A stretch of DNA of 64,000 bases from an uncultured Bacteroidales bacterium (lineage in GTDB: Bacteria; Bacteroidota; Bacteroidia; Bacteroidales; Paludibacteraceae). The stretch covers positions 1 to 64,000 of the forward strand of contig CACWNR010000008.1 in NCBI GenBank assembly GCA_902762355.1, given 5' to 3'. Of the stretch, positions 1 through 64,000 are shown piece by piece. The notes beneath the pieces are model-generated. The model did not search any database, was not told the origin of the DNA, and saw only the letters and a program-made list of their open reading frames with translations. Position 1 is the first letter of the stretch. Every line of letters starts with the position of its first letter. The translations under genes and the position numbers were made by a program.

Positions 1-189
1 CTGTTTGTTCCACCAGAGACTATCGACTGTGTTCTTCAACTCGCCGTAGCCCTCAATGGTCATGTGCGCCGTCTCCGTGTCATAGCTCCACGTCAGATGT
101 TCTCCGCACACGCCGTTATAGACCGTTGCGTACAGGCTATTTGCCATCCAAATCAGGCAAACAAGAATAATAGATACTTTCGTTTTCAT
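1..189 (-). CDS. BspA-like leucine-rich surface protein, N-terminal fragment
   Basis: Only the first 63 codons lie in the window; the gene runs off the left edge. The start is the ATG complementary to 187-189. The translation opens with a signal peptide (MKTKVSIILVCLIWMANSLYA) and continues with a GVCGEHLTWSYD...MTIEGYGEL stretch. That cysteine-containing beta-strand segment is characteristic of secreted Bacteroidales proteins carrying LRR_5 (BspA/TpLRR) repeats. It follows the next LRR protein upstream by only 9 nt on the same strand, so the two are probably co-transcribed and may be paralogues. The substrate or partner cannot be told from the fragment. Confidence 0.7.
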   Translation of the reverse strand, partial: MKTKVSIILVCLIWMANSLYATVYNGVCGEHLTWSYDTETAHMTIEGYGELKNTVDSLWWNKQ

Positions 190-198
190 GATCGTATA

Positions 199-2436
199 TT
201 ATTTTAATTGGTTTCCTTGAATACTATATTCTGCGTCACCACGACGGATGATAATTTGTCCGTTGCGCAACACCTTTGTACATGGTACATCGTCCCTTTG
301 TACATCTTCTATGTCGGTTGGTGTGTTGGCCCCAAGTGTAGCAAACGAGCCGGAGGCATTGAAGAGTTCGGCGTCGTTTTCATCGGAAGCGGTCATCGTG
401 AACCAATAGTCGGTGTTCTCATCCAAACCGTTGTAACGGAACGAGAAGGTACCGGTGGTATTCTTCGCACGACGTGCAGGGGCATGTCTGGAGAAGTCGA
501 TCTCAACGAGCTGTCCCATGGAGTTGAACGTCAGCGTACAAATCTTCTCCGTACGCTCTTCATTCGCCCAGATGATGAGCGTGTAGTAACTGGCTCCTTC
601 CACGGCCGGCCATGTGAACTGCACGCTGTGGTCGTCGGGTTGTGTCTCTACCTCCGGCTCTTTTTCCGGCAGCTCCAGAAGTGTGCTGTCCACTTGGATG
701 TTAAAGCCGTTCCAGATGCTATTGGCACGATAGACCTCCGCAAGCGAGTCACAAGGTACTAAAAGCAACGTTTGTGCTTGGTTAAGAAGATTGAAAGGAT
801 TGCCCTGCGTCGCCGGCACCGACATCATCGGCGCTACAATCGTGTCTATCACCGCCGAAACATCGTTACCCAAGTAATAGCCGCCGAACAACTCGTTCTC
901 TATTTGACTTAGACCTTTCGGCAATACCAACTTACGAAGATTCACTGCTCTGAGCGAAGAGGAGCGCAAGGTGTTTACTTCTTCCGGTAGCACGAACTCC
1001 TCTCCGTCATGCTTGCACGGATAGAGTGCCAAAGCTGCCGTGTCTGCCGAATAGAGCACACCGTCTATCGCGCGGAAGTGCGCGTTGGCTTTCGGCATCC
1101 GGATGTACCATAGTGCGGGACATTTATGGAAAGCATAAGCGCCTATCTCTCTGAGACTGTCGCCTATCTCAATGATTTCCAGATTATTGCAGATTCTGAA
1201 TTGTCCTTTACCGATCATGGGACTGTTGATGACCGCCTTCTTGAGTTTCGGACTATCAGCAAATACCTGTTCACCCATCTGTTTAAGCGAGGAAGGTATC
1301 GTTACCTGCTCCATGGAATAAGAGCGGTAGAATGCCTCGTCGCCTATTTCTTCCACCGTTTCAGGTATTGCATAATGTCTGTTGCTGTCATACTTCCCAA
1401 GGCTGTTGGCTTCGAAAGCGTATTCGCCGATAGAGCGCACGTTGGTCATGGTCAGATCAACTGCGGAAACAGAGAAAGCACTAGCAGCAACATGCACGAC
1501 ACTTTCCGGCAAAGTGTAAGCGGCATTTATTGCCGCCGGACAACATACTACGGTATCCATGTTGATAGTCATAAGCATGTCTTTCCAAGTGGTGTAGTGC
1601 GTGTTGCCTTCCGCAACAGAGATTTTCCGCAATGAGCCGCCAAAAATCGCCCCGGGAGTAACATATTCCAACGAAGCCGGTAGATGGAGCGTTTTAATAA
1701 CAGCATTGAGACTGAACATCAGTCCGTAGTGCTCAATACGCTTCACGCCTTCCGGTATGGTAAGGCTCGTAATTTTTGTACAGCCGTAGAATGCACTACT
1801 GCAAATAGTCTGAATGCCCGTCGGTATCGTATAGGTACCTTGATAATTCATTGGCATCAACACAAACATGCTATCGTTGTATATCGGATCTTGGAGCGCA
1901 TCTAATATATAGAACGCCCACGGACTGACCTTTTGGACCGAATTAGCCAACTGAACGCGCTGCAAGTTGGGCATTTGTTCAAACGAACGCTGCTCGATAT
2001 ACGTCACGCCTTCCGGCACGCGGAACTCTATCAGACCTGCTTTCCAGAACGCCTCAAACGGAATCTCCGTAATCGTACTGTCCGGAATGATACACGATGT
2101 CAGATTAGTGCATCTAAGAAATGCATTTTTGCCTAAATTACGCAGGGTTTGTGGCAAAACAATAGATGTCAGTTGATTGCAATCGGCAAACGCATCGTCT
2201 GCCATACTCGTAACCGCGTAATGTGCGCCTTCGTACGTCACTGTGTCATTAATAACGATGTCACCAACAGCGGTGTTGTTACTCTGTACCGCTATTTGTG
2301 CTGTCATGGCTGTGTTGTCCAGCGTATAATAAACGCTGTCAATAAAAACCCTTTGCGCGTAGGCACATGTTCCTTTTAATAACATAATTGCTACAAAAAG
2401 CAGACAAATTTGATTTTTCTTTTCCATAATTTGCAT
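199..2436 (-). CDS. Secreted BspA-like LRR_5 protein with Fn3-like domain and C-terminal sorting tail
   Basis: A 745-residue exported protein. Residues 1-28 are a signal peptide ending CAYAQ. About residues 70-560 hold degenerate LRR_5/BspA repeats (recurring I-P-xxV-xxI-xxxAF patterns), a family linked to surface adhesion. Residues about 600-690 read as a fibronectin III-like domain (WPAVEGASYYTLIIW). The last 30 residues (KVLRNGQIIIRRGDAEYSI, then QGNQLK) match the tail seen on two other large proteins in this window, suggesting shared surface sorting. An alternative ATG lies three codons in, at 2427. A promoter sits at 2491-2522. Binding function is inferred from family only. Confidence 0.85.
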   Translation of the reverse strand: MQIMEKKNQICLLFVAIMLLKGTCAYAQRVFIDSVYYTLDNTAMTAQIAVQSNNTAVGDIVINDTVTYEGAHYAVTSMADDAFADCNQLTSIVLPQTLRNLGKNAFLRCTNLTSCIIPDSTITEIPFEAFWKAGLIEFRVPEGVTYIEQRSFEQMPNLQRVQLANSVQKVSPWAFYILDALQDPIYNDSMFVLMPMNYQGTYTIPTGIQTICSSAFYGCTKITSLTIPEGVKRIEHYGLMFSLNAVIKTLHLPASLEYVTPGAIFGGSLRKISVAEGNTHYTTWKDMLMTINMDTVVCCPAAINAAYTLPESVVHVAASAFSVSAVDLTMTNVRSIGEYAFEANSLGKYDSNRHYAIPETVEEIGDEAFYRSYSMEQVTIPSSLKQMGEQVFADSPKLKKAVINSPMIGKGQFRICNNLEIIEIGDSLREIGAYAFHKCPALWYIRMPKANAHFRAIDGVLYSADTAALALYPCKHDGEEFVLPEEVNTLRSSSLRAVNLRKLVLPKGLSQIENELFGGYYLGNDVSAVIDTIVAPMMSVPATQGNPFNLLNQAQTLLLVPCDSLAEVYRANSIWNGFNIQVDSTLLELPEKEPEVETQPDDHSVQFTWPAVEGASYYTLIIWANEERTEKICTLTFNSMGQLVEIDFSRHAPARRAKNTTGTFSFRYNGLDENTDYWFTMTASDENDAELFNASGSFATLGANTPTDIEDVQRDDVPCTKVLRNGQIIIRRGDAEYSIQGNQLK

Positions 2437-2490
2437 ATGTTAAAAAGTTTTACTAATTTTGCGACGTGATTTATGTTTTGAAATCCGGTG

Positions 2491-2522
2491 CAAAGGTACT
2501 GCTTTTTCCTGACATGTGCAAA
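2491..2522 (-). promoter_or_regulatory. Bacteroidota promoter for the BspA-like genes
   Basis: Minus-strand -33 TTTG (2519-2522), 20-nt spacer, -7 TACCTTTG (2491-2498). The spacer ends in AAAAAGCAG, the same sequence that precedes the -7 boxes at 8568 and 18257. The 5' UTR would be about 50 nt. Confidence 0.75.
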
Positions 2523-2592
2523 TTTTGCAGTTGTACGAGGTGTGATTTTGGTGTTTTGTAAATCATTGTAAATAAGCAAATTATATTTTTAT

Positions 2593-4038
2593 ATGAAAAA
2601 TAAAGTTGTACGCGTATATTTTTTATTCCTTTTGGGCTTGACTTTTTGTTGGCAGAGTTGCCATTCGGGGTCTCAAAACGCCCAAAATCAGTTGCAAGAG
2701 GCAGAAGAATTATACCAACAAGGCATCTCCTCTAACAACAGTAGTCAGTACGAAAGTTCTACCGCCTATTTAAAGCAAGCGGAGGAGATTCTGGTGGATC
2801 TTCCGCAGTCAGCGCAAAGAGATCAGTTGTTAGGCCTGACTTGGTTCCGTTTAGGCAATACCTCGGAAAGCGAGATGCTGTACGACATCGCGCAAAATTA
2901 TTACCGCAAAGCGATCCCGATGTTAGATCCCGACAGTAATGCAGTTTATTTAGCCTGTGCCTACCGCGACATTGCGCGCACAATGGCGATTGGTGGAGGC
3001 GAACAAGATAGTGTACTTTGGTATTTTGCGCAAGCAGAGCGGTATGCGCGCGCAGCCAATAGTCCTTTGCTCTTACTCGATATAGATGCCTATCGCTACC
3101 AACTCTGCTATCCGGACAGCGTAGACCACCGCCTTGCCGTCTGCAAGCAGTTGGCAGAAGAGTACCACATTCCTACGCGTTATTCGGAGATCGTCGAACT
3201 GCTCTTGGCGCAACAAGCTACTGACTCTGCCGCCTATTATCTGGAGCACTTACAACCTACCGACTCTGCCTACGCCTATTGGTTCGAACAAAGTTATGCA
3301 TATCTGAACAGCAAAATACTCCGTCAACGCGGACAATCCGACACAGCCTATAGTGTGTTGTTGGATTTGTATGATCGCAAGATAGATGAGCTGCAACGCG
3401 ACGCGGGCGCACGCACGTACGCGCTTTCCTTACATTATGATGTAGCACGCGAGCAACAACGCGCCGAAGAGGCGCAACGTGAACGACAATGGCAACGCAA
3501 GATCTCGTTTGTGCTGGTACTATTGTTAGCGGTCGTTCTGGTGCTGTTTATCGTCCTTTGGCGCTACTGGCAGCAACGCCGTCGTGAACAAGCGAGACAG
3601 TTAGAGGCCTTGCGAGATAAGTACGTACAGCAGCTACAATTGGCGTTGGAACGGCTTCAGCAGAAAGTAAACCTCACCCGCGAGATAGAGATGCAGCGAA
3701 TGCGTGGCAACGAGGTAGAGTTCCCGAAATGGCTGCAGACCTACCGCGATGAGCAATTGACGATGAGCAAAGAGAGTTTGGATGCTTTGATTGCTTCTAT
3801 TGATAAAGCGCTGGATGGCGCAATCAGTCGCCTGCGTGCGGAGTATCCCGAACTGACCGAATCGGACATGCAGTTTGCTATTCTGTCTATCATCGGCGCC
3901 TCTGATAACGATATGTCTATCGTACTGAACGTACAAAAACAAACGATTTACCATAGAAGGCAAATCGTTCGTAAACATGTCAGCCCTGAGATCGACGATA
4001 TCGATGCTTGGCTGCGACAATACGTCTTAAGCGTGTGA
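2593..4038 (+). CDS. TPR lipoprotein-like membrane regulator with C-terminal helix-turn-helix
   Basis: 481 residues. An N-terminal signal with a possible lipobox (LTFCWQSC) is followed by helical, TPR-like repeats (about 30-290), one transmembrane helix (ISFVLVLLLAVVLVLFIVLW, about 303-322), a coiled coil (about 330-375) and a C-terminal HTH (ILSIIGASDNDMSIVLNVQK, then QTIYHRRQIVRK). This architecture is a common Bacteroidales one-component regulator: periplasmic TPR sensor, membrane helix, cytoplasmic HTH. It is transcribed away from the BspA-like genes, so it could regulate the neighbouring surface proteins; that is inference. No clear promoter box was found in the 156-nt gap upstream. Confidence 0.75.
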   Translation: MKNKVVRVYFLFLLGLTFCWQSCHSGSQNAQNQLQEAEELYQQGISSNNSSQYESSTAYLKQAEEILVDLPQSAQRDQLLGLTWFRLGNTSESEMLYDIAQNYYRKAIPMLDPDSNAVYLACAYRDIARTMAIGGGEQDSVLWYFAQAERYARAANSPLLLLDIDAYRYQLCYPDSVDHRLAVCKQLAEEYHIPTRYSEIVELLLAQQATDSAAYYLEHLQPTDSAYAYWFEQSYAYLNSKILRQRGQSDTAYSVLLDLYDRKIDELQRDAGARTYALSLHYDVAREQQRAEEAQRERQWQRKISFVLVLLLAVVLVLFIVLWRYWQQRRREQARQLEALRDKYVQQLQLALERLQQKVNLTREIEMQRMRGNEVEFPKWLQTYRDEQLTMSKESLDALIASIDKALDGAISRLRAEYPELTESDMQFAILSIIGASDNDMSIVLNVQKQTIYHRRQIVRKHVSPEIDDIDAWLRQYVLSV

Positions 4039-4051
4039 AGCGTTCACTTGT
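4031..4051. terminator. Possible bidirectional terminator hairpin
   Basis: AGCGTT (4031-4036) can pair with AACGCT a few bases downstream, between two converging genes. There is no T-tract, so this is a weak call. Confidence 0.25.
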
Positions 4052-4063
4052 TAAACGCTGACG

Positions 4064-6238
4064 TTATTTAACCTGCGTACCTTGTGCATTATAGGCCTTA
4101 CCGTCGCGGAGGATGAGGAGTTGGCCGTTGAGCATGATCTTTTGCGTACCCTCTACGGTCTTCGCTACATTCTCGATGGCTGAAGGAGCGTTATTCGGTA
4201 CGATCTCAACCGCCTGGATGTAAGCGCCGGCAGAAACGGCATCTTCCGTACGGGCGATAACGCGAGCCGGAGCAGACGATGAAGTTGCATGCAGATAGAT
4301 CACTACGTGAGTCGGAGCCGGTACATCGTACGTTACCTCAGCCCAACCCAACTCGGTCTGCGTGATGCTCACTACGGCCTCGCCTTCCATCTTCACTTGC
4401 AGCGTATAACCCGCCAACGTCAGACATTGTACGCGAACCTTACCTGCACCTGCAGGAATATCGAATACCAGCGAACCGGGCAGCAAATCAACCCATGCAC
4501 TCGAACCCGGAACGAGTTCTTCCAGAGCCTGTGCTACGACCTCATCACTCAGCGAAGTGGCAATCTCCAATTGTTGGGTCTCTGCATTATACGAGTCGTT
4601 CACCGAGGCACTGAAAACTACTGACTCATTACCCTCCGGATCGGTCGCCGTGAAATCAATCGTTGTCACCTGATCATCAGGAACAACAACCGGTACTTTA
4701 CCGATTTCTACTTCATGTGCCGGTTGCTTGGTAGCCGTTGACATGAAGCCCGAGTAAGGTTGGAAATAAACACCCGGAGTCAGAATATCGACACCTTCTT
4801 CTCCATCTGCAAGGACTAAACTCTCGCATTGAATAGCCACGCCGGTGGACGTTGCCAAAAGATGCGAGTTCTTAGACACACCTAATTCCTTCGGCAATAC
4901 AATCGCTGCCAACGGAGCCTCTGCGCTCACACCGCATTGATGGATCTTGAAATAGTACGTATTCACCGCTATTTGGCTTGCACTCATCGTCAGCGCATCA
5001 CGCATCGATTGACCCATTACTACCACGGCATTATGCTCTGCCTTAATACAGGTAGATACATTGGTGATTGAGTTAACGCCATGCAACATAATCGTCAGCG
5101 GAAGCGTTGTTTCGTCATCTTCGATCATCGCCTCTAAACCCGTCAAACCGGTGCCGTCGATATTCCAACTATATAGATTCAACGTACGGCTCGTTACTTC
5201 GAAGGTCACGTTATGCGACCCGTCACCCAATACGTCTTCCGCATTGAGGCTCGTCACGTTGATACCCTTCACGCGCAGACCGATCGTGCTCACGTGAACC
5301 ATATAACTAACACTCTGTGCGTAGTAGTCATCCGTATCAAAACTCTCGGCGAAAATAAGGGCGTCACCCACGCCTTTGATTGTCAGCACTGTACCGTCCT
5401 CGGAGATCTCGGCAACAGCCGGATTCTGCGACTCAATCTTATTCATCGGCACATTGTGCGGGTTGTTCAGTATAGGCGCCGTTACGGGAACACCTAATTC
5501 CGCATACACTACAGTGTCACTCCAGCTCAACTCCGGACTCTGTTTGGTCGGCGCAGCTGCTTCTACAACGATAGAGAACGAGTATGTGCATTCAAGGGTT
5601 TGACCGGAACCATCGGCAGAACCATGCCTATACAAACCGATGAAAGTAGCCGTTCCGACACCCGTTGCATGAATCATGTCATCTTCTGTTAACTCAGCCA
5701 CAAGAATACCTTCTACGGTCTTGGAAGAAAGAGGCAGAATACTTCCGGTAGCACCCAGTAATGCCGGAATGCTAACTACATCACCTACGTGCAACGTCAT
5801 TACTTCCGCGCCATTCAGATTGTAATGCGCTTCCGGACAGGTCGGTGTCGGAGCAGGAGGAGTAGAACCGGACTGCACAGTAAGTTGGTACGACGCGCTA
5901 TTAAAGGAATATTCTTCTGTACCACCAAACGTAGCGGTAATAGTCGTTGTACCTGCAGCTACCAACGTTACCTCTCCGGAGATCATATTTACATCCGCTG
6001 CATCCGGATTAGTGGACTCCCACACTACACGTCCTCCTACATCAGAGGGTTCCATCACCAGTGTCGGCGCTACAAACTCTTCACCGATCGTAGCCGTCAC
6101 TTGACGAACGCGGTTTCCATTTGCGTCCGTGAAATACATCGTAACACGCGATTGTTGGCTGTACATGCGCATCGACGGCATCAGCATCAATGCCATCAGC
6201 GCCACACTCATAAAAGTTGAAATTCTTTTCATAAGCAT
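4064..6238 (-). CDS. Large secreted protein with bacterial Ig-like (Big2) domains and sorting-type tail
   Basis: 724 residues, probably on the cell surface. Signal peptide through MRMYSQ (about residue 28; a second in-frame ATG at 6232 is an equally plausible start). Residues about 30-125, 135-225 and 235-320 read as Big2/Ig-like beta-sandwich domains (VVWESTNPDAADVN..GEVTLVAAGTTTITATF). The middle and C-terminal parts are beta-rich and unrecognised. The last 25 residues (QKIMLNGQLLILRDGKAYN, then AQGTQVK) match the tails of the proteins at 199 and 50758. It begins 10 nt after the ribD stop with no promoter seen between them, so it may be read from the ribD transcript, an odd pairing. Confidence 0.75.
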   Translation of the reverse strand: MLMKRISTFMSVALMALMLMPSMRMYSQQSRVTMYFTDANGNRVRQVTATIGEEFVAPTLVMEPSDVGGRVVWESTNPDAADVNMISGEVTLVAAGTTTITATFGGTEEYSFNSASYQLTVQSGSTPPAPTPTCPEAHYNLNGAEVMTLHVGDVVSIPALLGATGSILPLSSKTVEGILVAELTEDDMIHATGVGTATFIGLYRHGSADGSGQTLECTYSFSIVVEAAAPTKQSPELSWSDTVVYAELGVPVTAPILNNPHNVPMNKIESQNPAVAEISEDGTVLTIKGVGDALIFAESFDTDDYYAQSVSYMVHVSTIGLRVKGINVTSLNAEDVLGDGSHNVTFEVTSRTLNLYSWNIDGTGLTGLEAMIEDDETTLPLTIMLHGVNSITNVSTCIKAEHNAVVVMGQSMRDALTMSASQIAVNTYYFKIHQCGVSAEAPLAAIVLPKELGVSKNSHLLATSTGVAIQCESLVLADGEEGVDILTPGVYFQPYSGFMSTATKQPAHEVEIGKVPVVVPDDQVTTIDFTATDPEGNESVVFSASVNDSYNAETQQLEIATSLSDEVVAQALEELVPGSSAWVDLLPGSLVFDIPAGAGKVRVQCLTLAGYTLQVKMEGEAVVSITQTELGWAEVTYDVPAPTHVVIYLHATSSSAPARVIARTEDAVSAGAYIQAVEIVPNNAPSAIENVAKTVEGTQKIMLNGQLLILRDGKAYNAQGTQVK

Positions 6239-6248
6239 AAATTTTTAG

Positions 6249-7280
6249 TTAAACATTATGTGAGATTGTATAGAGTCGATGTTCGTCAATTGTCTCGAAT
6301 CCATCGGACAAATCCACCTTCGGTGCGGCTACTCCTTCGCCGATGGTTAGTTCGGGTGCTACCTCTACATGGATCTCATCCCATATGCCCGTATTTAATA
6401 TATGATTGAGCAGCGTTGTGCCGCCTTCTACCAAAATGGAGTGGATATTCCGCTTTGCCAAGTCCTCCAAAATGTACGGCCAATCGGTGCGCTCATGATA
6501 CACAATTGTCTCGATTCCTTCGGAGAAAATCCGTGCGTCAGCAGGTATCCTATTATGCCGATCTACGGTCACCCGGATGGGGTTTCGTCCTTGCCAATGT
6601 GTGTTCAACAATCGCGGGTTATCCAAGAGCACTGTGTTCGTGCCCACCATGATGGCCATATTCTCCGCCCGCATGCGATGAACAATCTCTTTGGTTTTGG
6701 GTGTGGAAATAGCTAACGCGCCATTGAGATGTTGTCCCGTAACCTGTAACCCGTCACCTATAACCCGTTTCCGGTCAATGAATCCGTCTGCTGTCTGTGC
6801 CCATTTCAGGATCACGTACGGACGGTGTTTCTCGTGCAAGCACAGGAATCGTTTGTTCAGTTCGCGGCACTCTTTCTCCATCACGCCGACCACCACTTCG
6901 ATGCCGGCATCGCGTAATAGCTGCACACCTTTGCCTGCCACCAAGGGATTAGGGTCTAACATACCAACCACCACGCGTCCGACACCTTTCTCGATGATCA
7001 GTTTCGCGCAGGGAGGTGTCTTGCCGTAATGAGAGCAGGGTTCGAGGGAAACAAATAAAGTTGAATGTTTAAAGTTGAAAGTTGAAAGATTTTTTTCTTC
7101 GAAATGCTTAAAACAATTGACTTCCGCATGTGCCTCGCCGTATTTCTCATGCCAACCCTCTGCGAGAATGGTACCGTTTGCATCCACAAGCACCGCACCC
7201 ACCATCGGATTCGGCGCCACGTAATACTCTCCGCGGCGGGCAATTTCGATACAACGTGCAATATAATTTGCGTATTCCAT
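6249..7280 (-). CDS. ribD: Riboflavin biosynthesis deaminase/reductase RibD
   Basis: 343 residues, normal length for the bifunctional enzyme. It performs the deaminase and reductase steps of the riboflavin pathway in the cytosol. The N-terminal deaminase domain has the zinc motifs HAEVNCF and PCSHYGKTPPCAKLI. The C-terminal reductase has ILKWAQTADGFI and LVEGGTTLLNHIL. Between the zinc motifs, codons at 7058-7090 come from a TTGAAAG-type tandem repeat (LSTFNFKHSTLF), which looks like an in-frame insert in a loop. Divergent from prmC with 22 nt between starts. Its final 30 codons are partly duplicated at 8606-8707. No promoter in the standard form was found for it. Confidence 0.95.
   Translation of the reverse strand: MEYANYIARCIEIARRGEYYVAPNPMVGAVLVDANGTILAEGWHEKYGEAHAEVNCFKHFEEKNLSTFNFKHSTLFVSLEPCSHYGKTPPCAKLIIEKGVGRVVVGMLDPNPLVAGKGVQLLRDAGIEVVVGVMEKECRELNKRFLCLHEKHRPYVILKWAQTADGFIDRKRVIGDGLQVTGQHLNGALAISTPKTKEIVHRMRAENMAIMVGTNTVLLDNPRLLNTHWQGRNPIRVTVDRHNRIPADARIFSEGIETIVYHERTDWPYILEDLAKRNIHSILVEGGTTLLNHILNTGIWDEIHVEVAPELTIGEGVAAPKVDLSDGFETIDEHRLYTISHNV
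7058..7090. repeat. AT-rich tandem repeat inside ribD
   Basis: Repeats of AAAGTTGAAAGTTGAAAG type, in frame within ribD. One of a dispersed class in this window (see 7601, 30351, 42695, 46761, 49070, 62738 and intergenic 39594, 45556, 59364). Confidence 0.7.
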
Positions 7281-7298
7281 TTATTTTTTGTAATTTTG
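7267..7298 (+). promoter_or_regulatory. Promoter of prmC-recX, nearly leaderless
   Basis: -33 TTTG (7267-7270), 20 nt, -7 TAATTTTG (7291-7298). The prmC GTG begins 4 nt after the -7 box, so the transcript should start at or next to the start codon. Confidence 0.75.
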
Positions 7299-7302
7299 CA
7301 GC

Positions 7303-8115
7303 GTGAAAGAACTGATTAACGATATTACCGCCCAACTAAAGGTTGCTTATCCGGAGGACGAAGCCCGTGCTTTAGCATGGTGGATCGTGGAGGAATCAAC
7401 AGGTCTCTGTCGCTCACAATTGCTTTGCGACTGCAAAGGTACAAAAAATATTTCAAACTTGCAAGAGATAATTGCACGTTTGTTGCATTTTGAGCCGATT
7501 CAGTATATTTTCGGACATACTTTATGGTGCGGTCTCGACCTGAAGGTGAACCCTGCTACTCTCATTCCCCGACCGGAAACGGCAGAGTTGGTGGAGAAGA
7601 TTTCAAATATCAAATATCAAATATCAAATTGCCGGATACTGGATATAGGAACGGGTAGCGGATGCATAGCAATCGCGCTCAAGAAAGCGCATCCGGAATG
7701 GCAGGTGACCGGCATGGATATTTCGGAAGAGGCGATAAAAGTAGCGCGCGAGAATGCCCGCCGCAACAAGGTAGAAGTTGATTTCCGAGTAGCCGATATT
7801 TTCTCCGATGGAATTGGTGATTTTGATATTGTGGTGAGTAACCCGCCGTATATCTGTGAGCGCGAGAAATCATCGATGAGACCGAATGTGTTGGCGTATG
7901 AACCGGCAACGGCCTTGTTTGTGCCGGACAATGACCCGCTCCGTTTCTATCGCCGCATTGCTGAATTGAAATTAGGCAAGTTCCTTTTCTTTGAGATCAA
8001 CGAGGCCTATCCGCAAGAGTTGTCCGACATGCTTGCTGAATTGGGTTATACAGATATTCAACTAACGAATGACATCTATGGTAAACCGCGAATTATCGAA
8101 GGCCGAGTGGCTTGA
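7303..8115 (+). CDS. prmC: Peptide chain release factor N5-glutamine methyltransferase PrmC
   Basis: 270 residues. It uses S-adenosylmethionine to methylate the GGQ glutamine of release factors RF1/RF2. An N-terminal helical domain (1-75) precedes a Rossmann-fold methyltransferase with the SAM motif LDIGTGSGCIAIALK and the catalytic NPPY (SNPPYICERE). The start is GTG at 7303: the N-terminus VKELINDITAQL aligns in position with the usual PrmC first helix, and no upstream ATG exists. Codons at 7601-7630 (SNIKYQISNC) derive from a CAAATAT tandem repeat just before the SAM motif. recX overlaps its 3' end by 47 nt. Confidence 0.93.
   Translation: MKELINDITAQLKVAYPEDEARALAWWIVEESTGLCRSQLLCDCKGTKNISNLQEIIARLLHFEPIQYIFGHTLWCGLDLKVNPATLIPRPETAELVEKISNIKYQISNCRILDIGTGSGCIAIALKKAHPEWQVTGMDISEEAIKVARENARRNKVEVDFRVADIFSDGIGDFDIVVSNPPYICEREKSSMRPNVLAYEPATALFVPDNDPLRFYRRIAELKLGKFLFFEINEAYPQELSDMLAELGYTDIQLTNDIYGKPRIIEGRVA
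7601..7630. repeat. AT-rich tandem repeat inside prmC
   Basis: TCAAATATCAAATATCAAAT, in frame, encoding KYQIS-type residues between the N-terminal domain and the SAM-binding motif. Confidence 0.75.
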
Positions 8116-8512
8116 CAAATGTGAGGCCTATTGTGCGAAATCCGAACACTGTGCAGCAGATGTTCGGCGTAAGTTATACGAGTGGCAAGCACCAGCAGAT
8201 TTGTCCGATGAAATCGTGGAAAGTCTGTACCAAAATGATTTCTTGAACGATGCCCGTTTCTGTCATGCGTATGTACATGATAAAGTGGAGTACCAAAGCT
8301 GGGGACGCATGAAGATCCAAGCCGGACTTCGTGCACTCGATCTGCCCGATTCTAATATCCGCGAAGCCCTCGCTGCTATCGATGAAAGCGTGTACATTAA
8401 GAATCTCCGCGCTCTCATCGCTTCCCGCAAGTCCGATCCCGAAGACAAACGTCTCCGTTTCCTCGCTCAACGGGGCTTTACGTACGAAGAAATCTCGAAA
8501 TGTAGTAAATAA
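8069..8512 (+). CDS. recX: Regulatory protein RecX
   Basis: 147 residues, typical RecX length. RecX binds RecA filaments and modulates recombination. The three-helix repeats are recognisable (AYCAKSEHCAADVRRKLYEW; LNDARFCHAYVHDKVEYQSW; AQRGFTYEEISKC). The ATG at 8069 is used here; ATG 8078 (MVNRELSK) is equally possible. It overlaps prmC by 47 nt, so the two are translationally linked. Confidence 0.88.
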   Translation: MTSMVNRELSKAEWLDKCEAYCAKSEHCAADVRRKLYEWQAPADLSDEIVESLYQNDFLNDARFCHAYVHDKVEYQSWGRMKIQAGLRALDLPDSNIREALAAIDESVYIKNLRALIASRKSDPEDKRLRFLAQRGFTYEEISKCSK

Positions 8513-8543
8513 ATGCTATTTTTTGCAAAAAAATAACGAAATA

Positions 8544-8575
8544 TTTGCGTATCTCAAAAAAAAGCAGTACTTTTG
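8544..8575 (+). promoter_or_regulatory. Orphan promoter with no intact gene downstream
   Basis: -33 TTTG (8544-8547), 20 nt, -7 TACTTTTG (8568-8575). The only thing downstream on this strand is the ribD 3' remnant, after which a gene on the other strand begins. It shares identical blocks with the tRNA-Leu and rpsO promoters. Confidence 0.7.
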
Positions 8576-8586
8576 CACCCGCTTTT
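8554..8586 (+). repeat. 33-bp promoter repeat, copy 1 (copy 2 at 18243-18275)
   Basis: Identical 33-bp block covering the spacer, the TACTTTTG box and the start of the transcript (TTTGCACCCGCTTTT). The second copy drives tRNA-Leu/rpsU. Confidence 0.85.
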
Positions 8587-8612
8587 GGAGAAAAGCGTTA
8601 AATCCGGCGAAG
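8579..8612 (+). repeat. 34-bp leader repeat, copy 1 (copy 2 at 11821-11854)
   Basis: Identical 34-bp block (CCGCTTTTGGAGAAAAGCG, then TTAAATCCGGCGAAG) at the 5' end of the predicted orphan transcript and of the rpsO leader. CGCTTTT and AAAAGCG can form a small hairpin. Confidence 0.85.
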
Positions 8613-8707
8613 GAGTGCCTGCACCGAGAATCGATTTGCCCGATGGATTCGAGACAATTGACGGACATCGGTTATTCACGATAAAGCTGCATTATTCCAA
8701 CCAATAG
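8606..8707 (+). pseudogene. Remnant copy of the ribD 3' end
   Basis: Read in frame from 8606 this encodes GEGVPAPRIDLPDGFETIDG, then HRLFTI. It matches the RibD C-terminus GEGVAAPKVDLSDGFETIDE, then HRLYTI, encoded at 6249-6341 on the other strand. A 24-nt core is identical at the DNA level; other differences are mostly third-position or conservative. No start or upstream ribD sequence is present: the similarity begins at GGCGAAG, inside the 34-bp leader repeat. The reading frame ends at TAG 8705-8707, inside the 3' end of the next gene on the minus strand. Confidence 0.75.
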
Positions 8708-10101
8708 ATATCCTTATCTGTTATCAGTACCCATACTTGCCCGGGGAGTTTGGTGAAGACCAGCGGTTTTTCTCCGGGTTGGCGGAGCGGTCTGCGTTGG
8801 GTGATCATCGCGCGATTGAGACAGAGTACGCAGGTGGCACCGAATTCATCGGTGATGACGCACCGATAGCCGTTCTCATCGGGCAATAGTGCATGTACAT
8901 GTTCACCTTCCAGGGTTTCAAAACGAATGATCTCTCCCGTGACGGGGTGGGTGTAGGTCGGTTGCTGCTGTGCACTGAGCGGTTGCGCCAATTGAATGAG
9001 CATGTTGTTCATACTAAGGATAGCACTATCCGGCGTGGCAGTGCGACGGGAGGCTGCTATCTGCAGCAACGGCATGAGTTCACGGATGGTCTTCGGTGCA
9101 GCACTTTGTGCGATTGTCTGTTGTGCTGCAGCATTGAGGACAGCCTCTTGCATAGCGCGTACGGAATCCACTTGCGGTGTCTGCAGTTCGAGTCGCGCGC
9201 AACGGCCGACAAGAGAAGGATCAATATGCCCGGATATCTGCTTGCCTTGTCTATACTGAGAGAGTTGATCGGTCAGTTGTTGCTGTTCCTTCGTCAGATC
9301 GGCATAGAGTTTCTCATAGACCTTCGACTGCTCATCCAGAAAGTTCGTCACCCATGTGCTATAATCCCATGTAGCAATATCGTTTTGCAGAAAATCCGTA
9401 TGCGTCAGTCCGTCAAGGCGGTAGAGCACAACGGGTTCTTTGCGGAAGACGGGGTGGTAACCCTCGATGGCTTGGAGGGATAAAGCGGTTTGGTAGATCG
9501 CTATATCCGTATCGAGACTATCGGCAGCGGAGCGCAGGTTAAGTAGTAACTTCCGCTCTGCAGACGTGAGGTTTAAATGGGCAGTTTTCTCACGACTGTA
9601 GCGACGGAGGAAATCGGTGAACAGCGCCTGGCAACGGTTATACCGCTCAGTCATGCGCACGAACGAACGGTGAATGGAATCGCAAGCTACCTGCTGGCGT
9701 TTGACTTCTTCGAGCCGTGGGCGGATATACTGCTCCAAGACGGGATACTCGATGCGTTTCTGTCCTTGCGCCAATTCTGCATACTGCCATCCGGGCAGTT
9801 TTTGGTCTTTGGCAAAATGAAGACAGTTGCCGTAGAAAAGCCGCGACTGATAAAGGAGCGTGGACAATTCGGAGTAATGATGTAGCGGATCACGCGTAGG
9901 AAGCAGATCATAACAGAGGTTACCGAGTTGGTAGTAGATGTTGGAGTACTCCGGGTGCCAATATTGATAATCCATCAGCAGATAAATCGCCTCGTATGGA
10001 CTGAGGTTTCTGGCCTGTTCGAGGACAACACTGTATTTCTCCTGTGCTTTGCCGGGGAAGAGAATGAGGGCACAAATAACAATCAATATACTTCTTTTCA
10101 T
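8692..10101 (-). CDS. Unknown exported protein, partner of the PorE-like gene
   Basis: 469 residues with a signal peptide (MKRSILIVICALILFPGKAQ). The N-terminal third is helical and TPR-like (SPYEAIYLLMDYQYWHPEYS). Residues about 110-310 are charged helices, with a coiled-coil-like stretch near LYADLTKEQQQLTDQLSQ. The C-terminal about 80 residues are beta-rich. I do not recognise the family. It lies 12 nt downstream of the OmpA/beta-propeller gene and must share its promoter, so a joint periplasmic or outer-membrane role is likely. A type IX secretion link is possible only through that neighbour. Confidence 0.6.
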   Translation of the reverse strand: MKRSILIVICALILFPGKAQEKYSVVLEQARNLSPYEAIYLLMDYQYWHPEYSNIYYQLGNLCYDLLPTRDPLHHYSELSTLLYQSRLFYGNCLHFAKDQKLPGWQYAELAQGQKRIEYPVLEQYIRPRLEEVKRQQVACDSIHRSFVRMTERYNRCQALFTDFLRRYSREKTAHLNLTSAERKLLLNLRSAADSLDTDIAIYQTALSLQAIEGYHPVFRKEPVVLYRLDGLTHTDFLQNDIATWDYSTWVTNFLDEQSKVYEKLYADLTKEQQQLTDQLSQYRQGKQISGHIDPSLVGRCARLELQTPQVDSVRAMQEAVLNAAAQQTIAQSAAPKTIRELMPLLQIAASRRTATPDSAILSMNNMLIQLAQPLSAQQQPTYTHPVTGEIIRFETLEGEHVHALLPDENGYRCVITDEFGATCVLCLNRAMITQRRPLRQPGEKPLVFTKLPGQVWVLITDKDIYWLE

Positions 10102-10113
10102 AGCATCGTCTCC

Positions 10114-11730
10114 TTAAAAATCCAACACTTTGATTTCCACGCGTCTATTGAGTGCGCGATGCTCGTCAGAGTCGTTGCTGACGAGCGGTTTGCGCTTGCC
10201 GTATCCGACGGCTACGATACGTTTGGAATCGACGCCTCTTTCCAGAAGCCATTTCTCGACGGCTTTGCCGCGCATGGTGGACAATTTGTCGTTATAGCGA
10301 TCGGAGCCTTGGTCGTCCGTATGGGCGGAAAGCTCGATGCGTAGTGTTGGGTTCATGAATAAGAGTTGCGCGATAGACTCCAATTCGGCACTCGAACTCT
10401 CGGTCAGTTCATAGGAGTCGTACTCGAACTGGATATTACGCAGTTGGAGCACCAGATCTTTGGTGAGCGGCATCATCCGGATGAGCATTGTTCGTTCTTG
10501 TGTGCTCGAGCCGGTATTAAAGAGCGTGTCGAAGAAGAGATAACCGGTGGCAGTCACTTGCAATGTCTGCTCTTGGAGGATACGCAAGGCGGTATCGGCG
10601 ATTGCGGGTTGACCGTTAAGACGCAGGTTGTAATCACTGAGCGATTCGCCCGTCTGCGCATTGGCGACACGGAAATGATGCAGGCTCTTTAGCGGTTCGA
10701 GGGCAATATCCAGTTCTGTCTCGGTGAAGACCATCGGTCGCGTGGTATTGACATCCAGCGTCGCCTCTTTGTAGCCGGTATGACGCGAGGTTAGCGTGTG
10801 GTGCTTGCCAAGCGGTAAGATCTCCCGTTTGGAACCCAGAAGCACTTGTGTCTCGGCATCGTAGGAGTTCAGCGTTAGCGTCAGTTCGTCATCCAGCATC
10901 GTCTCACCAAACGCACGTCTCTCGCGCTTCTCCAAGCCATCCGTAATGACGTTGATATAGTGATATGAGTATCCTTTGGCAGTGAGGGCGAGTCGGTAGT
11001 GTCTGTTTTTCTGCAGCGCCACATGCCATCGTCCCGTCATGGGGTGAACGGATGCTGTCTGCAGCAATTGTTCGTTCATTGCATCGTATACCAGCACTTG
11101 TCCTGTGCTAAGTGGCCGTCCGCCTTTTTTCATGAGGATCGTTCCTTCGGCAGATACGATGGCTTGCGGTGAAGGCCTGGTCTCTATCTGCATGGGCAGT
11201 GTCCAGTTATGGTCGTCCATCATGGTGGCGGTAAACGTATGCCACGGCCCGTCGTGTTTCTTGGTCTGCTCTCGGCGGGCAAAGATAAGTGTCTGATTAT
11301 CCTCCATGATCTGCGGCTGTGCATCTTCGGTAGCGGTGATGATCAACGGTGCCGCCTCCGTCCATTGGTTGTCTCTGAACCACGCGCGCCAGATTTGGCT
11401 GCCGGGGTTGTCTGGACGACTGACAACGTAAAAGATCATGCCTTGATCACTGCTGACAGAAGGCCACGTTTCATCCTCATCGGTGCTTAAAGCATCGATG
11501 CGTTGGGGGGCCGACCACCGCCATCCGTCGGCGCGCATGATGTATAAGTCATAACTGCTCAACCCGGGCGCTTTGGCTGAGAAATAGATGCTTAGCGAAT
11601 CCCAACTCATGACGGAATGCTGTACGCTCCATCCGTGACTCTCCAGCATACGCGCCTGAGGCAGTTTGATTTGACTCCAAGCCGTCATGCCGATGAACAT
11701 ACAGAGAATAATCAGTAATTTTTGTTTCAT
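10114..11730 (-). CDS. PorE-like OmpA protein with beta-propeller
   Basis: 538 residues from ATG 11730, which gives a clean signal peptide (MKQKLLIILCMFIGMTAWSQ); an upstream in-frame ATG at 11778 lies before the promoter and is rejected. Residues about 25-190 read as PD40/WD40-type propeller blades (SIYFSAKAPGLSSYDLYIMR). About 200-410 hold carboxypeptidase-regulatory-like folds. About 425-538 is an OmpA C-terminal peptidoglycan-binding domain (IELSAHTDDQGSDRYNDKLS, then RVEIKVLDF). This order resembles PorE of the type IX secretion system, but PorE also has TPRs, absent here, so other OmpA-family envelope proteins remain possible. Confidence 0.7.
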   Translation of the reverse strand: MKQKLLIILCMFIGMTAWSQIKLPQARMLESHGWSVQHSVMSWDSLSIYFSAKAPGLSSYDLYIMRADGWRWSAPQRIDALSTDEDETWPSVSSDQGMIFYVVSRPDNPGSQIWRAWFRDNQWTEAAPLIITATEDAQPQIMEDNQTLIFARREQTKKHDGPWHTFTATMMDDHNWTLPMQIETRPSPQAIVSAEGTILMKKGGRPLSTGQVLVYDAMNEQLLQTASVHPMTGRWHVALQKNRHYRLALTAKGYSYHYINVITDGLEKRERRAFGETMLDDELTLTLNSYDAETQVLLGSKREILPLGKHHTLTSRHTGYKEATLDVNTTRPMVFTETELDIALEPLKSLHHFRVANAQTGESLSDYNLRLNGQPAIADTALRILQEQTLQVTATGYLFFDTLFNTGSSTQERTMLIRMMPLTKDLVLQLRNIQFEYDSYELTESSSAELESIAQLLFMNPTLRIELSAHTDDQGSDRYNDKLSTMRGKAVEKWLLERGVDSKRIVAVGYGKRKPLVSNDSDEHRALNRRVEIKVLDF

Positions 11731-11738
11731 AATGGGCG

Positions 11739-11770
11739 CAAAGGTAGTAAAAAATATGCAAATATGCAAA
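11739..11770 (-). promoter_or_regulatory. Promoter of the PorE-like operon, very short leader
   Basis: Minus-strand -33 TTTG (11767-11770), 20 nt, -7 TACCTTTG (11739-11746). Only 8 nt separate the -7 box from ATG 11730. Confidence 0.75.
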
Positions 11771-11785
11771 AAAAACATAAAAATT

Positions 11786-11817
11786 TTTGGTCAATTCAAA
11801 TTTTTGTAGTAATTTTG
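11786..11817 (+). promoter_or_regulatory. Promoter of rpsO
   Basis: -33 TTTG (11786-11789), 20 nt, -7 TAATTTTG (11810-11817). The block TTTTTGGTCAATTCAAA (11784-11800) is identical to 18231-18247 at the tRNA-Leu promoter. Confidence 0.75.
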
Positions 11818-11820
11818 CGG

Positions 11821-11854
11821 CCGCTTTTGGAGAAAAGCGTTAAATCCGGCGAAG
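11821..11854 (+). repeat. 34-bp leader repeat, copy 2, in the rpsO leader
   Basis: Identical to 8579-8612. The rest of the roughly 95-nt rpsO leader is unrelated to the 8.6-kb locus. S15 leaders are often autoregulated in other bacteria, but I see no recognisable S15-binding fold here. Confidence 0.8.
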
Positions 11855-11913
11855 TTGTGATCCTCGCGATGCTGCTTTAGCCGACATTGTTAAACTAATA
11901 AAAGAAGACAGAA

Positions 11914-12183
11914 ATGTATTTAACTTCTGAGAAGAAAGCTGAGTTGTTCGCTAAATACGGCAACGACGCAAAGAACACCGGTTCTGCAGAGAGCCAAATC
12001 GCATTGTTTACTTTCCGTATCAACCACCTGACGGAGCACTTGAAAGAGAACCGCAAGGACTTCGGTACGGAGCGCGCATTGACCGCATTGGTAGGTAAGC
12101 GTCGTCGTATGCTGGATTACCTGAAGGCAAAAGACATCGAGCGCTATCGTGCAATCATCAAAGAACTGGGTATCCGTAAGTAA
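11914..12183 (+). CDS. rpsO: 30S ribosomal protein S15
   Basis: 89 residues, exactly the usual length. Recognised by LFTFRINHLTEHLKENRKDF and the C-terminal RRRMLDYLKAKDIERYRAII. S15 binds the central domain of 16S rRNA early in 30S assembly. Monocistronic: its own promoter at 11786 and a strong terminator at 12210. No Shine-Dalgarno precedes the ATG, as is usual in Bacteroidota. Confidence 0.98.
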   Translation: MYLTSEKKAELFAKYGNDAKNTGSAESQIALFTFRINHLTEHLKENRKDFGTERALTALVGKRRRMLDYLKAKDIERYRAIIKELGIRK

Positions 12184-12209
12184 TTTTCGGAAAAAATCAG
12201 AAAAAGAAT

Positions 12210-12237
12210 GGCATACGCTTGCGTATGTCATTTTTTT
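12210..12237 (+). terminator. rpsO terminator that contains the hflX -33 element
   Basis: Eight-bp stem GGCATACG (12210-12217) with CGTATGTC (12222-12229, one G-U), loop CTTG, then ATTTTTTTG. The loop is the -33 TTG of the next promoter. The same arrangement recurs at 37035. Confidence 0.85.
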
Positions 12238-12249
12238 GTTGTATCTTTG
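12218..12249 (+). promoter_or_regulatory. Promoter of hflX-hpt, nested in a terminator
   Basis: -33 CTTG (12218-12221), 20 nt, -7 TATCTTTG (12242-12249). Confidence 0.75.
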
Positions 12250-12264
12250 CAGTCGCAAAGATAT

Positions 12265-13506
12265 ATGATTGAGATTAAGCCGTACATAGAGCATGCGGTT
12301 TTGGTGGGATTGATAACCCCTAATCAACCGGAAGAACGCACGAAAGAGTATCTCGATGAGTTGGCCTTTCTGGCTGACACGCACGGCATTGTGCCCGTCA
12401 AACGGTTCACGCAACGATTGGATCAACCGAACTCTACGACGTATGTGGGAGAAGGAAAATTAGAGGAAGTTCGGCAGTATATCGTTGAAAGGGAGCATAC
12501 GGAAGAACCGATCGATGTCGTTATTTTCGATGATGAATTGAGTCCGCGCCAGATACGAAACCTTGAAAAGGCTATCAATCATCGCGAGAAGCACCCGGCT
12601 AATGTACGCGTTATTGATCGAACGATATTGATTCTGGAGATTTTCTTACAGCGCGCGCAGACGAGTTATGCGAAGACGCAGGTGGAGATGGCGCATCTGC
12701 AGTATATGTTACCCCGCTTGACGCGTATGTGGAGTCACTTGGATAGGCAGCGCGGTGGTGGCGGCACGAACCGTGGTATGGGTGAGACCCAGATAGAGGC
12801 GGATAAGCGCGTTATCGGTCAGCGTATCGCGTTGCTGCGTGAGCAGTTGAAGACGATTGACAAACAGATGGCAACGCAGCGGCAGCACAGAGGCAAGATG
12901 GTGCGTGTGGCGCTGGTGGGCTATACGAACGTGGGCAAATCGACCCTCATGAACCTGCTCTCCAAATCAGAAGTCTTCGCGGAGAATAAGCTCTTTGCAA
13001 CGCTGGATACAACGGTAAGAAAAGTGACGATAGAGAACCTGCCGTTCCTGCTATCCGACACCGTAGGATTCATCCGCAAACTGCCGCATCATCTGGTAGA
13101 ATCCTTCAAATCGACGCTGGATGAGGTACGCGAGGCAGATCTGCTGATTCATGTGGTGGATATCAGTCATCCGAACTTCGAGGAGCAGTATGAAGTGGTG
13201 CAACAGACGATTGCGGATATATGCAAAGAGGACAAACCGACGGTGGTGGTGTTCAATAAAGTGGATGCCTTCACGTATGTGCCGAAAGAGGAAGACGACT
13301 TGACGCCGATCCAGCGAGAGAACCTGTCACTGAACGATTTAGAGAAGAGTTGGATGGCGCGGCTCGGTGAGGATTGTATATTCATATCCGCTAAAAACAA
13401 GGAAAATATTGACGCGCTGCGCGCGCTGATGTACGAACGCATCAAGGCGATACACGTGCAGCGCTATCCGTATAATGATTTTCTTTTCCAAAATTACGAC
13501 GTATGA
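12265..13506 (+). CDS. hflX: Ribosome-associated GTPase HflX
   Basis: 413 residues from ATG 12265; an upstream in-frame ATG (12208) lies within the terminator/promoter and is rejected. HflX binds 50S/70S ribosomes and can rescue stalled ones. N-terminal HflX domain with GGGGTNRGMGETQIEADKR, then the G domain: G1 GYTNVGKST, G3 DTVGFIRKLP, G4 NKVD, G5 SAK. It overlaps hpt by four bases (ATGA), so the two are translationally coupled. Confidence 0.95.
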   Translation: MIEIKPYIEHAVLVGLITPNQPEERTKEYLDELAFLADTHGIVPVKRFTQRLDQPNSTTYVGEGKLEEVRQYIVEREHTEEPIDVVIFDDELSPRQIRNLEKAINHREKHPANVRVIDRTILILEIFLQRAQTSYAKTQVEMAHLQYMLPRLTRMWSHLDRQRGGGGTNRGMGETQIEADKRVIGQRIALLREQLKTIDKQMATQRQHRGKMVRVALVGYTNVGKSTLMNLLSKSEVFAENKLFATLDTTVRKVTIENLPFLLSDTVGFIRKLPHHLVESFKSTLDEVREADLLIHVVDISHPNFEEQYEVVQQTIADICKEDKPTVVVFNKVDAFTYVPKEEDDLTPIQRENLSLNDLEKSWMARLGEDCIFISAKNKENIDALRALMYERIKAIHVQRYPYNDFLFQNYDV

Positions 13507-14048
13507 GAAGTATTGACGAACAAGGTTATCATTTTGAAGAATGGTTGACTCCGGAGCAGATTGCGAAGGATGTACAGCAAGTTGCCAAACAGATCAGTGC
13601 GGACTACAAGGATAAAGAACCGCTCTTTGTGATTGTGTTGAACGGTGCGTTTGTCTTCGCCGCCGATTTGATTCGTGCGTTGGATCAAGACATCCGCTGC
13701 GAGGAGACGTTTATCCGCGTGAGCTCGTATTACGGTATGCAGACGACCGGTCAGTTGCAGTTCATCGTGCCGCTCCAGCAGGTGGTGGAGAACCGCGATG
13801 TGATCATCGTGGAGGATATTGTTGATACGGGTCTGACGATCCATCAGTTGAAGGCGCATCTGCGTGGACTCAATGCGGCATCGGTGAAGACCGCCACAAT
13901 GCTGTTCAAACCGGAGAAGCTGGAGTACGATGATGCCAAACCGGACTACGTAGGCCATGAGATCAGCGAGGAGTTCGTGATCGGATACGGTCTGGATTTC
14001 GACGGGTTTGTGCGCAATCTGGATGCTATTTACAAAGTAAAAGAATAA
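13503..14048 (+). CDS. hpt: Hypoxanthine phosphoribosyltransferase
   Basis: 181 residues. Purine salvage: hypoxanthine or guanine plus PRPP gives IMP or GMP. PRPP-binding motif VIIVEDIVDTGLTIHQL, substrate loop VSSYYGMQTTG, and the C-terminal DYVGHEISEEFVIGYGLDF typical of 6-oxopurine phosphoribosyltransferases. Starts inside the hflX stop codon. Confidence 0.95.
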   Translation: MRSIDEQGYHFEEWLTPEQIAKDVQQVAKQISADYKDKEPLFVIVLNGAFVFAADLIRALDQDIRCEETFIRVSSYYGMQTTGQLQFIVPLQQVVENRDVIIVEDIVDTGLTIHQLKAHLRGLNAASVKTATMLFKPEKLEYDDAKPDYVGHEISEEFVIGYGLDFDGFVRNLDAIYKVKE

Positions 14049-14096
14049 AGGAATTAATGAATTAACGGAAATATTAACAATTTAACTTTTAACACC

Positions 14097-15878
14097 ATGA
14101 ACGAAGAATTGAAAAAAGTAATGGAGGTTGCTGAGGTGTGGACCAAGGAACCTTTTGACGCGGAGACGCGCGCACAAGTGAAAGCGCTGATGGAAGCAGA
14201 GGACAAAACCGAACTGATCGATGCTTTCTACCGCACGTTGGAGTTTGGTACCGGCGGTCTGCGTGGTATCATGGGCGTAGGAACGAACCGTATGAACAAG
14301 TACATCGTTGCGCAGGCTACCCAGGGCTATGCCAACTATCTGCTCAAGGTGCAGAAAGAGGGTGGTTTCCAGAATGTACAGAACGGTCGCGTGGCTGTAG
14401 TAGTTGGTCACGACTGCCGTAACAACGGTCGTTTGTTCGCTGAGACCGTAGCGAATATTTTCTCGGCTAACGGTATTCAGGTTTACTTATTCGAGAGCCT
14501 GCGTCCGACACCGGAGGTATCCTTCGCTATCCGTCACCTCAAATGTCAGGGCGGTGTGAACGTGACTGCATCGCACAACCCCAAAGAGTATAACGGTTAC
14601 AAGGCATACTGGGAGGATGGTTCGCAGGTGCTCCAACCGCATGATCAGGGTATCATCGAAGAGGTGAACAAAGTACGCATGGAGGATGTCAAATGGGAGG
14701 CTAATAAAGACCTCATCGAGATCATCGGCGGTGAGATGGACTACGACTACATGATGGCAGTTAAGGACGTGATGATCGACCAAGACTCGATCCTGCGCCA
14801 GAAAGACCTCAATATCGTTTATACCCCGATGCACGGTGCCGGTCGTCAGATCGTGCCGATGTGCTTGCGCAGCTGGGGCTTCCAGAACATCCACGTAGTG
14901 CCCGAACAGATGGTGATCGACGGTAACTTCCCGACGGTTGTTAGCCCGAACCCAGAGAACGCTGAGGCTATGACTCTCGGTATGAAACTCGGTACGAAGC
15001 TGGGCGCCGACCTCGTTATTGCTTCCGACCCGGATGCGGATCGTATCGCTATCGTTTGCCGCAATGACAAGGGCGAGTGGGTGATCATCAACGGAAACCA
15101 GACCAATATCATGTATCACTACTACATCATCAACAACATGAAGCGTCTGGGTAAGATGCGTCCGGATATGTATATCGTAAAGACCATCGTTACCTCGGAG
15201 TTGATTCGTAAGATTGCTGATGCACAAGGTGTTACGCTGACCGACGAGTACACAGGCTTCAAGTGGATTGCTAACCGTATCCGTATGTGGGAAGGCAAGC
15301 GCAAATATATTGGTGGTGGTGAGGAGAGCTTCGGCTTCCTGCCGTACGACGCTGTTCGCGATAAATGCTCGCCGTCGGCTATTTGCCTCATCTGCGAGAT
15401 CGCTGCGTACGCAAAGGACAACGGCATGACGCTGTATGACTACCTGCTCAAGATCTACGAGGACTACGGCTTCCAGAAAGAGACGACTATCAACGTGGTT
15501 CGTCCGGGTAAGAGTGGTGCCGAGGAGATCGCGCAGATGATGGTGGACTACCGCGCTAACGCTCCGAAGGAGATCGCCGGCGAGAAGGTGGTTAAGATCA
15601 AAGACTTCAAGCTGCTCAAGCAACAAGAGTTGAAGGACGACAAGTGGGTAGAGAGCCCGATCGAGATGCCGCTGAACGCTACGAGCAATGTGCTCCAGTA
15701 CTTCACCGAAGGTGGTCTGAAGGTCAGTGTTCGTCCGTCAGGAACGGAGCCGAAGATCAAGTTCTACTTTGAGATTCCGGTTAAGAGCGGCAAGCCGTTC
15801 ACCGGCGCAGACTACGAGCGCTGCACCGCTGAGGCAGATGCACGTGTTCCGGCTATCAAGGCTTCGCTGGGACTGTAA
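14097..15878 (+). CDS. Phosphoglucomutase/phosphomannomutase family protein
   Basis: 593 residues, usual for the long phosphohexomutase (PGM2-like) family. It interconverts hexose 1- and 6-phosphates. The four active-site loops are present: catalytic serine TASHNPKEYNGYK, metal loop DPDADRIAIV, sugar loop GGGEESFGF, phosphate loop SVRPSGTEPKIKFY. The sugar preference cannot be told from sequence. It follows hpt after a 48-nt AT-rich spacer of TTAA-type repeats and overlaps the next gene tail-to-tail by 23 nt. Confidence 0.92.
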   Translation: MNEELKKVMEVAEVWTKEPFDAETRAQVKALMEAEDKTELIDAFYRTLEFGTGGLRGIMGVGTNRMNKYIVAQATQGYANYLLKVQKEGGFQNVQNGRVAVVVGHDCRNNGRLFAETVANIFSANGIQVYLFESLRPTPEVSFAIRHLKCQGGVNVTASHNPKEYNGYKAYWEDGSQVLQPHDQGIIEEVNKVRMEDVKWEANKDLIEIIGGEMDYDYMMAVKDVMIDQDSILRQKDLNIVYTPMHGAGRQIVPMCLRSWGFQNIHVVPEQMVIDGNFPTVVSPNPENAEAMTLGMKLGTKLGADLVIASDPDADRIAIVCRNDKGEWVIINGNQTNIMYHYYIINNMKRLGKMRPDMYIVKTIVTSELIRKIADAQGVTLTDEYTGFKWIANRIRMWEGKRKYIGGGEESFGFLPYDAVRDKCSPSAICLICEIAAYAKDNGMTLYDYLLKIYEDYGFQKETTINVVRPGKSGAEEIAQMMVDYRANAPKEIAGEKVVKIKDFKLLKQQELKDDKWVESPIEMPLNATSNVLQYFTEGGLKVSVRPSGTEPKIKFYFEIPVKSGKPFTGADYERCTAEADARVPAIKASLGL

Positions 15879-17472
15879 CCTGTTTATGAACGAATAGGCC
15901 GGGGAGCATCGTTTCTACGGCTCCGTCTATACAAGGCCCGAATAGGTAGAGTGGGAACGGCTTCCAAGGATCCCGTTTCCATTCTACTTTATATGCCCGC
16001 GGGTGAATATCCACAGCCGTCGGATTGCTCTTAGGAAGGAGTGTATTGGCCAATGCCGTGATAGTCTTGGCATGCTTGGTGATAACCGCATAGGGGATCT
16101 GATCCTCTTTATGTACCATGACCTCCAGACCGTGGTAGAGCATACGGTAGGTACCTTTCGCGATCTCGCTGTTACCGGTGTAGTGGGTGTCGAGGGTATC
16201 GAGCGCCATCTCAAATGTCATACCTACGAGCGGGCGAATGAACGGATTGAGGAAGTCCGCGTTGATCTTCTCGGCATGCAGTTTCAACTCGAAATCGCCG
16301 GCTTTGTTCATCGTCATACCGAAGCCGACTTGTGCCTTACCTTCCTGGATAGGACAACCGCCGTGTGCTTTGAGCGTAGCTCCGCGTTTGTTGGTGATAT
16401 TATCCACTGCCGCATTGATGTCACCTATATGCAACTCACCGCAGTTGATATCCGTGCTGGCGAACTCGATATCGATCTTATCGATCGATGCGTCCACGTG
16501 CTTGAGCAAGAACGTGACAGGTATCGCCATCAGTATCTCTTGCGGCATGGCAAACGGTTCTTTCGGGGCATAACGCTCATCGCGGAAGATATCCATGCGC
16601 GACACCGCCACCTCGGCGCTATTGAGCGAGAAGTCCTGCGCGAGTGCTTTGCGGATCGGGTTAAACGGCGACAAGACCACATGATCGATCTGCATGTCCA
16701 TCCAGGTGCACGGCTCTTTCATGATCTTACCGAGCCCTTTGCGCGGCATGGTATGGGCGATGCGGGTGGCTCCGAGTGCAAAGACGCCTTGATCTTCATG
16801 ATGGAGGTTATGGGTCTCAATACCAATTAGACCGTCCGGCGTGATGATACGTGCGTGGGCTAAGCTGAGGCTATACACCGAGTCGCAATAAGTGAATACG
16901 GAATCGTATGCCAGGTCATGAGCTGTCAGGGACAGACTGTCCACATCTACGTCCAGTTTGGTGGTCAAACTGTGCAGTTTGAAGTCCACATCCTTGATAC
17001 GCAGGTTAAGTAGGTCAAAGCGCGCGATCACATTGTTCATGTGCTCCAGATGCGGATCTTGCATCTCTGGGAAGCACAGTTCCGGATGTTCCTCATTCAT
17101 CCATAACTCCACTTGCGGATGTTTGATGCGTACATCGGTGATGAAAATACGCTTCTTGAATAACATCGAGTAGAACAGACGTCCTACATCCACGCGATCC
17201 ACGGTGATTGATACACCGGGGGCAACCGTGTCTTTCTCGTTCGGTTCGCCACGATAAGCAAAATGCAGATCCTCTACGCTGGCCGTGCCGCTGAAAAAGC
17301 GCAGATGGATATCACCGCACGAGGCCTCGCAGCCCGGCAGTTCACCCAAGGTGTTTTGTACTTCTGTCTCTACCAATTCAGAGATGATCAAGTCTGCGCA
17401 AAGGAAGAGCGCTGTGCCGATTCCGAAGATAACGGCTAAAGTGATAAGCATGATTTTTGTTCCGCGTTTCAT
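15856..17472 (-). CDS. AsmA-like membrane-anchored protein
   Basis: 538 residues. One N-terminal membrane helix (IMLITLAVIFGIGTALFLCA) is followed by a long beta-rich periplasmic part with the AsmA/DUF748 signature order (CGDIHLRFFSGTASVEDLHF; RIFITDVRIKHPQVELW). AsmA-like proteins are implicated in outer-membrane biogenesis and lipid transport between membranes. It is 4 nt downstream of tcdA and probably co-transcribed with it. Confidence 0.65.
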   Translation of the reverse strand: MKRGTKIMLITLAVIFGIGTALFLCADLIISELVETEVQNTLGELPGCEASCGDIHLRFFSGTASVEDLHFAYRGEPNEKDTVAPGVSITVDRVDVGRLFYSMLFKKRIFITDVRIKHPQVELWMNEEHPELCFPEMQDPHLEHMNNVIARFDLLNLRIKDVDFKLHSLTTKLDVDVDSLSLTAHDLAYDSVFTYCDSVYSLSLAHARIITPDGLIGIETHNLHHEDQGVFALGATRIAHTMPRKGLGKIMKEPCTWMDMQIDHVVLSPFNPIRKALAQDFSLNSAEVAVSRMDIFRDERYAPKEPFAMPQEILMAIPVTFLLKHVDASIDKIDIEFASTDINCGELHIGDINAAVDNITNKRGATLKAHGGCPIQEGKAQVGFGMTMNKAGDFELKLHAEKINADFLNPFIRPLVGMTFEMALDTLDTHYTGNSEIAKGTYRMLYHGLEVMVHKEDQIPYAVITKHAKTITALANTLLPKSNPTAVDIHPRAYKVEWKRDPWKPFPLYLFGPCIDGAVETMLPGLFVHKQVTVPAKP

Positions 17473-17476
17473 AATG

Positions 17477-18166
17477 TTATGTATTTAAGATATCTTTTAT
17501 AACAAGGGATGCGAGGGTACAACCGAAGACAGTGGTCACCTGCATGAGCGAGCCTCTTGTCTCGCAGCGCTGCGCTTGTTCGGTAGAATAAACACAACGA
17601 ATTTTCTTGTTGGGATGCGTGTTAAGTCGTTTCATCCGTGCCCGAACGGCCTTGGCGAGTGCATCGCCTTGGATGGACATCAGTTCGCCGGTGGTGACCT
17701 GAGTCGGGTCAAGACGCAGCGCGGCACCCATGGACGAGAAAGTCTTCAACGCGCGTACGCGTGACGCGTATAATATAAGGTCTGTCTTGTCGTTGACGCT
17801 GTCGATGGCATCGATGACGTAGTCATAATCCGCCAGACCATGCTCCTCCAACCACTCGCCGTTGATCATCTCGGGTATGGCATCGATCTCCGCCTCAGGG
17901 TTGATCGATAGCAGTCGCTCGCGGAGCGCGAAGACTTTCGGTTGACCGAGTGTAGCGCGTGTAGCAGGCAGTTGACGATTGATGTTGGACGGTTGGACGG
18001 TATCGCCATCAACGAGGGTCAGATGGGTTAGTCCGGTACGGATCAGACACTCCGCAGCCCATGAACCCACACCTCCGACACCGAAGATGATGACGCGTTT
18101 GGTGCGCAGGTATTGCATGGCCTCTGCACCCAATAACGCTTCGCTACGAGAGAAAAAATCGTCCAT
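17477..18166 (-). CDS. tcdA: tRNA threonylcarbamoyladenosine dehydratase TcdA
   Basis: 229 residues of the E1-like ThiF/MoeB superfamily. TcdA cyclises t6A37 to ct6A in tRNA using ATP. Nucleotide-binding motif GVGGVGSWAAECLIRTG, then LVDGDTVQPSNINRQ and DAIDSVNDK. The C-terminal CVYSTEQ and GSLMQVTTVFG fit TcdA better than MoeB or ThiF. First gene after the promoter at 18186. Confidence 0.9.
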   Translation of the reverse strand: MDDFFSRSEALLGAEAMQYLRTKRVIIFGVGGVGSWAAECLIRTGLTHLTLVDGDTVQPSNINRQLPATRATLGQPKVFALRERLLSINPEAEIDAIPEMINGEWLEEHGLADYDYVIDAIDSVNDKTDLILYASRVRALKTFSSMGAALRLDPTQVTTGELMSIQGDALAKAVRARMKRLNTHPNKKIRCVYSTEQAQRCETRGSLMQVTTVFGCTLASLVIKDILNT

Positions 18167-18185
18167 AATTCATCCAAATCGACCG

Positions 18186-18217
18186 CAAAAATACAAAAAA
18201 ATACGCAAATATGCAAA
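18186..18217 (-). promoter_or_regulatory. Promoter of tcdA
   Basis: Minus-strand -33 TTTG (18214-18217), 20 nt, -7 TATTTTTG (18186-18193). Confidence 0.7.
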
Positions 18218-18232
18218 AAAAGTGCGATTTTT

Positions 18233-18264
18233 TTTGGTCAATTCAAAAAAAAGCAGTACTTTTG
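18233..18264 (+). promoter_or_regulatory. Promoter of tRNA-Leu and rpsU
   Basis: -33 TTTG (18233-18236), 20 nt, -7 TACTTTTG (18257-18264). It combines the 17-bp block also at the rpsO promoter (11784) with the 33-bp block also at the orphan promoter (8554). Confidence 0.8.
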
Positions 18265-18275
18265 CACCCGCTTTT
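18243..18275 (+). repeat. 33-bp promoter repeat, copy 2
   Basis: Identical to 8554-8586. Confidence 0.85.
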
Positions 18276-18298
18276 CGCTCAAAAAACGCAAAAAGCAA

Positions 18299-18378
18299 GC
18301 CCAGGTGGCGGAATTGGTAGACGCGTTGGTCTCAAACACCAATGGGAAACCGTGCCGGTTCGATCCCGGCCCTGGGTA
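18299..18378 (+). tRNA. tRNA-Leu (anticodon CAA)
   Basis: Cloverleaf: acceptor GCCCAGG (18299-18305) with CCTGGGT (18371-18377); D-arm GCGGAATTGGTAGACGC; anticodon stem TTGGT/ACCAA with loop CTCAAAC, anticodon CAA, reading UUG; type II variable arm TGGGAAACCG; T-arm GCCGGTTCGATCCCGGC. No CCA is encoded. rpsU begins 22 nt later on the same transcript. Confidence 0.96.
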
Positions 18379-18382
18379 CAAG

Positions 18383-18393
18383 AAAGGAGGTGA
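18383..18393 (+). promoter_or_regulatory. Exceptionally strong Shine-Dalgarno of rpsU
   Basis: AAAGGAGGTGA, a near-perfect anti-SD complement, with AGGAGG ending 9 nt before the ATG. Most other genes in this window show no such site. Confidence 0.85.
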
Positions 18394-18399
18394 ATAGCA

Positions 18400-18594
18400 A
18401 TGATTATCGTTCCTGTTAAAGAAGGTGAGAATATCGAGCGCGCGATCAAGAAGTTCAAACGCAAATTCGATAAGACGGGTGTCGTTAAAGAGCTCCGTCG
18501 CCGTCAGCAGTTCGACAAACCGAGCGAGCTGAAACGTGTGAAGATGGCGCATGCTAAGTATGTGCAGTCGTTGCATGCTCACGACGATATGTAA
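18400..18594 (+). CDS. rpsU: 30S ribosomal protein S21
   Basis: 64 residues, the usual length (MIIVPVKEGENIERAIKKFK, then RKFDKTGVVKELRRRQQF). In Bacteroidota ribosomes S21 helps hide the 16S anti-Shine-Dalgarno, which explains the general lack of SD sites. rpsU here has a strong SD, fitting autogenous control: ribosomes short of S21 would expose the anti-SD and translate it. Cotranscribed with tRNA-Leu; converges on recG with no spacer. Confidence 0.97.
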   Translation: MIIVPVKEGENIERAIKKFKRKFDKTGVVKELRRRQQFDKPSELKRVKMAHAKYVQSLHAHDDM

Positions 18595-20685
18595 TTAGCT
18601 TATATCGCTCCAATTATGCGCTTCGATACGTAATGTATCGAGGCGTCTTTTGTATATACGGTTCATCTCATCCTCCAGTAGCGGATCGGGTTCGAGGATG
18701 TCTTTCGCCGCTTGGCGCGCGAGCGTGAGAATCTGTCCGTCGGTAGCGAGGTTGGCGATATGCAGGTCAAAAGGCGTACCGGATTGTTGGGTGCCTTCGA
18801 TATCTCCCGCGCCACGCAGTTGCAGGTCGGCCTCGGCGATACGGAAACCGTCGTTGGTCTCTACCATGATATTCATCCGTTTGCGGGTGTCGGTGCTTAT
18901 CTCATCGTTCGTCAGTAGGATACAGTAACTCTGGTCACCGCCACGACCCACGCGTCCGCGCAGCTGGTGCAGTTGGCTGAGTCCGAATCGTTCGGCATTC
19001 TGAATAACCATGACGGTCGCGTTGGGTACGTTGACGCCCACCTCAATGACGGTGGTGGCAACGAGTATCTGGGTCTCTCCGCTCGCAAAACGCTGCATCT
19101 GCAGGTCTTTGTCAGCGGCTTTCATCTGCCCGTGCACCATGGAGATACGGCATTCGGGAAAAGCTTCACACAGTTTATTATAGCCGTTCTGCAGATCCTC
19201 CAAGTCCATACTTTCATTCTCCTTGATGAGCGGATAGACGACATAGATCTGCCGTCCTTCCTGGATTTGCTTAAGCAGGAAGGAGTATATCTGCGCTTGG
19301 CGTATGATGGAATAGTGGATGGTTTGTACGGGTTTGCGTCCCGGGGGTAACTCATCGATGATAGAGACATGCAAGTCACCGTATACGGTCATAGCGAGCG
19401 TACGCGGGATAGGTGTCGCGGTCATGACGAGTATATGCGGCGGAGTCTGGTTCTTGGTCCATAACTTAGCACGTTGGGCGACGCCGAAGCGATGCTGTTC
19501 GTCAATGACAACGAAGCCGAGGTTGTTCCATTGTACAGCATCCTCCAACAACGCGTGCGTACCTATCAATATATGGATTGTGCCGTTCATCAGGCCATTG
19601 TGGATAGGTACGCGGTTCTTGGCAGAGACGGAGCCTGTCAGCAGCGCCACATGCACCGCATCGCCGAGCGGAGCCAGAAATGCTTTGAGCGTCTCGTAGT
19701 GTTGGTTGGCAAGGATCTCCGTGGGTGCCATGATACAGGCCTGGTAACCATTATCGACAGCGAGCAGACAGCATAGGAGCGCCACAAGGGTCTTACCGGA
19801 ACCTACGTCGCCTTGGAGCAGGCGGTTCATCTGATGACCGGACTTAAGGTCATCGTGTATCTCGTGGATGACACGTTTCTGGGCACCGGTCAGGTCGAAA
19901 GGCAGGGATTTATATAGCGCATGGAAACGACTGCCTACTGTCGGCATAGCGAAGCCCGGATTCAGTTCGCGGCGCTTCATCTGACGCAGCAGTTGCAACT
20001 GAATATAGAATAATTCTTCGAACTTCAACCGTGCGCGTGCGTTCTGCATGGAGGGCGTGTCTTTCGGAAAATGCACATTGATCAGCGCATCGGTCAGACT
20101 CATCAGCCGGTAGCGTTGGAGTATGTCGGCACCTATGGTGTCGGGTACGCCTTGTCGCAAGTCGGGTAGCAGACCGGCTATCATCGTGCGCATGGCTTTA
20201 GAGTTGAGTCCGTGCCGCTTCATGGTCTCCGTCGTGTTGTAATACGGTTCGAGACCTTGCGTCATCTCCGGTGTCACTTTGGACATCGGCGTCAACTCCG
20301 GATGCACGAAATTATATACATGTTGGAAACGGGACGGTTTGCCGAAGAGCAGGTACTTCACTCCTCGTTGGAGCTTGACGTATTGTACGCCCTTAAACCA
20401 GACTAACTCGCATTGATGGGTGCCGTCGTTGAACATCGCGCTCAGCCGTTGCGCCTTGCCGATACCGACGGTGTGCCATTCAGTGACCTCACCGATGATC
20501 TGGACGTAGGTGTCTTCGTCCTCCAGTTCGGCTATCTTATAGAACCGACTGCGGTCGATATACTTGTACGGGTACTGGCGCAGCAGATCCAGCGCTGTGT
20601 GAACGCCCAGCTCTTTACGAAGAATGTCGGCACGCTTAGCACCGACATTCTTACAATAGCTTATATCTCTATAAGCCAAATCCAC
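18595..20685 (-). CDS. recG: ATP-dependent DNA helicase RecG
   Basis: 696 residues, normal length. RecG remodels stalled forks and branched DNA. N-terminal wedge/OB domain (DEDTYVQIIGEVTEW), then a superfamily 2 helicase core: Walker A GDVGSGKT, DEQHRFG, TATPIPRTLAM, QLRGRVGRGGDQSYCIL and the TRG-type ending. It starts 2 nt after the tonB stop and ends abutting the rpsU stop. Confidence 0.96.
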   Translation of the reverse strand: MDLAYRDISYCKNVGAKRADILRKELGVHTALDLLRQYPYKYIDRSRFYKIAELEDEDTYVQIIGEVTEWHTVGIGKAQRLSAMFNDGTHQCELVWFKGVQYVKLQRGVKYLLFGKPSRFQHVYNFVHPELTPMSKVTPEMTQGLEPYYNTTETMKRHGLNSKAMRTMIAGLLPDLRQGVPDTIGADILQRYRLMSLTDALINVHFPKDTPSMQNARARLKFEELFYIQLQLLRQMKRRELNPGFAMPTVGSRFHALYKSLPFDLTGAQKRVIHEIHDDLKSGHQMNRLLQGDVGSGKTLVALLCCLLAVDNGYQACIMAPTEILANQHYETLKAFLAPLGDAVHVALLTGSVSAKNRVPIHNGLMNGTIHILIGTHALLEDAVQWNNLGFVVIDEQHRFGVAQRAKLWTKNQTPPHILVMTATPIPRTLAMTVYGDLHVSIIDELPPGRKPVQTIHYSIIRQAQIYSFLLKQIQEGRQIYVVYPLIKENESMDLEDLQNGYNKLCEAFPECRISMVHGQMKAADKDLQMQRFASGETQILVATTVIEVGVNVPNATVMVIQNAERFGLSQLHQLRGRVGRGGDQSYCILLTNDEISTDTRKRMNIMVETNDGFRIAEADLQLRGAGDIEGTQQSGTPFDLHIANLATDGQILTLARQAAKDILEPDPLLEDEMNRIYKRRLDTLRIEAHNWSDIS

Positions 20686-20687
20686 GC

Positions 20688-21368
20688 TTATTGGAGTTTG
20701 AAGTTAACCGGAACGGTGTATTTCACACGTACGGCTTTACCACGTTGCTTACCCGGTTTCCATTTAGGCATCGACTTGATGACGCGAACGGCCTCTTTGT
20801 CGAGCGACGGGTCTCCACCGGAACGTACCACTTCTACATCGACGATAGAACCGTCTTTGTTAACCACGAACTGGCAGATAACACGACCTTGGATACCGTT
20901 CTCCTGTGCGATAACCGGATACTTCACGTTCTCACTCAGGTACTTGAAGAGCGCTTGCTGACCACCCGGGAATTCCGGCATGGACTCAACGACTACGAAG
21001 ACTACTTCTTCTTCCTCTTCCTCTACCGGTGCCTCAACCGGCGCAGCGATAACCACTTCGGCTTCCTTGTCATCCTCGGTGTTCACCTCGATCGACTCGG
21101 TCTCGACGTTATCCTCTACGACATTGAGCACTTCCACCTCTTGTACTGCAGGGGGTGGGGGAGGGGGAGGAGTCTCTTGACTCGTCTGCTGAATCTCCAC
21201 TTCTTCCTCAAAGAGGAATTCTGTGTCGGTCACCTCATACTTCGTGACCTCACGCTCTGTCCACTCCAGCGCCGCGTAAACGAGGCTTAATGTGAAAACC
21301 AAACCCATCAATACATAGACGAGTTTGTCCTTCTCCAAGCTGGCTTGTTCTGATTTCTTTACTTGCAT
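20688..21368 (-). CDS. Energy transducer TonB
   Basis: 226 residues. One N-terminal membrane helix (KLVYVLMGLVFTLSLVYAAL), a Pro/Glu-rich periplasmic spacer (PPPPPPPAVQEVEVLNV; a run of VEEEEEEVVF) and a C-terminal TonB domain (GRVICQFVVNKDGSIVDVEV; MPKWKPGKQRGKAVRVKYTV). TonB links the inner-membrane motor to TonB-dependent (SusC-like) receptors. ExbB/ExbD are not in the window. Its promoter overlaps the end of the upstream glycosyltransferase gene. Confidence 0.92.
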   Translation of the reverse strand: MQVKKSEQASLEKDKLVYVLMGLVFTLSLVYAALEWTEREVTKYEVTDTEFLFEEEVEIQQTSQETPPPPPPPAVQEVEVLNVVEDNVETESIEVNTEDDKEAEVVIAAPVEAPVEEEEEEVVFVVVESMPEFPGGQQALFKYLSENVKYPVIAQENGIQGRVICQFVVNKDGSIVDVEVVRSGGDPSLDKEAVRVIKSMPKWKPGKQRGKAVRVKYTVPVNFKLQ

Positions 21369-21404
21369 ATGCTGTGTTTTTTAGGTCGTGATTAATAAAA
21401 TCGG

Positions 21405-22247
21405 CTACAAAGGTACAACTTTTTTACGATTTATGCAAATTTTCTTGCATTTTTTCACGAAAAAAGCAATTAATTGAGCGCTAAACCATTTTATAACGCC
21501 TGCTTTGGAATATTGGAATCGATGAGAATAACGTTCGTCGAGCCATTTCCACATACGCATTCGATCTTTTTTTAAGCGGACAAATTGATTCCATCGGATA
21601 GGCTGGGAAGCAGATACATGATTGCGCCAAGCAGCAGTATAGTAATCGATATAGCCGAATTGAGTGTGTTGGGAAAAGATGCCGTACAACGGATAGTCCA
21701 ATACGGAAAAATGCAGTGCCTCTAATTCGCCCAAATCACAAAAACGAAGCAGGTCTGCGCGGAAAACCACTGTACTATTGGTGTGGAGTGCCCCACGTAA
21801 ACCATAACACAAACTAATATCGCCTGTCGGTTTATGATGGGTATCCGCCGCTATCAGTTGGCCATTGATATCATCGTACGCCGCCGTGTGCACAAATTCC
21901 ACCTCTTGATGAGTGCGCAGATAATCCAATTGGATTTGCAATTTGTGGGTGTCCGTCCAATAGTCGTCGCCATCCAACATAGCGATATAACGGCATTGAT
22001 CTGACAATGCACGACGGTATAAATCCAATGTGTTAGCAGATAATCCGATATTTTTCTCCCGTCGCACATATACGATGCGGGAGTCCTCTGCTGCATATTT
22101 CTCTCCGATAGTTGATGTGCCATCCGTAGAGGCGTCATCGCCTATATAGACACGAATCGCCTCATCACACTCCTGCGACAGAACGCTCTCTATTGCCTGC
22201 GCGAGGAATAAGTCCTGATTATATGTTGCAATACAGACGGCTATCAT
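21405..22247 (-). CDS. Glycosyltransferase family 2
   Basis: 280 residues, GT-A fold: MIAVCIATYNQDLFLAQAIE, VYIGDDASTDGTS, then the catalytic DGDDYW (AMLDGDDYWTDTHKLQIQLD). It probably adds a sugar to a lipid-linked or capsular glycan at the membrane. Last gene of the ssb-led operon, starting within the stop of the GT4 gene (4-nt overlap). Acceptor unknown. Confidence 0.85.
   Translation of the reverse strand: MIAVCIATYNQDLFLAQAIESVLSQECDEAIRVYIGDDASTDGTSTIGEKYAAEDSRIVYVRREKNIGLSANTLDLYRRALSDQCRYIAMLDGDDYWTDTHKLQIQLDYLRTHQEVEFVHTAAYDDINGQLIAADTHHKPTGDISLCYGLRGALHTNSTVVFRADLLRFCDLGELEALHFSVLDYPLYGIFSQHTQFGYIDYYTAAWRNHVSASQPIRWNQFVRLKKDRMRMWKWLDERYSHRFQYSKAGVIKWFSAQLIAFFVKKCKKICINRKKVVPL
21408..21439 (-). 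promoter_or_regulatory. Promoter of tonB-recG
   Basis: Minus-strand -33 TTTG (21436-21439), 20 nt, -7 TACCTTTG (21408-21415), lying inside the last codons of the upstream gene. Confidence 0.7.
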
Positions 22248-23416
22248 TTTGAGGCTAAAACAGCGTTATACACATCTATCAATTGTTTACTCACAACATC
22301 CTTGTGCGCTATGCGTGCAGCGTGCGCGTGAGCGAGTTCGGGTGAGAAAGAGGCATAGCGGTTCATTACCTGAATCATGGCATCAGCCAGCAGGTTCGGT
22401 TGTTCTACTGCCACGCGAATACCCGATTCCTTATGCAATGTATATGAAGGAACGACTTCTGTGGCTGCAATCGGCAGCCCGCATGAAAGTGCCTCCAATA
22501 CTACCACCGACTGCGACTCTACTCGGCTGCTGATCACGAGCGCATCCGCGTTGTGCAGTTCACGTCGTACACCCTCACGATTCAGTTCGCCTGTAAAACG
22601 GATCTTGTCTTTATGGCGGCATTGCGCCAGAATGGCTTGAAAACCTGCTTGCTCGAAGTTTTCGCCTACCAGTGTGAGTGTGACATCCGCTCCGCTGTCA
22701 CATACGCTGTCAAAAGCGGGTAGTAAGATGTCATAGCCTTTGACGGGATAGTAACCGTTCACGCTGATCCAACGGAAAGGTGCATGGGGCTTGGGGTCTG
22801 TGCCGGGTACGAAGAAATCCGTATCAACGATATTGGAAACCACTTTGATAGGTACGTCTCGCGTCAGGTATTTACGAATCTTAGGAATCAGTAGGTCTCC
22901 TACGGGAATGATATAGTCCGCATTGGAAAAACCCTCCCGAAAGAACGGGTCGTAGGCCGGCACAAAGAACTCTCGCGCCATTTGGCAACGGCATCCGAAC
23001 ATACCTCGATGCTCGGTGACCACGTATGGAGTACCCCATTTTTTCTTAATGAGAGAAGCGGCATAGGCTCCCCACGTACTGCTATGCACGTGTATGATAT
23101 CGGGATGTCCGTAGCGCGACACGTATAAATCGTACAAACGTGCTGTTTGCTTTGCCCATAGACGTATGTTCGGCATTTCGCACTTAGGTACCGCCCGGAA
23201 ATAATGGCGTAAAAGGGGAATCCCTTCCTCTTCGGTAAAGAAAGGCCGTATAGGATACCGGCCGTCAAAAGCATGACGTATATATTCCCCCCACGGCATC
23301 GTGACGTTGGCAAGGATAGCCACCTCGACGCCTTGTTCGCGAAGAGCTAATGCCTGATGCCGCACGAAATGGCCTCCTTGCGGCAAATACCACGATGGAA
23401 GTTCCAACACTCTCAT
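22244..23416 (-). CDS. Glycosyltransferase family 4
   Basis: 390 residues from ATG 23416, which overlaps the upstream stop as ATGA; the longer frame to 23473 would add 19 improbable residues. GT-B fold: LPSWYLPQGGHFVRHQALAL, then IDTDFFVPG, TGELNREGVRRELHNADALV and the C-terminal ESQSVVVLEALSCGLPIAAT with the E-x7-E-like nucleotide-sugar motif. Likely exopolysaccharide or cell-surface glycan synthesis. Confidence 0.87.
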   Translation of the reverse strand: MRVLELPSWYLPQGGHFVRHQALALREQGVEVAILANVTMPWGEYIRHAFDGRYPIRPFFTEEEGIPLLRHYFRAVPKCEMPNIRLWAKQTARLYDLYVSRYGHPDIIHVHSSTWGAYAASLIKKKWGTPYVVTEHRGMFGCRCQMAREFFVPAYDPFFREGFSNADYIIPVGDLLIPKIRKYLTRDVPIKVVSNIVDTDFFVPGTDPKPHAPFRWISVNGYYPVKGYDILLPAFDSVCDSGADVTLTLVGENFEQAGFQAILAQCRHKDKIRFTGELNREGVRRELHNADALVISSRVESQSVVVLEALSCGLPIAATEVVPSYTLHKESGIRVAVEQPNLLADAMIQVMNRYASFSPELAHAHAARIAHKDVVSKQLIDVYNAVLASK

Positions 23417-24384
23417 ACGCGCACTCGTTTCCAGATATGTTTTTTTGCAAAATAGAGCAGGATAGACATCCAACTCTTACGGCAGTATTCCCATTCGCCA
23501 AGGTATGTGACATACTCTCCGCCCATCCCGTCTTTGAAAAGGAAGATATTGTTCTTTTGGTGTGTGCTGGGAGAGATCCGCCCGACATCAAATGTGCTGA
23601 TGTCGTTTTGAGCGAGATAACTCAGCATACTTTCGTATAGAAAATTGGCAGCGCCTGCATTACGTCCTTCCGGAGAGGTGAAAGCATACAAAGACGACGC
23701 TGCGAGCGGGTGTACATAGAAAATATGTCCGGCAAGAAACAGACCGTTTGAATCGGTCACAAGACCCATTTTGAAATGCGGATCTTTACTTAAAGCCGAC
23801 AAGTTGGACTCTGTTAATCCTTCATTAAAACCCTTGCGTTGCAGCATCTCCCGGTGAAAACGCACGTAGTCTTGTATATGTGATTCGTCCATCGGATCAG
23901 CCACCTTAAAACATAATCCGTTTTCGTGTGCTTTTTTCAGATTATGCTTCCAACTCCTGTCCAAACGCAACGGCTCTTTCGTCGGAATCACTTTGGATAA
24001 TGCGGTAGAAAACAAACCGACAGGTCGCAACCAACCTCCCGTACGCAACGCTATCTCCGCGTCGGCAGAATAAGCCGTATTGAAATTGAGTTCGAAGATG
24101 TCAAAATCAAGTTCGCGGATAGCGCGGTAGAACTCCGCATATTTCTTCCGGTCTGTTATTTTTTCCTCGCGCAAACATTCGCCGCTCACACACAACATCC
24201 GCAATCCCGCCTTACGCCGCTCGAAACCAACGCATCCCACTTGAGGTTGCGCCGGATCATCTACAAAGAAATGCAGCGTGTTCTCCGACACAATAGACAA
24301 GTTGTATGCCAAGGTCTGCGTGAACGGAATCCAAGCAAAATCTGCAATCAGACCATAGAATATGTCGCGAATTACTTCTTGCAT
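23413..24384 (-). CDS. FemAB/GNAT-like acyltransferase, copy 3
   Basis: 323 residues. The C-terminal half has the GNAT-type fold shared by FemAB and CelD-like acyltransferases (LRLDRSWKHNLKKAHENG; GLFLAGHIFYVHPLAASSLY; GAANFLYESMLSYLAQNDI). It is more divergent than the two paralogues upstream and lacks their PWWLDAV opening. The family transfers aminoacyl or acyl groups to peptidoglycan precursors or glycans; the actual substrate here is unknown. Overlaps the upstream gene by 13 nt. Confidence 0.6.
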   Translation of the reverse strand: MQEVIRDIFYGLIADFAWIPFTQTLAYNLSIVSENTLHFFVDDPAQPQVGCVGFERRKAGLRMLCVSGECLREEKITDRKKYAEFYRAIRELDFDIFELNFNTAYSADAEIALRTGGWLRPVGLFSTALSKVIPTKEPLRLDRSWKHNLKKAHENGLCFKVADPMDESHIQDYVRFHREMLQRKGFNEGLTESNLSALSKDPHFKMGLVTDSNGLFLAGHIFYVHPLAASSLYAFTSPEGRNAGAANFLYESMLSYLAQNDISTFDVGRISPSTHQKNNIFLFKDGMGGEYVTYLGEWEYCRKSWMSILLYFAKKHIWKRVRV

Positions 24385-25331
24385 AACTCGATCAGTTGAA
24401 TGAGTTTGTTTTTCTTGTAGATCTCGTAGTATGGAACGGGTATGCCGCCGAACAGCCTAAACGAGTTCTCAACGGGCTCTATCATGCTACCCTCGAAGTC
24501 CCAGGCTTTGGTCTTATTGGCAACCTGTTGCATTGCCTCCCAGACTACCAACGTCGAAGCTCCGCTTGCCCGGTAGTCAGGATGAATAGCGGATATCAAT
24601 TCCCACGCACTATGCTTGTCCCATACCACAAAAACAGCTGCGTGCGTGTTCCCTTCCGGATCTTTGGCTCGGGCGATCAACCCTTGCCCTCGGCTGCGGC
24701 TGACATCTACTACCGAACGTACCAATTCGCGACTCAATACATCCTTGCTTCCCCGCTCGTCTAGTTGTGCGCATTGCAAGTCATAGAGTTCGTCATCACT
24801 CATCTCGAAATCGATCACTATTCCGGCTTCTTGTGCTTTGCGAATTTGTTTTTGCTTGGAATAATCAAACCCGGCAAACACTTGCTTTATGTCGCTCAAA
24901 TCGTCTATCCGATATGTGTAGTGTGTTTCTTGCCGGTAACCAGCCCAGAAGAACGGTGACCAATAGGTGTAAGTCAGCGGGAACTTGAGATCGAAAAAGG
25001 CGATCTTTTTTGCTTCCAGTTGGGCGATGAGGTCGTTCTGCAAACGTTTCTCGCGACTCAAGCGCTCTGTGGCCGTCTCGCCTTCGATATCCTTGATCCA
25101 CACGCCCGTGTACTGCGTTAGCTGCGGCGTGACGACATAGCGTAATCCCCATTTTCTACCGGTTACAAACGGCATTACTGCCTCTATCTCGCCTTTTTTA
25201 TTGCGCGCCAAAAGCACCTCCCATTCTTTATGGTCGGGGTGTGTCACGGCGTCTAACCACCAGGGCTGCAAGAAGAGCGGAAGTTCCGGTGTATGCGCGC
25301 AGAAATCTATATAAGCTTCTTTCTCGCTCAT
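24372..25331 (-). CDS. FemAB/GNAT-like acyltransferase, copy 2
   Basis: 319 residues from ATG 25331 (ATGA overlap with the upstream stop). It opens with ELPLFLQPWWLDAVTHPDHK and has TYRIDDLSDIKQVFAGFDYS followed by KQKQIRKAQEAG, then HAAVFVVWDKHSAWELISAI and GASTLVVWEAMQQVANKTKA. It shares these landmarks with copy 1, so the two are tandem paralogues. Fits the FemAB-like Acetyltransf_6 superfamily. Context with glycosyltransferases suggests decoration of a surface glycan. Confidence 0.65.
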   Translation of the reverse strand: MSEKEAYIDFCAHTPELPLFLQPWWLDAVTHPDHKEWEVLLARNKKGEIEAVMPFVTGRKWGLRYVVTPQLTQYTGVWIKDIEGETATERLSREKRLQNDLIAQLEAKKIAFFDLKFPLTYTYWSPFFWAGYRQETHYTYRIDDLSDIKQVFAGFDYSKQKQIRKAQEAGIVIDFEMSDDELYDLQCAQLDERGSKDVLSRELVRSVVDVSRSRGQGLIARAKDPEGNTHAAVFVVWDKHSAWELISAIHPDYRASGASTLVVWEAMQQVANKTKAWDFEGSMIEPVENSFRLFGGIPVPYYEIYKKNKLIQLIELCKK

Positions 25332-26263
25332 GAGAACCAAGATATCAGGAAAGACCACCAACGGTATGATTTCTCCACTGAATAGAACTTCGTCGGGGCG
25401 GCGTTGAATTGCTTATAATGCTTGACTGAGGCTTTACTGAACGAACCGGCGAACTCAAACCGTATATGTTTTTCCCGAGCACGTTTCATAGCCTCAAGCA
25501 CCAGTAACGCACCGGCGCCGGAGTCGGCATAAGTGGGGCTGTATGTGGGAATGAGATAGTACATGTAGTTCGCGTCCCAAACTAGGAATGCGGCTGCATG
25601 TACATGGCCGTCGGCGTCATGGATACTAATAATCTCGCATTGGTTGAGCCGTTTAGCCTTGCGCTCTAATACCAATAGGAATTCGCGCGAGAAGTGAACC
25701 TTATGCTTGCGCTCGCTCATGCATTGCGTGTAGAAACGGTAGAAATCCTCTATGTCCATGCTCCGCTCGGCATGGAGGCTGAGCGATTTCTGGAGCTCAC
25801 GGCGCTTGTTCTTGCTGAATGACTCGATTAGTTTATTGAGGTCACTCAGGTCGTCAAGGCGGTAGGTCATGTGCTCTTTGGTCTTGCACCCCAGCGCTTT
25901 GAGGGCATCGACGCACAGGCTTCCCGGCAGGAACTGCTGGTAGTAATAAACGAGGCCCATGCGATCCAGCTGCTCTTTGATCTGACGGCATACCTCGGCC
26001 GTCTTCCACTTATCCGCGGTAACCTCGGGCGTCACCCATATGCCGCCAATAGGCGTTTGCCGGGGCATGATGATGTACTTAAACCACGCCCGTTTGCGGA
26101 GCAGATACGGCATGGCGCCGAGGATGTTTCCCTCGCTGTCTTCGGCGAGCAGGGCGTCCCACTCTGCGCCTGCGCACACAGCGTCCAGCCACCAAGGCAT
26201 CATGAACAAAGGCACATACTCCTGCGCCGCTGCCCATTGGCTATATCGCTCTTTATTGGTCAT
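25328..26263 (-). CDS. FemAB/GNAT-like acyltransferase, copy 1
   Basis: 311 residues. YVPLFMMPWWLDAVCAGAEW, TYRLDDLSDLNKLIESFSKN, AAAFLVWDANYMYYLIPTYS and GAGALLVLEAMKRAREKHIR match copy 2 position by position. The start overlaps the ssb stop by 4 nt, so its translation is coupled to ssb. Acyl donor and acceptor unknown. Confidence 0.65.
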   Translation of the reverse strand: MTNKERYSQWAAAQEYVPLFMMPWWLDAVCAGAEWDALLAEDSEGNILGAMPYLLRKRAWFKYIIMPRQTPIGGIWVTPEVTADKWKTAEVCRQIKEQLDRMGLVYYYQQFLPGSLCVDALKALGCKTKEHMTYRLDDLSDLNKLIESFSKNKRRELQKSLSLHAERSMDIEDFYRFYTQCMSERKHKVHFSREFLLVLERKAKRLNQCEIISIHDADGHVHAAAFLVWDANYMYYLIPTYSPTYADSGAGALLVLEAMKRAREKHIRFEFAGSFSKASVKHYKQFNAAPTKFYSVEKSYRWWSFLISWFS

Positions 26264-26727
26264 CTGAATATGCCGTTAAAGAATCCGTCATTCTCCGGGT
26301 TTTGTGCTTCTTGTGCGCCATCATTAGGCGCTTCTTGCGCATCATTGAGCGGCTCTGCCGCGCTCATTTCATCATTGTTCTTCCGGTAGATCTCCGGACG
26401 GTAAAGAATCTGAATGTTCTCAGCGATCACTTCGGTCTTACGGCGGATCTGGCCGTCTTTCTCCCACGAGCGTGTTTTGAGTTTACCTTCCACATAGACC
26501 TTCATGCTCTTTCTGAGGTTCTGTTGTGCCCATTCGGCGAGGTTGCGCCAGAGCACGATCGAGTGCCATTCCGTCACGTCCGGCACTTGGGTGCCGTTCT
26601 GCATAACATACCCGCGTTCCGTGGTCGCAAGATTAAATGTTGCAATTGCTACTCCTCTGTCCAAGTAACGTACTTCGGGATCTGCGCCTACGTTACCAAT
26701 TAAAATCACTTTGTTTACGCTTGACAT
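26260..26727 (-). CDS. ssb: Single-stranded DNA-binding protein
   Basis: 155 residues from ATG 26727 (MSSVNKVILIGNVGADPEVR); a longer frame to 26829 would run through the promoter. OB-fold with TFNLATTERGYV, TEWHSIVLWRNLAEWAQQNL and VYVEGKLKTRSWEKDGQIRR. The acidic C-terminal tip that recruits partners in most SSBs (DDIPF-like) is not there: the chain ends ENDGFFNGIFR. It heads an unusual operon with three acyltransferase-like and two glycosyltransferase genes. Confidence 0.93.
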   Translation of the reverse strand: MSSVNKVILIGNVGADPEVRYLDRGVAIATFNLATTERGYVMQNGTQVPDVTEWHSIVLWRNLAEWAQQNLRKSMKVYVEGKLKTRSWEKDGQIRRKTEVIAENIQILYRPEIYRKNNDEMSAAEPLNDAQEAPNDGAQEAQNPENDGFFNGIFR

Positions 26728-26786
26728 ACTGATTAGATTTATTTGTATAATGTGTTTGTTTGTGTGTTCCGAAACCTTTGCGCCTG

Positions 26787-26818
26787 CAAAGGTACTACAA
26801 AAATTGCATATATGCAAA
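26787..26818 (-). promoter_or_regulatory. Promoter of the ssb operon
   Basis: Minus-strand -33 TTTG (26815-26818) within the palindrome TTGCATATATGCAA, 20 nt, -7 TACCTTTG (26787-26794). The stop codon of the upstream gene abuts the -7 box. Confidence 0.8.
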
Positions 26819-27418
26819 TTTTGGGACATTTTTTTTCTCGAAAATACGCCGGAGAGGGGTTTTGTGGCGAGTCTTGATGGGATTCAGACGGAAGTCAATG
26901 GGCTCGAAGGAGACGGGTTCTGTCGGTTCTTCGGCTGGTTTGGCGGCAGCTTGGAGCTCACGATAGATGGCGACGTAGGTGTATTGGTAGAAGCGTGAAT
27001 AGGGCTTCATACCGGGTTCCGGCTTTTCGCCGCCTTTGAAGACGCGGAAGTAGTGGTTGAGGAAGCGTAGATGCCACTCGAGGCCGGCACGAGAGGTATC
27101 GTGCTCAAGGGCGTGGGCTCGGTGCTGGGCTTCTTTGATGAGTTCGCGGTTGGCTACACATCCAGCAGACCATGTCTTGGGAAAGTGGTAGGTGTAGAGT
27201 TGGAGGACTTTGTTTTTGCGCGGGTAGCGGCGTACGATGATGTGTTTGCGACGTTTATAGCCGTCTTTGATGTCGTTCATAGCACCGCAGAAGTCTTTGA
27301 TGCCCACTGCGGGTTCAAAGTAACGTACTCCACGGGTGTGGAGGGCTGAAGAAGGAACAAAGTGATCGATGGCTTTGTCCAAACCGAGAATTGTGCTTGT
27401 TTTTAGATGCCGTGCCAT
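26795..27418 (-). CDS. Uncharacterised basic protein
   Basis: 207 residues, no signal peptide or membrane helix. Very basic N-terminal half (DGYKRRKHIIVRRYPRKNKV), a middle GGEKPEPGMKPYSRFYQYTY, and a basic C-terminus (IKTRHKTPLRRIFEKKNVPK). I do not recognise the family; a nucleic-acid-binding role would be a guess. The last codons (YMQFL and stop) are formed by the ssb promoter spacer and -33 region, so the natural C-terminus may have been replaced by promoter sequence. Its own promoter is at 27542. Confidence 0.6.
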   Translation of the reverse strand: MARHLKTSTILGLDKAIDHFVPSSALHTRGVRYFEPAVGIKDFCGAMNDIKDGYKRRKHIIVRRYPRKNKVLQLYTYHFPKTWSAGCVANRELIKEAQHRAHALEHDTSRAGLEWHLRFLNHYFRVFKGGEKPEPGMKPYSRFYQYTYVAIYRELQAAAKPAEEPTEPVSFEPIDFRLNPIKTRHKTPLRRIFEKKNVPKFAYMQFL

Positions 27419-27541
27419 GTGTTATAAACGATTGATATTAAGCTAATTGCAACGTGTTTAATTTTAGTATGGTCTAGGAAAAGAAGGACGCGGGTACTTT
27501 GCGGGGTTATTCCGGGGTGATTCAAAATCCTAAACTCGGTG

Positions 27542-27573
27542 CAAAGGTACGAAGAAATTTTGATATATGCAAG
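27542..27573 (-). promoter_or_regulatory. Promoter of the uncharacterised 207-residue gene
   Basis: Minus-strand -33 CTTG (27570-27573), 20 nt, -7 TACCTTTG (27542-27549). Leader about 120 nt with no obvious fold. Confidence 0.7.
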
Positions 27574-27659
27574 AGGAAATGAAAAATTGCCGCAAATATG
27601 CGCCAAAAATGATCATATATAGAGCGCTAACGTATCACCGATAACAGCCCAAGAAGAAT

Positions 27660-27840
27660 CTACATGCGGGAAAACATCCCGCGTAGTTGACAAAGCCACA
27701 CTCCGTATGGCGCTACACCCGCATTTATCCTGTATCGGGCGGGGCTCGGCGTTTACAAAGTAAAGACGAGGACGATACGGGATAACTCGGCCGCTCGCAG
27801 AGAGCGACCGGCGAAGGACTAATCCGCCTATGTCCGAGCC
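27660..27840 (+). ncRNA. Candidate structured RNA, unassigned family
   Basis: The 366-nt gap before 27980 holds no convincing protein gene but strong inverted repeats. Hairpin 27660-27686: GCGGGA/TCCCGC plus CTAC/GTAG. Hairpin 27695-27711: GCCA/TGGC. A 13-bp helix pairs 27725-27737 with 27773-27785 and encloses CTCG/CGAG and TTTAC-AAA-GTAAA. A three-way junction is closed by CTCGG (27786) and CCGAG (27834), with arms CGCTC/GAGCG and GGC..GGA/TCC..GCC. The 13-bp helix contains one T-G pair, valid as U-G only if the plus strand is transcribed. It does not look like tmRNA, RNase P, SRP or 6S RNA. No standard promoter was found. Confidence 0.55.
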
Positions 27841-27887
27841 ATAAACAAGAAAAGAACAAGAAAAAAGTAATGAAAAACGCGCGCGGG

Positions 27888-27919
27888 CTTGCGTATATGA
27901 AAAAAAAGTAGTAAATTTG
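27888..27919 (+). promoter_or_regulatory. Promoter of the 28-33 kb operon
   Basis: -33 CTTG (27888-27891) in CTTGCGTATATG, 20 nt, -7 TAAATTTG (27912-27919). Confidence 0.75.
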
Positions 27920-27979
27920 CAGCCGGAATTGAAATGAACGGGTAACGAAGTTGAAAATTTAAACAACAATTTATATATT

Positions 27980-29077
27980 ATGAAACACACATTTCTTTGG
28001 GTAGCGGCATTGCTGCTGACGTTCAGCGCTTCGATGAGCGCGGGGAACAAGAAACAAGCTGCGGGCGAGAACCTGAGCAAGGGTCAGTATGTTCGCTGTA
28101 TCGCTTTCTACAATCTGGAGAACCTCTTCGACACGATTCATGACGAGGGTAAGAACGACTACGAGTACTTGCCGGACGGTGGTATGAAATGGACGTCGAT
28201 GAAGTACGAGAACAAGATCAAACGGATGGGTTATGCGGTGGCACAGCTCGGTACGGATTATGATCCGCGCGGCGCTGCATGTATCGGTGTAGCCGAGGTG
28301 GAGAATATCGGTTGTCTGTACGATTTGTGCGCCGAGACGAACAGCAAGTATGGTCGCCGTCTGAAACCGATTTTGTTGGAAGGCCCGGATCGCCGTGGTG
28401 TGGATGTAGGCTTTTTGTATGACACGGTGCTCTTCAAGCCGTCCACGGTCAAGGGTTATGAGTTGAAAGCTCACTATGCTGACGGTGGTGTGATCAAGAC
28501 CCGTTTGCAGTTGCTTGTTTCGGGTTACCTGATGGGAGACGGCAAGCCGGAGAAGATCCATATGATCACGAATCACTGGCCGAGTCGTTACGGCGGTGAG
28601 TTGTCGAGCCGTCCCGGTCGTGACACAGCTGCCATGCTGACGATGCAGATCTGCGACTCGATCTACATGAAGGAGCCGAATGCGAAGATCATCATCATGG
28701 GTGACTTGAACGATGACCCGGATAACCACAGCTGCAAGGACGTGCTCAAAGCACGCAAGAAACCGCAACAAGTAGAGCCGAAGGGTTGGTATAACACGAT
28801 GTGGATCCACTTGGCTAACGGAACCGGCACGCTGTACTATAACGGCAGCTGGAACCTGTTCGACCAGATCATCATCTCTGAACCCTTGCTCAACGAAGAC
28901 AAGGATAGCGGCAGATGGGCATATTGGAAATCGCAGGTGTTCAACAAACCGTTCTTGACTGTTCAGGAGGGTAAGGACAAAGGTGCTCCGCTGCGTACCC
29001 ACAAAGCCGGCGTTTGGCAGAACGGTTACGGAGACCACTTCCCGACGATGATTTATCTGATTCGCAAGAAAGAGTAA
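27980..29077 (+). CDS. Exported endonuclease/exonuclease/phosphatase-family protein
   Basis: 365 residues with a signal peptide (MKHTFLWVAALLLTFSASMSA). DNase I-like fold landmarks: YNLENLFDTIHDEG, DVGFLYDTVLFKP, TNHWPSRYGG, IIMGDLNDDPDN, and the catalytic GYGDHFP histidine near the end. Members cleave nucleic acids or phosphodiesters; the substrate is unknown. First gene of a tightly packed operon running to sufD. Confidence 0.88.
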   Translation: MKHTFLWVAALLLTFSASMSAGNKKQAAGENLSKGQYVRCIAFYNLENLFDTIHDEGKNDYEYLPDGGMKWTSMKYENKIKRMGYAVAQLGTDYDPRGAACIGVAEVENIGCLYDLCAETNSKYGRRLKPILLEGPDRRGVDVGFLYDTVLFKPSTVKGYELKAHYADGGVIKTRLQLLVSGYLMGDGKPEKIHMITNHWPSRYGGELSSRPGRDTAAMLTMQICDSIYMKEPNAKIIIMGDLNDDPDNHSCKDVLKARKKPQQVEPKGWYNTMWIHLANGTGTLYYNGSWNLFDQIIISEPLLNEDKDSGRWAYWKSQVFNKPFLTVQEGKDKGAPLRTHKAGVWQNGYGDHFPTMIYLIRKKE

Positions 29078-29081
29078 TACT

Positions 29082-29390
29082 ATGCAATTACGAAGAGATT
29101 CGGCACCTATCCGTATGCGTAACTACGGGCGGATAGTGCAAGATATGATCGCTTATGCATCGAGCCTTCCGGCCGGTAAGGATCGGGATTCGCTTGAGGT
29201 GTACATCGCACAATGTATGCGTCAGCGCAACCTCGTCTGGAACCGCGATCAGGAGTCCGGCATGGGGCGTATCAAAGAGGATATCATCCGTCTGTCGGAC
29301 GGTAAGCTGCGCTGCGAATCCAAGGCGTTTGGAGAATTGTTAGTGCAACCTAATGCGCAAAACAAGAGTGCAAAGAAAAACAAAAAATAA
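29082..29390 (+). CDS. DUF4290 protein, C-terminal half only
   Basis: 102 residues. MRNYGRIVQDMIAYASSLPA, then RQRNLVWNRDQ and LSDGKLRCESKAF correspond to the second half of Bacteroidales DUF4290 proteins as I know them, which are roughly twice as long. The N-terminal half has no counterpart here; the preceding gene ends 4 nt upstream. The C-terminal tail is Lys/Asn-rich. Function unknown. It overlaps the prs start by one base. Confidence 0.55.
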   Translation: MQLRRDSAPIRMRNYGRIVQDMIAYASSLPAGKDRDSLEVYIAQCMRQRNLVWNRDQESGMGRIKEDIIRLSDGKLRCESKAFGELLVQPNAQNKSAKKNKK

Positions 29391-30349
29391 TGGAAAACAA
29401 TAATCGGTTTAAGATTTTTGCCGGCTCGAAGGGTCAGGCTTTGGCACAGCAAGTTTGTGCCGAGTTGGGCTGCCAGTTCGGCAATGTACGTGTCGATCGT
29501 TTCTCCGACGGCGAGTTCTGTGCTTACTTCGAAGAGTCCGTTCGTGGTCAAAACGTGTATTTGGTGCAGTCCACTTGTCCGTCGAGCGACAACCTCATGG
29601 AGCTGCTGCTGATGATCGACGCCGCCAAGCGTGCGAGTGCATCGAAAGTGATTGCGGTCATTCCGTATTTCGGTTGGGCGCGTCAGGATCGCAAGGACAA
29701 ACCGCGTGTGTCGATCGGCGCCAAACTGGTAGCGAACATGCTGCAGACTGCCGGCGCAGACCGTGTCATTACCGTTGACCTGCATGCCGACCAGATTCAG
29801 GGATTCTTCGATATTCCGGTCGATCATATCTACGGATCGAATGTGTTGGCGCCGTACGTGGCGAGTCTTAATCTGAAAAAACTGATTGTTGCGTCCCCGG
29901 ACGTAGGTGGTTCGAAACGAGCCTCTAATTTCTCGAAGAAACTGCACGTGCTGACCGATCATGAGGTGCCGATGGTCATCTGTTATAAGAACCGTCCGGA
30001 CTTCAATAAAGTGTCGGAGATCAAAGTGCTGGGTGACGTGTATGGCAAAGATGTCGTTATCTTCGATGACATTGCCGACACGGCCGGCACGCTCTGCAAG
30101 GCAGCGGAAGTGATGAAAGACGGTGGCGCCAAATCCGTACGGGCGGTGGTGACCCACGCGGTGTTGAGCGGAAACGCATGTCAGCGTATTGAGGAGTCGG
30201 CATTGGAGGAGTTGGTTTGCACCGATTCGCTTCCCTTGGATCCGAATTGTTGTTCCAAACTGCATATTGAGAGTCTCGCTATACCTATCGCGCACACGAT
30301 CCGTGCGATCCAGAACCACACTTCGATCAGCGAGACGAATATACGATAA
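29390..30349 (+). CDS. prs: Ribose-phosphate pyrophosphokinase
   Basis: 319 residues. Makes PRPP from ribose 5-phosphate and ATP. FSDGEFCAYFEESVRGQNV, the DLHADQIQGFFDIPVDH loop and a PRPP-binding site of the VIFDDIADTAGTLCKAAE type. An Asp to Ala change relative to the usual DDIVDTAGT is conservative for the family. Start ATG overlaps the upstream stop (TAATG). Confidence 0.95.
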   Translation: MENNNRFKIFAGSKGQALAQQVCAELGCQFGNVRVDRFSDGEFCAYFEESVRGQNVYLVQSTCPSSDNLMELLLMIDAAKRASASKVIAVIPYFGWARQDRKDKPRVSIGAKLVANMLQTAGADRVITVDLHADQIQGFFDIPVDHIYGSNVLAPYVASLNLKKLIVASPDVGGSKRASNFSKKLHVLTDHEVPMVICYKNRPDFNKVSEIKVLGDVYGKDVVIFDDIADTAGTLCKAAEVMKDGGAKSVRAVVTHAVLSGNACQRIEESALEELVCTDSLPLDPNCCSKLHIESLAIPIAHTIRAIQNHTSISETNIR

Positions 30350-31356
30350 TGAGATTTGAGATTTTAGATTTTAGATTTAAGATTTTAGGCCTCCTAGTTC
30401 TTCTAGCCGGCCTAGTTTCTTGTAGTAAGAAAGCGGCCGTGATCGAGCGGCCGGCTTTTAACTCGGATAGCGCGTACGTGTATATCGAGCGCCAGATGGC
30501 CTTTGGTCCGCGTGTGCCGAATAGTGCAGCGCATACGCAATGCGCAGTGTGGCTGATCGAGCAACTGCGGGCGTTGGGAGCTGAGGTGGAACTGCAGAAA
30601 GGATTCATGCCGGATTATCGGGGTGAGAATCAGCAGATTTACAATATCATTGGTCATTTCTATACCGAAGAGACGAAAGACCGTCCGCGTATTCTCTTGG
30701 GTGCCCATTATGACACCCGTCCTTGGTGCGACGAGGAGCCCGATTACCAGGATCGATTCTATAACGTGCCGGGTGCCAATGACGGCGCAAGTGGTGTAGG
30801 CGTGTTGCTCGAAATAGCGCGTCAGTTAGGTCTTCGTATTGCGGATTCGACCTTCACGACTCCGGTGGATATCATCTTCTTCGATTGTGAAGACATGGGT
30901 ACGCCGCGTGTTTATACGGGTCTGGAGCGCGAAGACACTTGGTGTCTGGGTTCGCAACTATGGGCAACCAATTATGTACGCAATGCGGCAGAAGGACAAG
31001 TCTCTCCGCGTTATAAATTCGGTATTGTGCTCGATATGGTAGGTGCTCCGGACGCTTCGTTTCCGAGAGAGTTGTACTCGACCCAGTATGCCGCTAACTA
31101 TCAGCAGCAGATCTGGCACTCGGCCGAGCAGTTGGGTTACGGCGCGCTATTCAACAACCAGCAGTCCTACCCGATCACGGACGATCATTATTACATCAAT
31201 TATATCACCGGTATCCCCTGCGTGGACGTGATTCACTATGACATCCGCAATGCGACGGGCTTCCCGTTCTGGTGGCATACGCGTCAGGATAATATGGATC
31301 ATATAAGCAAATCGACACTGCAGGCGGTGGGCGAAGTGGTGATGAGTCAACTATGA
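30349..31356 (+). CDS. M28-family lipoprotein, glutaminyl-peptide cyclotransferase-like
   Basis: 335 residues. Zinc site residues lie in LLGAHYDTRP, GANDGASGVGVLLEIARQL and FFDCEDMG; the overall layout matches secreted Bacteroidales glutaminyl cyclases, which form N-terminal pyroglutamate on exported proteins. The signal peptide is unusual: its first residues (FEILDFRFKILGLLV) are encoded by a GATTTTAGATTTTAGATTT tandem repeat (30351-30390), ending in the lipobox LVSCS. Starts in the prs stop codon. Confidence 0.85.
   Translation: MRFEILDFRFKILGLLVLLAGLVSCSKKAAVIERPAFNSDSAYVYIERQMAFGPRVPNSAAHTQCAVWLIEQLRALGAEVELQKGFMPDYRGENQQIYNIIGHFYTEETKDRPRILLGAHYDTRPWCDEEPDYQDRFYNVPGANDGASGVGVLLEIARQLGLRIADSTFTTPVDIIFFDCEDMGTPRVYTGLEREDTWCLGSQLWATNYVRNAAEGQVSPRYKFGIVLDMVGAPDASFPRELYSTQYAANYQQQIWHSAEQLGYGALFNNQQSYPITDDHYYINYITGIPCVDVIHYDIRNATGFPFWWHTRQDNMDHISKSTLQAVGEVVMSQL
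30351..30390. repeat. AT-rich tandem repeat encoding a signal-peptide start
   Basis: GAGATTTTAGATTTTAGATT-type repeat, in frame, providing the N-region and part of the hydrophobic core of the M28 lipoprotein signal. Confidence 0.75.
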
Positions 31357-32102
31357 AAGAGTTATTGCGAATAGAGAATCTGCACGCTTCGATAGGCGGC
31401 AAGGAGATATTGAAGGGCGTTAACCTTGTGATCAACGAGGGCGAGGTACATGCCATCATGGGGCCGAACGGTGCGGGCAAGAGTACGTTGTCGGCCGTCT
31501 TGACCGGCAACCCTGCGTACGAGGTGACGGCAGGCGAAGTGTGGCTGAAAGGCGAGAACCTGTTGGAGATGGAGCCCGAAGTACGCGCACGCGCAGGCGT
31601 GTTCCTTAGTTTTCAATATCCCGTCGAGATTCCGGGTGTGAGCATGACCAATTTTATGCGCACGGCGCTCAATGAGAAACGTGCCTATGAAGGCAAAGAG
31701 CCGCTGAGTGCGAAGGAGTTCCTGGGCTTGATGCGTGAGAAGAAAAAACTGCTGGAACTGCCGGATAAACTCAATAACCGCTCGGTGAACGAAGGCTTCT
31801 CCGGAGGAGAGAAGAAGAAAAACGAGATCTTCCAGATGGCGATGTTAGAGCCCTGTCTGGCGATCTTGGACGAGACGGACTCCGGTCTGGATATCGATGC
31901 ACTGCGTATCGTGGCAGAGGGTGTTAACCGCCTCAAGACCCCGCAAAACGCCTCGATCGTCATCACCCACTATCAGCGTTTGTTGGATTATATTGTGCCG
32001 GATTTTGTGCATGTGCTGGCAGACGGCAAGATCGTAAAGACCGGCGACAAGACGCTGGCACTCGAACTCGAAGAGAAAGGCTATGAAGGTCTCCAAGGGT
32101 GA
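31353..32102 (+). CDS. sufC: Fe-S cluster assembly ATPase SufC
   Basis: 249 residues, standard length. ABC ATPase of the SUF scaffold: Walker A GPNGAGKST, Q-loop LSFQYPVEIPG, signature SGGEKKKNEI, Walker B AILDETDSGLDID. SufC is unusual among ABC proteins in being soluble and pairing with SufB/SufD, which this sequence fits. sufD follows with a 20-nt overlap; sufB and sufS are not in this operon. Confidence 0.96.
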   Translation: MKELLRIENLHASIGGKEILKGVNLVINEGEVHAIMGPNGAGKSTLSAVLTGNPAYEVTAGEVWLKGENLLEMEPEVRARAGVFLSFQYPVEIPGVSMTNFMRTALNEKRAYEGKEPLSAKEFLGLMREKKKLLELPDKLNNRSVNEGFSGGEKKKNEIFQMAMLEPCLAILDETDSGLDIDALRIVAEGVNRLKTPQNASIVITHYQRLLDYIVPDFVHVLADGKIVKTGDKTLALELEEKGYEGLQG

Positions 32103-32706
32103 CATATTTGAGCGGGTCTTTGTGAACGAGCCGGAGGTCGATTTGCAGATAGAGCAACAGGCCGGTTCGCGCGTGAAGATCGTCGTGGTCAATTTTGCTT
32201 CGGGTACTAACCGTATCACCATTGAGCAACTTGGCGAAGGCTGCGAGACGGAGATATACGCGCTCGCGTACCTGCATAACGATGAAGCCGTCACGACCGA
32301 GACGCATGTAAAGCATGCTGTGGGCGGCGGAACATCGAATCAATTGGTTAAATTCGTGCTGGACGACCATTCTCGCGGACGGTTTATCGGGGATTTGAAG
32401 ATCGTGAAGGATGCTCAGCAGACCGAGGCGCATCAGACGAATCGCAATCTGCTGTTGAGTGAGGAGGCCGAGATGCGTACCCAACCGCAGTTGGAGATCT
32501 ATGCGGACGATGTGAAAGCGACGCATGGTGCCTCCACCGGACAACTCGATGAGTCAGCGCTTTTCTACATGCAGCAACGAGGCATCGACAAACAAAAAGC
32601 GCGCCAACTGCTCGTCGGTGCGTTTATGAAAGATGTCCTCAATACGATTTCCGATGAAACCCTTCGCGAGCAATTACTGAACACGATTGATGGCGTAGTC
32701 GAGTAA
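32083..32706 (+). CDS. sufD: Short SufD-type Fe-S scaffold protein
   Basis: 207 residues against about 440 for usual Bacteroides SufD. Only the C-terminal beta-helix and helical domain is present: HVKHAVGGGTSNQLVKFVLD, QTEAHQTNRNLLLSEEAEM, QPQLEIYADDVKATHGASTG and QLDESALFYMQQRGI, including the His in KATHGA. The N-terminal half is missing and sufC occupies the upstream DNA, so this is not a simple frameshift. It also converges on the polyprenyl synthase gene with a 33-nt overlap. Confidence 0.85.
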   Translation: MKVSKGDIFERVFVNEPEVDLQIEQQAGSRVKIVVVNFASGTNRITIEQLGEGCETEIYALAYLHNDEAVTTETHVKHAVGGGTSNQLVKFVLDDHSRGRFIGDLKIVKDAQQTEAHQTNRNLLLSEEAEMRTQPQLEIYADDVKATHGASTGQLDESALFYMQQRGIDKQKARQLLVGAFMKDVLNTISDETLREQLLNTIDGVVE

Positions 32707-33669
32707 GGCTAAAAGGCTACTTTTTTCTGGACTGTCACGGAAGATACTCAACGCTTCCGTGGCTTGTTTTTTATAGCCGAGCATCTTCTGTACGGCATAC
32801 TCATCGCCGTGGAAACGCAGCACGAAGGACTTGATCTCTTCGAGAAGACGCATCTCTTCGTCCGGCGCGATGTCCGCTTCGCATATACGTTCCCCTTTCT
32901 TGCGAATCTCTTCGGCCTCTTCTTGGGGGGCGCGGCGCAGGGCTTCGATGAGCGGCAACGTCACTTTGCCATCCCGCAAATCACTCATGGTCGGTTTGCC
33001 TAATTCCTCCAGATCGCTGTAATCGAAGATATCATCCTTGATCTGGAAACAGAGTCCGAGCAGACGACCGTACTCACGTAGCGCATTGCGTTGTCGCGGG
33101 GTACAACCGGCACTCTCCGCGCCGGCTTCTGCGCAGGCTTGGAACAGTTGGGCGGTCTTCTGGTCAATGACCCGCAGATAGCGTTCTTCGTCGATCCACA
33201 TCGACTGACCGAAATGCAGTTGCAGCATCTCGCCGCTGCTGAGGTTGCGTCCTAAGTTAGAGACGATCTCCAGAATACGGATGTTACGCACCTCAGCCAC
33301 GAGTCCGATCACTTTGGCGAGCATATAATCGCCCGTCAGGACAGCCACTTTATTGCTCCACTGCGTATGTACAGCGGGTTGCCCGCGGCGGGTGTCGGAA
33401 CTATCGACTACATCGTCATGGACGAGGCTGGCGTTATGCAGCATCTCCAGTGCGACTGCAGCGCGCAGCGTCTTGTCCGTGATAGGATTGCATAACTGAG
33501 CGCATAACAATACAATCAGCGGCCGCAGCTGTTTACCGCTGCGTGCCGCGATGTATTGGAGTACGGTTTGTTGCAAACGTTCGTCGGCCTGCATGCAATC
33601 ATGCATCAGCCGTTCGTACCGTTTCCAATCCGTCTCAACAGGTCTCCGTATGTCTGCTAAACCAGCCAT
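32674..33669 (-). CDS. Polyprenyl (octaprenyl-type) diphosphate synthase
   Basis: 331 residues. Trans-prenyltransferase making the isoprenoid side chain of quinones. First Asp-rich motif DDVVDSSDTRRG, second DDIFDYSD. Chain length cannot be set from sequence. It begins 18 nt after the efp stop, so it is probably read from the efp promoter. Confidence 0.92.
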   Translation of the reverse strand: MAGLADIRRPVETDWKRYERLMHDCMQADERLQQTVLQYIAARSGKQLRPLIVLLCAQLCNPITDKTLRAAVALEMLHNASLVHDDVVDSSDTRRGQPAVHTQWSNKVAVLTGDYMLAKVIGLVAEVRNIRILEIVSNLGRNLSSGEMLQLHFGQSMWIDEERYLRVIDQKTAQLFQACAEAGAESAGCTPRQRNALREYGRLLGLCFQIKDDIFDYSDLEELGKPTMSDLRDGKVTLPLIEALRRAPQEEAEEIRKKGERICEADIAPDEEMRLLEEIKSFVLRFHGDEYAVQKMLGYKKQATEALSIFRDSPEKSSLLALLDYAINRVQ

Positions 33670-33687
33670 CGGCTGTGTGTGAACGAC

Positions 33688-34251
33688 TTAACGAACGCGC
33701 TCGCAGTAGGAACCGTCACGGGTATCAACGCGAACGATCTCGCCCTCGTTGATGAACAACGGAACGCGAATCTCAGCGCCGGTCTCCAACGTAGCCGGTT
33801 TGAGAGTGTTAGTAGCGGTGTCGCCCTTCAGACCCGGCTCCGTGTAGGTGATCTGCAACTCTACCTTCGTCGGCAGTTCAGCGAACAGGATCGTGTCGGT
33901 GGTAGCATCGGAAACAACATCAACGGTCATACCCTCTTTGAGGAAGTCTACACCGGTGATGAGGTCATGCGCGATAGGCACTTGCTCGAAGGTCTCGTTG
34001 TTCATGAAGATGTAGTCTGCACCTTCCTTGTAAAGGAACTGATACGGACGACGCTCAACGCGTACATCTTCCAGCTTCTCACCGATGTTGAAGCGGCGCT
34101 CCAAAACGCGACCGTCCACTACATCTTTGAACTTAACACGCATGATGGTGTTACCTTTACCCGGTTTAACGTGCAAAAACTCAATTACAAAATACAGACG
34201 GCCGTCCATGCGAATGCATACGCCGTTTTTGATGTCTTGACTGTTTATCAT
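33688..34251 (-). CDS. efp: Translation elongation factor P
   Basis: 187 residues, normal length. EF-P relieves ribosome stalling at polyproline (for example the seven-proline run in TonB here). N-terminal KOW-like domain with the modified-loop lysine (HVKPGKGNTIMRV), then two OB domains ending GEIVRVDTRDGSYCERV. Its promoter at 34288 shares its -33 palindrome with the divergent marC promoter. Confidence 0.97.
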   Translation of the reverse strand: MINSQDIKNGVCIRMDGRLYFVIEFLHVKPGKGNTIMRVKFKDVVDGRVLERRFNIGEKLEDVRVERRPYQFLYKEGADYIFMNNETFEQVPIAHDLITGVDFLKEGMTVDVVSDATTDTILFAELPTKVELQITYTEPGLKGDTATNTLKPATLETGAEIRVPLFINEGEIVRVDTRDGSYCERVR

Positions 34252-34287
34252 ACTAGTATAAAATTATATATTTTCGAAAAATCGGTG

Positions 34288-34319
34288 CAAAAGTAGTAAA
34301 AAATTTGCATATATGCAAG
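34288..34319 (-). promoter_or_regulatory. efp promoter
   Basis: Minus-strand -33 CTTG (34316-34319), 20 nt, -7 TACTTTTG (34288-34295). Overlaps palindrome TTGCATATATGCAA (34305-34318). Confidence 0.8.
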
Positions 34320-34335
34320 AAATTTTGTAATTTTG
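34304..34335 (+). promoter_or_regulatory. marC promoter, sharing the -33 palindrome with efp
   Basis: -33 TTTG (34304-34307), 20 nt, -7 TAATTTTG (34328-34335). Confidence 0.8.
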
Positions 34336-34357
34336 TGGCCTAATTCGGTAAAATGCT

Positions 34358-34969
34358 ATGAATACATTACAAGAATTCTTTGGTGAATTTGATATATGGC
34401 AGGTGTTGTCGTCCTTTATCTTCCTGATCGCCATTATTGACCCGTTCGGCAATATTCCTATTACCATCGCGATGGAGCAGCGGGGAATCAAGATTCATGC
34501 GGGAAAGGTATGTATCGCGAGTCTTATTATTCTGTTGGCTTTCCTGTTCTTGGGTGAGTGGATACTCAAACTCTTCGGTGTGCAAATCGAGTATTTCGCT
34601 ATTGCCGGTGGATTCGTGATTTTCTTGATGGCGCTGGAGATGGTTTTGGATATCGTGATTTTCCAGAATGATAAATTGGAAGGCGAAGTGGGATCGGGCA
34701 GTTCGATCGTTCCGTTGGCTTTCCCGATGTACGCGGGTCCCGGTGCGTTTACTGCCCTGCTGGCTATTACGGCGGAGTACAGCACCGGCAATCTGTGTAT
34801 TGCGTTGGTACTCTGTATGATTACCCTGTACTTGGTATTGATCGGAACCAATTGGTTAACGAAATATCTGGGCAACACAGCTTTGTATATCATCCGTAAG
34901 TTCTTTGGTATCATCGTGCTGGCGATCGCTTGTAAGTTGATGTTTGGTAATTTGGCAATAATTTTTTAA
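34358..34969 (+). CDS. MarC/UPF0056 family membrane protein
   Basis: 203 residues with about six hydrophobic helices; recognised by ALIDPFGNIPITIAM-like (AIIDPFGNIPITIAMEQRGI) and PLAFPMYAGPGAFTALL. Family function is not established despite the historic antibiotic-resistance name. Starts 22 nt after its -7 box; rpiB follows 11 nt later. Confidence 0.88.
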   Translation: MNTLQEFFGEFDIWQVLSSFIFLIAIIDPFGNIPITIAMEQRGIKIHAGKVCIASLIILLAFLFLGEWILKLFGVQIEYFAIAGGFVIFLMALEMVLDIVIFQNDKLEGEVGSGSSIVPLAFPMYAGPGAFTALLAITAEYSTGNLCIALVLCMITLYLVLIGTNWLTKYLGNTALYIIRKFFGIIVLAIACKLMFGNLAIIF

Positions 34970-34980
34970 TAGAACAAGAT

Positions 34981-35430
34981 ATGAAAAGTTTTTCGGAAAT
35001 GACCATCGCGTTGGCAAGTGACCACGCAGGTTTTGCGCTCAAGCAGAAAGTGCAGTTGTTCTTGGAGGACAACGGTGCTAAGGTAAAGGATTTTGGTTGT
35101 TATAGCACCGAGAGTTGTGACTATCCTGACTTCGCGCACCCCCTGGCAGAAGCCGTTGAGAAGGGTGAGTTTGAGTTCGGTATTGTGATTTGTTCGACAG
35201 GTAACGGTATCTGCATGACGGCGAACAAACACCAGGGCATCCGTGCCGCTTTGTGCTGGGAACCCCGATTGGCTGAATTGGCTCGCGCGCACAACAATGC
35301 AAATGTATTGGGTCTGCCGGCTAATTTCGTTTCCGCTGTTCAGGCACTGGATATCGTTCGTACCTTCTTCCAGACGGATTTCGAAGGCGAGCGCCACGAG
35401 CGTCGTGTCAACAAGATTGCGATCCATTAA
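34981..35430 (+). CDS. rpiB: Ribose 5-phosphate isomerase B
   Basis: 149 residues. Interconverts ribose 5-phosphate and ribulose 5-phosphate. ALASDHAGFALKQKV, DYPDFAHPLAEAVEKGEFE, CSTGNGICMTANKHQGIRAA and NNANVLGLPA are the family motifs, with the active-site Cys in ICSTGNG. Confidence 0.95.
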   Translation: MKSFSEMTIALASDHAGFALKQKVQLFLEDNGAKVKDFGCYSTESCDYPDFAHPLAEAVEKGEFEFGIVICSTGNGICMTANKHQGIRAALCWEPRLAELARAHNNANVLGLPANFVSAVQALDIVRTFFQTDFEGERHERRVNKIAIH

Positions 35431-36391
35431 ATATATAGGTTCGCGCGTGCGCAACGCGTGGCGTTGCTACGTTAGTTATGCACTGAGTCTCTTTGGCTCG
35501 GTGCGTATCGTTCATAGACCTATGTTTGTCTCCGTTGAGCCGGCGGCGATCTGTCAGTTGCATTGCCCGGAGTGTCCGGTGGGAACTCGTAAAGGCGAGC
35601 GTTTAGCGGATCGAGCTGAGCGGTTTATGTCACGCGAAGTGTGGGAGCGGGTGTTGGAACAGATAACGCCTTATGCGCACACGGTGCAGTTCTATTTTCA
35701 GGGCGAACCCCTCCTTCACAAAGACTTGCCCCGGATGATTAGCGAGGCGCACGAGCGGGGGCTCTATACGATCGTGAGCACGAACGCACAGGCGATGACA
35801 GCTCAGGTAGCAGAGGAACTGGTGAAAACGGGGCTGAGTAAGATCATCGTGTCGATGGACGGTTTGACGGAAGAGACGTATAAGGCGTATCGGGTAGGAG
35901 GAAGCCTCGAACAATGCATGTATGCATTGTCTTGGTTGAGAGAGGCGAAGAATCGCCTGCACGGTGGCACTACCATTGAGTTACAGTGCCTGCGTCTGCG
36001 CTCGAACGAACACGAATGGAATGAATTCAAAAAGCAGTACAAGGCACTCGGAGCGGACAGGTTAGTGTTCAAGACCGCGCAGTTGTACGATTACTCGAAC
36101 GGTCATCCCTTGATGCCTTCGGATGAGCGGTACAGCCGTTATACAAAGGGAGCGGATGGACTCTATCACCGCAAACCGATAGGACGCGGTTGTCTGCGCG
36201 TATGGAGCGGAGTGGTGATTACAACGACCGGAGAGGCCTTACCTTGCTGCTACGACAAGGCTCATGCGCATGCGTACGGGAATATTATGAAGGAGTCGTT
36301 GGAGACACTTTTCTGTAACGAGCGAGCGCTCGCCTTCCGCAAAGCCGCACTCAAACAAAGTCCGGATATATGCAAACAATGTTGGAAATAA
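35417..36391 (+). CDS. Radical SAM/SPASM protein
   Basis: About 325 residues. The radical SAM cluster motif CX3CX2C is CQLHCPEC; QGEPLLHK is the typical second motif; a C-terminal SPASM-like region has RGCLRVWSGVVITTTGEALP, CCYDKAHAHAYGN and CKQCW for extra Fe-S clusters. No ATG lies near a sensible start: TTG 35417 (overlapping rpiB) gives RSIKYIGSRVRNAW, GTG 35447 is an alternative. The long frame back to 35243 is rpiB shadow. Substrate unknown; related enzymes modify peptides or sugars. Confidence 0.82.
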   Translation: MRSIKYIGSRVRNAWRCYVSYALSLFGSVRIVHRPMFVSVEPAAICQLHCPECPVGTRKGERLADRAERFMSREVWERVLEQITPYAHTVQFYFQGEPLLHKDLPRMISEAHERGLYTIVSTNAQAMTAQVAEELVKTGLSKIIVSMDGLTEETYKAYRVGGSLEQCMYALSWLREAKNRLHGGTTIELQCLRLRSNEHEWNEFKKQYKALGADRLVFKTAQLYDYSNGHPLMPSDERYSRYTKGADGLYHRKPIGRGCLRVWSGVVITTTGEALPCCYDKAHAHAYGNIMKESLETLFCNERALAFRKAALKQSPDICKQCWK

Positions 36392-36978
36392 AAGCCATGG
36401 AGTTTGGTCCTTTTGCGACCAACACGTACGTCGTTTCCAATGAGACGGGGAACGCCCTGCTGATCGACCCTGCTTGTTCGAACCAGTATGAGCAACAGAC
36501 GCTTTATCGCTACGTGCAGGTGAACAATCTGAACATTCAGGCGATTATCGCGACGCACGGTCATTTGGATCATTTGTGGGGTGCGAAATGGGCTTGCGAG
36601 CAGTGGCATACGCCGGTGAAGATGCACGAAGCGGATATCCCGATGGCGCAGGCAATGCAGCAACAATACAACTTGTTCGGTATCCGTGCCACGGCCGAGT
36701 CCTTCCCCATAGAACCGCTTCCTGAGTCCATTCCTTTCTTTCAAGTGATTCATACGCCGGGACATACACCGGGTTCGATCTGTCTCTATCGACCGGAAGA
36801 CGAACTTCTGCTATCGGGCGACACCCTCTTCCGGATGGGGTATGGTCGAACCGATTTACCGGGCGGCGACATGAACACGTTGATAGCCTCCTTGCGGAAA
36901 TTATTAGACTTACCTCCTGCCACGCGGGTGTATCCGGGGCATGGTGATCCAACCACTATCGGTGCAGAAAAAAGGTAA
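36370..36978 (+). CDS. MBL-fold metallo-hydrolase (glyoxalase II-like)
   Basis: 202 residues. Zinc ligands THGHLDHLWG, HTPGHTPGSICL, LLSGDTLFRMGYGRTDLPGG and the terminal YPGHGDPTTIG. Closest in layout to small hydroxyacylglutathione hydrolase-like proteins. Overlaps the radical SAM gene by 22 nt, so co-translated. Confidence 0.88.
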   Translation: MQTMLEIKAMEFGPFATNTYVVSNETGNALLIDPACSNQYEQQTLYRYVQVNNLNIQAIIATHGHLDHLWGAKWACEQWHTPVKMHEADIPMAQAMQQQYNLFGIRATAESFPIEPLPESIPFFQVIHTPGHTPGSICLYRPEDELLLSGDTLFRMGYGRTDLPGGDMNTLIASLRKLLDLPPATRVYPGHGDPTTIGAEKR

Positions 36979-37034
36979 AGCAAGGCACTAAAATGTAGAA
37001 AAATTGACAAAAAAGGGTGAAAATAGTGCAAACT

Positions 37035-37066
37035 GGCATATACATTTGTATATGTCATTTTTTTTT
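37035..37066 (+). terminator. Terminator that contains the uxaC -33 element
   Basis: Nine-bp stem GGCATATAC (37035-37043) with GTATATGTC (37048-37056), loop ATTT, then a run of Ts. Same design as 12210-12237 with compensating stem changes. Confidence 0.85.
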
Positions 37067-37076
37067 ACTACCTTTG
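37045..37076 (+). promoter_or_regulatory. Promoter of the hexuronate operon, nested in a terminator
   Basis: -33 TTTG (37045-37048, loop of the terminator), 20 nt, -7 TACCTTTG (37069-37076). Confidence 0.75.
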
Positions 37077-37120
37077 TAGCGTGAAAAAACGCGCAATAAT
37101 CATTTAACTAAAAATATACT

Positions 37121-37169
37121 ATGAAGGTTCGTGCAAATTGAGTGTAAGCGGGCTTACGCAACTCGATTT
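37121..37169 (+). promoter_or_regulatory. Leader mini-ORF and hairpin before uxaC
   Basis: ATG at 37121 opens MKVRAN and stops at TGA 37139-37141, inside the 5' arm of a hairpin. AAATTGAGT (37135-37143) pairs with ACTCGATTT (37161-37169), including one U-G, and GTAAG (37144-37148) with CTTAC (37153-37157) around loop CGGG, leaving a GCA bulge. The U-G supports a plus-strand RNA. There is no T-tract, so translational or anti-termination control is more likely than intrinsic termination. Confidence 0.55.
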
Positions 37170-37205
37170 AGCCGAAGCTCCAAATTTTAAAATCTCTTTT
37201 AAAAT

Positions 37206-38621
37206 ATGAAAGCTTTCATGGACAAAGACTTCCTGCTGCAAACAGAGACGGCGCAGGAGTTGTATCACAATCATGCGGCCAAGATGCCGATTATCGATTA
37301 TCACTGTCACTTAATCCCGCAGATGGTTGCCGAAAATAAACGGTTCGAATCCATCGCACAGATCTGGCTCATGGGTGACCACTACAAATGGCGCGCTATG
37401 CGTTCGAACGGTGTAGATGAGAAATACTGCACCGGTAAGGACACCACTGACTGGCAAAAATTCGAGAAATGGGCCGAGACCGTGCCTTACACTTTCCGCA
37501 ATCCGTTGTACCACTGGACGCATCTGGAGTTGAAGACCGCTTTCGGTATCGAGGAGCGTCTGAACCCCGAGACCGCACGCGCTATCTATGACAAGTGCAA
37601 CGATCTTATCGCCAATGATCCGAAGTTCTGCCCGCAGGGGTTGATGAAGCACTATCATGTAGAACTCGTATGTACGACCGATGATCCGGCTGATAGTCTC
37701 GAGTGGCACAAGATGCTGAAGGACGATCCGAAAGCCGAGGTACGCATGTTACCGACTTGGCGTCCGGACGCAGGTATGAACATTGAGGCTGCTACCTGGA
37801 AAGCTTATATCGAGAAACTGGCTGCTGTAGCAGGCATGGAGATTCGTAATTTTGCTGATTTGGTTGCTGCGCTGCAGAAACGCCATGACTTCTTTGAGTC
37901 GATGGGCTGCCGTTTGAGTGACCACGGTATCGAGGAGTTCTACGATGAGCCGTACACCGACGCAGAGATCAATGCGATCTTCGAGAAAGCCCTCGCAGGA
38001 AAGGCGCTGAGCGCATATGAGATTCGTCAGTATAAGCACGCTTATCTGCATGCACAAGCTGAGATGGACTATGCTTCGGGTTGGACGCAGCAGTACCACT
38101 ACGGTGCGATCCGTAACAATAACAGCAAGATGTTTGCGCAACTCGGTGCAGACACCGGTTTTGACTCCATCGGTGAGTTCACGACCGCAAAAGCGATGAG
38201 TCATTTCCTCGATGAGATGAACAGCGAAGGACACTTGGCAAAGACTATTCTTTATAACTTGAACCCCTGCGCGAACGAAGTGATTGCTACCATGCTGGGT
38301 AACTTCCAAGACGGTTCTGTTCCCGGTAAGATCCAGTTCGGTTCCGGTTGGTGGTTCCTCGATCAAAAAGATGGTATGGAGAAGCAGATGATGGCGTTGA
38401 GTAACCTCGGTCTGTTGAGTCGCCTCGTAGGTATGTTGACTGACAGCCGTTCGTTCTTGTCTTATCCGCGTCACGAGTACTTCCGCCGCACGCTGTGTAA
38501 CATCCTCGGCAACGACATCGAGAACGGTATGATCCCGTACACCGGTTACGAGAAAGCCCGCGTTCAACAGATGGTAGAAGACATCTGCTACAACAATGCT
38601 AAAAACTATTTTAAATTCTAA
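37206..38621 (+). CDS. uxaC: Glucuronate isomerase
   Basis: 471 residues, normal length. Converts glucuronate to fructuronate (galacturonate to tagaturonate), the entry step for hexuronates. PIIDYHCHLIPQMVAENKRF metal-binding start, VCTTDDPADSLEWHK, SLRLPTWRPD-type (MLPTWRPDAGMN) and GSGWWFLDQKDGMEKQM. First gene of a catabolic operon with kdgK, kdgA and an exuT-like transporter; the intermediate uxaB/uxuA enzymes are not in the window. Confidence 0.96.
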   Translation: MKAFMDKDFLLQTETAQELYHNHAAKMPIIDYHCHLIPQMVAENKRFESIAQIWLMGDHYKWRAMRSNGVDEKYCTGKDTTDWQKFEKWAETVPYTFRNPLYHWTHLELKTAFGIEERLNPETARAIYDKCNDLIANDPKFCPQGLMKHYHVELVCTTDDPADSLEWHKMLKDDPKAEVRMLPTWRPDAGMNIEAATWKAYIEKLAAVAGMEIRNFADLVAALQKRHDFFESMGCRLSDHGIEEFYDEPYTDAEINAIFEKALAGKALSAYEIRQYKHAYLHAQAEMDYASGWTQQYHYGAIRNNNSKMFAQLGADTGFDSIGEFTTAKAMSHFLDEMNSEGHLAKTILYNLNPCANEVIATMLGNFQDGSVPGKIQFGSGWWFLDQKDGMEKQMMALSNLGLLSRLVGMLTDSRSFLSYPRHEYFRRTLCNILGNDIENGMIPYTGYEKARVQQMVEDICYNNAKNYFKF

Positions 38622-38627
38622 ATAATC

Positions 38628-39588
38628 ATGGCTAAAATTATTACTTTGGGCGAGATCATGCTCCGCCTCAGTCCGGAAGGACAAGATCGTTTCATTCAGT
38701 CTGATCATTTCCGTATCATCCCCGGTGGTGGTGAGGCTAACGTAGCTATAGATTGCTGTTAACTCGCTGCGTCGTTACGGTGTGAAGGACGATTACATCG
38801 TTCGTGGCGGTGACCGCGTAGGTCTGTACTACTGCGAGACCGGCGCTTCGATGCGTCCGTCGAAGGTCATCTACGACCGTGCTCACAGCGCTATCGCTGA
38901 GGCTGATCCGAAGGATTTTGACTTCGATAAGATCATGGAAGGTGCAGCATGGTTCCACTGGAGCGGTATCACGCCGGCTATCTCGGACAAGGCTGCTGAG
39001 ATTACCAAACTGGCTTGCGAGGCTGCAAAGCGTCACGGTGTAACCGTATCGGTTGACCTCAACTTCCGTAAGAAACTCTGGACGAGCGAGAAAGCTATCT
39101 CGATCATGCGTCCGTTGATGAAGTATGTCGATGTTTGTATCGGTAACGAGGAGGACGCAGAACTGTGTCTCGGCTTCAAACCCGATGCAGATGTAGAAGG
39201 CGGCGAGACGAACGCTGAGGGCTACAAGGGCATCTTCGAGCAGATGATGAAAGAGTTCGGCTTCAAGTATGTTGTTTCGACGCTCCGCGAAAGCTTCAGT
39301 GCTACGTTCAACGGCTGGAAGGCTATGATTTACAACGGTAAGGAGTTCTACCAGAGCAAGCGTTACGAGATCAACCCGATCATCGACCGCGTGGGCGGTG
39401 GTGACTCGTTCTCCGGCGGTCTGATCCACGGTATGCTCAAGTATCCGGGCGACCAGGCATCGGCTCTTGAGTTCGCAGTGGCAGCTTCGGCTCTGAAGCA
39501 CACCATCAACGGCGACTACAACCTCGTAAGCGAGGATGAGGTACTGAGCCTTGCAGGTGGTAACGCAAACGGACGAGTACAACGCTAA
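38628..39588 (+). pseudogene. kdgK: 2-keto-3-deoxygluconate kinase, internally deleted and frame-shifted
   Basis: The 5' frame (38628-38759) reads MAKIITLGEIMLRLSPEGQD and on to PGGGEANVAI, then stops at TAA. The other frame resumes at about 38744 (IAVNSLRRYGVKDDYIVRGG) and runs to 39588 with the kinase core SFSGGLIHGML after GGGD. The family segment normally between GGGEANVA and AVNALRRYGV, about 22 residues, is absent, so both a deletion and a frame change are needed to explain it. As written the product cannot be made in one piece from the ATG. The rest is highly conserved, so the damage is recent or an assembly error. Confidence 0.8.
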
Positions 39589-39593
39589 AGCTA

Positions 39594-39626
39594 AATTCAC
39601 AATTCACAATTCACAATTAGGAATTA
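39594..39626. repeat. TTCACAA tandem repeat before kdgA
   Basis: AATTCACAATTCACAATT-type repeat ending at the kdgA start codon. Confidence 0.75.
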
Positions 39627-40294
39627 TGGCAAAGTTCGATAAATTTCAGGTGATGGCCAAGATTAAGGCCGCTCCGATGGTTCCTGTGTTCTACCACAAA
39701 GATGTGGAGGTTTGCAAGAATGTGATTAAGGCTTGTTACGAAGGCGGCGTACGCGCGTTCGAGTTCACCAACCGTGGCGATTTCGCGCATGAGGTATTCG
39801 GCGAACTGAGCAAGTGGGTGGCAGTAGAGTGCCCGGACTTGGCGCTCGGTATCGGTAGCGTCGTAGATGCTCCGACCGCTTCGCTGTACCTCCAATTGGG
39901 CGCTAACTTCGTAGTGGGTCCGTTGTTCAACAAGGATATCGCAGTAGTCTGCAACCGTCGTTGCGTGACTTACTGTCCGGGTTGTCTCACTCCGAGTGAG
40001 ATCGGTCTGGCACAAGAGGTTGGCTGCGACTTCACGAAGGTCTTCCCTGGCGATGTAGTAGGTCCGAACCTTGTGAAGGGTCTGATGGCTCCGATGCCGT
40101 GGTCGAAGATCATGGTTACCGGTGGTGTGGCTCCGGAAAAAGAGAACCTCGAGAAATGGTTCGCTGCAGGTGTTTACTGCGTAGGTATGGGTAGCAAGCT
40201 CTTCCCGTCCGACAAGGTAAAAGCCGGCGACTGGAAGTACGTGACCGACAAGTGCAAAGAATGTTTTGAAATCATCGCGGCTTGCCGCAAATAA
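39626..40294 (+). CDS. kdgA: 2-dehydro-3-deoxyphosphogluconate aldolase
   Basis: 222 residues from ATG 39626; an upstream frame to 39551 translates the tandem repeat and is rejected. Class I KDPG aldolase: splits KDPG to pyruvate and glyceraldehyde 3-phosphate. [38 protein letters not shown], Schiff-base lysine in [13 protein letters not shown], and [11 protein letters not shown]. Confidence 0.95.
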
Positions 40295-40304
40295 ATGAAA
40301 AATT

Positions 40305-41756
40305 ATGAATGACGTTAAGAAAGCTGTCATGACCAACTGGCGTTGGGTCATGTGTGCGATGCTCTTCTTCGCCACTACGGTCAATTATATGGACCGCCAA
40401 GTGCTGTCCCTGACCTTCAAAGAGTTCATTCAACCCGAGTTCCACTGGACGGACTCCGACTACGGAACGATCACCGGTGTGTTCTCGATTGCGTACGCTA
40501 TCTTCTGCCTCTTCGCCGGTAAGTTCATCGACTGGATGGGCACGAAGAGAGGTTATCTCTGGGCGATTGTGATCTGGTCGTTGGGTGCTATCATGCACGC
40601 GGCCTGCGGTTTGGCTACCACATGGTTTGTGGACGGCGTAGACAGCGTAGCTGCTTTGCGTGCGGTAGAAGCCGGAAGTGCACTCGCTGCGACGATCTCG
40701 ATGGTGAGTGTGTATCTGTTCCTGGCTTGCCGTTTGATTCTTGGTCTTGGTGAGGCAGGTAACTTCCCTGCAGCTATCAAGGTGACGGCTGAGTATTTCC
40801 CGAAGAAAGACCGTGCGTTTGCAACCGCATTGTTCAACGCAGGTGCGTCGGTAGGTGCGCTGGCAGCTCCGGCTACTATCCCTCTGCTGGCAAAAGCGAT
40901 GGGATGGGAGTGGGCGTTCATCATCATCGGTGCGCTCGGTTTCGTATGGGCAGGTATCTGGATCTTTGTCTACGACAAACCGACCGAGAGCAAGCACGTG
41001 AATGCCGCAGAGCTCGAGTATATCCATCAGGACGAGAAAGAAGCTCCGAAAGAGGAGGTGAAAGAAGAAAAACAGATGTCGTTTGCTGAGGCTTTCAAGC
41101 ACAAACAGACCTGGTCGTTTGCGTTTGGTAAGTTCATGACCGACGGCGTTTGGTGGTTCTTCCTGTTCTGGGCTCCGGCTTATTTCCAGGATCAGTTCGG
41201 TATCAAGGCTTCTGACCCGCAGGGTATCGCGTTGATCTTCACGCTCTATGCGATCGTGACGGTAGTGTCCTTGTTTGGTGGTTACCTGCCGAAGATCTTC
41301 GTGGAGAAGAAAGGTATGGAACCGTACGCCGGTCGTATGCGTGCGATGTTGATCTTCGCGTTCTTCCCGATCTTTGCGTTGTTTGCTCAACCGCTCGGTG
41401 GCATCTATGGTCCGTGGGCAGTAGCGATCATCATCGGTATCGTAGGAGCCGCTCACCAGAGCTGGAGTGCGAATATCTTCTCGACAACGGGCGATATGTT
41501 CCCCAAATCGGCTGTAGCTACGATCACCGGTATAGGTGCGATGGCAGGTGGTGTAGGTTCGTTCCTGATCAACAAAGGATCGGGTATGCTCTTTACCCAC
41601 GCTGACAAGATGGGCGAGGCCTTCCAGTTCATGGGATTCAGCGGCAAACCGGCAGGATACATGATTATCTTCTGTATCTGCGCGGTGGCTTACCTGATCG
41701 GTTGGACGGTAATGAAAAGTCTTGTACCGAAATACAGTCCGGTAGTTGTGAAATAA
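40305..41756 (+). CDS. MFS hexuronate transporter (ExuT-like)
   Basis: 483 residues, about 12 membrane helices in two halves with a charged cytoplasmic loop (KEAPKEEVKEEKQMSF). NYMDRQVLSLTFKEF and GLGEAGNFPAAIKVTAEYFP followed by PKKDRAFATALFNAG are signatures of the anion:cation symporter/ExuT group. Operon position after uxaC and kdgA supports hexuronate import. Substrate not proven. Confidence 0.9.
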   Translation: MNDVKKAVMTNWRWVMCAMLFFATTVNYMDRQVLSLTFKEFIQPEFHWTDSDYGTITGVFSIAYAIFCLFAGKFIDWMGTKRGYLWAIVIWSLGAIMHAACGLATTWFVDGVDSVAALRAVEAGSALAATISMVSVYLFLACRLILGLGEAGNFPAAIKVTAEYFPKKDRAFATALFNAGASVGALAAPATIPLLAKAMGWEWAFIIIGALGFVWAGIWIFVYDKPTESKHVNAAELEYIHQDEKEAPKEEVKEEKQMSFAEAFKHKQTWSFAFGKFMTDGVWWFFLFWAPAYFQDQFGIKASDPQGIALIFTLYAIVTVVSLFGGYLPKIFVEKKGMEPYAGRMRAMLIFAFFPIFALFAQPLGGIYGPWAVAIIIGIVGAAHQSWSANIFSTTGDMFPKSAVATITGIGAMAGGVGSFLINKGSGMLFTHADKMGEAFQFMGFSGKPAGYMIIFCICAVAYLIGWTVMKSLVPKYSPVVVK

Positions 41757-41767
41757 TTGTAAAGAAT

Positions 41768-41959
41768 ATGGCTGAGAAAAAATTGAAACGCAGTGCCAAT
41801 AAGATGTTGGCAGGCGTATGTGCAGGCCTTGCTGAGTATTGGGATATAGATCCGACAGTTGTACGCGTAGTGTACGCAGCGCTGACCGTGTTCAGTGCCG
41901 GTTTTCCGGGCGTACTGCTCTATATCATCATGGCTCTGTTAATGCCTCAGGCTGAGTAA
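41768..41959 (+). CDS. PspC-domain small membrane protein
   Basis: 63 residues from ATG 41768 (the longer frame to 41702 overlaps the transporter and is rejected). LKRSANKMLAGVCAGLAEYW followed by DIDPTVVRVVYAAL is the PspC fold; one membrane helix to the end. In other bacteria PspC takes part in envelope stress; standalone copies are common in Bacteroidales. Overlaps aroC tail-to-tail by 13 nt. Confidence 0.88.
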   Translation: MAEKKLKRSANKMLAGVCAGLAEYWDIDPTVVRVVYAALTVFSAGFPGVLLYIIMALLMPQAE

Positions 41960-42876
41960 TTGACCAGAACTAAAGCGGTCATTGCTTCAACAACGGGCAC
42001 GGCGCGAGTGGCAACACACGCGTCGTGTCTTCCTTTTATGCCGGCCTTGGGTGTAGAAGGGGTAGGTTTGAAGACACAACGGAAGACGATTTCCGTGCCG
42101 TCGGAGATACCGCCGCTGATGCCACCGGAGATAGAATTGATTTCACTACCGGGTTGAGTGACGCCACCAAATCCGGTACCGTATTCAAAGCCTTTGCAGG
42201 CATTGATGCTCATCATGGCGAAGGCGAGATGGGCTTGCAGTTTGTCGAAGATCGGTTCACCTGTTCCGGCCGGCAGACCGTTGATACGGCATTCGATGAT
42301 ACCGCCGATCGAGTCTCCGTCTTTTTGGTAGGCGGCAATCGTGTCAGCAAATTTGGCTGGGTCGATCTCTGCACCTACTTGTATCAATTCCGCATGGATG
42401 CGGATGCCTTTGGCTGTCAGTTCTTGTTTGGCGATCGTTCCGGCAACAACTCGCGCAGCTGTCTCGCGCGCCGAGGCTCTACCGCCTCCACGCCAATCGC
42501 GAATACCGTATTTGAGTTCATACACCTTATCGGCATGCCCGATGCGATAGGTGTGCTTGAGATATTCGTAGTCTTCCGGTCGTGCATCTTTGTTCCTGAT
42601 AATGAACGCAATTGGAGTCCCTAAAGTGACACCATCCAGTACACCGGAAAGCCACTCGACTTCGTCGGGCTCGCGAAGGGCACGTTTAGAGGCGCCATTG
42701 GTTATTGGTGATTGGTCATTTGTTATTGGTCTGCCTGCGCGACGATTTAACTCCTCACGGATCATATCGAAGTTGATATGCAGCCCTGCGGGGACGCCAT
42801 CCAAGACACCTCCGATGGCCGCTCCATGCGACTCACCGAAACTCGTAAAGGTCCATTTTTCGCCAAATACATTCAT
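41947..42876 (-). CDS. aroC: Chorismate synthase, shorter than usual
   Basis: 309 residues from ATG 42876 (a longer frame to 42939 covers the promoter). Converts EPSP to chorismate using reduced FMN. SFGESHGAAIGGVLDGVPAG, YGIRDWRGGGRASARETAAR and GRHDACVATRAVPVVEAM are intact. It is about 50 residues shorter than Bacteroides homologues; the part before SGGISGGISDG is trimmed. In place of the usual region after NRRRPGQ it has RPITNDQSPITNG, encoded by a GGTTATTGGTGATTGGTCAT repeat at 42695-42730. Leaderless-type promoter. Confidence 0.9.
   Translation of the reverse strand: MNVFGEKWTFTSFGESHGAAIGGVLDGVPAGLHINFDMIREELNRRAGRPITNDQSPITNGASKRALREPDEVEWLSGVLDGVTLGTPIAFIIRNKDARPEDYEYLKHTYRIGHADKVYELKYGIRDWRGGGRASARETAARVVAGTIAKQELTAKGIRIHAELIQVGAEIDPAKFADTIAAYQKDGDSIGGIIECRINGLPAGTGEPIFDKLQAHLAFAMMSINACKGFEYGTGFGGVTQPGSEINSISGGISGGISDGTEIVFRCVFKPTPSTPKAGIKGRHDACVATRAVPVVEAMTALVLVNYSA
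42695..42730. repeat. AT-rich tandem repeat inside aroC
   Basis: TTGGTTATTGGTGATTGGTC-type repeat, in frame, giving PITNDQSPITN near the FMN-binding region. Confidence 0.75.
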
Positions 42877-42885
42877 AACTGGCCA

Positions 42886-42917
42886 CAAAATTACTAAAAT
42901 GTTTGCATATATGCAAA
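42886..42917 (-). promoter_or_regulatory. aroC promoter
   Basis: Minus-strand -33 TTTG (42914-42917), 20 nt, -7 TAATTTTG (42886-42893). ATG follows the -7 box by 9 nt. Palindrome TTGCATATATGCAA at 42903-42916 is shared with the opposite promoter. Confidence 0.8.
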
Positions 42918-42933
42918 AAAAATTGTAACTTTG
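42902..42933 (+). promoter_or_regulatory. Promoter of the 43-50 kb gene run
   Basis: -33 TTTG (42902-42905), 20 nt, -7 TAACTTTG (42926-42933). Confidence 0.8.
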
Positions 42934-42951
42934 CGCCAAATTTATGTAAAA

Positions 42952-44025
42952 ATGAGAAAAGTTTTAAGTATATTCACTTTGTTGGTGACGATTGCGGCCT
43001 ATGCGCAGCAGTTGCCGGACAGTCATTTCGAGAACTGGACGGATAAGTTCAAGAGCGATGTTCAATTGGCGGATTGGCATGGTAGTAATGTGAGTCAGGT
43101 AGGCTCTAAGTTTACGTTTATGTACCAGAAACCCGGTCGTACGGGTTATTGTGCGTACGTGACTGACCGCTCTATCGGTATTCCGAAACTGAATCTGGGT
43201 GCTACCGGTCCGGGCTATATGTCCTTGGGCCAACCGTGGCAGTATTTGAAGGGTCTGAACCTTAATAGTGCGACAGCCGGTACAGAAGGCGGTATCGCAT
43301 GGAAATATCGTCCGGACACGATGACGGTATGGGTAAAGCGTGTGGGACCGAATACGGACAAAGAGGACTTCCATCTGCTGTTCTATTCGTGGATTGGTAC
43401 GGCCAAGAGTTCGAAGTACAAGAACAAAGCAGGCGGTTGTACCAATACGGAGCGTATCAATGAGGAGTCGGATGTTCGTTCGGCTACTGATGGTAACGAG
43501 TGCGGCATTGACCAACCGGTGAAGCAAGTGGCAGAAGGATGGCATCGTGCGCGGGCTAAGTACAACGAGTGGACGCAGATCAAAGTGCCTATTCTCTATA
43601 AGAACGACGGCCGTCCGACGATGTGTAACGTCATCTTCTCGGCAGGTAACTACCCGGCTTTCCGTGCGAACGACGGCTTGTATGACGGCAATGCGCTCTA
43701 TATTGATGATGTAGAGCTGATTTACTCGTCACGTATCGACAAACTGACCATCAACGGCAAGGAATGGATAGAGTTTAATCCGAATACAGACAAGGTGCAG
43801 ACCTATAAACTGCCGGCCAATGGAGACGTGAAGATCGCCGGTTACCGCGGTATCGGTACGCTGACCAATATCAAAGGTGAGAAGGCTCGTTTCAACGGCC
43901 GTAAGTTGGACGGTCAGGAGATGACTATCGTGCCCGGTGAGGTGAACGGCAAACCCTGGGTTATCACGGTGAAGGCAGAAGATGGCAGTTCGACACACGT
44001 ATATAAAATTAAGATTGTAGCTTGA
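42952..44025 (+). CDS. Secreted PCMD-domain protein
   Basis: 357 residues from ATG 42952 (MRKVLSIFTLLVTIAAYAQQ signal). The body resembles the PCMD (putative carbohydrate metabolism) fold, a jelly-roll seen in Bacteroidales surface proteins: LPDSHFENWTD, a central WTQIKVPILYKNDGRP and ALYIDDVELIYSS. A C-terminal beta domain follows (about 240-357). Carbohydrate binding is inferred from the family. Confidence 0.7.
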   Translation: MRKVLSIFTLLVTIAAYAQQLPDSHFENWTDKFKSDVQLADWHGSNVSQVGSKFTFMYQKPGRTGYCAYVTDRSIGIPKLNLGATGPGYMSLGQPWQYLKGLNLNSATAGTEGGIAWKYRPDTMTVWVKRVGPNTDKEDFHLLFYSWIGTAKSSKYKNKAGGCTNTERINEESDVRSATDGNECGIDQPVKQVAEGWHRARAKYNEWTQIKVPILYKNDGRPTMCNVIFSAGNYPAFRANDGLYDGNALYIDDVELIYSSRIDKLTINGKEWIEFNPNTDKVQTYKLPANGDVKIAGYRGIGTLTNIKGEKARFNGRKLDGQEMTIVPGEVNGKPWVITVKAEDGSSTHVYKIKIVA

Positions 44026-45218
44026 TCAGTTTAGAATTACATACTATCGACATCGTGCTGCTGAGTGCACTGGCAGTGCTCTTCTTGGGGCAGCTCTATT
44101 TCTATGCCCGTTATATGGATGCGCCGGCGCGTAAGATGCGACACGATAAGATGTCTGAAGGGATAGAACCCTTAACGATTGAGGGTACGCCGGGTGTCTC
44201 GGTGGTTCTCTGCGCGCATAACGAGAGTTATAACCTGTCCAATTATCTGCAGGCTTTGTTGACGCAGGACTGGCCGGAATACGAGGTAATTGTGGTGGAC
44301 GATGGATCGGAAGATGACACGCGTGCGGTGGTGGAGAGTTATATGGTTCGTGACCCGCGTCTGCATATGACGTTTGTGCCTTATGGCGCACGGGTAGGTT
44401 CGACGAAGAAACTGGCGCTTACCTTGGCAGCGAAGGCAGCGCAGTACGACTATCTACTTCTGACGGACGCTGACTGCGTGCCGGAGAGCAACCGATGGAT
44501 TCGCGAGATGATGCGAGGCTTTGGTGGAAACAAAGACATTGTGTTGGGATTCAGCCCTTATTTCGCTGAGAAGGGACATATCAACCGCCTCGTGCGTTAT
44601 GACACGCTCTTCAACGGCCTCCATTACCTGGGTGCAGCGCTCTGCGGACATCCGTATATGGGCGTGGGACGTAACTTGGCCTATCGCAAGGATTTCTTCT
44701 TCGAGACCGGTGGTTTCACGCATTTGATGACGAGCCGTGCAGGGGATGATGACCTGTTTGTAAATCATGTAGCGACCAAAAAGAACACGGCGGTGGTATT
44801 GAGTCGGGATAGTTATACATGGTCGGTAGCCAAGAAAACGATGAAAGAGTGGTGGCAGCAGAAACGGCGTCATGTATCTGTCTCGCCGTCTTACCGCGAG
44901 AGCACGAAGTTCCGTTTGGCCCTCGAGCCCCTGACGCGCGGACTTTTTTATGTGCTTGTCCTGGCGATGCTGATTCTTTATTTCCCGCAGATACAGATTT
45001 GGCCGTTTGAGATGAGTCCGATCGCTATCCCGTTCTTGGCAGCAATCGGTTTGTTCCTCTTGCGCTGGTGGATCCAGACTGGAATCATCAATGCCGCGGC
45101 GCATAAGATGAGAGTAAAACGATTCAGTACATGGAGTGTGTTGTGGTTCGATATCGCGTTACCGCTCGTCAACCTCTACATGCTGATCGTACCTCAAAGA
45201 AAGAATAATAAATGGTAA
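44022..45218 (+). CDS. Membrane glycosyltransferase family 2
   Basis: 398 residues starting at TTG 44022, overlapping the upstream stop (TTGA). One N-terminal helix (VLLSALAVLFLGQLYFYARY), a GT-A core with VVDDGSEDDTRAV, LLTDADCVPESNRW, DDDLFVNHVA and the QQKRRHVSVS acceptor motif, then about three C-terminal helices. This processive-type layout suits synthesis of a surface or membrane glycan. Acceptor unknown. Confidence 0.87.
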   Translation: MISLELHTIDIVLLSALAVLFLGQLYFYARYMDAPARKMRHDKMSEGIEPLTIEGTPGVSVVLCAHNESYNLSNYLQALLTQDWPEYEVIVVDDGSEDDTRAVVESYMVRDPRLHMTFVPYGARVGSTKKLALTLAAKAAQYDYLLLTDADCVPESNRWIREMMRGFGGNKDIVLGFSPYFAEKGHINRLVRYDTLFNGLHYLGAALCGHPYMGVGRNLAYRKDFFFETGGFTHLMTSRAGDDDLFVNHVATKKNTAVVLSRDSYTWSVAKKTMKEWWQQKRRHVSVSPSYRESTKFRLALEPLTRGLFYVLVLAMLILYFPQIQIWPFEMSPIAIPFLAAIGLFLLRWWIQTGIINAAAHKMRVKRFSTWSVLWFDIALPLVNLYMLIVPQRKNNKW

Positions 45219-45235
45219 ATTAAAATTGTACAAAT

Positions 45236-45544
45236 ATGGCAGAACAGAAAGAATTGAAGATCAACATCGCCCAGGATAAAGCACAGGGCGTGTTCGCAAA
45301 CTTAGCGCTCATCGCGCATACTCCTACGGAGTTCGTATTGGATTTCGCGCAACTGATGCCGGGTGTTCCGCAGGCCAATGTGGTAGCACGTGTAGTCGTT
45401 ACACCGGATCAGGCAAAGAAGATCCTCGGTGCGCTCCAGAACAATATCGGCCAGTACGAGCAGAAGTTCGGTACGATCCAACCGATCGGTGGCCCCGTTC
45501 CGGGAAGTACCCTTCCTTTGACCTTCACCGGCGGTGAAGCATGA
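45236..45544 (+). CDS. DUF3467 protein
   Basis: 102 residues. NIAQDKAQGVFANLALIAHT, FVLDFAQLMPGVPQANVVAR and VTPDQAKKILGALQNNIGQY are the family core. Function unknown; members are small cytosolic proteins in many phyla. 17 nt after the glycosyltransferase. Confidence 0.88.
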   Translation: MAEQKELKINIAQDKAQGVFANLALIAHTPTEFVLDFAQLMPGVPQANVVARVVVTPDQAKKILGALQNNIGQYEQKFGTIQPIGGPVPGSTLPLTFTGGEA

Positions 45545-45601
45545 CGCTTCGCGTATTGGATATTTGAAATTTGACAGTTGATATTTTAAATTATAAATAC
45601 T

Positions 45602-46477
45602 ATGAAACATTTCCCTGCTTCGCAGTTAATCATCAATGGTGATGGTTCTGCATTCCATTTGCATCTCAAACCGGAGTTCTTGGCTGACAAAATCATCCTT
45701 GTTGGTGACCAAGACCGTGTAAACATCGTAGCTTCCTTCTTTGACGAAGGCTCTATCGAGTGCGACGTTCAGAGTCGTGAGTTCCACACGATTACCGGTA
45801 AGTATAAAGGAAAACGTATCTCGTGTATCTCCACCGGTATTGGTACGGATAACTGCGATATCGTGATGAACGAGATCGACTCGTTGGCTAATATCGATTA
45901 CAACACCCGCGAAGAGAAAGCCGTTAAGCGTCAGTTGGAGATCATCCGTATCGGTACGTGTGGCGGTATGCAAGAGGATATCCCTCTGGGTACCTTCCTC
46001 GTAAGCCAGAAATCGATCGGTTTCGATGGCGTGCTCGCTTTCTATCACGACCGCGACAAGATTGCTGATCTCGGTTTTGAGAAAGCATTGGTTGATTTCA
46101 TCGGTTATCCGAAGAAAGCCGCAGTGCCGTACGTAGTAGCAGCTAACCCGGAGCTTGTAGATCGTATCGCGAAAGACGACATGATGCGTGGTTGCACGAT
46201 TGCAGCCAACGGTTTCTATGGTCCGCAAGGCCGTAACCTGCGTGTGGATATTGCCGTACCGGATATCAACGAGAAGATCACGGCGTTCCGTTACGAGGGT
46301 CAGCGTATCACCAACTACGAGATGGAAGGTAGTTGTATCGCCGGTTTGGCACTCCATATGGGTCACAAGGCGATGACCGTTTGCTGCGTGATTGCGCAGC
46401 GTAAGGTGGAAGCCGCTAACACGGATTATAAACCGCGTGTGAAAGAACTGATTAAGACCGTTCTGGAGAGATTCTAA
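45602..46477 (+). CDS. Nucleoside phosphorylase (uridine phosphorylase-like)
   Basis: 291 residues. IRIGTCGGMQEDIPLGTFLV is the phosphate-binding loop and NYEMEGSCIAGLALHMGHKA the ribose-binding Glu region of PNP/UDP family enzymes. Nucleoside plus phosphate gives base plus ribose 1-phosphate. Base preference not determinable. Preceded by a 45-nt AT-rich repeat spacer (45556-45600); overlaps the next start (TAATG). Confidence 0.88.
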   Translation: MKHFPASQLIINGDGSAFHLHLKPEFLADKIILVGDQDRVNIVASFFDEGSIECDVQSREFHTITGKYKGKRISCISTGIGTDNCDIVMNEIDSLANIDYNTREEKAVKRQLEIIRIGTCGGMQEDIPLGTFLVSQKSIGFDGVLAFYHDRDKIADLGFEKALVDFIGYPKKAAVPYVVAANPELVDRIAKDDMMRGCTIAANGFYGPQGRNLRVDIAVPDINEKITAFRYEGQRITNYEMEGSCIAGLALHMGHKAMTVCCVIAQRKVEAANTDYKPRVKELIKTVLERF

Positions 46478-48486
46478 TGAAGAAGATAGTATGTATCGTA
46501 TTGGCAGCCGCGGGGATACTCTGCGGCTGTCAACAAAAAAAGACTTGTGAACAGCAAGCTTTTCAATATAACGTGGATAAATTCTATGACTTGGAGATCC
46601 TCCGATACGATGTACCGGAGTTTGACAGTTTGAGCCTTCAGCAGAAATCGCTGCTGTACTGCTTGAGCGAGGCAGCATTGTGGGGACGCGACATCCTCTT
46701 CGATCAGAACGGCCGTTACAACCTGCGTATCCGTCGGGCGTGTGAGGAACTGTACCTCAAAATGTCAAATGACAAATCACAAATCACAAATGATGAGTTT
46801 GAGAAATTTGAGAAATATCTCAAACGAATTTGGTTCTCTAACGGTATTCACCATCATTACAGCGAGGATAAGTTCTTGCCGGAATTCGACCAGGCTTGGT
46901 TCGAATCTGCTTGTGAGAAAGCGGGCGTAGAGTACGATCCGACTATCCTGTCCGTTATGTTCGATCCGGCTGTCATGCCGAAGCGTACGACCGCTCAGGA
47001 TGGCGTTGATCTGGTGGCTTGCTCTGCCGGCAACTATTACGGCGAAGGTGTCACCCAAGCGGAGGCTGAGGCTTGGTATGCTGCCCACAAAGACAATAGC
47101 TCGGAACCGCTCTGGATTGGTCTCAACTCCCAACTCGTCAAGAACGAGAACGGCGAGATCGAAGAGCGCGTCTATAAGGTAGGTGGTCTGTACGGCGAAG
47201 CCTTGGAGAAGGTGGTCTATTGGCTCAAAGAGGCATTGAAGTACGCAGAGAATGACCAACAACGCGAGGTGATCGAGAAGATGATCGCCTTCAACGAGAC
47301 AGGTGACCTCAAACTGTTCAACGAGTACTGCATCGCGTGGGTGAAAGATCTGGACAGCCGTGTTGATTTCGTGAACGGTTTTACGGAGACCTATTCCGAC
47401 CCGTTAGGCATCACCGGTACATGGGAATCGATGGTTAACTTCAAAGATCTGGCAGCTACCAAACGTACCCAACTCATCTCCGATAACGCACAATGGTTCG
47501 AAGACCACTCGACGACCGATCCGAAATACAAGAAGGAGGAAGTCAAAGGTGTGACCGCCAAGGTTATTACGGCGGCTATCTTGGCCGGTGACTGCTATCC
47601 CGCTACGCCGATAGGTATCAACCTGCCGAACGCTAACTGGATCCGCAAAGAATACGGATCGAAGTCCGTGACGATTGACAACCTGATGCACGCGTACAAC
47701 GAGGCGGCGAAGGGTAACGGCTTCAACGAGGAGTTCATGATCGACGATGAGATACGCGCTATCTATGAGAAATATGGTGCGATGTGCGGCGACCTGCATA
47801 CGGATTTACATGAATGCGTTGGTCATGGTAGTGGCAAACTGATGCCGGGTGTGACCAAGGATGCCCTCAAGGAGCATGCCTCGACCATAGAAGAGGCGCG
47901 TGCTGACTTGTTCGGTCTGTATTATCTGGCAGATCCGAAACTTGTTGAACTCGGTCTGCTGCCGAATATGGAAGCGTACAAGGCCGGTTTTTACCAGCAG
48001 ATGATGAACGGTCTCATGACCCAACTCGTGCGTATCGAGCCTGGTAAGGATATCGAGGAAGCGCACATGCGCAACCGCCAACTCATCGCGAACTGGTGTT
48101 ATGCGCATGCCAATGGTGAGATGGAGATCATCGAACGTGACGGCAAACACTATTTGCAGATCAATGACTACGAAGGCGTACGTCGCCTGTATGGTGAACT
48201 GCTGGCGGAGATCCAGCGTATCACTTCCGAAGGTGACTATGCCGCTGCCAAGGAGATGGTAGAGACCTATGCGGTGAAGGTGAACCAAGACCTCCACAAA
48301 GAGATCCTGGAGCGCTATCAGAAACTCAACTTGGCTCCGTATAAAGGTTTCGTCAATCCGGTTTATCGCGTAGAGCGTAACGCTGAAGGTGAGATCAGCA
48401 ATGTTACCCTCGATTTCACAGAAGGTTACATCGAGCAACACCTGCGTTACAGCCGCGACTATAGTCCGCTACCGAGTGTCAATTAA
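46477..48486 (+). CDS. M49-family dipeptidyl peptidase III-like lipoprotein
   Basis: 669 residues. Lipoprotein signal (IVLAAAGILCGCQQKK). Zinc motif HECVGHGSGK (HEXXGH of M49) and second motif EEARADLFGLYYL. Releases dipeptides from peptides, here probably in the periplasm. In-frame TCAAATGACAAATCACAAAT repeats at 46761-46794 encode MSNDKSQITNDEF. Confidence 0.9.
   Translation: MKKIVCIVLAAAGILCGCQQKKTCEQQAFQYNVDKFYDLEILRYDVPEFDSLSLQQKSLLYCLSEAALWGRDILFDQNGRYNLRIRRACEELYLKMSNDKSQITNDEFEKFEKYLKRIWFSNGIHHHYSEDKFLPEFDQAWFESACEKAGVEYDPTILSVMFDPAVMPKRTTAQDGVDLVACSAGNYYGEGVTQAEAEAWYAAHKDNSSEPLWIGLNSQLVKNENGEIEERVYKVGGLYGEALEKVVYWLKEALKYAENDQQREVIEKMIAFNETGDLKLFNEYCIAWVKDLDSRVDFVNGFTETYSDPLGITGTWESMVNFKDLAATKRTQLISDNAQWFEDHSTTDPKYKKEEVKGVTAKVITAAILAGDCYPATPIGINLPNANWIRKEYGSKSVTIDNLMHAYNEAAKGNGFNEEFMIDDEIRAIYEKYGAMCGDLHTDLHECVGHGSGKLMPGVTKDALKEHASTIEEARADLFGLYYLADPKLVELGLLPNMEAYKAGFYQQMMNGLMTQLVRIEPGKDIEEAHMRNRQLIANWCYAHANGEMEIIERDGKHYLQINDYEGVRRLYGELLAEIQRITSEGDYAAAKEMVETYAVKVNQDLHKEILERYQKLNLAPYKGFVNPVYRVERNAEGEISNVTLDFTEGYIEQHLRYSRDYSPLPSVN
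46761..46794. repeat. AT-rich tandem repeat inside the M49 peptidase gene
   Basis: TCACAAATCACAAATGATGA-type repeat, in frame, giving NDKSQITND. Confidence 0.75.
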
Positions 48487-50101
48487 ACTGCCGATATCAA
48501 AGAGTATTGCCAACAGAATACTGTTGCTGCAGGCTATCCATGGAGATCCGCTTATGCGGGTCTCTTCGGATATGCCGGACGATGTGATCGTGCTGCATGA
48601 TGTCCTCGCGCGCCTACGCGAACATAAAAAAGGAGAACCATTGACGCTCTACCTTAAGAACTGCGGTACGGCGTTACGGTTCTTGCAAGTGCACATAGCC
48701 AAGTGCTATCCCGGCGAGCCAATCATCCTCACTGGTGACCCGCGACTCATGGAGCGTGACGGCAAACCGACTAGTCAGACCACCTCTGCGAAGATTTTGC
48801 ATGGCGAAAATATATCGGTAGAGGAAGACGAAAGTCCGTATATCACGATGAGTCGCAAGATCGCTGAGGCTTATCCGAATGTTTCGATAGAAGCCTGCTG
48901 GAGCAGCGCTTCCTACTGGTATGAATACATAGCGATACATGGTGGAGAGTTGGCGTTAGAGGGACTCAAAGAGGATAGCCTGCAAGGCGATAAAATCGTT
49001 GCTGATATCTATGCCAAATACTTTGGCGTAGAGACGACGTTTGTAGATGGTGGAGCAAAGATAAAAAAATTACCAATCACAAATTACCAATCACAAATTG
49101 CAATTGATTTTGTCAATTGCATAGATCTATATCCGTCGGTGGCATTAACGTGTGAGCGTTTAGGGTTTACTCTCCAAGCGTCCGGTATAGAAAATCTTCG
49201 GTACAAAGAGTCTGATCGCATAGAGGCGGTTGAGAAGCATGAGGTACGAAATGATCATCGAATGGCGATGGCGTTGATGTGTGCAGACTATCCGGTAGAG
49301 ATAGAAGAGCAAGCATGTATCGCCAAGAGTTATCCGAACTTCGTGCCGCAACATATTACGCCGATTAAGGGCGTGAATGATGACAATTTGGGCAAAAAGC
49401 ATGCTTTGTCCAAATTGGTCCATGCGGCGACGAGTGAATATGTGTGGCTTCATGACGATGATGTCATTTTGCCGGATGCGACACGAAAAGCAGTAATTTT
49501 AGAGGGAGACTTAATCATTCTGCCGCTCCGCATGGAGAGTGAGCATGCCAGGCCGTCTTTGTTGGAGAAATTGCAGATAGCAGAGTATGCCGCGATACAG
49601 GAGTTAACGATGAGGAGCGCAAAAAGAAATACTGCTGTTATGTGTTCCGGGGCGAACCTGATTGTGAGAAGAGAGGTATGGTTGGAATGCGAGCGTGAGT
49701 TGCATCCTGAGATTCCGAGTGGCGATGACATGTTCCTTTTGGAAGCCGCCAAGCGTCGCGGGTATAAGATAGGTGTGATTGATGAACCCGACTATACGGC
49801 GATCGTGCGTCCGCAGACGACCTGGAAAGCCTTCTTCCGTCAGCGCATGCGCTGGGCAGGGAAGGCACCGAAATATACGGATCGCGATATTATCCGTTGC
49901 GGAAGAATCGTGGCTGCGGCGAATATCATACAGATACTATGTCCGCTGATCATTCTGGTGAAGTTTCCGATTGAGTATGGGTTGATCAAAAAAAGAGAAC
50001 CACAAACCTCGTGGCTTGTGGCACTCCTTTTCGAAATCGTTTATCCGATTTATATTCTCATTGTTTTCTTAGGCGGACTCGCACGCACCAACCGATGGTG
50101 A
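48476..50101 (+). CDS. AroA (EPSP synthase)-glycosyltransferase 2 fusion, internally shortened
   Basis: 541 residues from GTG 48476. The first part is EPSP synthase: LPISKSIANRILLLQAIHG, NCGTALRFL, LTGDPRLMER, SPYITMSRKIAEAYP, EACWSSASYWYE, SLQGDKIVADI, YKESDRIEAVE, DHRMAMALM and KSYPNF. Compared with Bacteroides AroA it lacks about 45 residues after RLMER, about 18 before the EACWS motif and about 32 between DRIEAVE and DHRMAMA. At 49342 the frame runs straight into a family 2 glycosyltransferase that lacks its first about 60 residues: GKKHALSKLVHAATSEYVWL, HDDDVILP, FFRQRMRWAGKA and C-terminal membrane helices. One open frame throughout. Either a real degenerate fusion or a multi-deletion artefact. 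Confidence 0.75.
   Translation: MSIKLPISKSIANRILLLQAIHGDPLMRVSSDMPDDVIVLHDVLARLREHKKGEPLTLYLKNCGTALRFLQVHIAKCYPGEPIILTGDPRLMERDGKPTSQTTSAKILHGENISVEEDESPYITMSRKIAEAYPNVSIEACWSSASYWYEYIAIHGGELALEGLKEDSLQGDKIVADIYAKYFGVETTFVDGGAKIKKLPITNYQSQIAIDFVNCIDLYPSVALTCERLGFTLQASGIENLRYKESDRIEAVEKHEVRNDHRMAMALMCADYPVEIEEQACIAKSYPNFVPQHITPIKGVNDDNLGKKHALSKLVHAATSEYVWLHDDDVILPDATRKAVILEGDLIILPLRMESEHARPSLLEKLQIAEYAAIQELTMRSAKRNTAVMCSGANLIVRREVWLECERELHPEIPSGDDMFLLEAAKRRGYKIGVIDEPDYTAIVRPQTTWKAFFRQRMRWAGKAPKYTDRDIIRCGRIVAAANIIQILCPLIILVKFPIEYGLIKKREPQTSWLVALLFEIVYPIYILIVFLGGLARTNRW
49070..49110. repeat. AT-rich tandem repeat inside the aroA part
   Basis: TTACCAATCACAAATTACCA-type repeat, in frame, giving LPITNYQSQIA. 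Confidence 0.75.
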
Positions 50102-50741
50102 GTAGCAACATACATCCCCATGCTACATCGCCGATGGGTTGTTCTACCTCATCGGGTACAGGATCTTCGTTGTAACCAGGCAATACACCATCCTCTGTCT
50201 TCGTGGCACGTCTTGGTGCTCCGATTCTTTGTGAGGCTACATCGCCTGCTGTTGTAGCACCGACTGCCGTAATGGCATTGTTCTTGGTAGGCACATAGAT
50301 GGTGCCGGAGTATGCTATAGAGGTATATTTGATTCCTCGTGAACTACTACTTCCATTGGTGGTTGCGATAGAGCCACTTCCACCGCCACTTCCGACGGAT
50401 TGTACGGACGCATCACTGGTTTGATGCATGCGCACCGAAGTGGAAGACATTGCTGCTTTCGGTGCGGTAGGCGCAGTAACGAATGAATACGCCGGTGCAC
50501 TATGATGCAGCATCGGAGCCACCGAACTGCGCGGCGCTTTGAGAGAAACCGTTGGTGCATTAGGTGTCGCTACCGGTGAAGCGGAGCGAACAGCCACCGC
50601 ACCCGGATTCACTGGTGCCGGGGTCTTTTCTCCGAATAAGAAGTATGCTACGAGGCAAAGCCAGAGACAGCAAAAGACGATACCTGCACCGAGAATAATA
50701 TGTTTTCGTTGGAGTTGCATAGCTATTTCAATAGGGCTCAT
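50058..50741 (-). CDS. Unknown membrane protein with Ala/Ser-rich spacer
   Basis: 227 residues. An N-terminal helix (GAGIVFCCLWLCLVAYFLF), a long Ala/Pro/Ser/Thr-rich region with a glycine-serine run, then a C-terminal PIGDVAWGCMLLLTIGWCVR followed by a basic end. The C-terminal helix and basic tail look like a sorting signal of the kind some Bacteroidales surface proteins carry, but I do not recognise the family. 16 nt downstream of the giant gene, so co-transcribed; overlaps the aroA-GT gene tail-to-tail by 44 nt. ATG 50720 is an alternative start. Confidence 0.55.
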   Translation of the reverse strand: MSPIEIAMQLQRKHIILGAGIVFCCLWLCLVAYFLFGEKTPAPVNPGAVAVRSASPVATPNAPTVSLKAPRSSVAPMLHHSAPAYSFVTAPTAPKAAMSSTSVRMHQTSDASVQSVGSGGGSGSIATTNGSSSSRGIKYTSIAYSGTIYVPTKNNAITAVGATTAGDVASQRIGAPRRATKTEDGVLPGYNEDPVPDEVEQPIGDVAWGCMLLLTIGWCVRVRLRKQ

Positions 50742-50757
50742 GGTAAACCTCTTTCTT

Positions 50758-53700
50758 TTAACGGTTTAACAATTGTTTACCTGTCACATCGTATATATCC
50801 TCTCCGCGTTGGATATATACATGCCCGTTGATAAGCAGTTTACGAACAACACCATTCGGTGCTTTAGTGACATCAATGTCGGTTGTCACTTGCGGCACTT
50901 TCCTATTCACAATTACATTCAGCGAGAAGCGTGTATTGGTGTACAACTGCTTCGTGGTAGTAATCGTATATGTATCATACAACAAGTTCGTTGTCGTACC
51001 CGTCACGGCATCGTGCAGATATACAGCCGCTACCTCGTCAATCGGGTAGTCTTCGCTCAAACCGAAAGTGTACGTGCCGGCGGTATAACAATAAACTCCC
51101 ATCGGAATGAATGAGGTTTTCGCTTTCTCATCATTCACAGCTTGGAATGCCAATTGCAGGTCAGCCGGTTTCATGTATATCTGCGGGCGAGCGGTGTAGA
51201 AGGTAGTGAACTTCTGCAGGTCATAACCTAACTGATACTCATCGGTGAAGTCCGGACGAATACGCAAGTTCGTTTGATCGCTTTGACCATTACCGCTCAA
51301 TGTAACACCCACAAAGATGGACGCGTCCTCATTTTCTGCTTCAGCAGCCAGATGACGTGCCGGCGCTGTGAGTTGACGATTGCCTTGATCGAAGGTCAAA
51401 TCTCCTGTTCCGGCTCCTTGTACGAATACTGCCAGGAACGGATCTAGTTTGCTGATAGAAGACGAGATCTTCTGCTCATATGTAATCTTACCGGCATTGA
51501 ATGATGGCATTGTCAGGTAGACATTTGTCTCATCAGTATATTTCCATACAGCCTCTGCTTCTTCCGTCTTTGGAGATACACACTCCAACCAACCAGCCGT
51601 GATCTTACCGTCTTCGTACGCGTCAAATGCCGATACGTATGGATGAGCAATAAGATTCCAGTTGTGGTTGTTAATAGAACTTGGACCTGTATATTGCGTT
51701 AACGTCACAGTATTAGAGGTCTTCGTGTCTTCTTCGTTCGTGAGATTCGTACTGCTAAGCGCCATCGGGAAGATAAGTTCTTTGAGGTATTGGCTGCTCA
51801 CGGCAATGTTATAACCGACTCCGGCTTTCAGTTGCGCACCACTCACCGGTGTCCAGTGGCCAGGAGCCCCCTTGTTACTTCCCTCGGCAGCACGAGCCGC
51901 TGCATCGTATTCTACGATCTCGTAGTCTGTTCCGCGAACGGGCACCTCGCCATTCGACCAGCGGATATCGGCTATATTACAGTCGTACGGCAACGAGAAG
52001 AAGTAATAACGGTCGTTATTAATACGACGACTGACAAGCACTTGCTCATCTTTGGTAATCAGGTTACCATTCAATTTCGCCACAGGAGCATTCTCTTTCT
52101 CCACACGGAACTGAACGGACGACACATTAAACGTACGGCTTGACGGAATATTCATTGTACCTCCCGGGTAGATGGTGAGGTTACGAATCGTGTGTGCATC
52201 ATTAGCCGTTCCGTCTACTGCTTTAGTCAGAGTTGCTCCCTTGAGGATGACAACATCGCATTCTTGACAAGTTGCTAAATCGTGCCATTTGTTTTTAAAG
52301 ATCGTATCTGTCGTTGTCTTGGTTTCTTCTACCATGATAGGTACTTTGTATTCACGGCTCACCTTCAGTTCTGAACCCTCATAGACATTAATACGCATCA
52401 TAGAGCAAGAGAGCGTATCCAATTGCGGAATAGGAATCGTATAGGTACCATCCTCATTACGTTTGCCACCAATTTCATCCACTGTAGTAATTGAATCGAA
52501 GGTAGCGTAATACTTATTATAATCAAACAGACCTAAATCTTTGAAACTATTACATGTACCTTTACCGGTAGTACCTGAACCACAAATATTGCGTCCGTTC
52601 CATTCCTTTGAGAAGGTAGCAAAGGTCGTTGTATTTTGTGCAACAGCATCGTCACCACTAGTTACAGCCAAATCGCGGAAAAGGATAGCACGTGCGGTGG
52701 CCAATTCAATCGAATCATGCGTTAAATCGATGCCATAGAGATCCATATCAGCCTGTACTTCTTCTGGGTAGTCGGATACTTTCTTGCCATAATCCATGTT
52801 TCGCACTTTCGCTTTCCATGCAGCTTCATTACGGCAGTTCTTTGTGGAGACAGAAGTAACCCCTGTTGAGCTTGCACCAAAGCAGTCTATGACGTCAGAG
52901 CCTTTCTTCAGCAACAACGCATCATCACCATTGAAGATGAATGTCTTACCAATAAGTCCCGCGCTTGTTTTGCATTCAATCCAGCGCGGATTATCTGTCT
53001 CAGAACTTTCTGTTGTAGCTTTAGTGGTTAACCAACTGTCGGCACAGCTCGATACAGGCTCGCTATCCAAAGGACGGGTAAAGAAAATAATTTCTTGTCC
53101 TTTGTATATAGTGTTGACAGACGACAAGTCATATTCCTTAGTAGTTACCTCTCCCTTACTGCGGGTAACCACAATAATTTTATAGGTAGATAAATCTTCA
53201 TCTGCATCCGTACCATTATAGATTGAGATGAGTTTCATAGAACCCTCTCCTTCGAAATACTTAGCGAAGAACAATTTTTCTGCCACTTTAGCTGTTCCGC
53301 CGGTTGGCTTCTCCTGTTTGTCTTCAATCTGCACATAAGCATGAGCATCGGCATCTAAGTTGATGCGAATACTATCCGGGAACCATTCTGCCAATTCAAG
53401 TGAGGTAGAAGTAGTGGTAAAGGAAACGGGTTCTCCATAGCAATTACCACTGGTTCCTGCTCCTATCTTCACGTAGTATGTGGTGTTTTCGCTCAAACCG
53501 GAAATGTTTGCAGGACTTGATGCTCCAGCTTGAGAAGCAACCTCTGTTATACAATCTTCATCGGAATATATCTTGATGGTAGCAGTAGATGCTAAAGCCG
53601 TCCATTTAAAAGAAGCTGACTTTAAAGCAGGCGTAATGATAATGTTGTAAGGAACATCATCACAATCCGTCGTTGTAAAGTTACCGAAGTAAGAACGATT

Positions 53701-56361
53701 ACACGTAGCCCCTTTAGCTGTGAGGACAAAGGTATGTGCAGTACTCTCGTGCAAACCTGTAGCTTCAATGGATGTCGTTCCCGCAGCAATACTTGTTTGC
53801 TCGAACACGGCGGTCTCTCCTTCTTTGACCACTAAACTATAGCCGTTTGTTGCTTCAACTTGATTGGTCCAAGAGATAGTCGCCGTCGTGGAACGCGCCA
53901 AGACAGTGGCTGTTGGTGAGGCTACCTCATCACAGCACGAAGTAGCATAATTGGTATAGCCCATATCCGGGACGTAGAAATCCATTGCGTATTTCGTTGT
54001 TCCTGATCCTGTAGATACATTGAAATAATGAGTACCGCTATAAGATTCTTTGCATAATTTATAGGGATCATCTTCTGTACTCTTTAGATAGAAAGGTCCG
54101 CTTCCTGTTCCGCTGACAACAGTCCACTCATCCGTATAATCGTCTACCCAAACATAATGATCTCCTCCAGAATCCGGCCAAGAGTTGAGATAATTCTCTC
54201 CCTGCGAAAAATAATATCCACCATTACTTCCGGTACCCACTGTCCAAATGAGCGATGCTCTATTGACTGTTATCTTACCTCCGTAAATAATAATTGGATA
54301 AGCAACGTTTCCATAGCTGTTAGCAACACTATCTAAAGCGTAGTTACCATTAATAATTAAGACACGCTTGCCGCCGGTTAGTTCGGAAAGGGACGTGATT
54401 TTACGGAATACCGTCTCGCTCTCTCCTCCGGTTTCTGCAAATACAGCACGGAACGTAGTATTCTCTGTAATGTGAACAGTTGAACTATTGGTGTATAATG
54501 TTGCGGGTGCGGTGGCACCTTCATACTCTCCGGTCGTCCATCCCATAAAGGTTTTGCCATCACATACCAGTGCTCCATTAGGATCAGTCGGGAAAGTTTC
54601 AATCTCGCCGCCCTCTGTGGTTTGTGTAGTAGGACCTCCTGTAGTATATTCGTCACCACCAACCAACCACGTCACCTTGTTATATATATTCAGTGTGTAG
54701 GTGGCTTTTACTTGTTTTTGACAATCACTTCCATCTATAACTTTTGCCATGGTGGCAGTGATCACAACGGGAGAAGTACTCATGGCCTGATGAATGGTTA
54801 CTTCACCTGTCATTGGGTTTACTTCTGCTACAGCAGGAAGGCTACTTGTATAAGTTATCGCGCCTGGTCCTAATGGAGTACTCCCTGGTGTTGCAGTATA
54901 TGTAAATTTAGCATCACCGTCAAACTTGGTTACTTCTGTAACGCCGAATGTTAAAGTAGGTGTCGAACAAGCCGAGCCGCAATCTGTGGTGTAGTATGTT
55001 GTACCGTAATTGACAGTGATTGAAGTGAACTTAACAGTTGAGCTAGGACTGAGTGTGGCTACACCGGCAGAAACGGAGAATGTTTGTGCGGGCGATGAAG
55101 TGACAGACGTGACAGCTACGCTTGGAGAAGAAATAGTAATTGTATTCTTATTGTATATTCGCCATGTTTTATCTGCATTCCACCAGCGAGCCCAGTTAGT
55201 GGCGTCTCCTTTTGATACACTAATATTGATGGGTGATATTGTTATATCATCATAACCATCTTGTCCATCTACCCAACTATTGGCGGTTGCTATGGTAGCA
55301 AAATCAAATGTTTTTGAACCTCCACCCGTTCCGGCTTTACTAAATACGGCATAGTAGTCCTGTGCACCGGAAACGGTGAAGTCAGTAACCCAGGTTTCTG
55401 CTGTAGTATTGTCTTCATCCAATTCGGCAGTCCACCAACCTACAAAGGTATAACCCTCATCGCATGCATCGGGATCGCTGGGCTTTACAGCTGTAGCGCC
55501 TGACGGCAAGTTTTGAGTCGAACCTACTTGCGTACCATTGTTAAAGAAGCGAATGGCATAGGTGGTGACTTCTTTAAACTTTACGGTAATTGTCGTATTG
55601 GCAGTAATACCAGTTACACGTTTATTGGTGTTATCTACTGTACCACTTGCAGACGTAGTAATCTCATCAAACTCATAGCCGCTGGCAGGAGTAATGTCTG
55701 AGATATTTACAGTACCGCCAGGAGCATCACCACAAATAGATGTGGCACTTAATGTATAAGTTCCATTCGTTTCTGCACCTTTTGTAATAGTGACGATCTT
55801 GGTGCAAGAGGCATGTAACTTTTTTACAGAAAGTTGTACGTTGTCTATACGAGTGTTTCCAGAACATCCGAATACAAGCGTAATAGAGGTAGCTTGAGCT
55901 GTTTTGTTGTCGATATAGTATGTGTAATCATTGCCACTAGCGGTCCTCGAAGATACATTGACGCCGGTAGTAGAACATGTGACACTTGACTTGTTATTAT
56001 TAGATTTATAGGTTAAGGTTAATGAATCAATACCATCCGTAGGAATGCCGGAAATAGTCCATGTTTTCCCTGAGCTTAATAGTAATTCTGGCTTAGAACC
56101 CGTAGCGAGGTTGTCATTACGAACATAAACAGTATTTGCGGACTGTGTGTAAGTGACGCTCCCTTCATACACGGTTGTCCCTGATCCGTAGTTAGCAGAA
56201 GGTGTTGCTCCATCGCTGCCTGAAGTAGCTGTGGTAGCTCCAGTCCATGTTTCTGACCAAATTACAGTTCCAACACTTGGATCCGTTGTCCACGCATGTA
56301 CACTAAACGCACCCAGCGTAGCGATTAGAAATAAAGTTAAAAAACGTTTAATTATTGTCAT
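50758..56361 (-). CDS. Giant modular surface protein (1867 residues)
   Basis: Signal peptide (LTLFLIATLGAFSVHA). Beta-rich N-terminal region with VTYTQSANTVYV (30-180). Two InlB/Listeria-Bacteroides-type repeats near 272-345 (YTFVGWWTAELDEDN) and 564-660 (KTFMGWTTGEYEGA). Fn3-like domains near 819 and 907. A lamin-tail-like region about 989-1254 (LISIYNGTDADEDLSTYKII). A large beta-helix-like C-terminal part, and a tail RKLLINGHVYIQRGEDIYDV then TGKQLLNR matching the other two tail proteins. Probably an adhesin or matrix component. tRNA-Ala lies 22 nt upstream; no separate promoter was found. Confidence 0.8.
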   Translation of the reverse strand: MTIIKRFLTLFLIATLGAFSVHAWTTDPSVGTVIWSETWTGATTATSGSDGATPSANYGSGTTVYEGSVTYTQSANTVYVRNDNLATGSKPELLLSSGKTWTISGIPTDGIDSLTLTYKSNNNKSSVTCSTTGVNVSSRTASGNDYTYYIDNKTAQATSITLVFGCSGNTRIDNVQLSVKKLHASCTKIVTITKGAETNGTYTLSATSICGDAPGGTVNISDITPASGYEFDEITTSASGTVDNTNKRVTGITANTTITVKFKEVTTYAIRFFNNGTQVGSTQNLPSGATAVKPSDPDACDEGYTFVGWWTAELDEDNTTAETWVTDFTVSGAQDYYAVFSKAGTGGGSKTFDFATIATANSWVDGQDGYDDITISPINISVSKGDATNWARWWNADKTWRIYNKNTITISSPSVAVTSVTSSPAQTFSVSAGVATLSPSSTVKFTSITVNYGTTYYTTDCGSACSTPTLTFGVTEVTKFDGDAKFTYTATPGSTPLGPGAITYTSSLPAVAEVNPMTGEVTIHQAMSTSPVVITATMAKVIDGSDCQKQVKATYTLNIYNKVTWLVGGDEYTTGGPTTQTTEGGEIETFPTDPNGALVCDGKTFMGWTTGEYEGATAPATLYTNSSTVHITENTTFRAVFAETGGESETVFRKITSLSELTGGKRVLIINGNYALDSVANSYGNVAYPIIIYGGKITVNRASLIWTVGTGSNGGYYFSQGENYLNSWPDSGGDHYVWVDDYTDEWTVVSGTGSGPFYLKSTEDDPYKLCKESYSGTHYFNVSTGSGTTKYAMDFYVPDMGYTNYATSCCDEVASPTATVLARSTTATISWTNQVEATNGYSLVVKEGETAVFEQTSIAAGTTSIEATGLHESTAHTFVLTAKGATCNRSYFGNFTTTDCDDVPYNIIITPALKSASFKWTALASTATIKIYSDEDCITEVASQAGASSPANISGLSENTTYYVKIGAGTSGNCYGEPVSFTTTSTSLELAEWFPDSIRINLDADAHAYVQIEDKQEKPTGGTAKVAEKLFFAKYFEGEGSMKLISIYNGTDADEDLSTYKIIVVTRSKGEVTTKEYDLSSVNTIYKGQEIIFFTRPLDSEPVSSCADSWLTTKATTESSETDNPRWIECKTSAGLIGKTFIFNGDDALLLKKGSDVIDCFGASSTGVTSVSTKNCRNEAAWKAKVRNMDYGKKVSDYPEEVQADMDLYGIDLTHDSIELATARAILFRDLAVTSGDDAVAQNTTTFATFSKEWNGRNICGSGTTGKGTCNSFKDLGLFDYNKYYATFDSITTVDEIGGKRNEDGTYTIPIPQLDTLSCSMMRINVYEGSELKVSREYKVPIMVEETKTTTDTIFKNKWHDLATCQECDVVILKGATLTKAVDGTANDAHTIRNLTIYPGGTMNIPSSRTFNVSSVQFRVEKENAPVAKLNGNLITKDEQVLVSRRINNDRYYFFSLPYDCNIADIRWSNGEVPVRGTDYEIVEYDAAARAAEGSNKGAPGHWTPVSGAQLKAGVGYNIAVSSQYLKELIFPMALSSTNLTNEEDTKTSNTVTLTQYTGPSSINNHNWNLIAHPYVSAFDAYEDGKITAGWLECVSPKTEEAEAVWKYTDETNVYLTMPSFNAGKITYEQKISSSISKLDPFLAVFVQGAGTGDLTFDQGNRQLTAPARHLAAEAENEDASIFVGVTLSGNGQSDQTNLRIRPDFTDEYQLGYDLQKFTTFYTARPQIYMKPADLQLAFQAVNDEKAKTSFIPMGVYCYTAGTYTFGLSEDYPIDEVAAVYLHDAVTGTTTNLLYDTYTITTTKQLYTNTRFSLNVIVNRKVPQVTTDIDVTKAPNGVVRKLLINGHVYIQRGEDIYDVTGKQLLNR

Positions 56362-56382
56362 GATTGTTTGATATTCTATATG

Positions 56383-56456
56383 TGGAGTATAGCGGACTCG
56401 AACCGCTCACCTCAACACTGCCAGTGTTGCGCTCTAGCCAGATGAGCTAATACCCC
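56383..56456 (-). tRNA. tRNA-Ala (anticodon GGC)
   Basis: Minus-strand cloverleaf: acceptor GGGGTAT with ATACTCC, D-arm AGCTCATCTGGCTAGAGC, anticodon stem CAACA/TGTTG with loop CTGGCAG (anticodon GGC), T-arm AGCGGTTCGAGTCCGCT, discriminator A, no encoded CCA. 22 nt separate it from the giant surface-protein start, so the two may share a transcript. The 156 nt between it and the Rnf operon hold a terminator and no gene. Confidence 0.95.
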
Positions 56457-56562
56457 AGCTTGAGCTAAGGCTCACACGACTACGCGATTACATCGCTCGT
56501 GGTAGTGCTACGCCTTGCTCTACGCTTTTCGGTCGGACTCACGAAGTCCTCCCGAGGAAAAT

Positions 56563-56602
56563 AAATAAAGGATCTCACGCGCACATGCGCGTACCTTTAT
56601 TT
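56563..56602 (-). terminator. Rnf operon terminator
   Basis: AAATAAAGG (56563-56571) pairs with CCTTTATTT (56594-56602), with an inner ACGCGCA/TGCGCGT helix. On the minus strand it is followed by TTTATTTT. Confidence 0.75.
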
Positions 56603-56612
56603 AATGCGTGCG

Positions 56613-57206
56613 TTATACTACTCCGCTAAAGCCCATGAATGCCATGGCGAGCAGACCGGCGGTCAGGAGGGCAATCGGCGTACCCTTCATTGCTTCGGGC
56701 ACTTTAGCCAAGGCGAGTTGCTCGCGGATACCTGCGAAGAGGATGAGCGCGAGGCCGAAGCCGAGTGCGGTAGCAAATGCAAAGAGGGTTCCGGTCAACA
56801 TACCGTGTTCTGCACCCATCGGCAGTTTCTCTGTGCCGTTAGCTACGAGAATAGCCACACCGAGAATACAGCAGTTGGTGGTGATCAGCGGCAGGAAGAC
56901 GCCGAGTGCCTGATAAAGTGACGGACTGATCTTCTTCAGGATGATCTCGATCATCTGCACGAGGGCAGCGATGATGAGGATGAAGAGGATGGTCTGGAGA
57001 AACTCGAGTCCCCAAGCGACGAGCAGCATCTGCAGCAGATAGGTAACAACAGTTGCCAGGGTGAGCACGAAGATAACGGCTGCGCTCATACCCATCGCGG
57101 TGTCGATTTTCTTGCTGACGCCGAGGAACGGGCAGATACCCAAGAACTGGCTCAATACGATATTATTAACAAATATCGCAGAGATGAAAATCAAAAAGTA
57201 TACCAT
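56613..57206 (-). CDS. rnfA: Rnf complex subunit RnfA
   Basis: 197 residues, integral membrane (MVYFLIFISAIFVNNIVLSQ; FLGICPFLGVSKKIDTAMGM). RnfA and RnfE form the membrane core of the ferredoxin:NAD+ oxidoreductase that couples electron transfer to Na+ or H+ export. Last gene of the rnf operon; ends in the terminator at 56563. Confidence 0.96.
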   Translation of the reverse strand: MVYFLIFISAIFVNNIVLSQFLGICPFLGVSKKIDTAMGMSAAVIFVLTLATVVTYLLQMLLVAWGLEFLQTILFILIIAALVQMIEIILKKISPSLYQALGVFLPLITTNCCILGVAILVANGTEKLPMGAEHGMLTGTLFAFATALGFGLALILFAGIREQLALAKVPEAMKGTPIALLTAGLLAMAFMGFSGVV

Positions 57207-57208
57207 AA

Positions 57209-57796
57209 TTATTTCTTCTGTAATTTGTTAATAATAACCATCAAGTATGCGAGGGCAATAAATGCACCCGGAGCGAGGACGAATACCAATGCGCCGTAGT
57301 TATCCGGGAAGAGGCGGAAGCCGAAGCAAGCACCTGTTCCGAGGAGTTCACGCACTGCACCGAGGAGCGTCAGGGCGAGGGTGAAACCAAGACCCATACC
57401 GATTCCGTCAAGTGCGCTGAGGCCTACGCTGTTCTTCGCTGCAAACGCTTCGGCACGACCGAGAACGATACAGTTCACTACGATCAGCGGGATGAAGAGT
57501 CCCAGCACGTCATAGATAGCCGGCAGATAAGCCTGCATGAGCAACTGAACCATCGTCACGAAGGTAGCGATCACCACGATGAACGCCGGGATACGTACCT
57601 TATCGGGGATGAGGTTCTTGAGGAGCGAGATCACCACGTTCGAGCAGATGAGCACGAACATCGTTGCCAAGCCCATGGACATACCGTTGATAGCACTGGT
57701 CGTGGTGGCCAGCGTCGGACACATACCGAGTACGAGGACGAATGTCGGGTTCTCTTTGAGAATGCCGTTCGTCAAAACTTTCATTCCATTACTCAT
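57209..57796 (-). CDS. rnfE: Rnf complex subunit RnfE
   Basis: 195 residues, about six membrane helices. NGILKENPTFVLVLGMCPTL and LFIPLIVVNCIVLGRAEAFA are the RnfE/NqrD landmarks. Partner of RnfA in the membrane core. Overlaps rnfG by 8 nt. Confidence 0.96.
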   Translation of the reverse strand: MSNGMKVLTNGILKENPTFVLVLGMCPTLATTTSAINGMSMGLATMFVLICSNVVISLLKNLIPDKVRIPAFIVVIATFVTMVQLLMQAYLPAIYDVLGLFIPLIVVNCIVLGRAEAFAAKNSVGLSALDGIGMGLGFTLALTLLGAVRELLGTGACFGFRLFPDNYGALVFVLAPGAFIALAYLMVIINKLQKK

Positions 57797-58361
57797 GACT
57801 TACCTCCGTTTCTTCTACAATTACTACTTCTTCCTCAACTACCTCCTCGTGATGCAGTTGGCTGGCACCGGTATGTGCCTCTGCGCCGAACTGCTCTGCG
57901 TAGGCTTGGTTGATGGCCTTGAGGAACGCGCGAGACGAGATGGTAGCAGCTGTGATAGCATCTACGTCACCACCGTCTTTGGAAACCTGCAGTGCACCGG
58001 CTTTGCGACCGATGATATTCTGACCGGGTTTGTCGGCGTTCTTGAACCAATGTACCATGTGCGAACCCAGACCCGGAGTCTCTTGATGCTCGAGGATCTC
58101 GTAGCCCAGGATATTACCTTCAGCATCGAAACCGACCATCACGCGGAATGTACCACCGAAACCGTCTACTGCGGTCTCGACTGCAAAACCTTCCTGACCG
58201 TTCAATACGGCAAGTTTGGCAGCTTCCTGTTTAGCGCGCTTCTGTGCGTTGATGTTCTCCAGCGTCAACAGATAAACGCCGGCGAGGGCAGCAGCAGCAA
58301 CCATCGCGATGATGGTCAGGCTGAGCGCCATGTTCTTAAATGAACTTTGTAACTTTTCCAT
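57789..58361 (-). CDS. rnfG: Rnf complex subunit RnfG
   Basis: 190 residues. One N-terminal helix, then the FMN-binding domain with the covalent-flavin threonine region DAITAATISSRAFLKAINQA. RnfG carries a covalently bound FMN facing outside the cytoplasm. The His/Glu-rich C-terminus (HHEEVVEEEVVIVEETE) is lineage-specific. Starts 11 nt after the rnfD stop. Confidence 0.94.
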   Translation of the reverse strand: MEKLQSSFKNMALSLTIIAMVAAAALAGVYLLTLENINAQKRAKQEAAKLAVLNGQEGFAVETAVDGFGGTFRVMVGFDAEGNILGYEILEHQETPGLGSHMVHWFKNADKPGQNIIGRKAGALQVSKDGGDVDAITAATISSRAFLKAINQAYAEQFGAEAHTGASQLHHEEVVEEEVVIVEETEVSHE

Positions 58362-58372
58362 AGCTGTCCTCC

Positions 58373-59362
58373 TTATTTTTTCTTAGGTTCGCCGAAACGT
58401 TGCGGGCGAATCTTGTTCAACAAAGGAACGCAAGCGTTCATGATCAGGATCGCGAAGGACATACCTTCCGGATAAGCACCCCAGGTACGGATGACCATCA
58501 TGATGAAGCCGATACCGATACCGAAGATGATCTTACCCCACGCGCTCATCGGGCTGGTCACGTAGTCGGTTGCCATAAAGAACGCACCGAGCATCAGACC
58601 ACCGGAGAGCAGTTCGTACGCTACGTATTGACCTGCGTCCATACCTTCCGGAGCACCAATCCATGCGAACAACGCAACCGTTGCGATGATCGAAGCCGGA
58701 ATATGCCAGGTGATGACGCGGCAGCAGATGAGGAACAGACCGCCGATGATGAGTGCGAGTGCACACACCTCACCGAGCGAACCGCCCATCACACCAAGGA
58801 ACGCGTCCTTCAATGCCGGCAGTTGATCTACGAGCGAGATATCACCGGTCTTCGCGATATGCTTCAGATAATAGAGCGGGGTAGCGCCTGTCTCTGCATC
58901 CAGATAACTCGTACCGAAACCTTGCGGAACCGGCCAAGTGGTCATCTGCGCAGGGAAAGAGATGAGCAGGAACACACGACCTACGAGCGCGGGGTTGAAC
59001 GGGTTCTGTCCCAGACCGCCGAAGGTCATCTTACCTACACCGATAGCTACGACTGCACCGATCAGAACGATCCACCAGTCGAGGCTCGACGGCAGGTTGA
59101 AGGCGAGCAGCAGACCCGTGAGGACTGCGGATAGATCGCCGATTGTTTGTTTTTGCTCTTTGAGCAAGTAACGGCTGATGAGCCATTCGGTCAGCACGCA
59201 GGCGCATACCGAGATAGCCGCCGTGATGAGTGCTCCCCAACCGAACTCGATCACCGATACCACGTAAGCGGGCAGCAGCGCGAGGATAACGAGTAACATG
59301 TTCTTGCGAACACTGTCACCGCTGTGCGCGTGAGGAGCCGGAGCAACAATGAATTGTTTCAT
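58373..59362 (-). CDS. rnfD: Rnf complex subunit RnfD
   Basis: 329 residues, multispanning. VGKMTFGGLGQNPFNPALVG and the covalent-FMN motif DAETGATPLYYLK; ATDYVTSPMSAWGKIIFGIG near the end. Normal length. Followed upstream by a 63-nt AT-rich repeat spacer before rnfC. Confidence 0.96.
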   Translation of the reverse strand: MKQFIVAPAPHAHSGDSVRKNMLLVILALLPAYVVSVIEFGWGALITAAISVCACVLTEWLISRYLLKEQKQTIGDLSAVLTGLLLAFNLPSSLDWWIVLIGAVVAIGVGKMTFGGLGQNPFNPALVGRVFLLISFPAQMTTWPVPQGFGTSYLDAETGATPLYYLKHIAKTGDISLVDQLPALKDAFLGVMGGSLGEVCALALIIGGLFLICCRVITWHIPASIIATVALFAWIGAPEGMDAGQYVAYELLSGGLMLGAFFMATDYVTSPMSAWGKIIFGIGIGFIMMVIRTWGAYPEGMSFAILIMNACVPLLNKIRPQRFGEPKKK

Positions 59363-59363
59363 A

Positions 59364-59425
59364 TCTAATTAAATTTCAAATTTCTTATCCTAAAGGAACG
59401 ATTACTTCAAATCTCAAATTTCAAA
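59364..59425. repeat. AT-rich repeat spacer between rnfC and rnfD
   Basis: AAATTTCAAATTTC-type repeats with no gene. Confidence 0.7.
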
Positions 59426-60778
59426 TTATTTTGCGGCTTGAGCAGCGGCTGCTCTTTCCCGCAAAATACTGCCTACTTTAGCTTTAGCCGGGCGGATACC
59501 GTCGAGCAGACGACGATGAGCAGGACAAGCGAAGACGCAGCAACCGCAGTCGATGCAGTCCATCACGTCATGCTTCTCGCAGTCCTCCCACATCTCGAGT
59601 TGGCTCATGCGTTGGAGCAGATACGGCTCCAGACCCATCGGACAAGCCTGTACGCACTTACCGCAACGGATACAGTTCTCTTCCTCCGGACGGATAGACT
59701 CTGCCTCGGGCAGGAACAACAGACCGCTCAGACGTTTGTTAGCCGGCATGTTCTCGATATGATCCATCGCGCGACCCATCATCGGACCGCCGCCGATGAT
59801 CTTACCGGTGTCCACCGGTACACCACCTGCGAGGGCAATAACCTCCTCGATCGGCGTACCGAAACGAACGGAGTAGTTACCCGGTTTGGCAACCTTCTTT
59901 CCGGTCACGGTCATCACGCGGCTGATGAGCGGTTTGTTCTTCTGAACAGCCTCATACACAGCATAGATAGTAGCCACATTGTCGACTACAGCACCTACCT
60001 CGATAGGCAGCGCTCCGCTCGGAACCTGACGACCGATACATGCGTCGATGAGCTGTTTCTCACCACCTTGCGGATATTTGAGTTTCAGCGGCATCACCTC
60101 TACGCCCAGGCTGGCGTTAGCCAACTTGGTCATATGCTCGATCGCATCTTTCTTGTTGTTCTCGATACCGATGATAGCGCGCTCTACGCCGAGGGCTTTC
60201 TTCAAGATCTGAATACCGATCATGATCTCCTCGCCGTGCTCGAGCATCAACTGATGGTCACAAGTCAGGTACGGCTCGCACTCTACACCGTTGACAATCA
60301 GCACTTCGGCTTTCTTGCCCGGAGGCGGCAGCAACTTCACGTGTGTCGGGAAGCAAGCGCCACCCAGACCTACGATACCGGCTGCGGCTATCTTGTCGAT
60401 GATAGCCTTCGGCTCCAACGTACACTGACGAACGAGATCCGGCGTGCGGTCGATCTCCGGCAACCACTCATCGCCTTGTACGTCGATGAAGATAGCCTGA
60501 CCGGGAGCACCCCATGCGTCCGTCCAGTCGCCAATCTTAGTCACTGTACCGCTAACCGGCGAACAGATGTTCGCACTCACGAACCCACCGGCCTTAGCCA
60601 GCAGTTCGCCTACTTTTACTTTTGCTCCGACTTCTACCACAGCCTGCGTCGGTGCACCGATATGTTGCACGAGCGGAATGATAGCCTGCTTGGGCAGCGG
60701 GCACTCCGTGATAGGCTGGTGTGCGGAGAATTGTTTGTTGTCATGCGGATGAACTCCGCCTATTCTAAATGTTCTCAT
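59426..60778 (-). CDS. rnfC: Rnf complex subunit RnfC
   Basis: 450 residues, normal length. FMN/NADH-binding domain (GLGGACFPTHVKLLPPPGKK), SLBB-type region, then two [4Fe-4S] motifs CIRCGKCVQACPMGLEPYLL and CIDCGCCVFACPAHRRLLDG. RnfC is the cytoplasmic NADH-dehydrogenase-like subunit. Confidence 0.96.
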   Translation of the reverse strand: MRTFRIGGVHPHDNKQFSAHQPITECPLPKQAIIPLVQHIGAPTQAVVEVGAKVKVGELLAKAGGFVSANICSPVSGTVTKIGDWTDAWGAPGQAIFIDVQGDEWLPEIDRTPDLVRQCTLEPKAIIDKIAAAGIVGLGGACFPTHVKLLPPPGKKAEVLIVNGVECEPYLTCDHQLMLEHGEEIMIGIQILKKALGVERAIIGIENNKKDAIEHMTKLANASLGVEVMPLKLKYPQGGEKQLIDACIGRQVPSGALPIEVGAVVDNVATIYAVYEAVQKNKPLISRVMTVTGKKVAKPGNYSVRFGTPIEEVIALAGGVPVDTGKIIGGGPMMGRAMDHIENMPANKRLSGLLFLPEAESIRPEEENCIRCGKCVQACPMGLEPYLLQRMSQLEMWEDCEKHDVMDCIDCGCCVFACPAHRRLLDGIRPAKAKVGSILRERAAAAQAAK

Positions 60779-60816
60779 AATTCTCTAACGATTTAACAGC
60801 TTAACGTTTTAACCGT

Positions 60817-61224
60817 TTAACGAATTCCAAGCGCCAGCGGGAATACCGCTCTTGGCGTAGCCAAAGCTTTGATCTTCTCAGCGATAACCGGATCGAAGCC
60901 TTTCTTGTCTCCGCTTTGCGCAGCAGGAGCAGCAGCGGCTTCATCTGCCGGAACGAGAATCAGTTTGACTTGCTCCATCGTCGGCTCTCCACCAACAGGG
61001 CAGGCTAAACCGTCAATACCATTTGCCTTGACACACGCTTCCGCGAAGTTACGGCATCCGGCAAATCCGCATCCGCCGCAGTTGGCACCCGGCAACACAG
61101 CCGTCACCAGATCAATGCGCGGATCTTCTTCCACTTTGAAGTACAGGCTGACCACATACAGCAGACAAGCTGCCAGGAAAGCGATCACGCCCAAGACTCC
61201 CATTGAAATAAAAATCAGATTCAT
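60817..61224 (-). CDS. rnfB: Rnf complex subunit RnfB, ferredoxin domain missing
   Basis: 135 residues against roughly 290 in Bacteroides. It keeps the membrane helix and the first Fe-S motif GANCGGCGFAGCRNFAEACV followed by CPVGGEPTMEQV, then ends KALATPRAVFPLALGIR. All the usual C-terminal ferredoxin clusters (CxxCxxCxxxCP pairs), which accept electrons from reduced ferredoxin, are absent. No ferredoxin-like frame follows before rnfC, only 38 nt of TTTAACG-type repeats. The truncated part must be supplied elsewhere or the complex is altered. Confidence 0.85.
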   Translation of the reverse strand: MNLIFISMGVLGVIAFLAACLLYVVSLYFKVEEDPRIDLVTAVLPGANCGGCGFAGCRNFAEACVKANGIDGLACPVGGEPTMEQVKLILVPADEAAAAPAAQSGDKKGFDPVIAEKIKALATPRAVFPLALGIR

Positions 61225-61240
61225 ATTATTTTGTTTTTAG

Positions 61241-61654
61241 TTATAGTTTTCTCGCCGTAAAAGTGAATTGCGTTTGCAACCGGTGCTTAAAGAAACTGAG
61301 GCCGATGTAATACAGCGCGATGCCGCAGAGGGACAACGTGCCGATCACCGCCTCGCTCCATTCGGTCATGAAATCCAAGGCCGCAATGATACCGATCATC
61401 ACAATAAAAGGCAGAATGTACGCAAGTAATACGGCTTTCCACGCTAACCGTTCGCGAACTTCTACCTCCACTTTATCACCCACCTGCATGGGCTCCAACA
61501 TGATGACATCCATCTCTTTGGCCTGGCTCTCTGCGGACATACACATCGACTTCGCCTTACAGGCCGAACAGGCACTGGTCTGCACAATCTGCACGTGCGC
61601 CATGCGCTCGCTCGTACTCATTACTACACCTGTATGTCGAATCAATTCATCCAT
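61241..61654 (-). CDS. SoxR-reducing system RseC family protein
   Basis: 137 residues from ATG 61654 (MDELIRHTGVVMSTSERMAH); the longer frame covers the promoter. Cys cluster SACSACKAKSMC, then two membrane helices (VLLAYILPFIVMIGIIAALD). RseC-like genes regularly head rnf operons in Bacteroidales, likely for complex maturation or redox regulation. First gene after the promoter at 61673. Confidence 0.87.
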   Translation of the reverse strand: MDELIRHTGVVMSTSERMAHVQIVQTSACSACKAKSMCMSAESQAKEMDVIMLEPMQVGDKVEVEVRERLAWKAVLLAYILPFIVMIGIIAALDFMTEWSEAVIGTLSLCGIALYYIGLSFFKHRLQTQFTFTARKL

Positions 61655-61672
61655 AATGCACAAAAGCGACTG

Positions 61673-61704
61673 CAAAAATACAAAAACTTTTTCATATACG
61701 CAAG
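61673..61704 (-). promoter_or_regulatory. Promoter of rseC-rnfBCDGEA
   Basis: Minus-strand -33 CTTG (61701-61704), 20 nt, -7 TATTTTTG (61673-61680). Confidence 0.75.
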
Positions 61705-61771
61705 TGCGCGCGAACATTTTTAATAAAAAAGAACGTTTTTCGCCAAAAAGCGAGAAAAAATCAACTTTTCA

Positions 61772-61803
61772 TTTTTCACTTTCAATTATTTATCGTACCT
61801 TTG
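61772..61803 (+). promoter_or_regulatory. Probable promoter of ftsK
   Basis: -7 TACCTTTG (61796-61803) is clear; the position 20 nt upstream is TTTT rather than TTTG, so the -33 element is weak. Confidence 0.55.
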
Positions 61804-61822
61804 CACGTTAATTTGAGTTATT

Positions 61823-64000
61823 ATGCCCAGAACTGTATCAAAATCAAGAAATATTGCGGACGAGCAACCGCGTGAGCGAGCTATTCGGGTGGAGAAGCCG
61901 AACTTTTGGGAGTCGTTGAAGCGATTCTGTACGGCGCGTGAGACGCGCATGGTGATCGGTATATTGCTGCTCCTGTTCTCCATTATCGCGTTGCTTTCCT
62001 ACGTCAGTTATCTCTTCACGGGGATGGACGATCAGTCCATCTTAAGCCTCGATCGTGCAGGCCGTTTGGCGCAGCGTGCGAATGTGAAAAACATCATCGG
62101 TCTGCCCGGCGCGATGTTGGGTCAGTTCCTAATCGACGGCAGTTTCGGCTTCGTGTCCATCCTGCTCGTTTTTATGATGACGATTTATGCGCTCCGCATG
62201 ATGCATGTGCTCAAAGATATCCGCGGCATACTCCTTTTCTGCGGCGGTTCGTTCTGGGTTCTCTGGGGGTCTGTAGTGCTGGGTTTTGCGCACAATATGG
62301 TGCACCAGATAGGTGTCTTCCATTGGGGCGGTGCCTTTGGCGATGCCGCTTCGCGTTGGCTCGTCAGTTATGTGAACACGACCGGCGCGATCCTGATTCT
62401 GGCGGCATTGCTCGTCATCTTCCTCATCGTTACCGACCCGCGCTTCATCGATCACTGCAAGGCCTTCGGCGCATGGGTAGCAGGGCTGTTTAAGAGAAAG
62501 CCGAAAGAGAATGTTGCAAATGATGCGAAAGGTGAGAATGATGGAGAGTTGACCATTGATATTCCCGTAGAGCCGGAGATTCATCAAGAACCGGAGACCC
62601 CCTCCGACGAAGTGACCTTCACGATCGATCCGATACAGGAAGAACCCGAGCCGGAACCGGTCATCGAGGAACCCCTTCCCGTCTTGGATGACGAAGATGA
62701 ACCCCTCGGTGATGCACCCCTTCCGGAGGCTGAAGGAGTTAAGGAGTTAAAGAATGAAGGAGTGAAAAAAGATGCGGAACTTGAGATCGAGGATATCAAG
62801 GAAGACGAGCTCTATACCAAAGATCCTGACAAGCTTCTCGAGAAACTCGGACCGTACGACCCGCGCAAAGACCTGGAGTTCTTTAAGTTCCCGAGTCTGA
62901 ACCTGCTCAAGGTCTATGACAACGAGGCAGCGCCGGTCATTGATGAAGAGGAACAACGTGCCAACGGAGCACGCATCGTCACGACCCTGCGTAACTATGG
63001 CATAGAAATTGATAGTATCAAAGCAACGGTCGGACCGACCGTCACGCTCTATGAAATAGTGCCAAAAGCCGGTATTCGCGTAGCGAAGATCCAAGCCCTG
63101 GAGAACGATATCATGATGTCCCTCTCCGCTACGGGTATCCGTATCATCGCCCCGATGCCGGGTAAGGGAACGATCGGTATTGAGGTGCCGAACGAGAAGC
63201 CGCAAGTGGTGTCCATGCACTCGGTCATCGCGTCTAAACGTTTCCAGGAAGAGCAGAAGATGAAACTGCCTATTGCCTATGGCCGTACTATCACCAACGA
63301 GGTGTTTATGTTCGACCTCGCCAAGACCCCGCACCTGCTCGTAGCCGGTGCCACCGGTACCGGTAAGTCCGTAGCGATCAACGCCATCATCACCTCGCTG
63401 CTCTACAAGAAACATCCGGCGGAGTTGAAACTTGTGATGGTGGATCCGAAGATGGTCGAGTTTGCTCCCTACAAGCCGCTCTTGAAGCATTATCTGGCAG
63501 CGATGCCGGACACTGACCCCGAGCAGATTGTCATCACCGAATGCGACCGTGTGATCAACACGCTCAATTCGCTTGTCATCGAGATGGAGAACCGCTACAA
63601 ACTGCTGATGGACGCCGGTGTGCGTAACCTCGAGGACTACAACGATAAGTTCGTTCGCCGTCGCCTGAATCCGAACAAACTCGTGGCGGATAGCCTGCAT
63701 CACCAGTACCTGCCCTACATCGTCATCATCATCGATGAGTACGGCGATTTCATCATGCAGGCCGGCAAGCAGGTGGAGACCCCGATCGCCCGTATCACAC
63801 AGAAAGCGCGTGCCGTCGGAATGCACATGATCCTGGCGACCCAACGTCCGTCCGTCAACATCGTCACCGGTGTCATCAAGGCGAATATCCCTACCCGTAT
63901 CGCCCTGCGTACGCAGTCCGTCATCGACAGCCGTACAGTCCTCGATGCAAAGGGAGCTGAGCAGCTGATCGGTCGTGGCGATTCGCTCTATGCCGGCAAC
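61823..64000 (+). CDS. ftsK: FtsK/SpoIIIE DNA translocase, partial
   Basis: 726 codons to the window edge; the C-terminal gamma domain lies beyond. Four N-terminal membrane helices (MVIGILLLLFSIIALLSYVS onward), an acidic Glu/Pro linker, then the motor: Walker A GATGTGKSVAINAIITS, Walker B IVIIIDEYGDFI, and ATQRPSVNIVTGVIKANIPT. FtsK pumps chromosome ends at the division septum and activates XerCD. The linker contains a repeat-derived stretch (62738-62770) EGVKELKNEGVKK. Confidence 0.95.
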   Translation, partial: MPRTVSKSRNIADEQPRERAIRVEKPNFWESLKRFCTARETRMVIGILLLLFSIIALLSYVSYLFTGMDDQSILSLDRAGRLAQRANVKNIIGLPGAMLGQFLIDGSFGFVSILLVFMMTIYALRMMHVLKDIRGILLFCGGSFWVLWGSVVLGFAHNMVHQIGVFHWGGAFGDAASRWLVSYVNTTGAILILAALLVIFLIVTDPRFIDHCKAFGAWVAGLFKRKPKENVANDAKGENDGELTIDIPVEPEIHQEPETPSDEVTFTIDPIQEEPEPEPVIEEPLPVLDDEDEPLGDAPLPEAEGVKELKNEGVKKDAELEIEDIKEDELYTKDPDKLLEKLGPYDPRKDLEFFKFPSLNLLKVYDNEAAPVIDEEEQRANGARIVTTLRNYGIEIDSIKATVGPTVTLYEIVPKAGIRVAKIQALENDIMMSLSATGIRIIAPMPGKGTIGIEVPNEKPQVVSMHSVIASKRFQEEQKMKLPIAYGRTITNEVFMFDLAKTPHLLVAGATGTGKSVAINAIITSLLYKKHPAELKLVMVDPKMVEFAPYKPLLKHYLAAMPDTDPEQIVITECDRVINTLNSLVIEMENRYKLLMDAGVRNLEDYNDKFVRRRLNPNKLVADSLHHQYLPYIVIIIDEYGDFIMQAGKQVETPIARITQKARAVGMHMILATQRPSVNIVTGVIKANIPTRIALRTQSVIDSRTVLDAKGAEQLIGRGDSLYAGN
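62738..62770. repeat. AT-rich tandem repeat inside ftsK
   Basis: GAAGGAGTTAAGGAGTTAAA-type repeat, in frame, in the acidic linker. Confidence 0.7.

Follow-up and report, generated by a model that had tools for sequence, protein, structure and literature searches.

What occupies the long gap upstream of an Exo_endo_phos_3 family gene in this uncultured Bacteroidales genome, an RNA gene or something that has arrived there? The original prediction, made on the 64,000-nt stretch of DNA analysed here (the window), placed a structured RNA at 27616-27846 in a 366-nt gap. The gap between the flanking genes is in fact 561 nt (27419-27979), and the proposed span falls into three parts: the conserved core of a dispersed structured element (27699-27840), a hairpin repeat that is separate from it (27666-27698), and a remainder (27616-27665) that matched no model. 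The features of the locus are, from 5' to 3':

26798-27418, minus strand: adjoining multicopy gene, outside the core, whose 207-aa product belongs to no known family
27542-27572, minus strand: promoter-like motif of the 207-aa gene, facing away from the core (regular-expression scan and reading of the sequence)
27666-27698, plus strand: separate small hairpin repeat, a perfect stem and TAGTTGACAAAG tail, directly 5' of the core (R3, E 0.0021)
27699-27840, plus strand: core of the dispersed structured element, with dispersed copies (R1 138.8 bits; R2 108.9 bits over 27699-27846)
27710-27714, plus strand: possible 5' strand of an outer stem, P1, with its partner at 27837-27840 (no covariation support)
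27725-27737, plus strand: 5' strand of stem P2, 13 nt, pairing with 27773-27785 (double-sided changes at 6 of 13 pairs, 12 copies)
27738-27742, plus strand: 5' strand of the pseudoknot, GGCGG (GGCRG in the family), its state concordant with that of its partner
27743-27772, plus strand: apical part P2a, variable in length and sequence among copies (alignments and listings)
27773-27785, plus strand: 3' strand of P2, pairing with 27725-27737
27789-27809, plus strand: hairpin P3, with a single C-A mismatch in this copy (own versus crossed pairing)
27816-27835, plus strand: hairpin P4, GGAC/GTCC, which holds the pseudoknot loop (copies chosen without reference to the stem)
27824-27828, plus strand: 3' strand of the pseudoknot, CCGCC (CYGCC in the family), within the P4 loop
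27889-27919, plus strand: 48 nt past the core, a promoter-like motif (TTG, TAAATTTG) for the gene at 27980 (regular-expression scan)
27980-29077, plus strand: neighbouring gene of the Exo_endo_phos_3 family (Pfam E 2.6e-96)

Both promoter-like motifs were judged against what we take to be the promoter consensus. Core and promoter motif stand in the wrong order for a 5'-UTR regulator, which was therefore ruled out. A minus-strand ORF at 27613-28080, suspected from the outset of being spurious, overlaps the start of the gene at 27980 and has no Pfam match. Among the 70 core copies compared, overlapping ORFs of at least 90 aa occur in 25 by our own count (14 minus, 11 plus, at differing offsets) and none is retained in place; a minus-strand protein was dropped on these grounds.

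The stable helices of the original prediction are present, namely the 13-bp P2 stem, with one G-U pair when this copy is read on the plus strand, and hairpins at 27666-27682, 27789-27809 and 27816-27835; the pseudoknot was absent from that account. Thermodynamics by itself is weak support for structure (plus-strand MFE z = -1.88, with 9 of 200 shuffles equally stable; minus-strand z = -1.48), and the structural case rests on homologues. In most copies read, the core runs from an unpaired CTACACCCGCAT into P2, with GGCRG directly after the P2 5' strand, and on through P2a, P3, GCGA, P4 with CYGCC in its loop, and GAGCC to an A-rich stretch; the length of P2 ranges from 7 to 13 bp across the family.

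Covariation among homologues, the check that had been proposed with the prediction, is strong in P2, P3, P4 and the pseudoknot. In a set of 12 copies picked partly for P2 pairing, 88.8% of cells are paired and 44 show double changes, compared with 15.4 +/- 3.1 in shuffles and 4-10 when the partners are slid; pairs with double-sided changes number 11, compared with 7.8 in shuffles (12 of 500 shuffles reach 11), and one of the five measures, the number of further pair types (24), gives no excess over shuffles (122 of 500 reach the value). None of the 4 pairs of P1 is double-changed in these copies. The outer stem needed to complete a multiway junction is thus unproven. A second test used 60 copies selected by the P4 loop alone, and so is free of P2-selection bias for P3, P4 and the pseudoknot. 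Here P4 is paired in 53 of 60 copies, against 38% for randomly crossed 5' and 3' strands, P3 has 7 or 8 of its 8 positions paired in 35 of 60 copies, against 143 of 1200 crossed combinations, and the pseudoknot is concordant in all 52 readable copies.

The pseudoknot, 27738-27742 with 27824-27828, is the best-supported pairing of the fold. The 137 copies reduce to 109 distinct ones, 27 of them unscorable for the pseudoknot; in 81 of the 82 scorable copies a state-blind parser found the two strands in agreement (54% expected), and the sole discordant copy, L164, proved on reading to be a wrong pick by the parser. An earlier scoring had left 18 copies unscored and found 3 of 91 discordant (L063, L082 and L164), all three of them wrong picks. 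Both pseudoknot states, G-C and A-U, are found with each of the three main P4 types, so that co-descent of the whole block is not an easy explanation of the concordance. Compensatory changes thus occur in P2, P3, P4 and the pseudoknot and not in P1, and the stems differ wholesale among copies but remain paired.

The folded structure is genuine and corresponds to none of the catalogued RNA families. As the prediction had suggested, it lies outside known families: Rfam has no match at gathering score in the window, just two hits at E<=10 on this copy (E 8.5 and 8.7), and no family that recurs on the element among the E<=10 hits recorded at 20 other loci; HEARO neither matches this copy nor recurs at those loci. 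A likeness of the 5' part to the twister ribozyme was dropped when the Rfam scans gave it no support, and no description of the element was found in the open-licence literature.

A covarying structure within an intergenic gap is what a single new ncRNA gene would provide, and the number of copies refutes that explanation as stated. Searching the gap against 61 genomes with blastn gave scattered partial copies in its own genome and in genomes of the same genus, once the many hits at the query ends, which are promoter-like sequence common in the genus, had been excluded from the counts. R1, a covariance model built from nine copies with one stem shifted by a column, yielded 76 matches spread over 24 of 61 same-genus genomes, including nine in the genome of the window (G000); 70 of the 76 were analysed as loci of about 3 kb and 6 were left out. 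G000, which is 76% complete, holds 8-9 core matches. The core is also missing from most corresponding sites: the Exo_endo_phos_3 gene is present in 55 of the 61 genomes, and among the best 30 loci, less one with just 7 nt upstream (L201), the core precedes the gene at 1 of 29, namely this one, and is absent at the other 28. We therefore regard a single ncRNA gene as very improbable.

The corrected model, R2, was run in large searches whose strict filters lose weak matches. It found the core in only G000 and one other same-genus genome among 393 genomes of the order, with none in a third same-genus genome or in three other genera of the family, and in only G000 among 296 genomes of the phylum. 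The P4-loop pattern occurs in 67 stretches of genome contigs, all 67 titled Bacteroidales or Paludibacteraceae. A host is named in 17 of these titles and is always a ruminant (goat, sheep, yak, water buffalo or reindeer), and many of the matches are RUG isolates, which are rumen genomes. The exact P4-loop pattern has no match in viral contigs, nor did blastn find one among phage and plasmid records. As far as sampled, the element has been found only in one genus of uncultured gut bacteria and appears restricted to it. Copy number and distribution indicate a dispersed element, most probably one that lacks autonomy and is, or once was, mobile, and we give a probability of roughly 0.55 to the reading that the core is one copy of such an element, genus-specific, intergenic and without a gene of its own. 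The suggestion of a new Bacteroidales RNA survives in part, in that the fold is outside Rfam and found only in Bacteroidales; it is too strong for a repeat with many copies per genome, promoter motifs that mostly face away and no overall strand bias in its wobble pairs, rather than one RNA gene.

The hairpin repeat beside the core is a repeat in its own right. It consists of a stem, a three-base loop and a tail near AATNRACRAAG, is directional and genus-wide, and its copy at 27666-27698 is the only R3 match at E<=1 in the window. R3 found the repeat in 22 of 25 genus genomes and none of 16 others, including genomes where R1 saw no core, and so the repeat is separate from the core. Near cores it lies in the same orientation 64 times and in the opposite one twice (135 loci, not all distinct), and core flanks contain 378 perfect hairpins, against about 61 in Markov shuffles. 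Elsewhere copies of the repeat are arrayed in tandem, at a period near 40, 48 or 65 nt (L272, L273, L274).

Where the core lies relative to promoters bears on a different explanation, that it is an architectural or regulatory element acting at the DNA level behind promoters, as a cruciform or folded single strand. Within 400 nt, promoter-like motifs on the 5' side point away from the core in 66 and toward it in 13 of 94 copies; for motifs on the 3' side the counts are 50 away and 24 toward. This predominantly outward arrangement is as expected of such an element, as is the spacing of the downstream motif, which lies 36-58 nt past the core in 21 of the 50 copies (of 93) that have one within 400 nt. 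The remaining 43 of 93 copies have no downstream motif within that distance, however, the core is lacking at the 28 of 29 orthologous loci described above (best 30 of 55), and regulatory sites in DNA do not usually contain a pseudoknot. Although the scarcity and strand neutrality of wobble pairs in the core, given below, also fit a DNA-level role, we consider it decidedly unlikely.

Wobble pairs speak to the form in which the core folds. In P2, P3 and P4 together, by a strand-neutral scoring in which the choice of register gave wobble pairs half credit on either strand, there are 37 G-U pairs (2.4% of pairs) and 33 A-C pairs (2.1%); the same count gives 34 G-U in 409 pairs (8.3%) for 19 tRNAs. 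Taken singly, P4 has 9 G-U to 2 A-C and P3 has 13 to 18. With G-U and A-C nearly equal, the overall count shows no clear sign of the one-strand wobble that an evolving RNA should accumulate; stems seem to be replaced as wholes. With wobble pairs few and without overall strand bias, the folded form of the core may be RNA or single-stranded DNA. Structural conservation could also reflect host function, for example in a multicopy family of host ncRNAs whose copies are transcribed and act in trans or on their neighbours, so that the need for the RNA preserves the fold. Pseudoknotted folds in which unpaired letters are conserved are typical of functional RNA, and the covariation of the core, the preference for G-U in P4 (9 to 2) and the shared orientation of hairpin repeats and cores (64 to 2) all accord with that account. 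It is weakened by the overall wobble count, with its G-U fraction well below that of tRNAs, by the 5' motifs, which aim into the core in only 13 of 94 copies, and by a patchy presence in which mosaic or truncated copies persist, and we think it unlikely.

Comparisons between genomes bear on the proposed mobility. At this locus an SSB gene lies close to the core, and in several relatives, by reading, the SSB gene is directly divergent from the Exo_endo_phos_3 gene; in this genome the 207-aa gene and the core thus appear to have been acquired between the two. At one site shared by L134 and L162 with L166, the flanks closely resemble each other, but P2, P2a, P3, P4 and the state of the pseudoknot have all changed together, which shows exchange of the whole core. 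Some other copies are mosaic or truncated. Against mobility, some shared core sites persist across genomes; no transposition event or clean empty site was found between near-identical genomes. Nor were terminal inverted repeats found: for the 47 copies (of 109) that could be read at both ends, the exact ends of the element not being fixed, the longest inverted match between the 55-nt ends averages 5.2, compared with 5.1 when ends are crossed between copies, and matches of at least 8 nt occur in 2 of the 47 own pairs, compared with 13 of 400 crossed ones.

No transposase family is associated with the core among the mobiliser families searched in the 61 genomes. Y1_Tnp occurs in 8 of them, 3 of the 24 core-positive and 5 core-negative, and has no match in G000 (76% complete). 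These searches also bear on a possible origin of the core in one of the known RNA-linked mobile systems (IscB/TnpB omega RNA or HEARO, IStron, group II intron, retron), as their guide or scaffold RNA or as a relic. Dispersed structured sequences adjoin mobile genes in those systems, which speaks for the proposal. However, TnpB-type proteins (PF07282) are found in 0 of 61 genomes, with controls matched in 6 of 14; RVT_1 is no commoner with the core (6 of 24 genomes that have the core, 9 of 37 that lack it); RRXRR (PF14239, IscB-type) is likewise found in 0 of 61, though its control matched nowhere; and, as noted, no Rfam family stands out on this copy or recurs at the 20 other loci. A link to any of these systems is hence highly improbable.

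The 207-aa protein was also considered as mobiliser and rejected. Strong matches to it (E<1e-20) are found in 17 of the 24 core-positive genomes and none of the 37 core-negative ones, and weak ones (E 1e-14 to 1e-4) in 3 more and 7 more, respectively. By reading, most core-positive genomes also carry the neighbouring-gene proteins closest to our own, so relatedness may explain this co-occurrence. The gene is multicopy (4 hits in G000 and 7 in G029, several at contig ends), and the repeated unit to which it belongs here, 26777/26787-27572, is found again in other contigs of this genome, 88-92% identical, and does not include the core; of the 70 core loci, each about 3 kb long, only 4 were found to contain the protein. 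Its AlphaFold model (pLDDT 81.9) has no Foldseek match at E<=0.001 in the PDB or among viral models. The gene or a fragment of it was seen within 3 kb of the core at L073, L080, L102, L254, L257 and in the window, and at all six loci it is placed 5' of the core and faces away. A cluster of small genes (DUF5675, HNH_3 and others without a known family) lies upstream of the core at L150, L171, L145, L049 and L115. It stands near about 11 core places, counted by DUF5675 in 15 partly overlapping loci, is repeated within one genome, and looks like another mobile element.

Several known repeats resemble the core, which is short, non-coding and present in many intergenic copies. The host of one of them, BrickBuilt, is Porphyromonas gingivalis, which also belongs to the Bacteroidales. 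MITE-like repeats (ERIC, RUP, CIR and Correia; PMC2229807), among them BrickBuilt of P. gingivalis (PMC4596501), are likewise short, non-coding, intergenic, foldable and narrow in host range, with some ten copies per genome; BrickBuilt also contains tandem units. Unlike these, the core has no terminal inverted repeats, and it is a multi-helix pseudoknot whose stem sequences swap completely, whereas the MITE-like repeats conserve sequence and end repeats (PMC2229807, PMC4596501). REP/REPIN repeats, which go with RAYT transposases, are palindromic, extragenic and clustered, and are predicted to fold in single-stranded DNA or mRNA (PMC3116915); the core is similar in these respects, but its stem sequences are unconserved and the RAYT-type Y1_Tnp was not found in G000 and is present in only 3 of 24 core-positive genomes. 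STAXI is pseudoknot-based, discussed as RNA or single-stranded DNA, and found near genes for DNA-binding proteins such as SSB (PMC2864571). The core resembles it in its pseudoknot and, at this locus, in the nearby SSB gene, and differs in forming one large core instead of two or three tandem pseudoknots and in leaving the window without an Rfam match at gathering score.

The best reading of these sequence comparisons is that the core represents a new family of non-autonomous, structure-dependent mobile elements, spread by a mechanism that we infer. One strand would become single-stranded at some step, as a transcript or displaced DNA, and fold; a trans-acting factor would recognise the fold together with the conserved unpaired letters, and would spread or exchange core copies. 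The copies might then persist most readily in the region behind promoters, doing little harm there. A bolder and doubtful extension is a protein-free bacterial mobile element recognised by its three-dimensional fold and not by end sequence, in which a pseudoknotted core, as RNA or single-stranded DNA, would pass through cells with its helices free to change and land among directional hairpin repeats behind promoters. If RNA were the moving form, the element would be the bacterial counterpart of a SINE.

For the biology of these uncultured gut bacteria, many of them from ruminants, the core adds a dispersed bacterial repeat family conserved in a pseudoknotted fold and not in long sequence or end repeats. 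It also carries a warning that covarying structure in an intergenic gap need not imply an RNA gene. It would make two questions testable: whether small repeats may spread through recognition of their fold, and whether RNA or single-stranded DNA would be the acting form.
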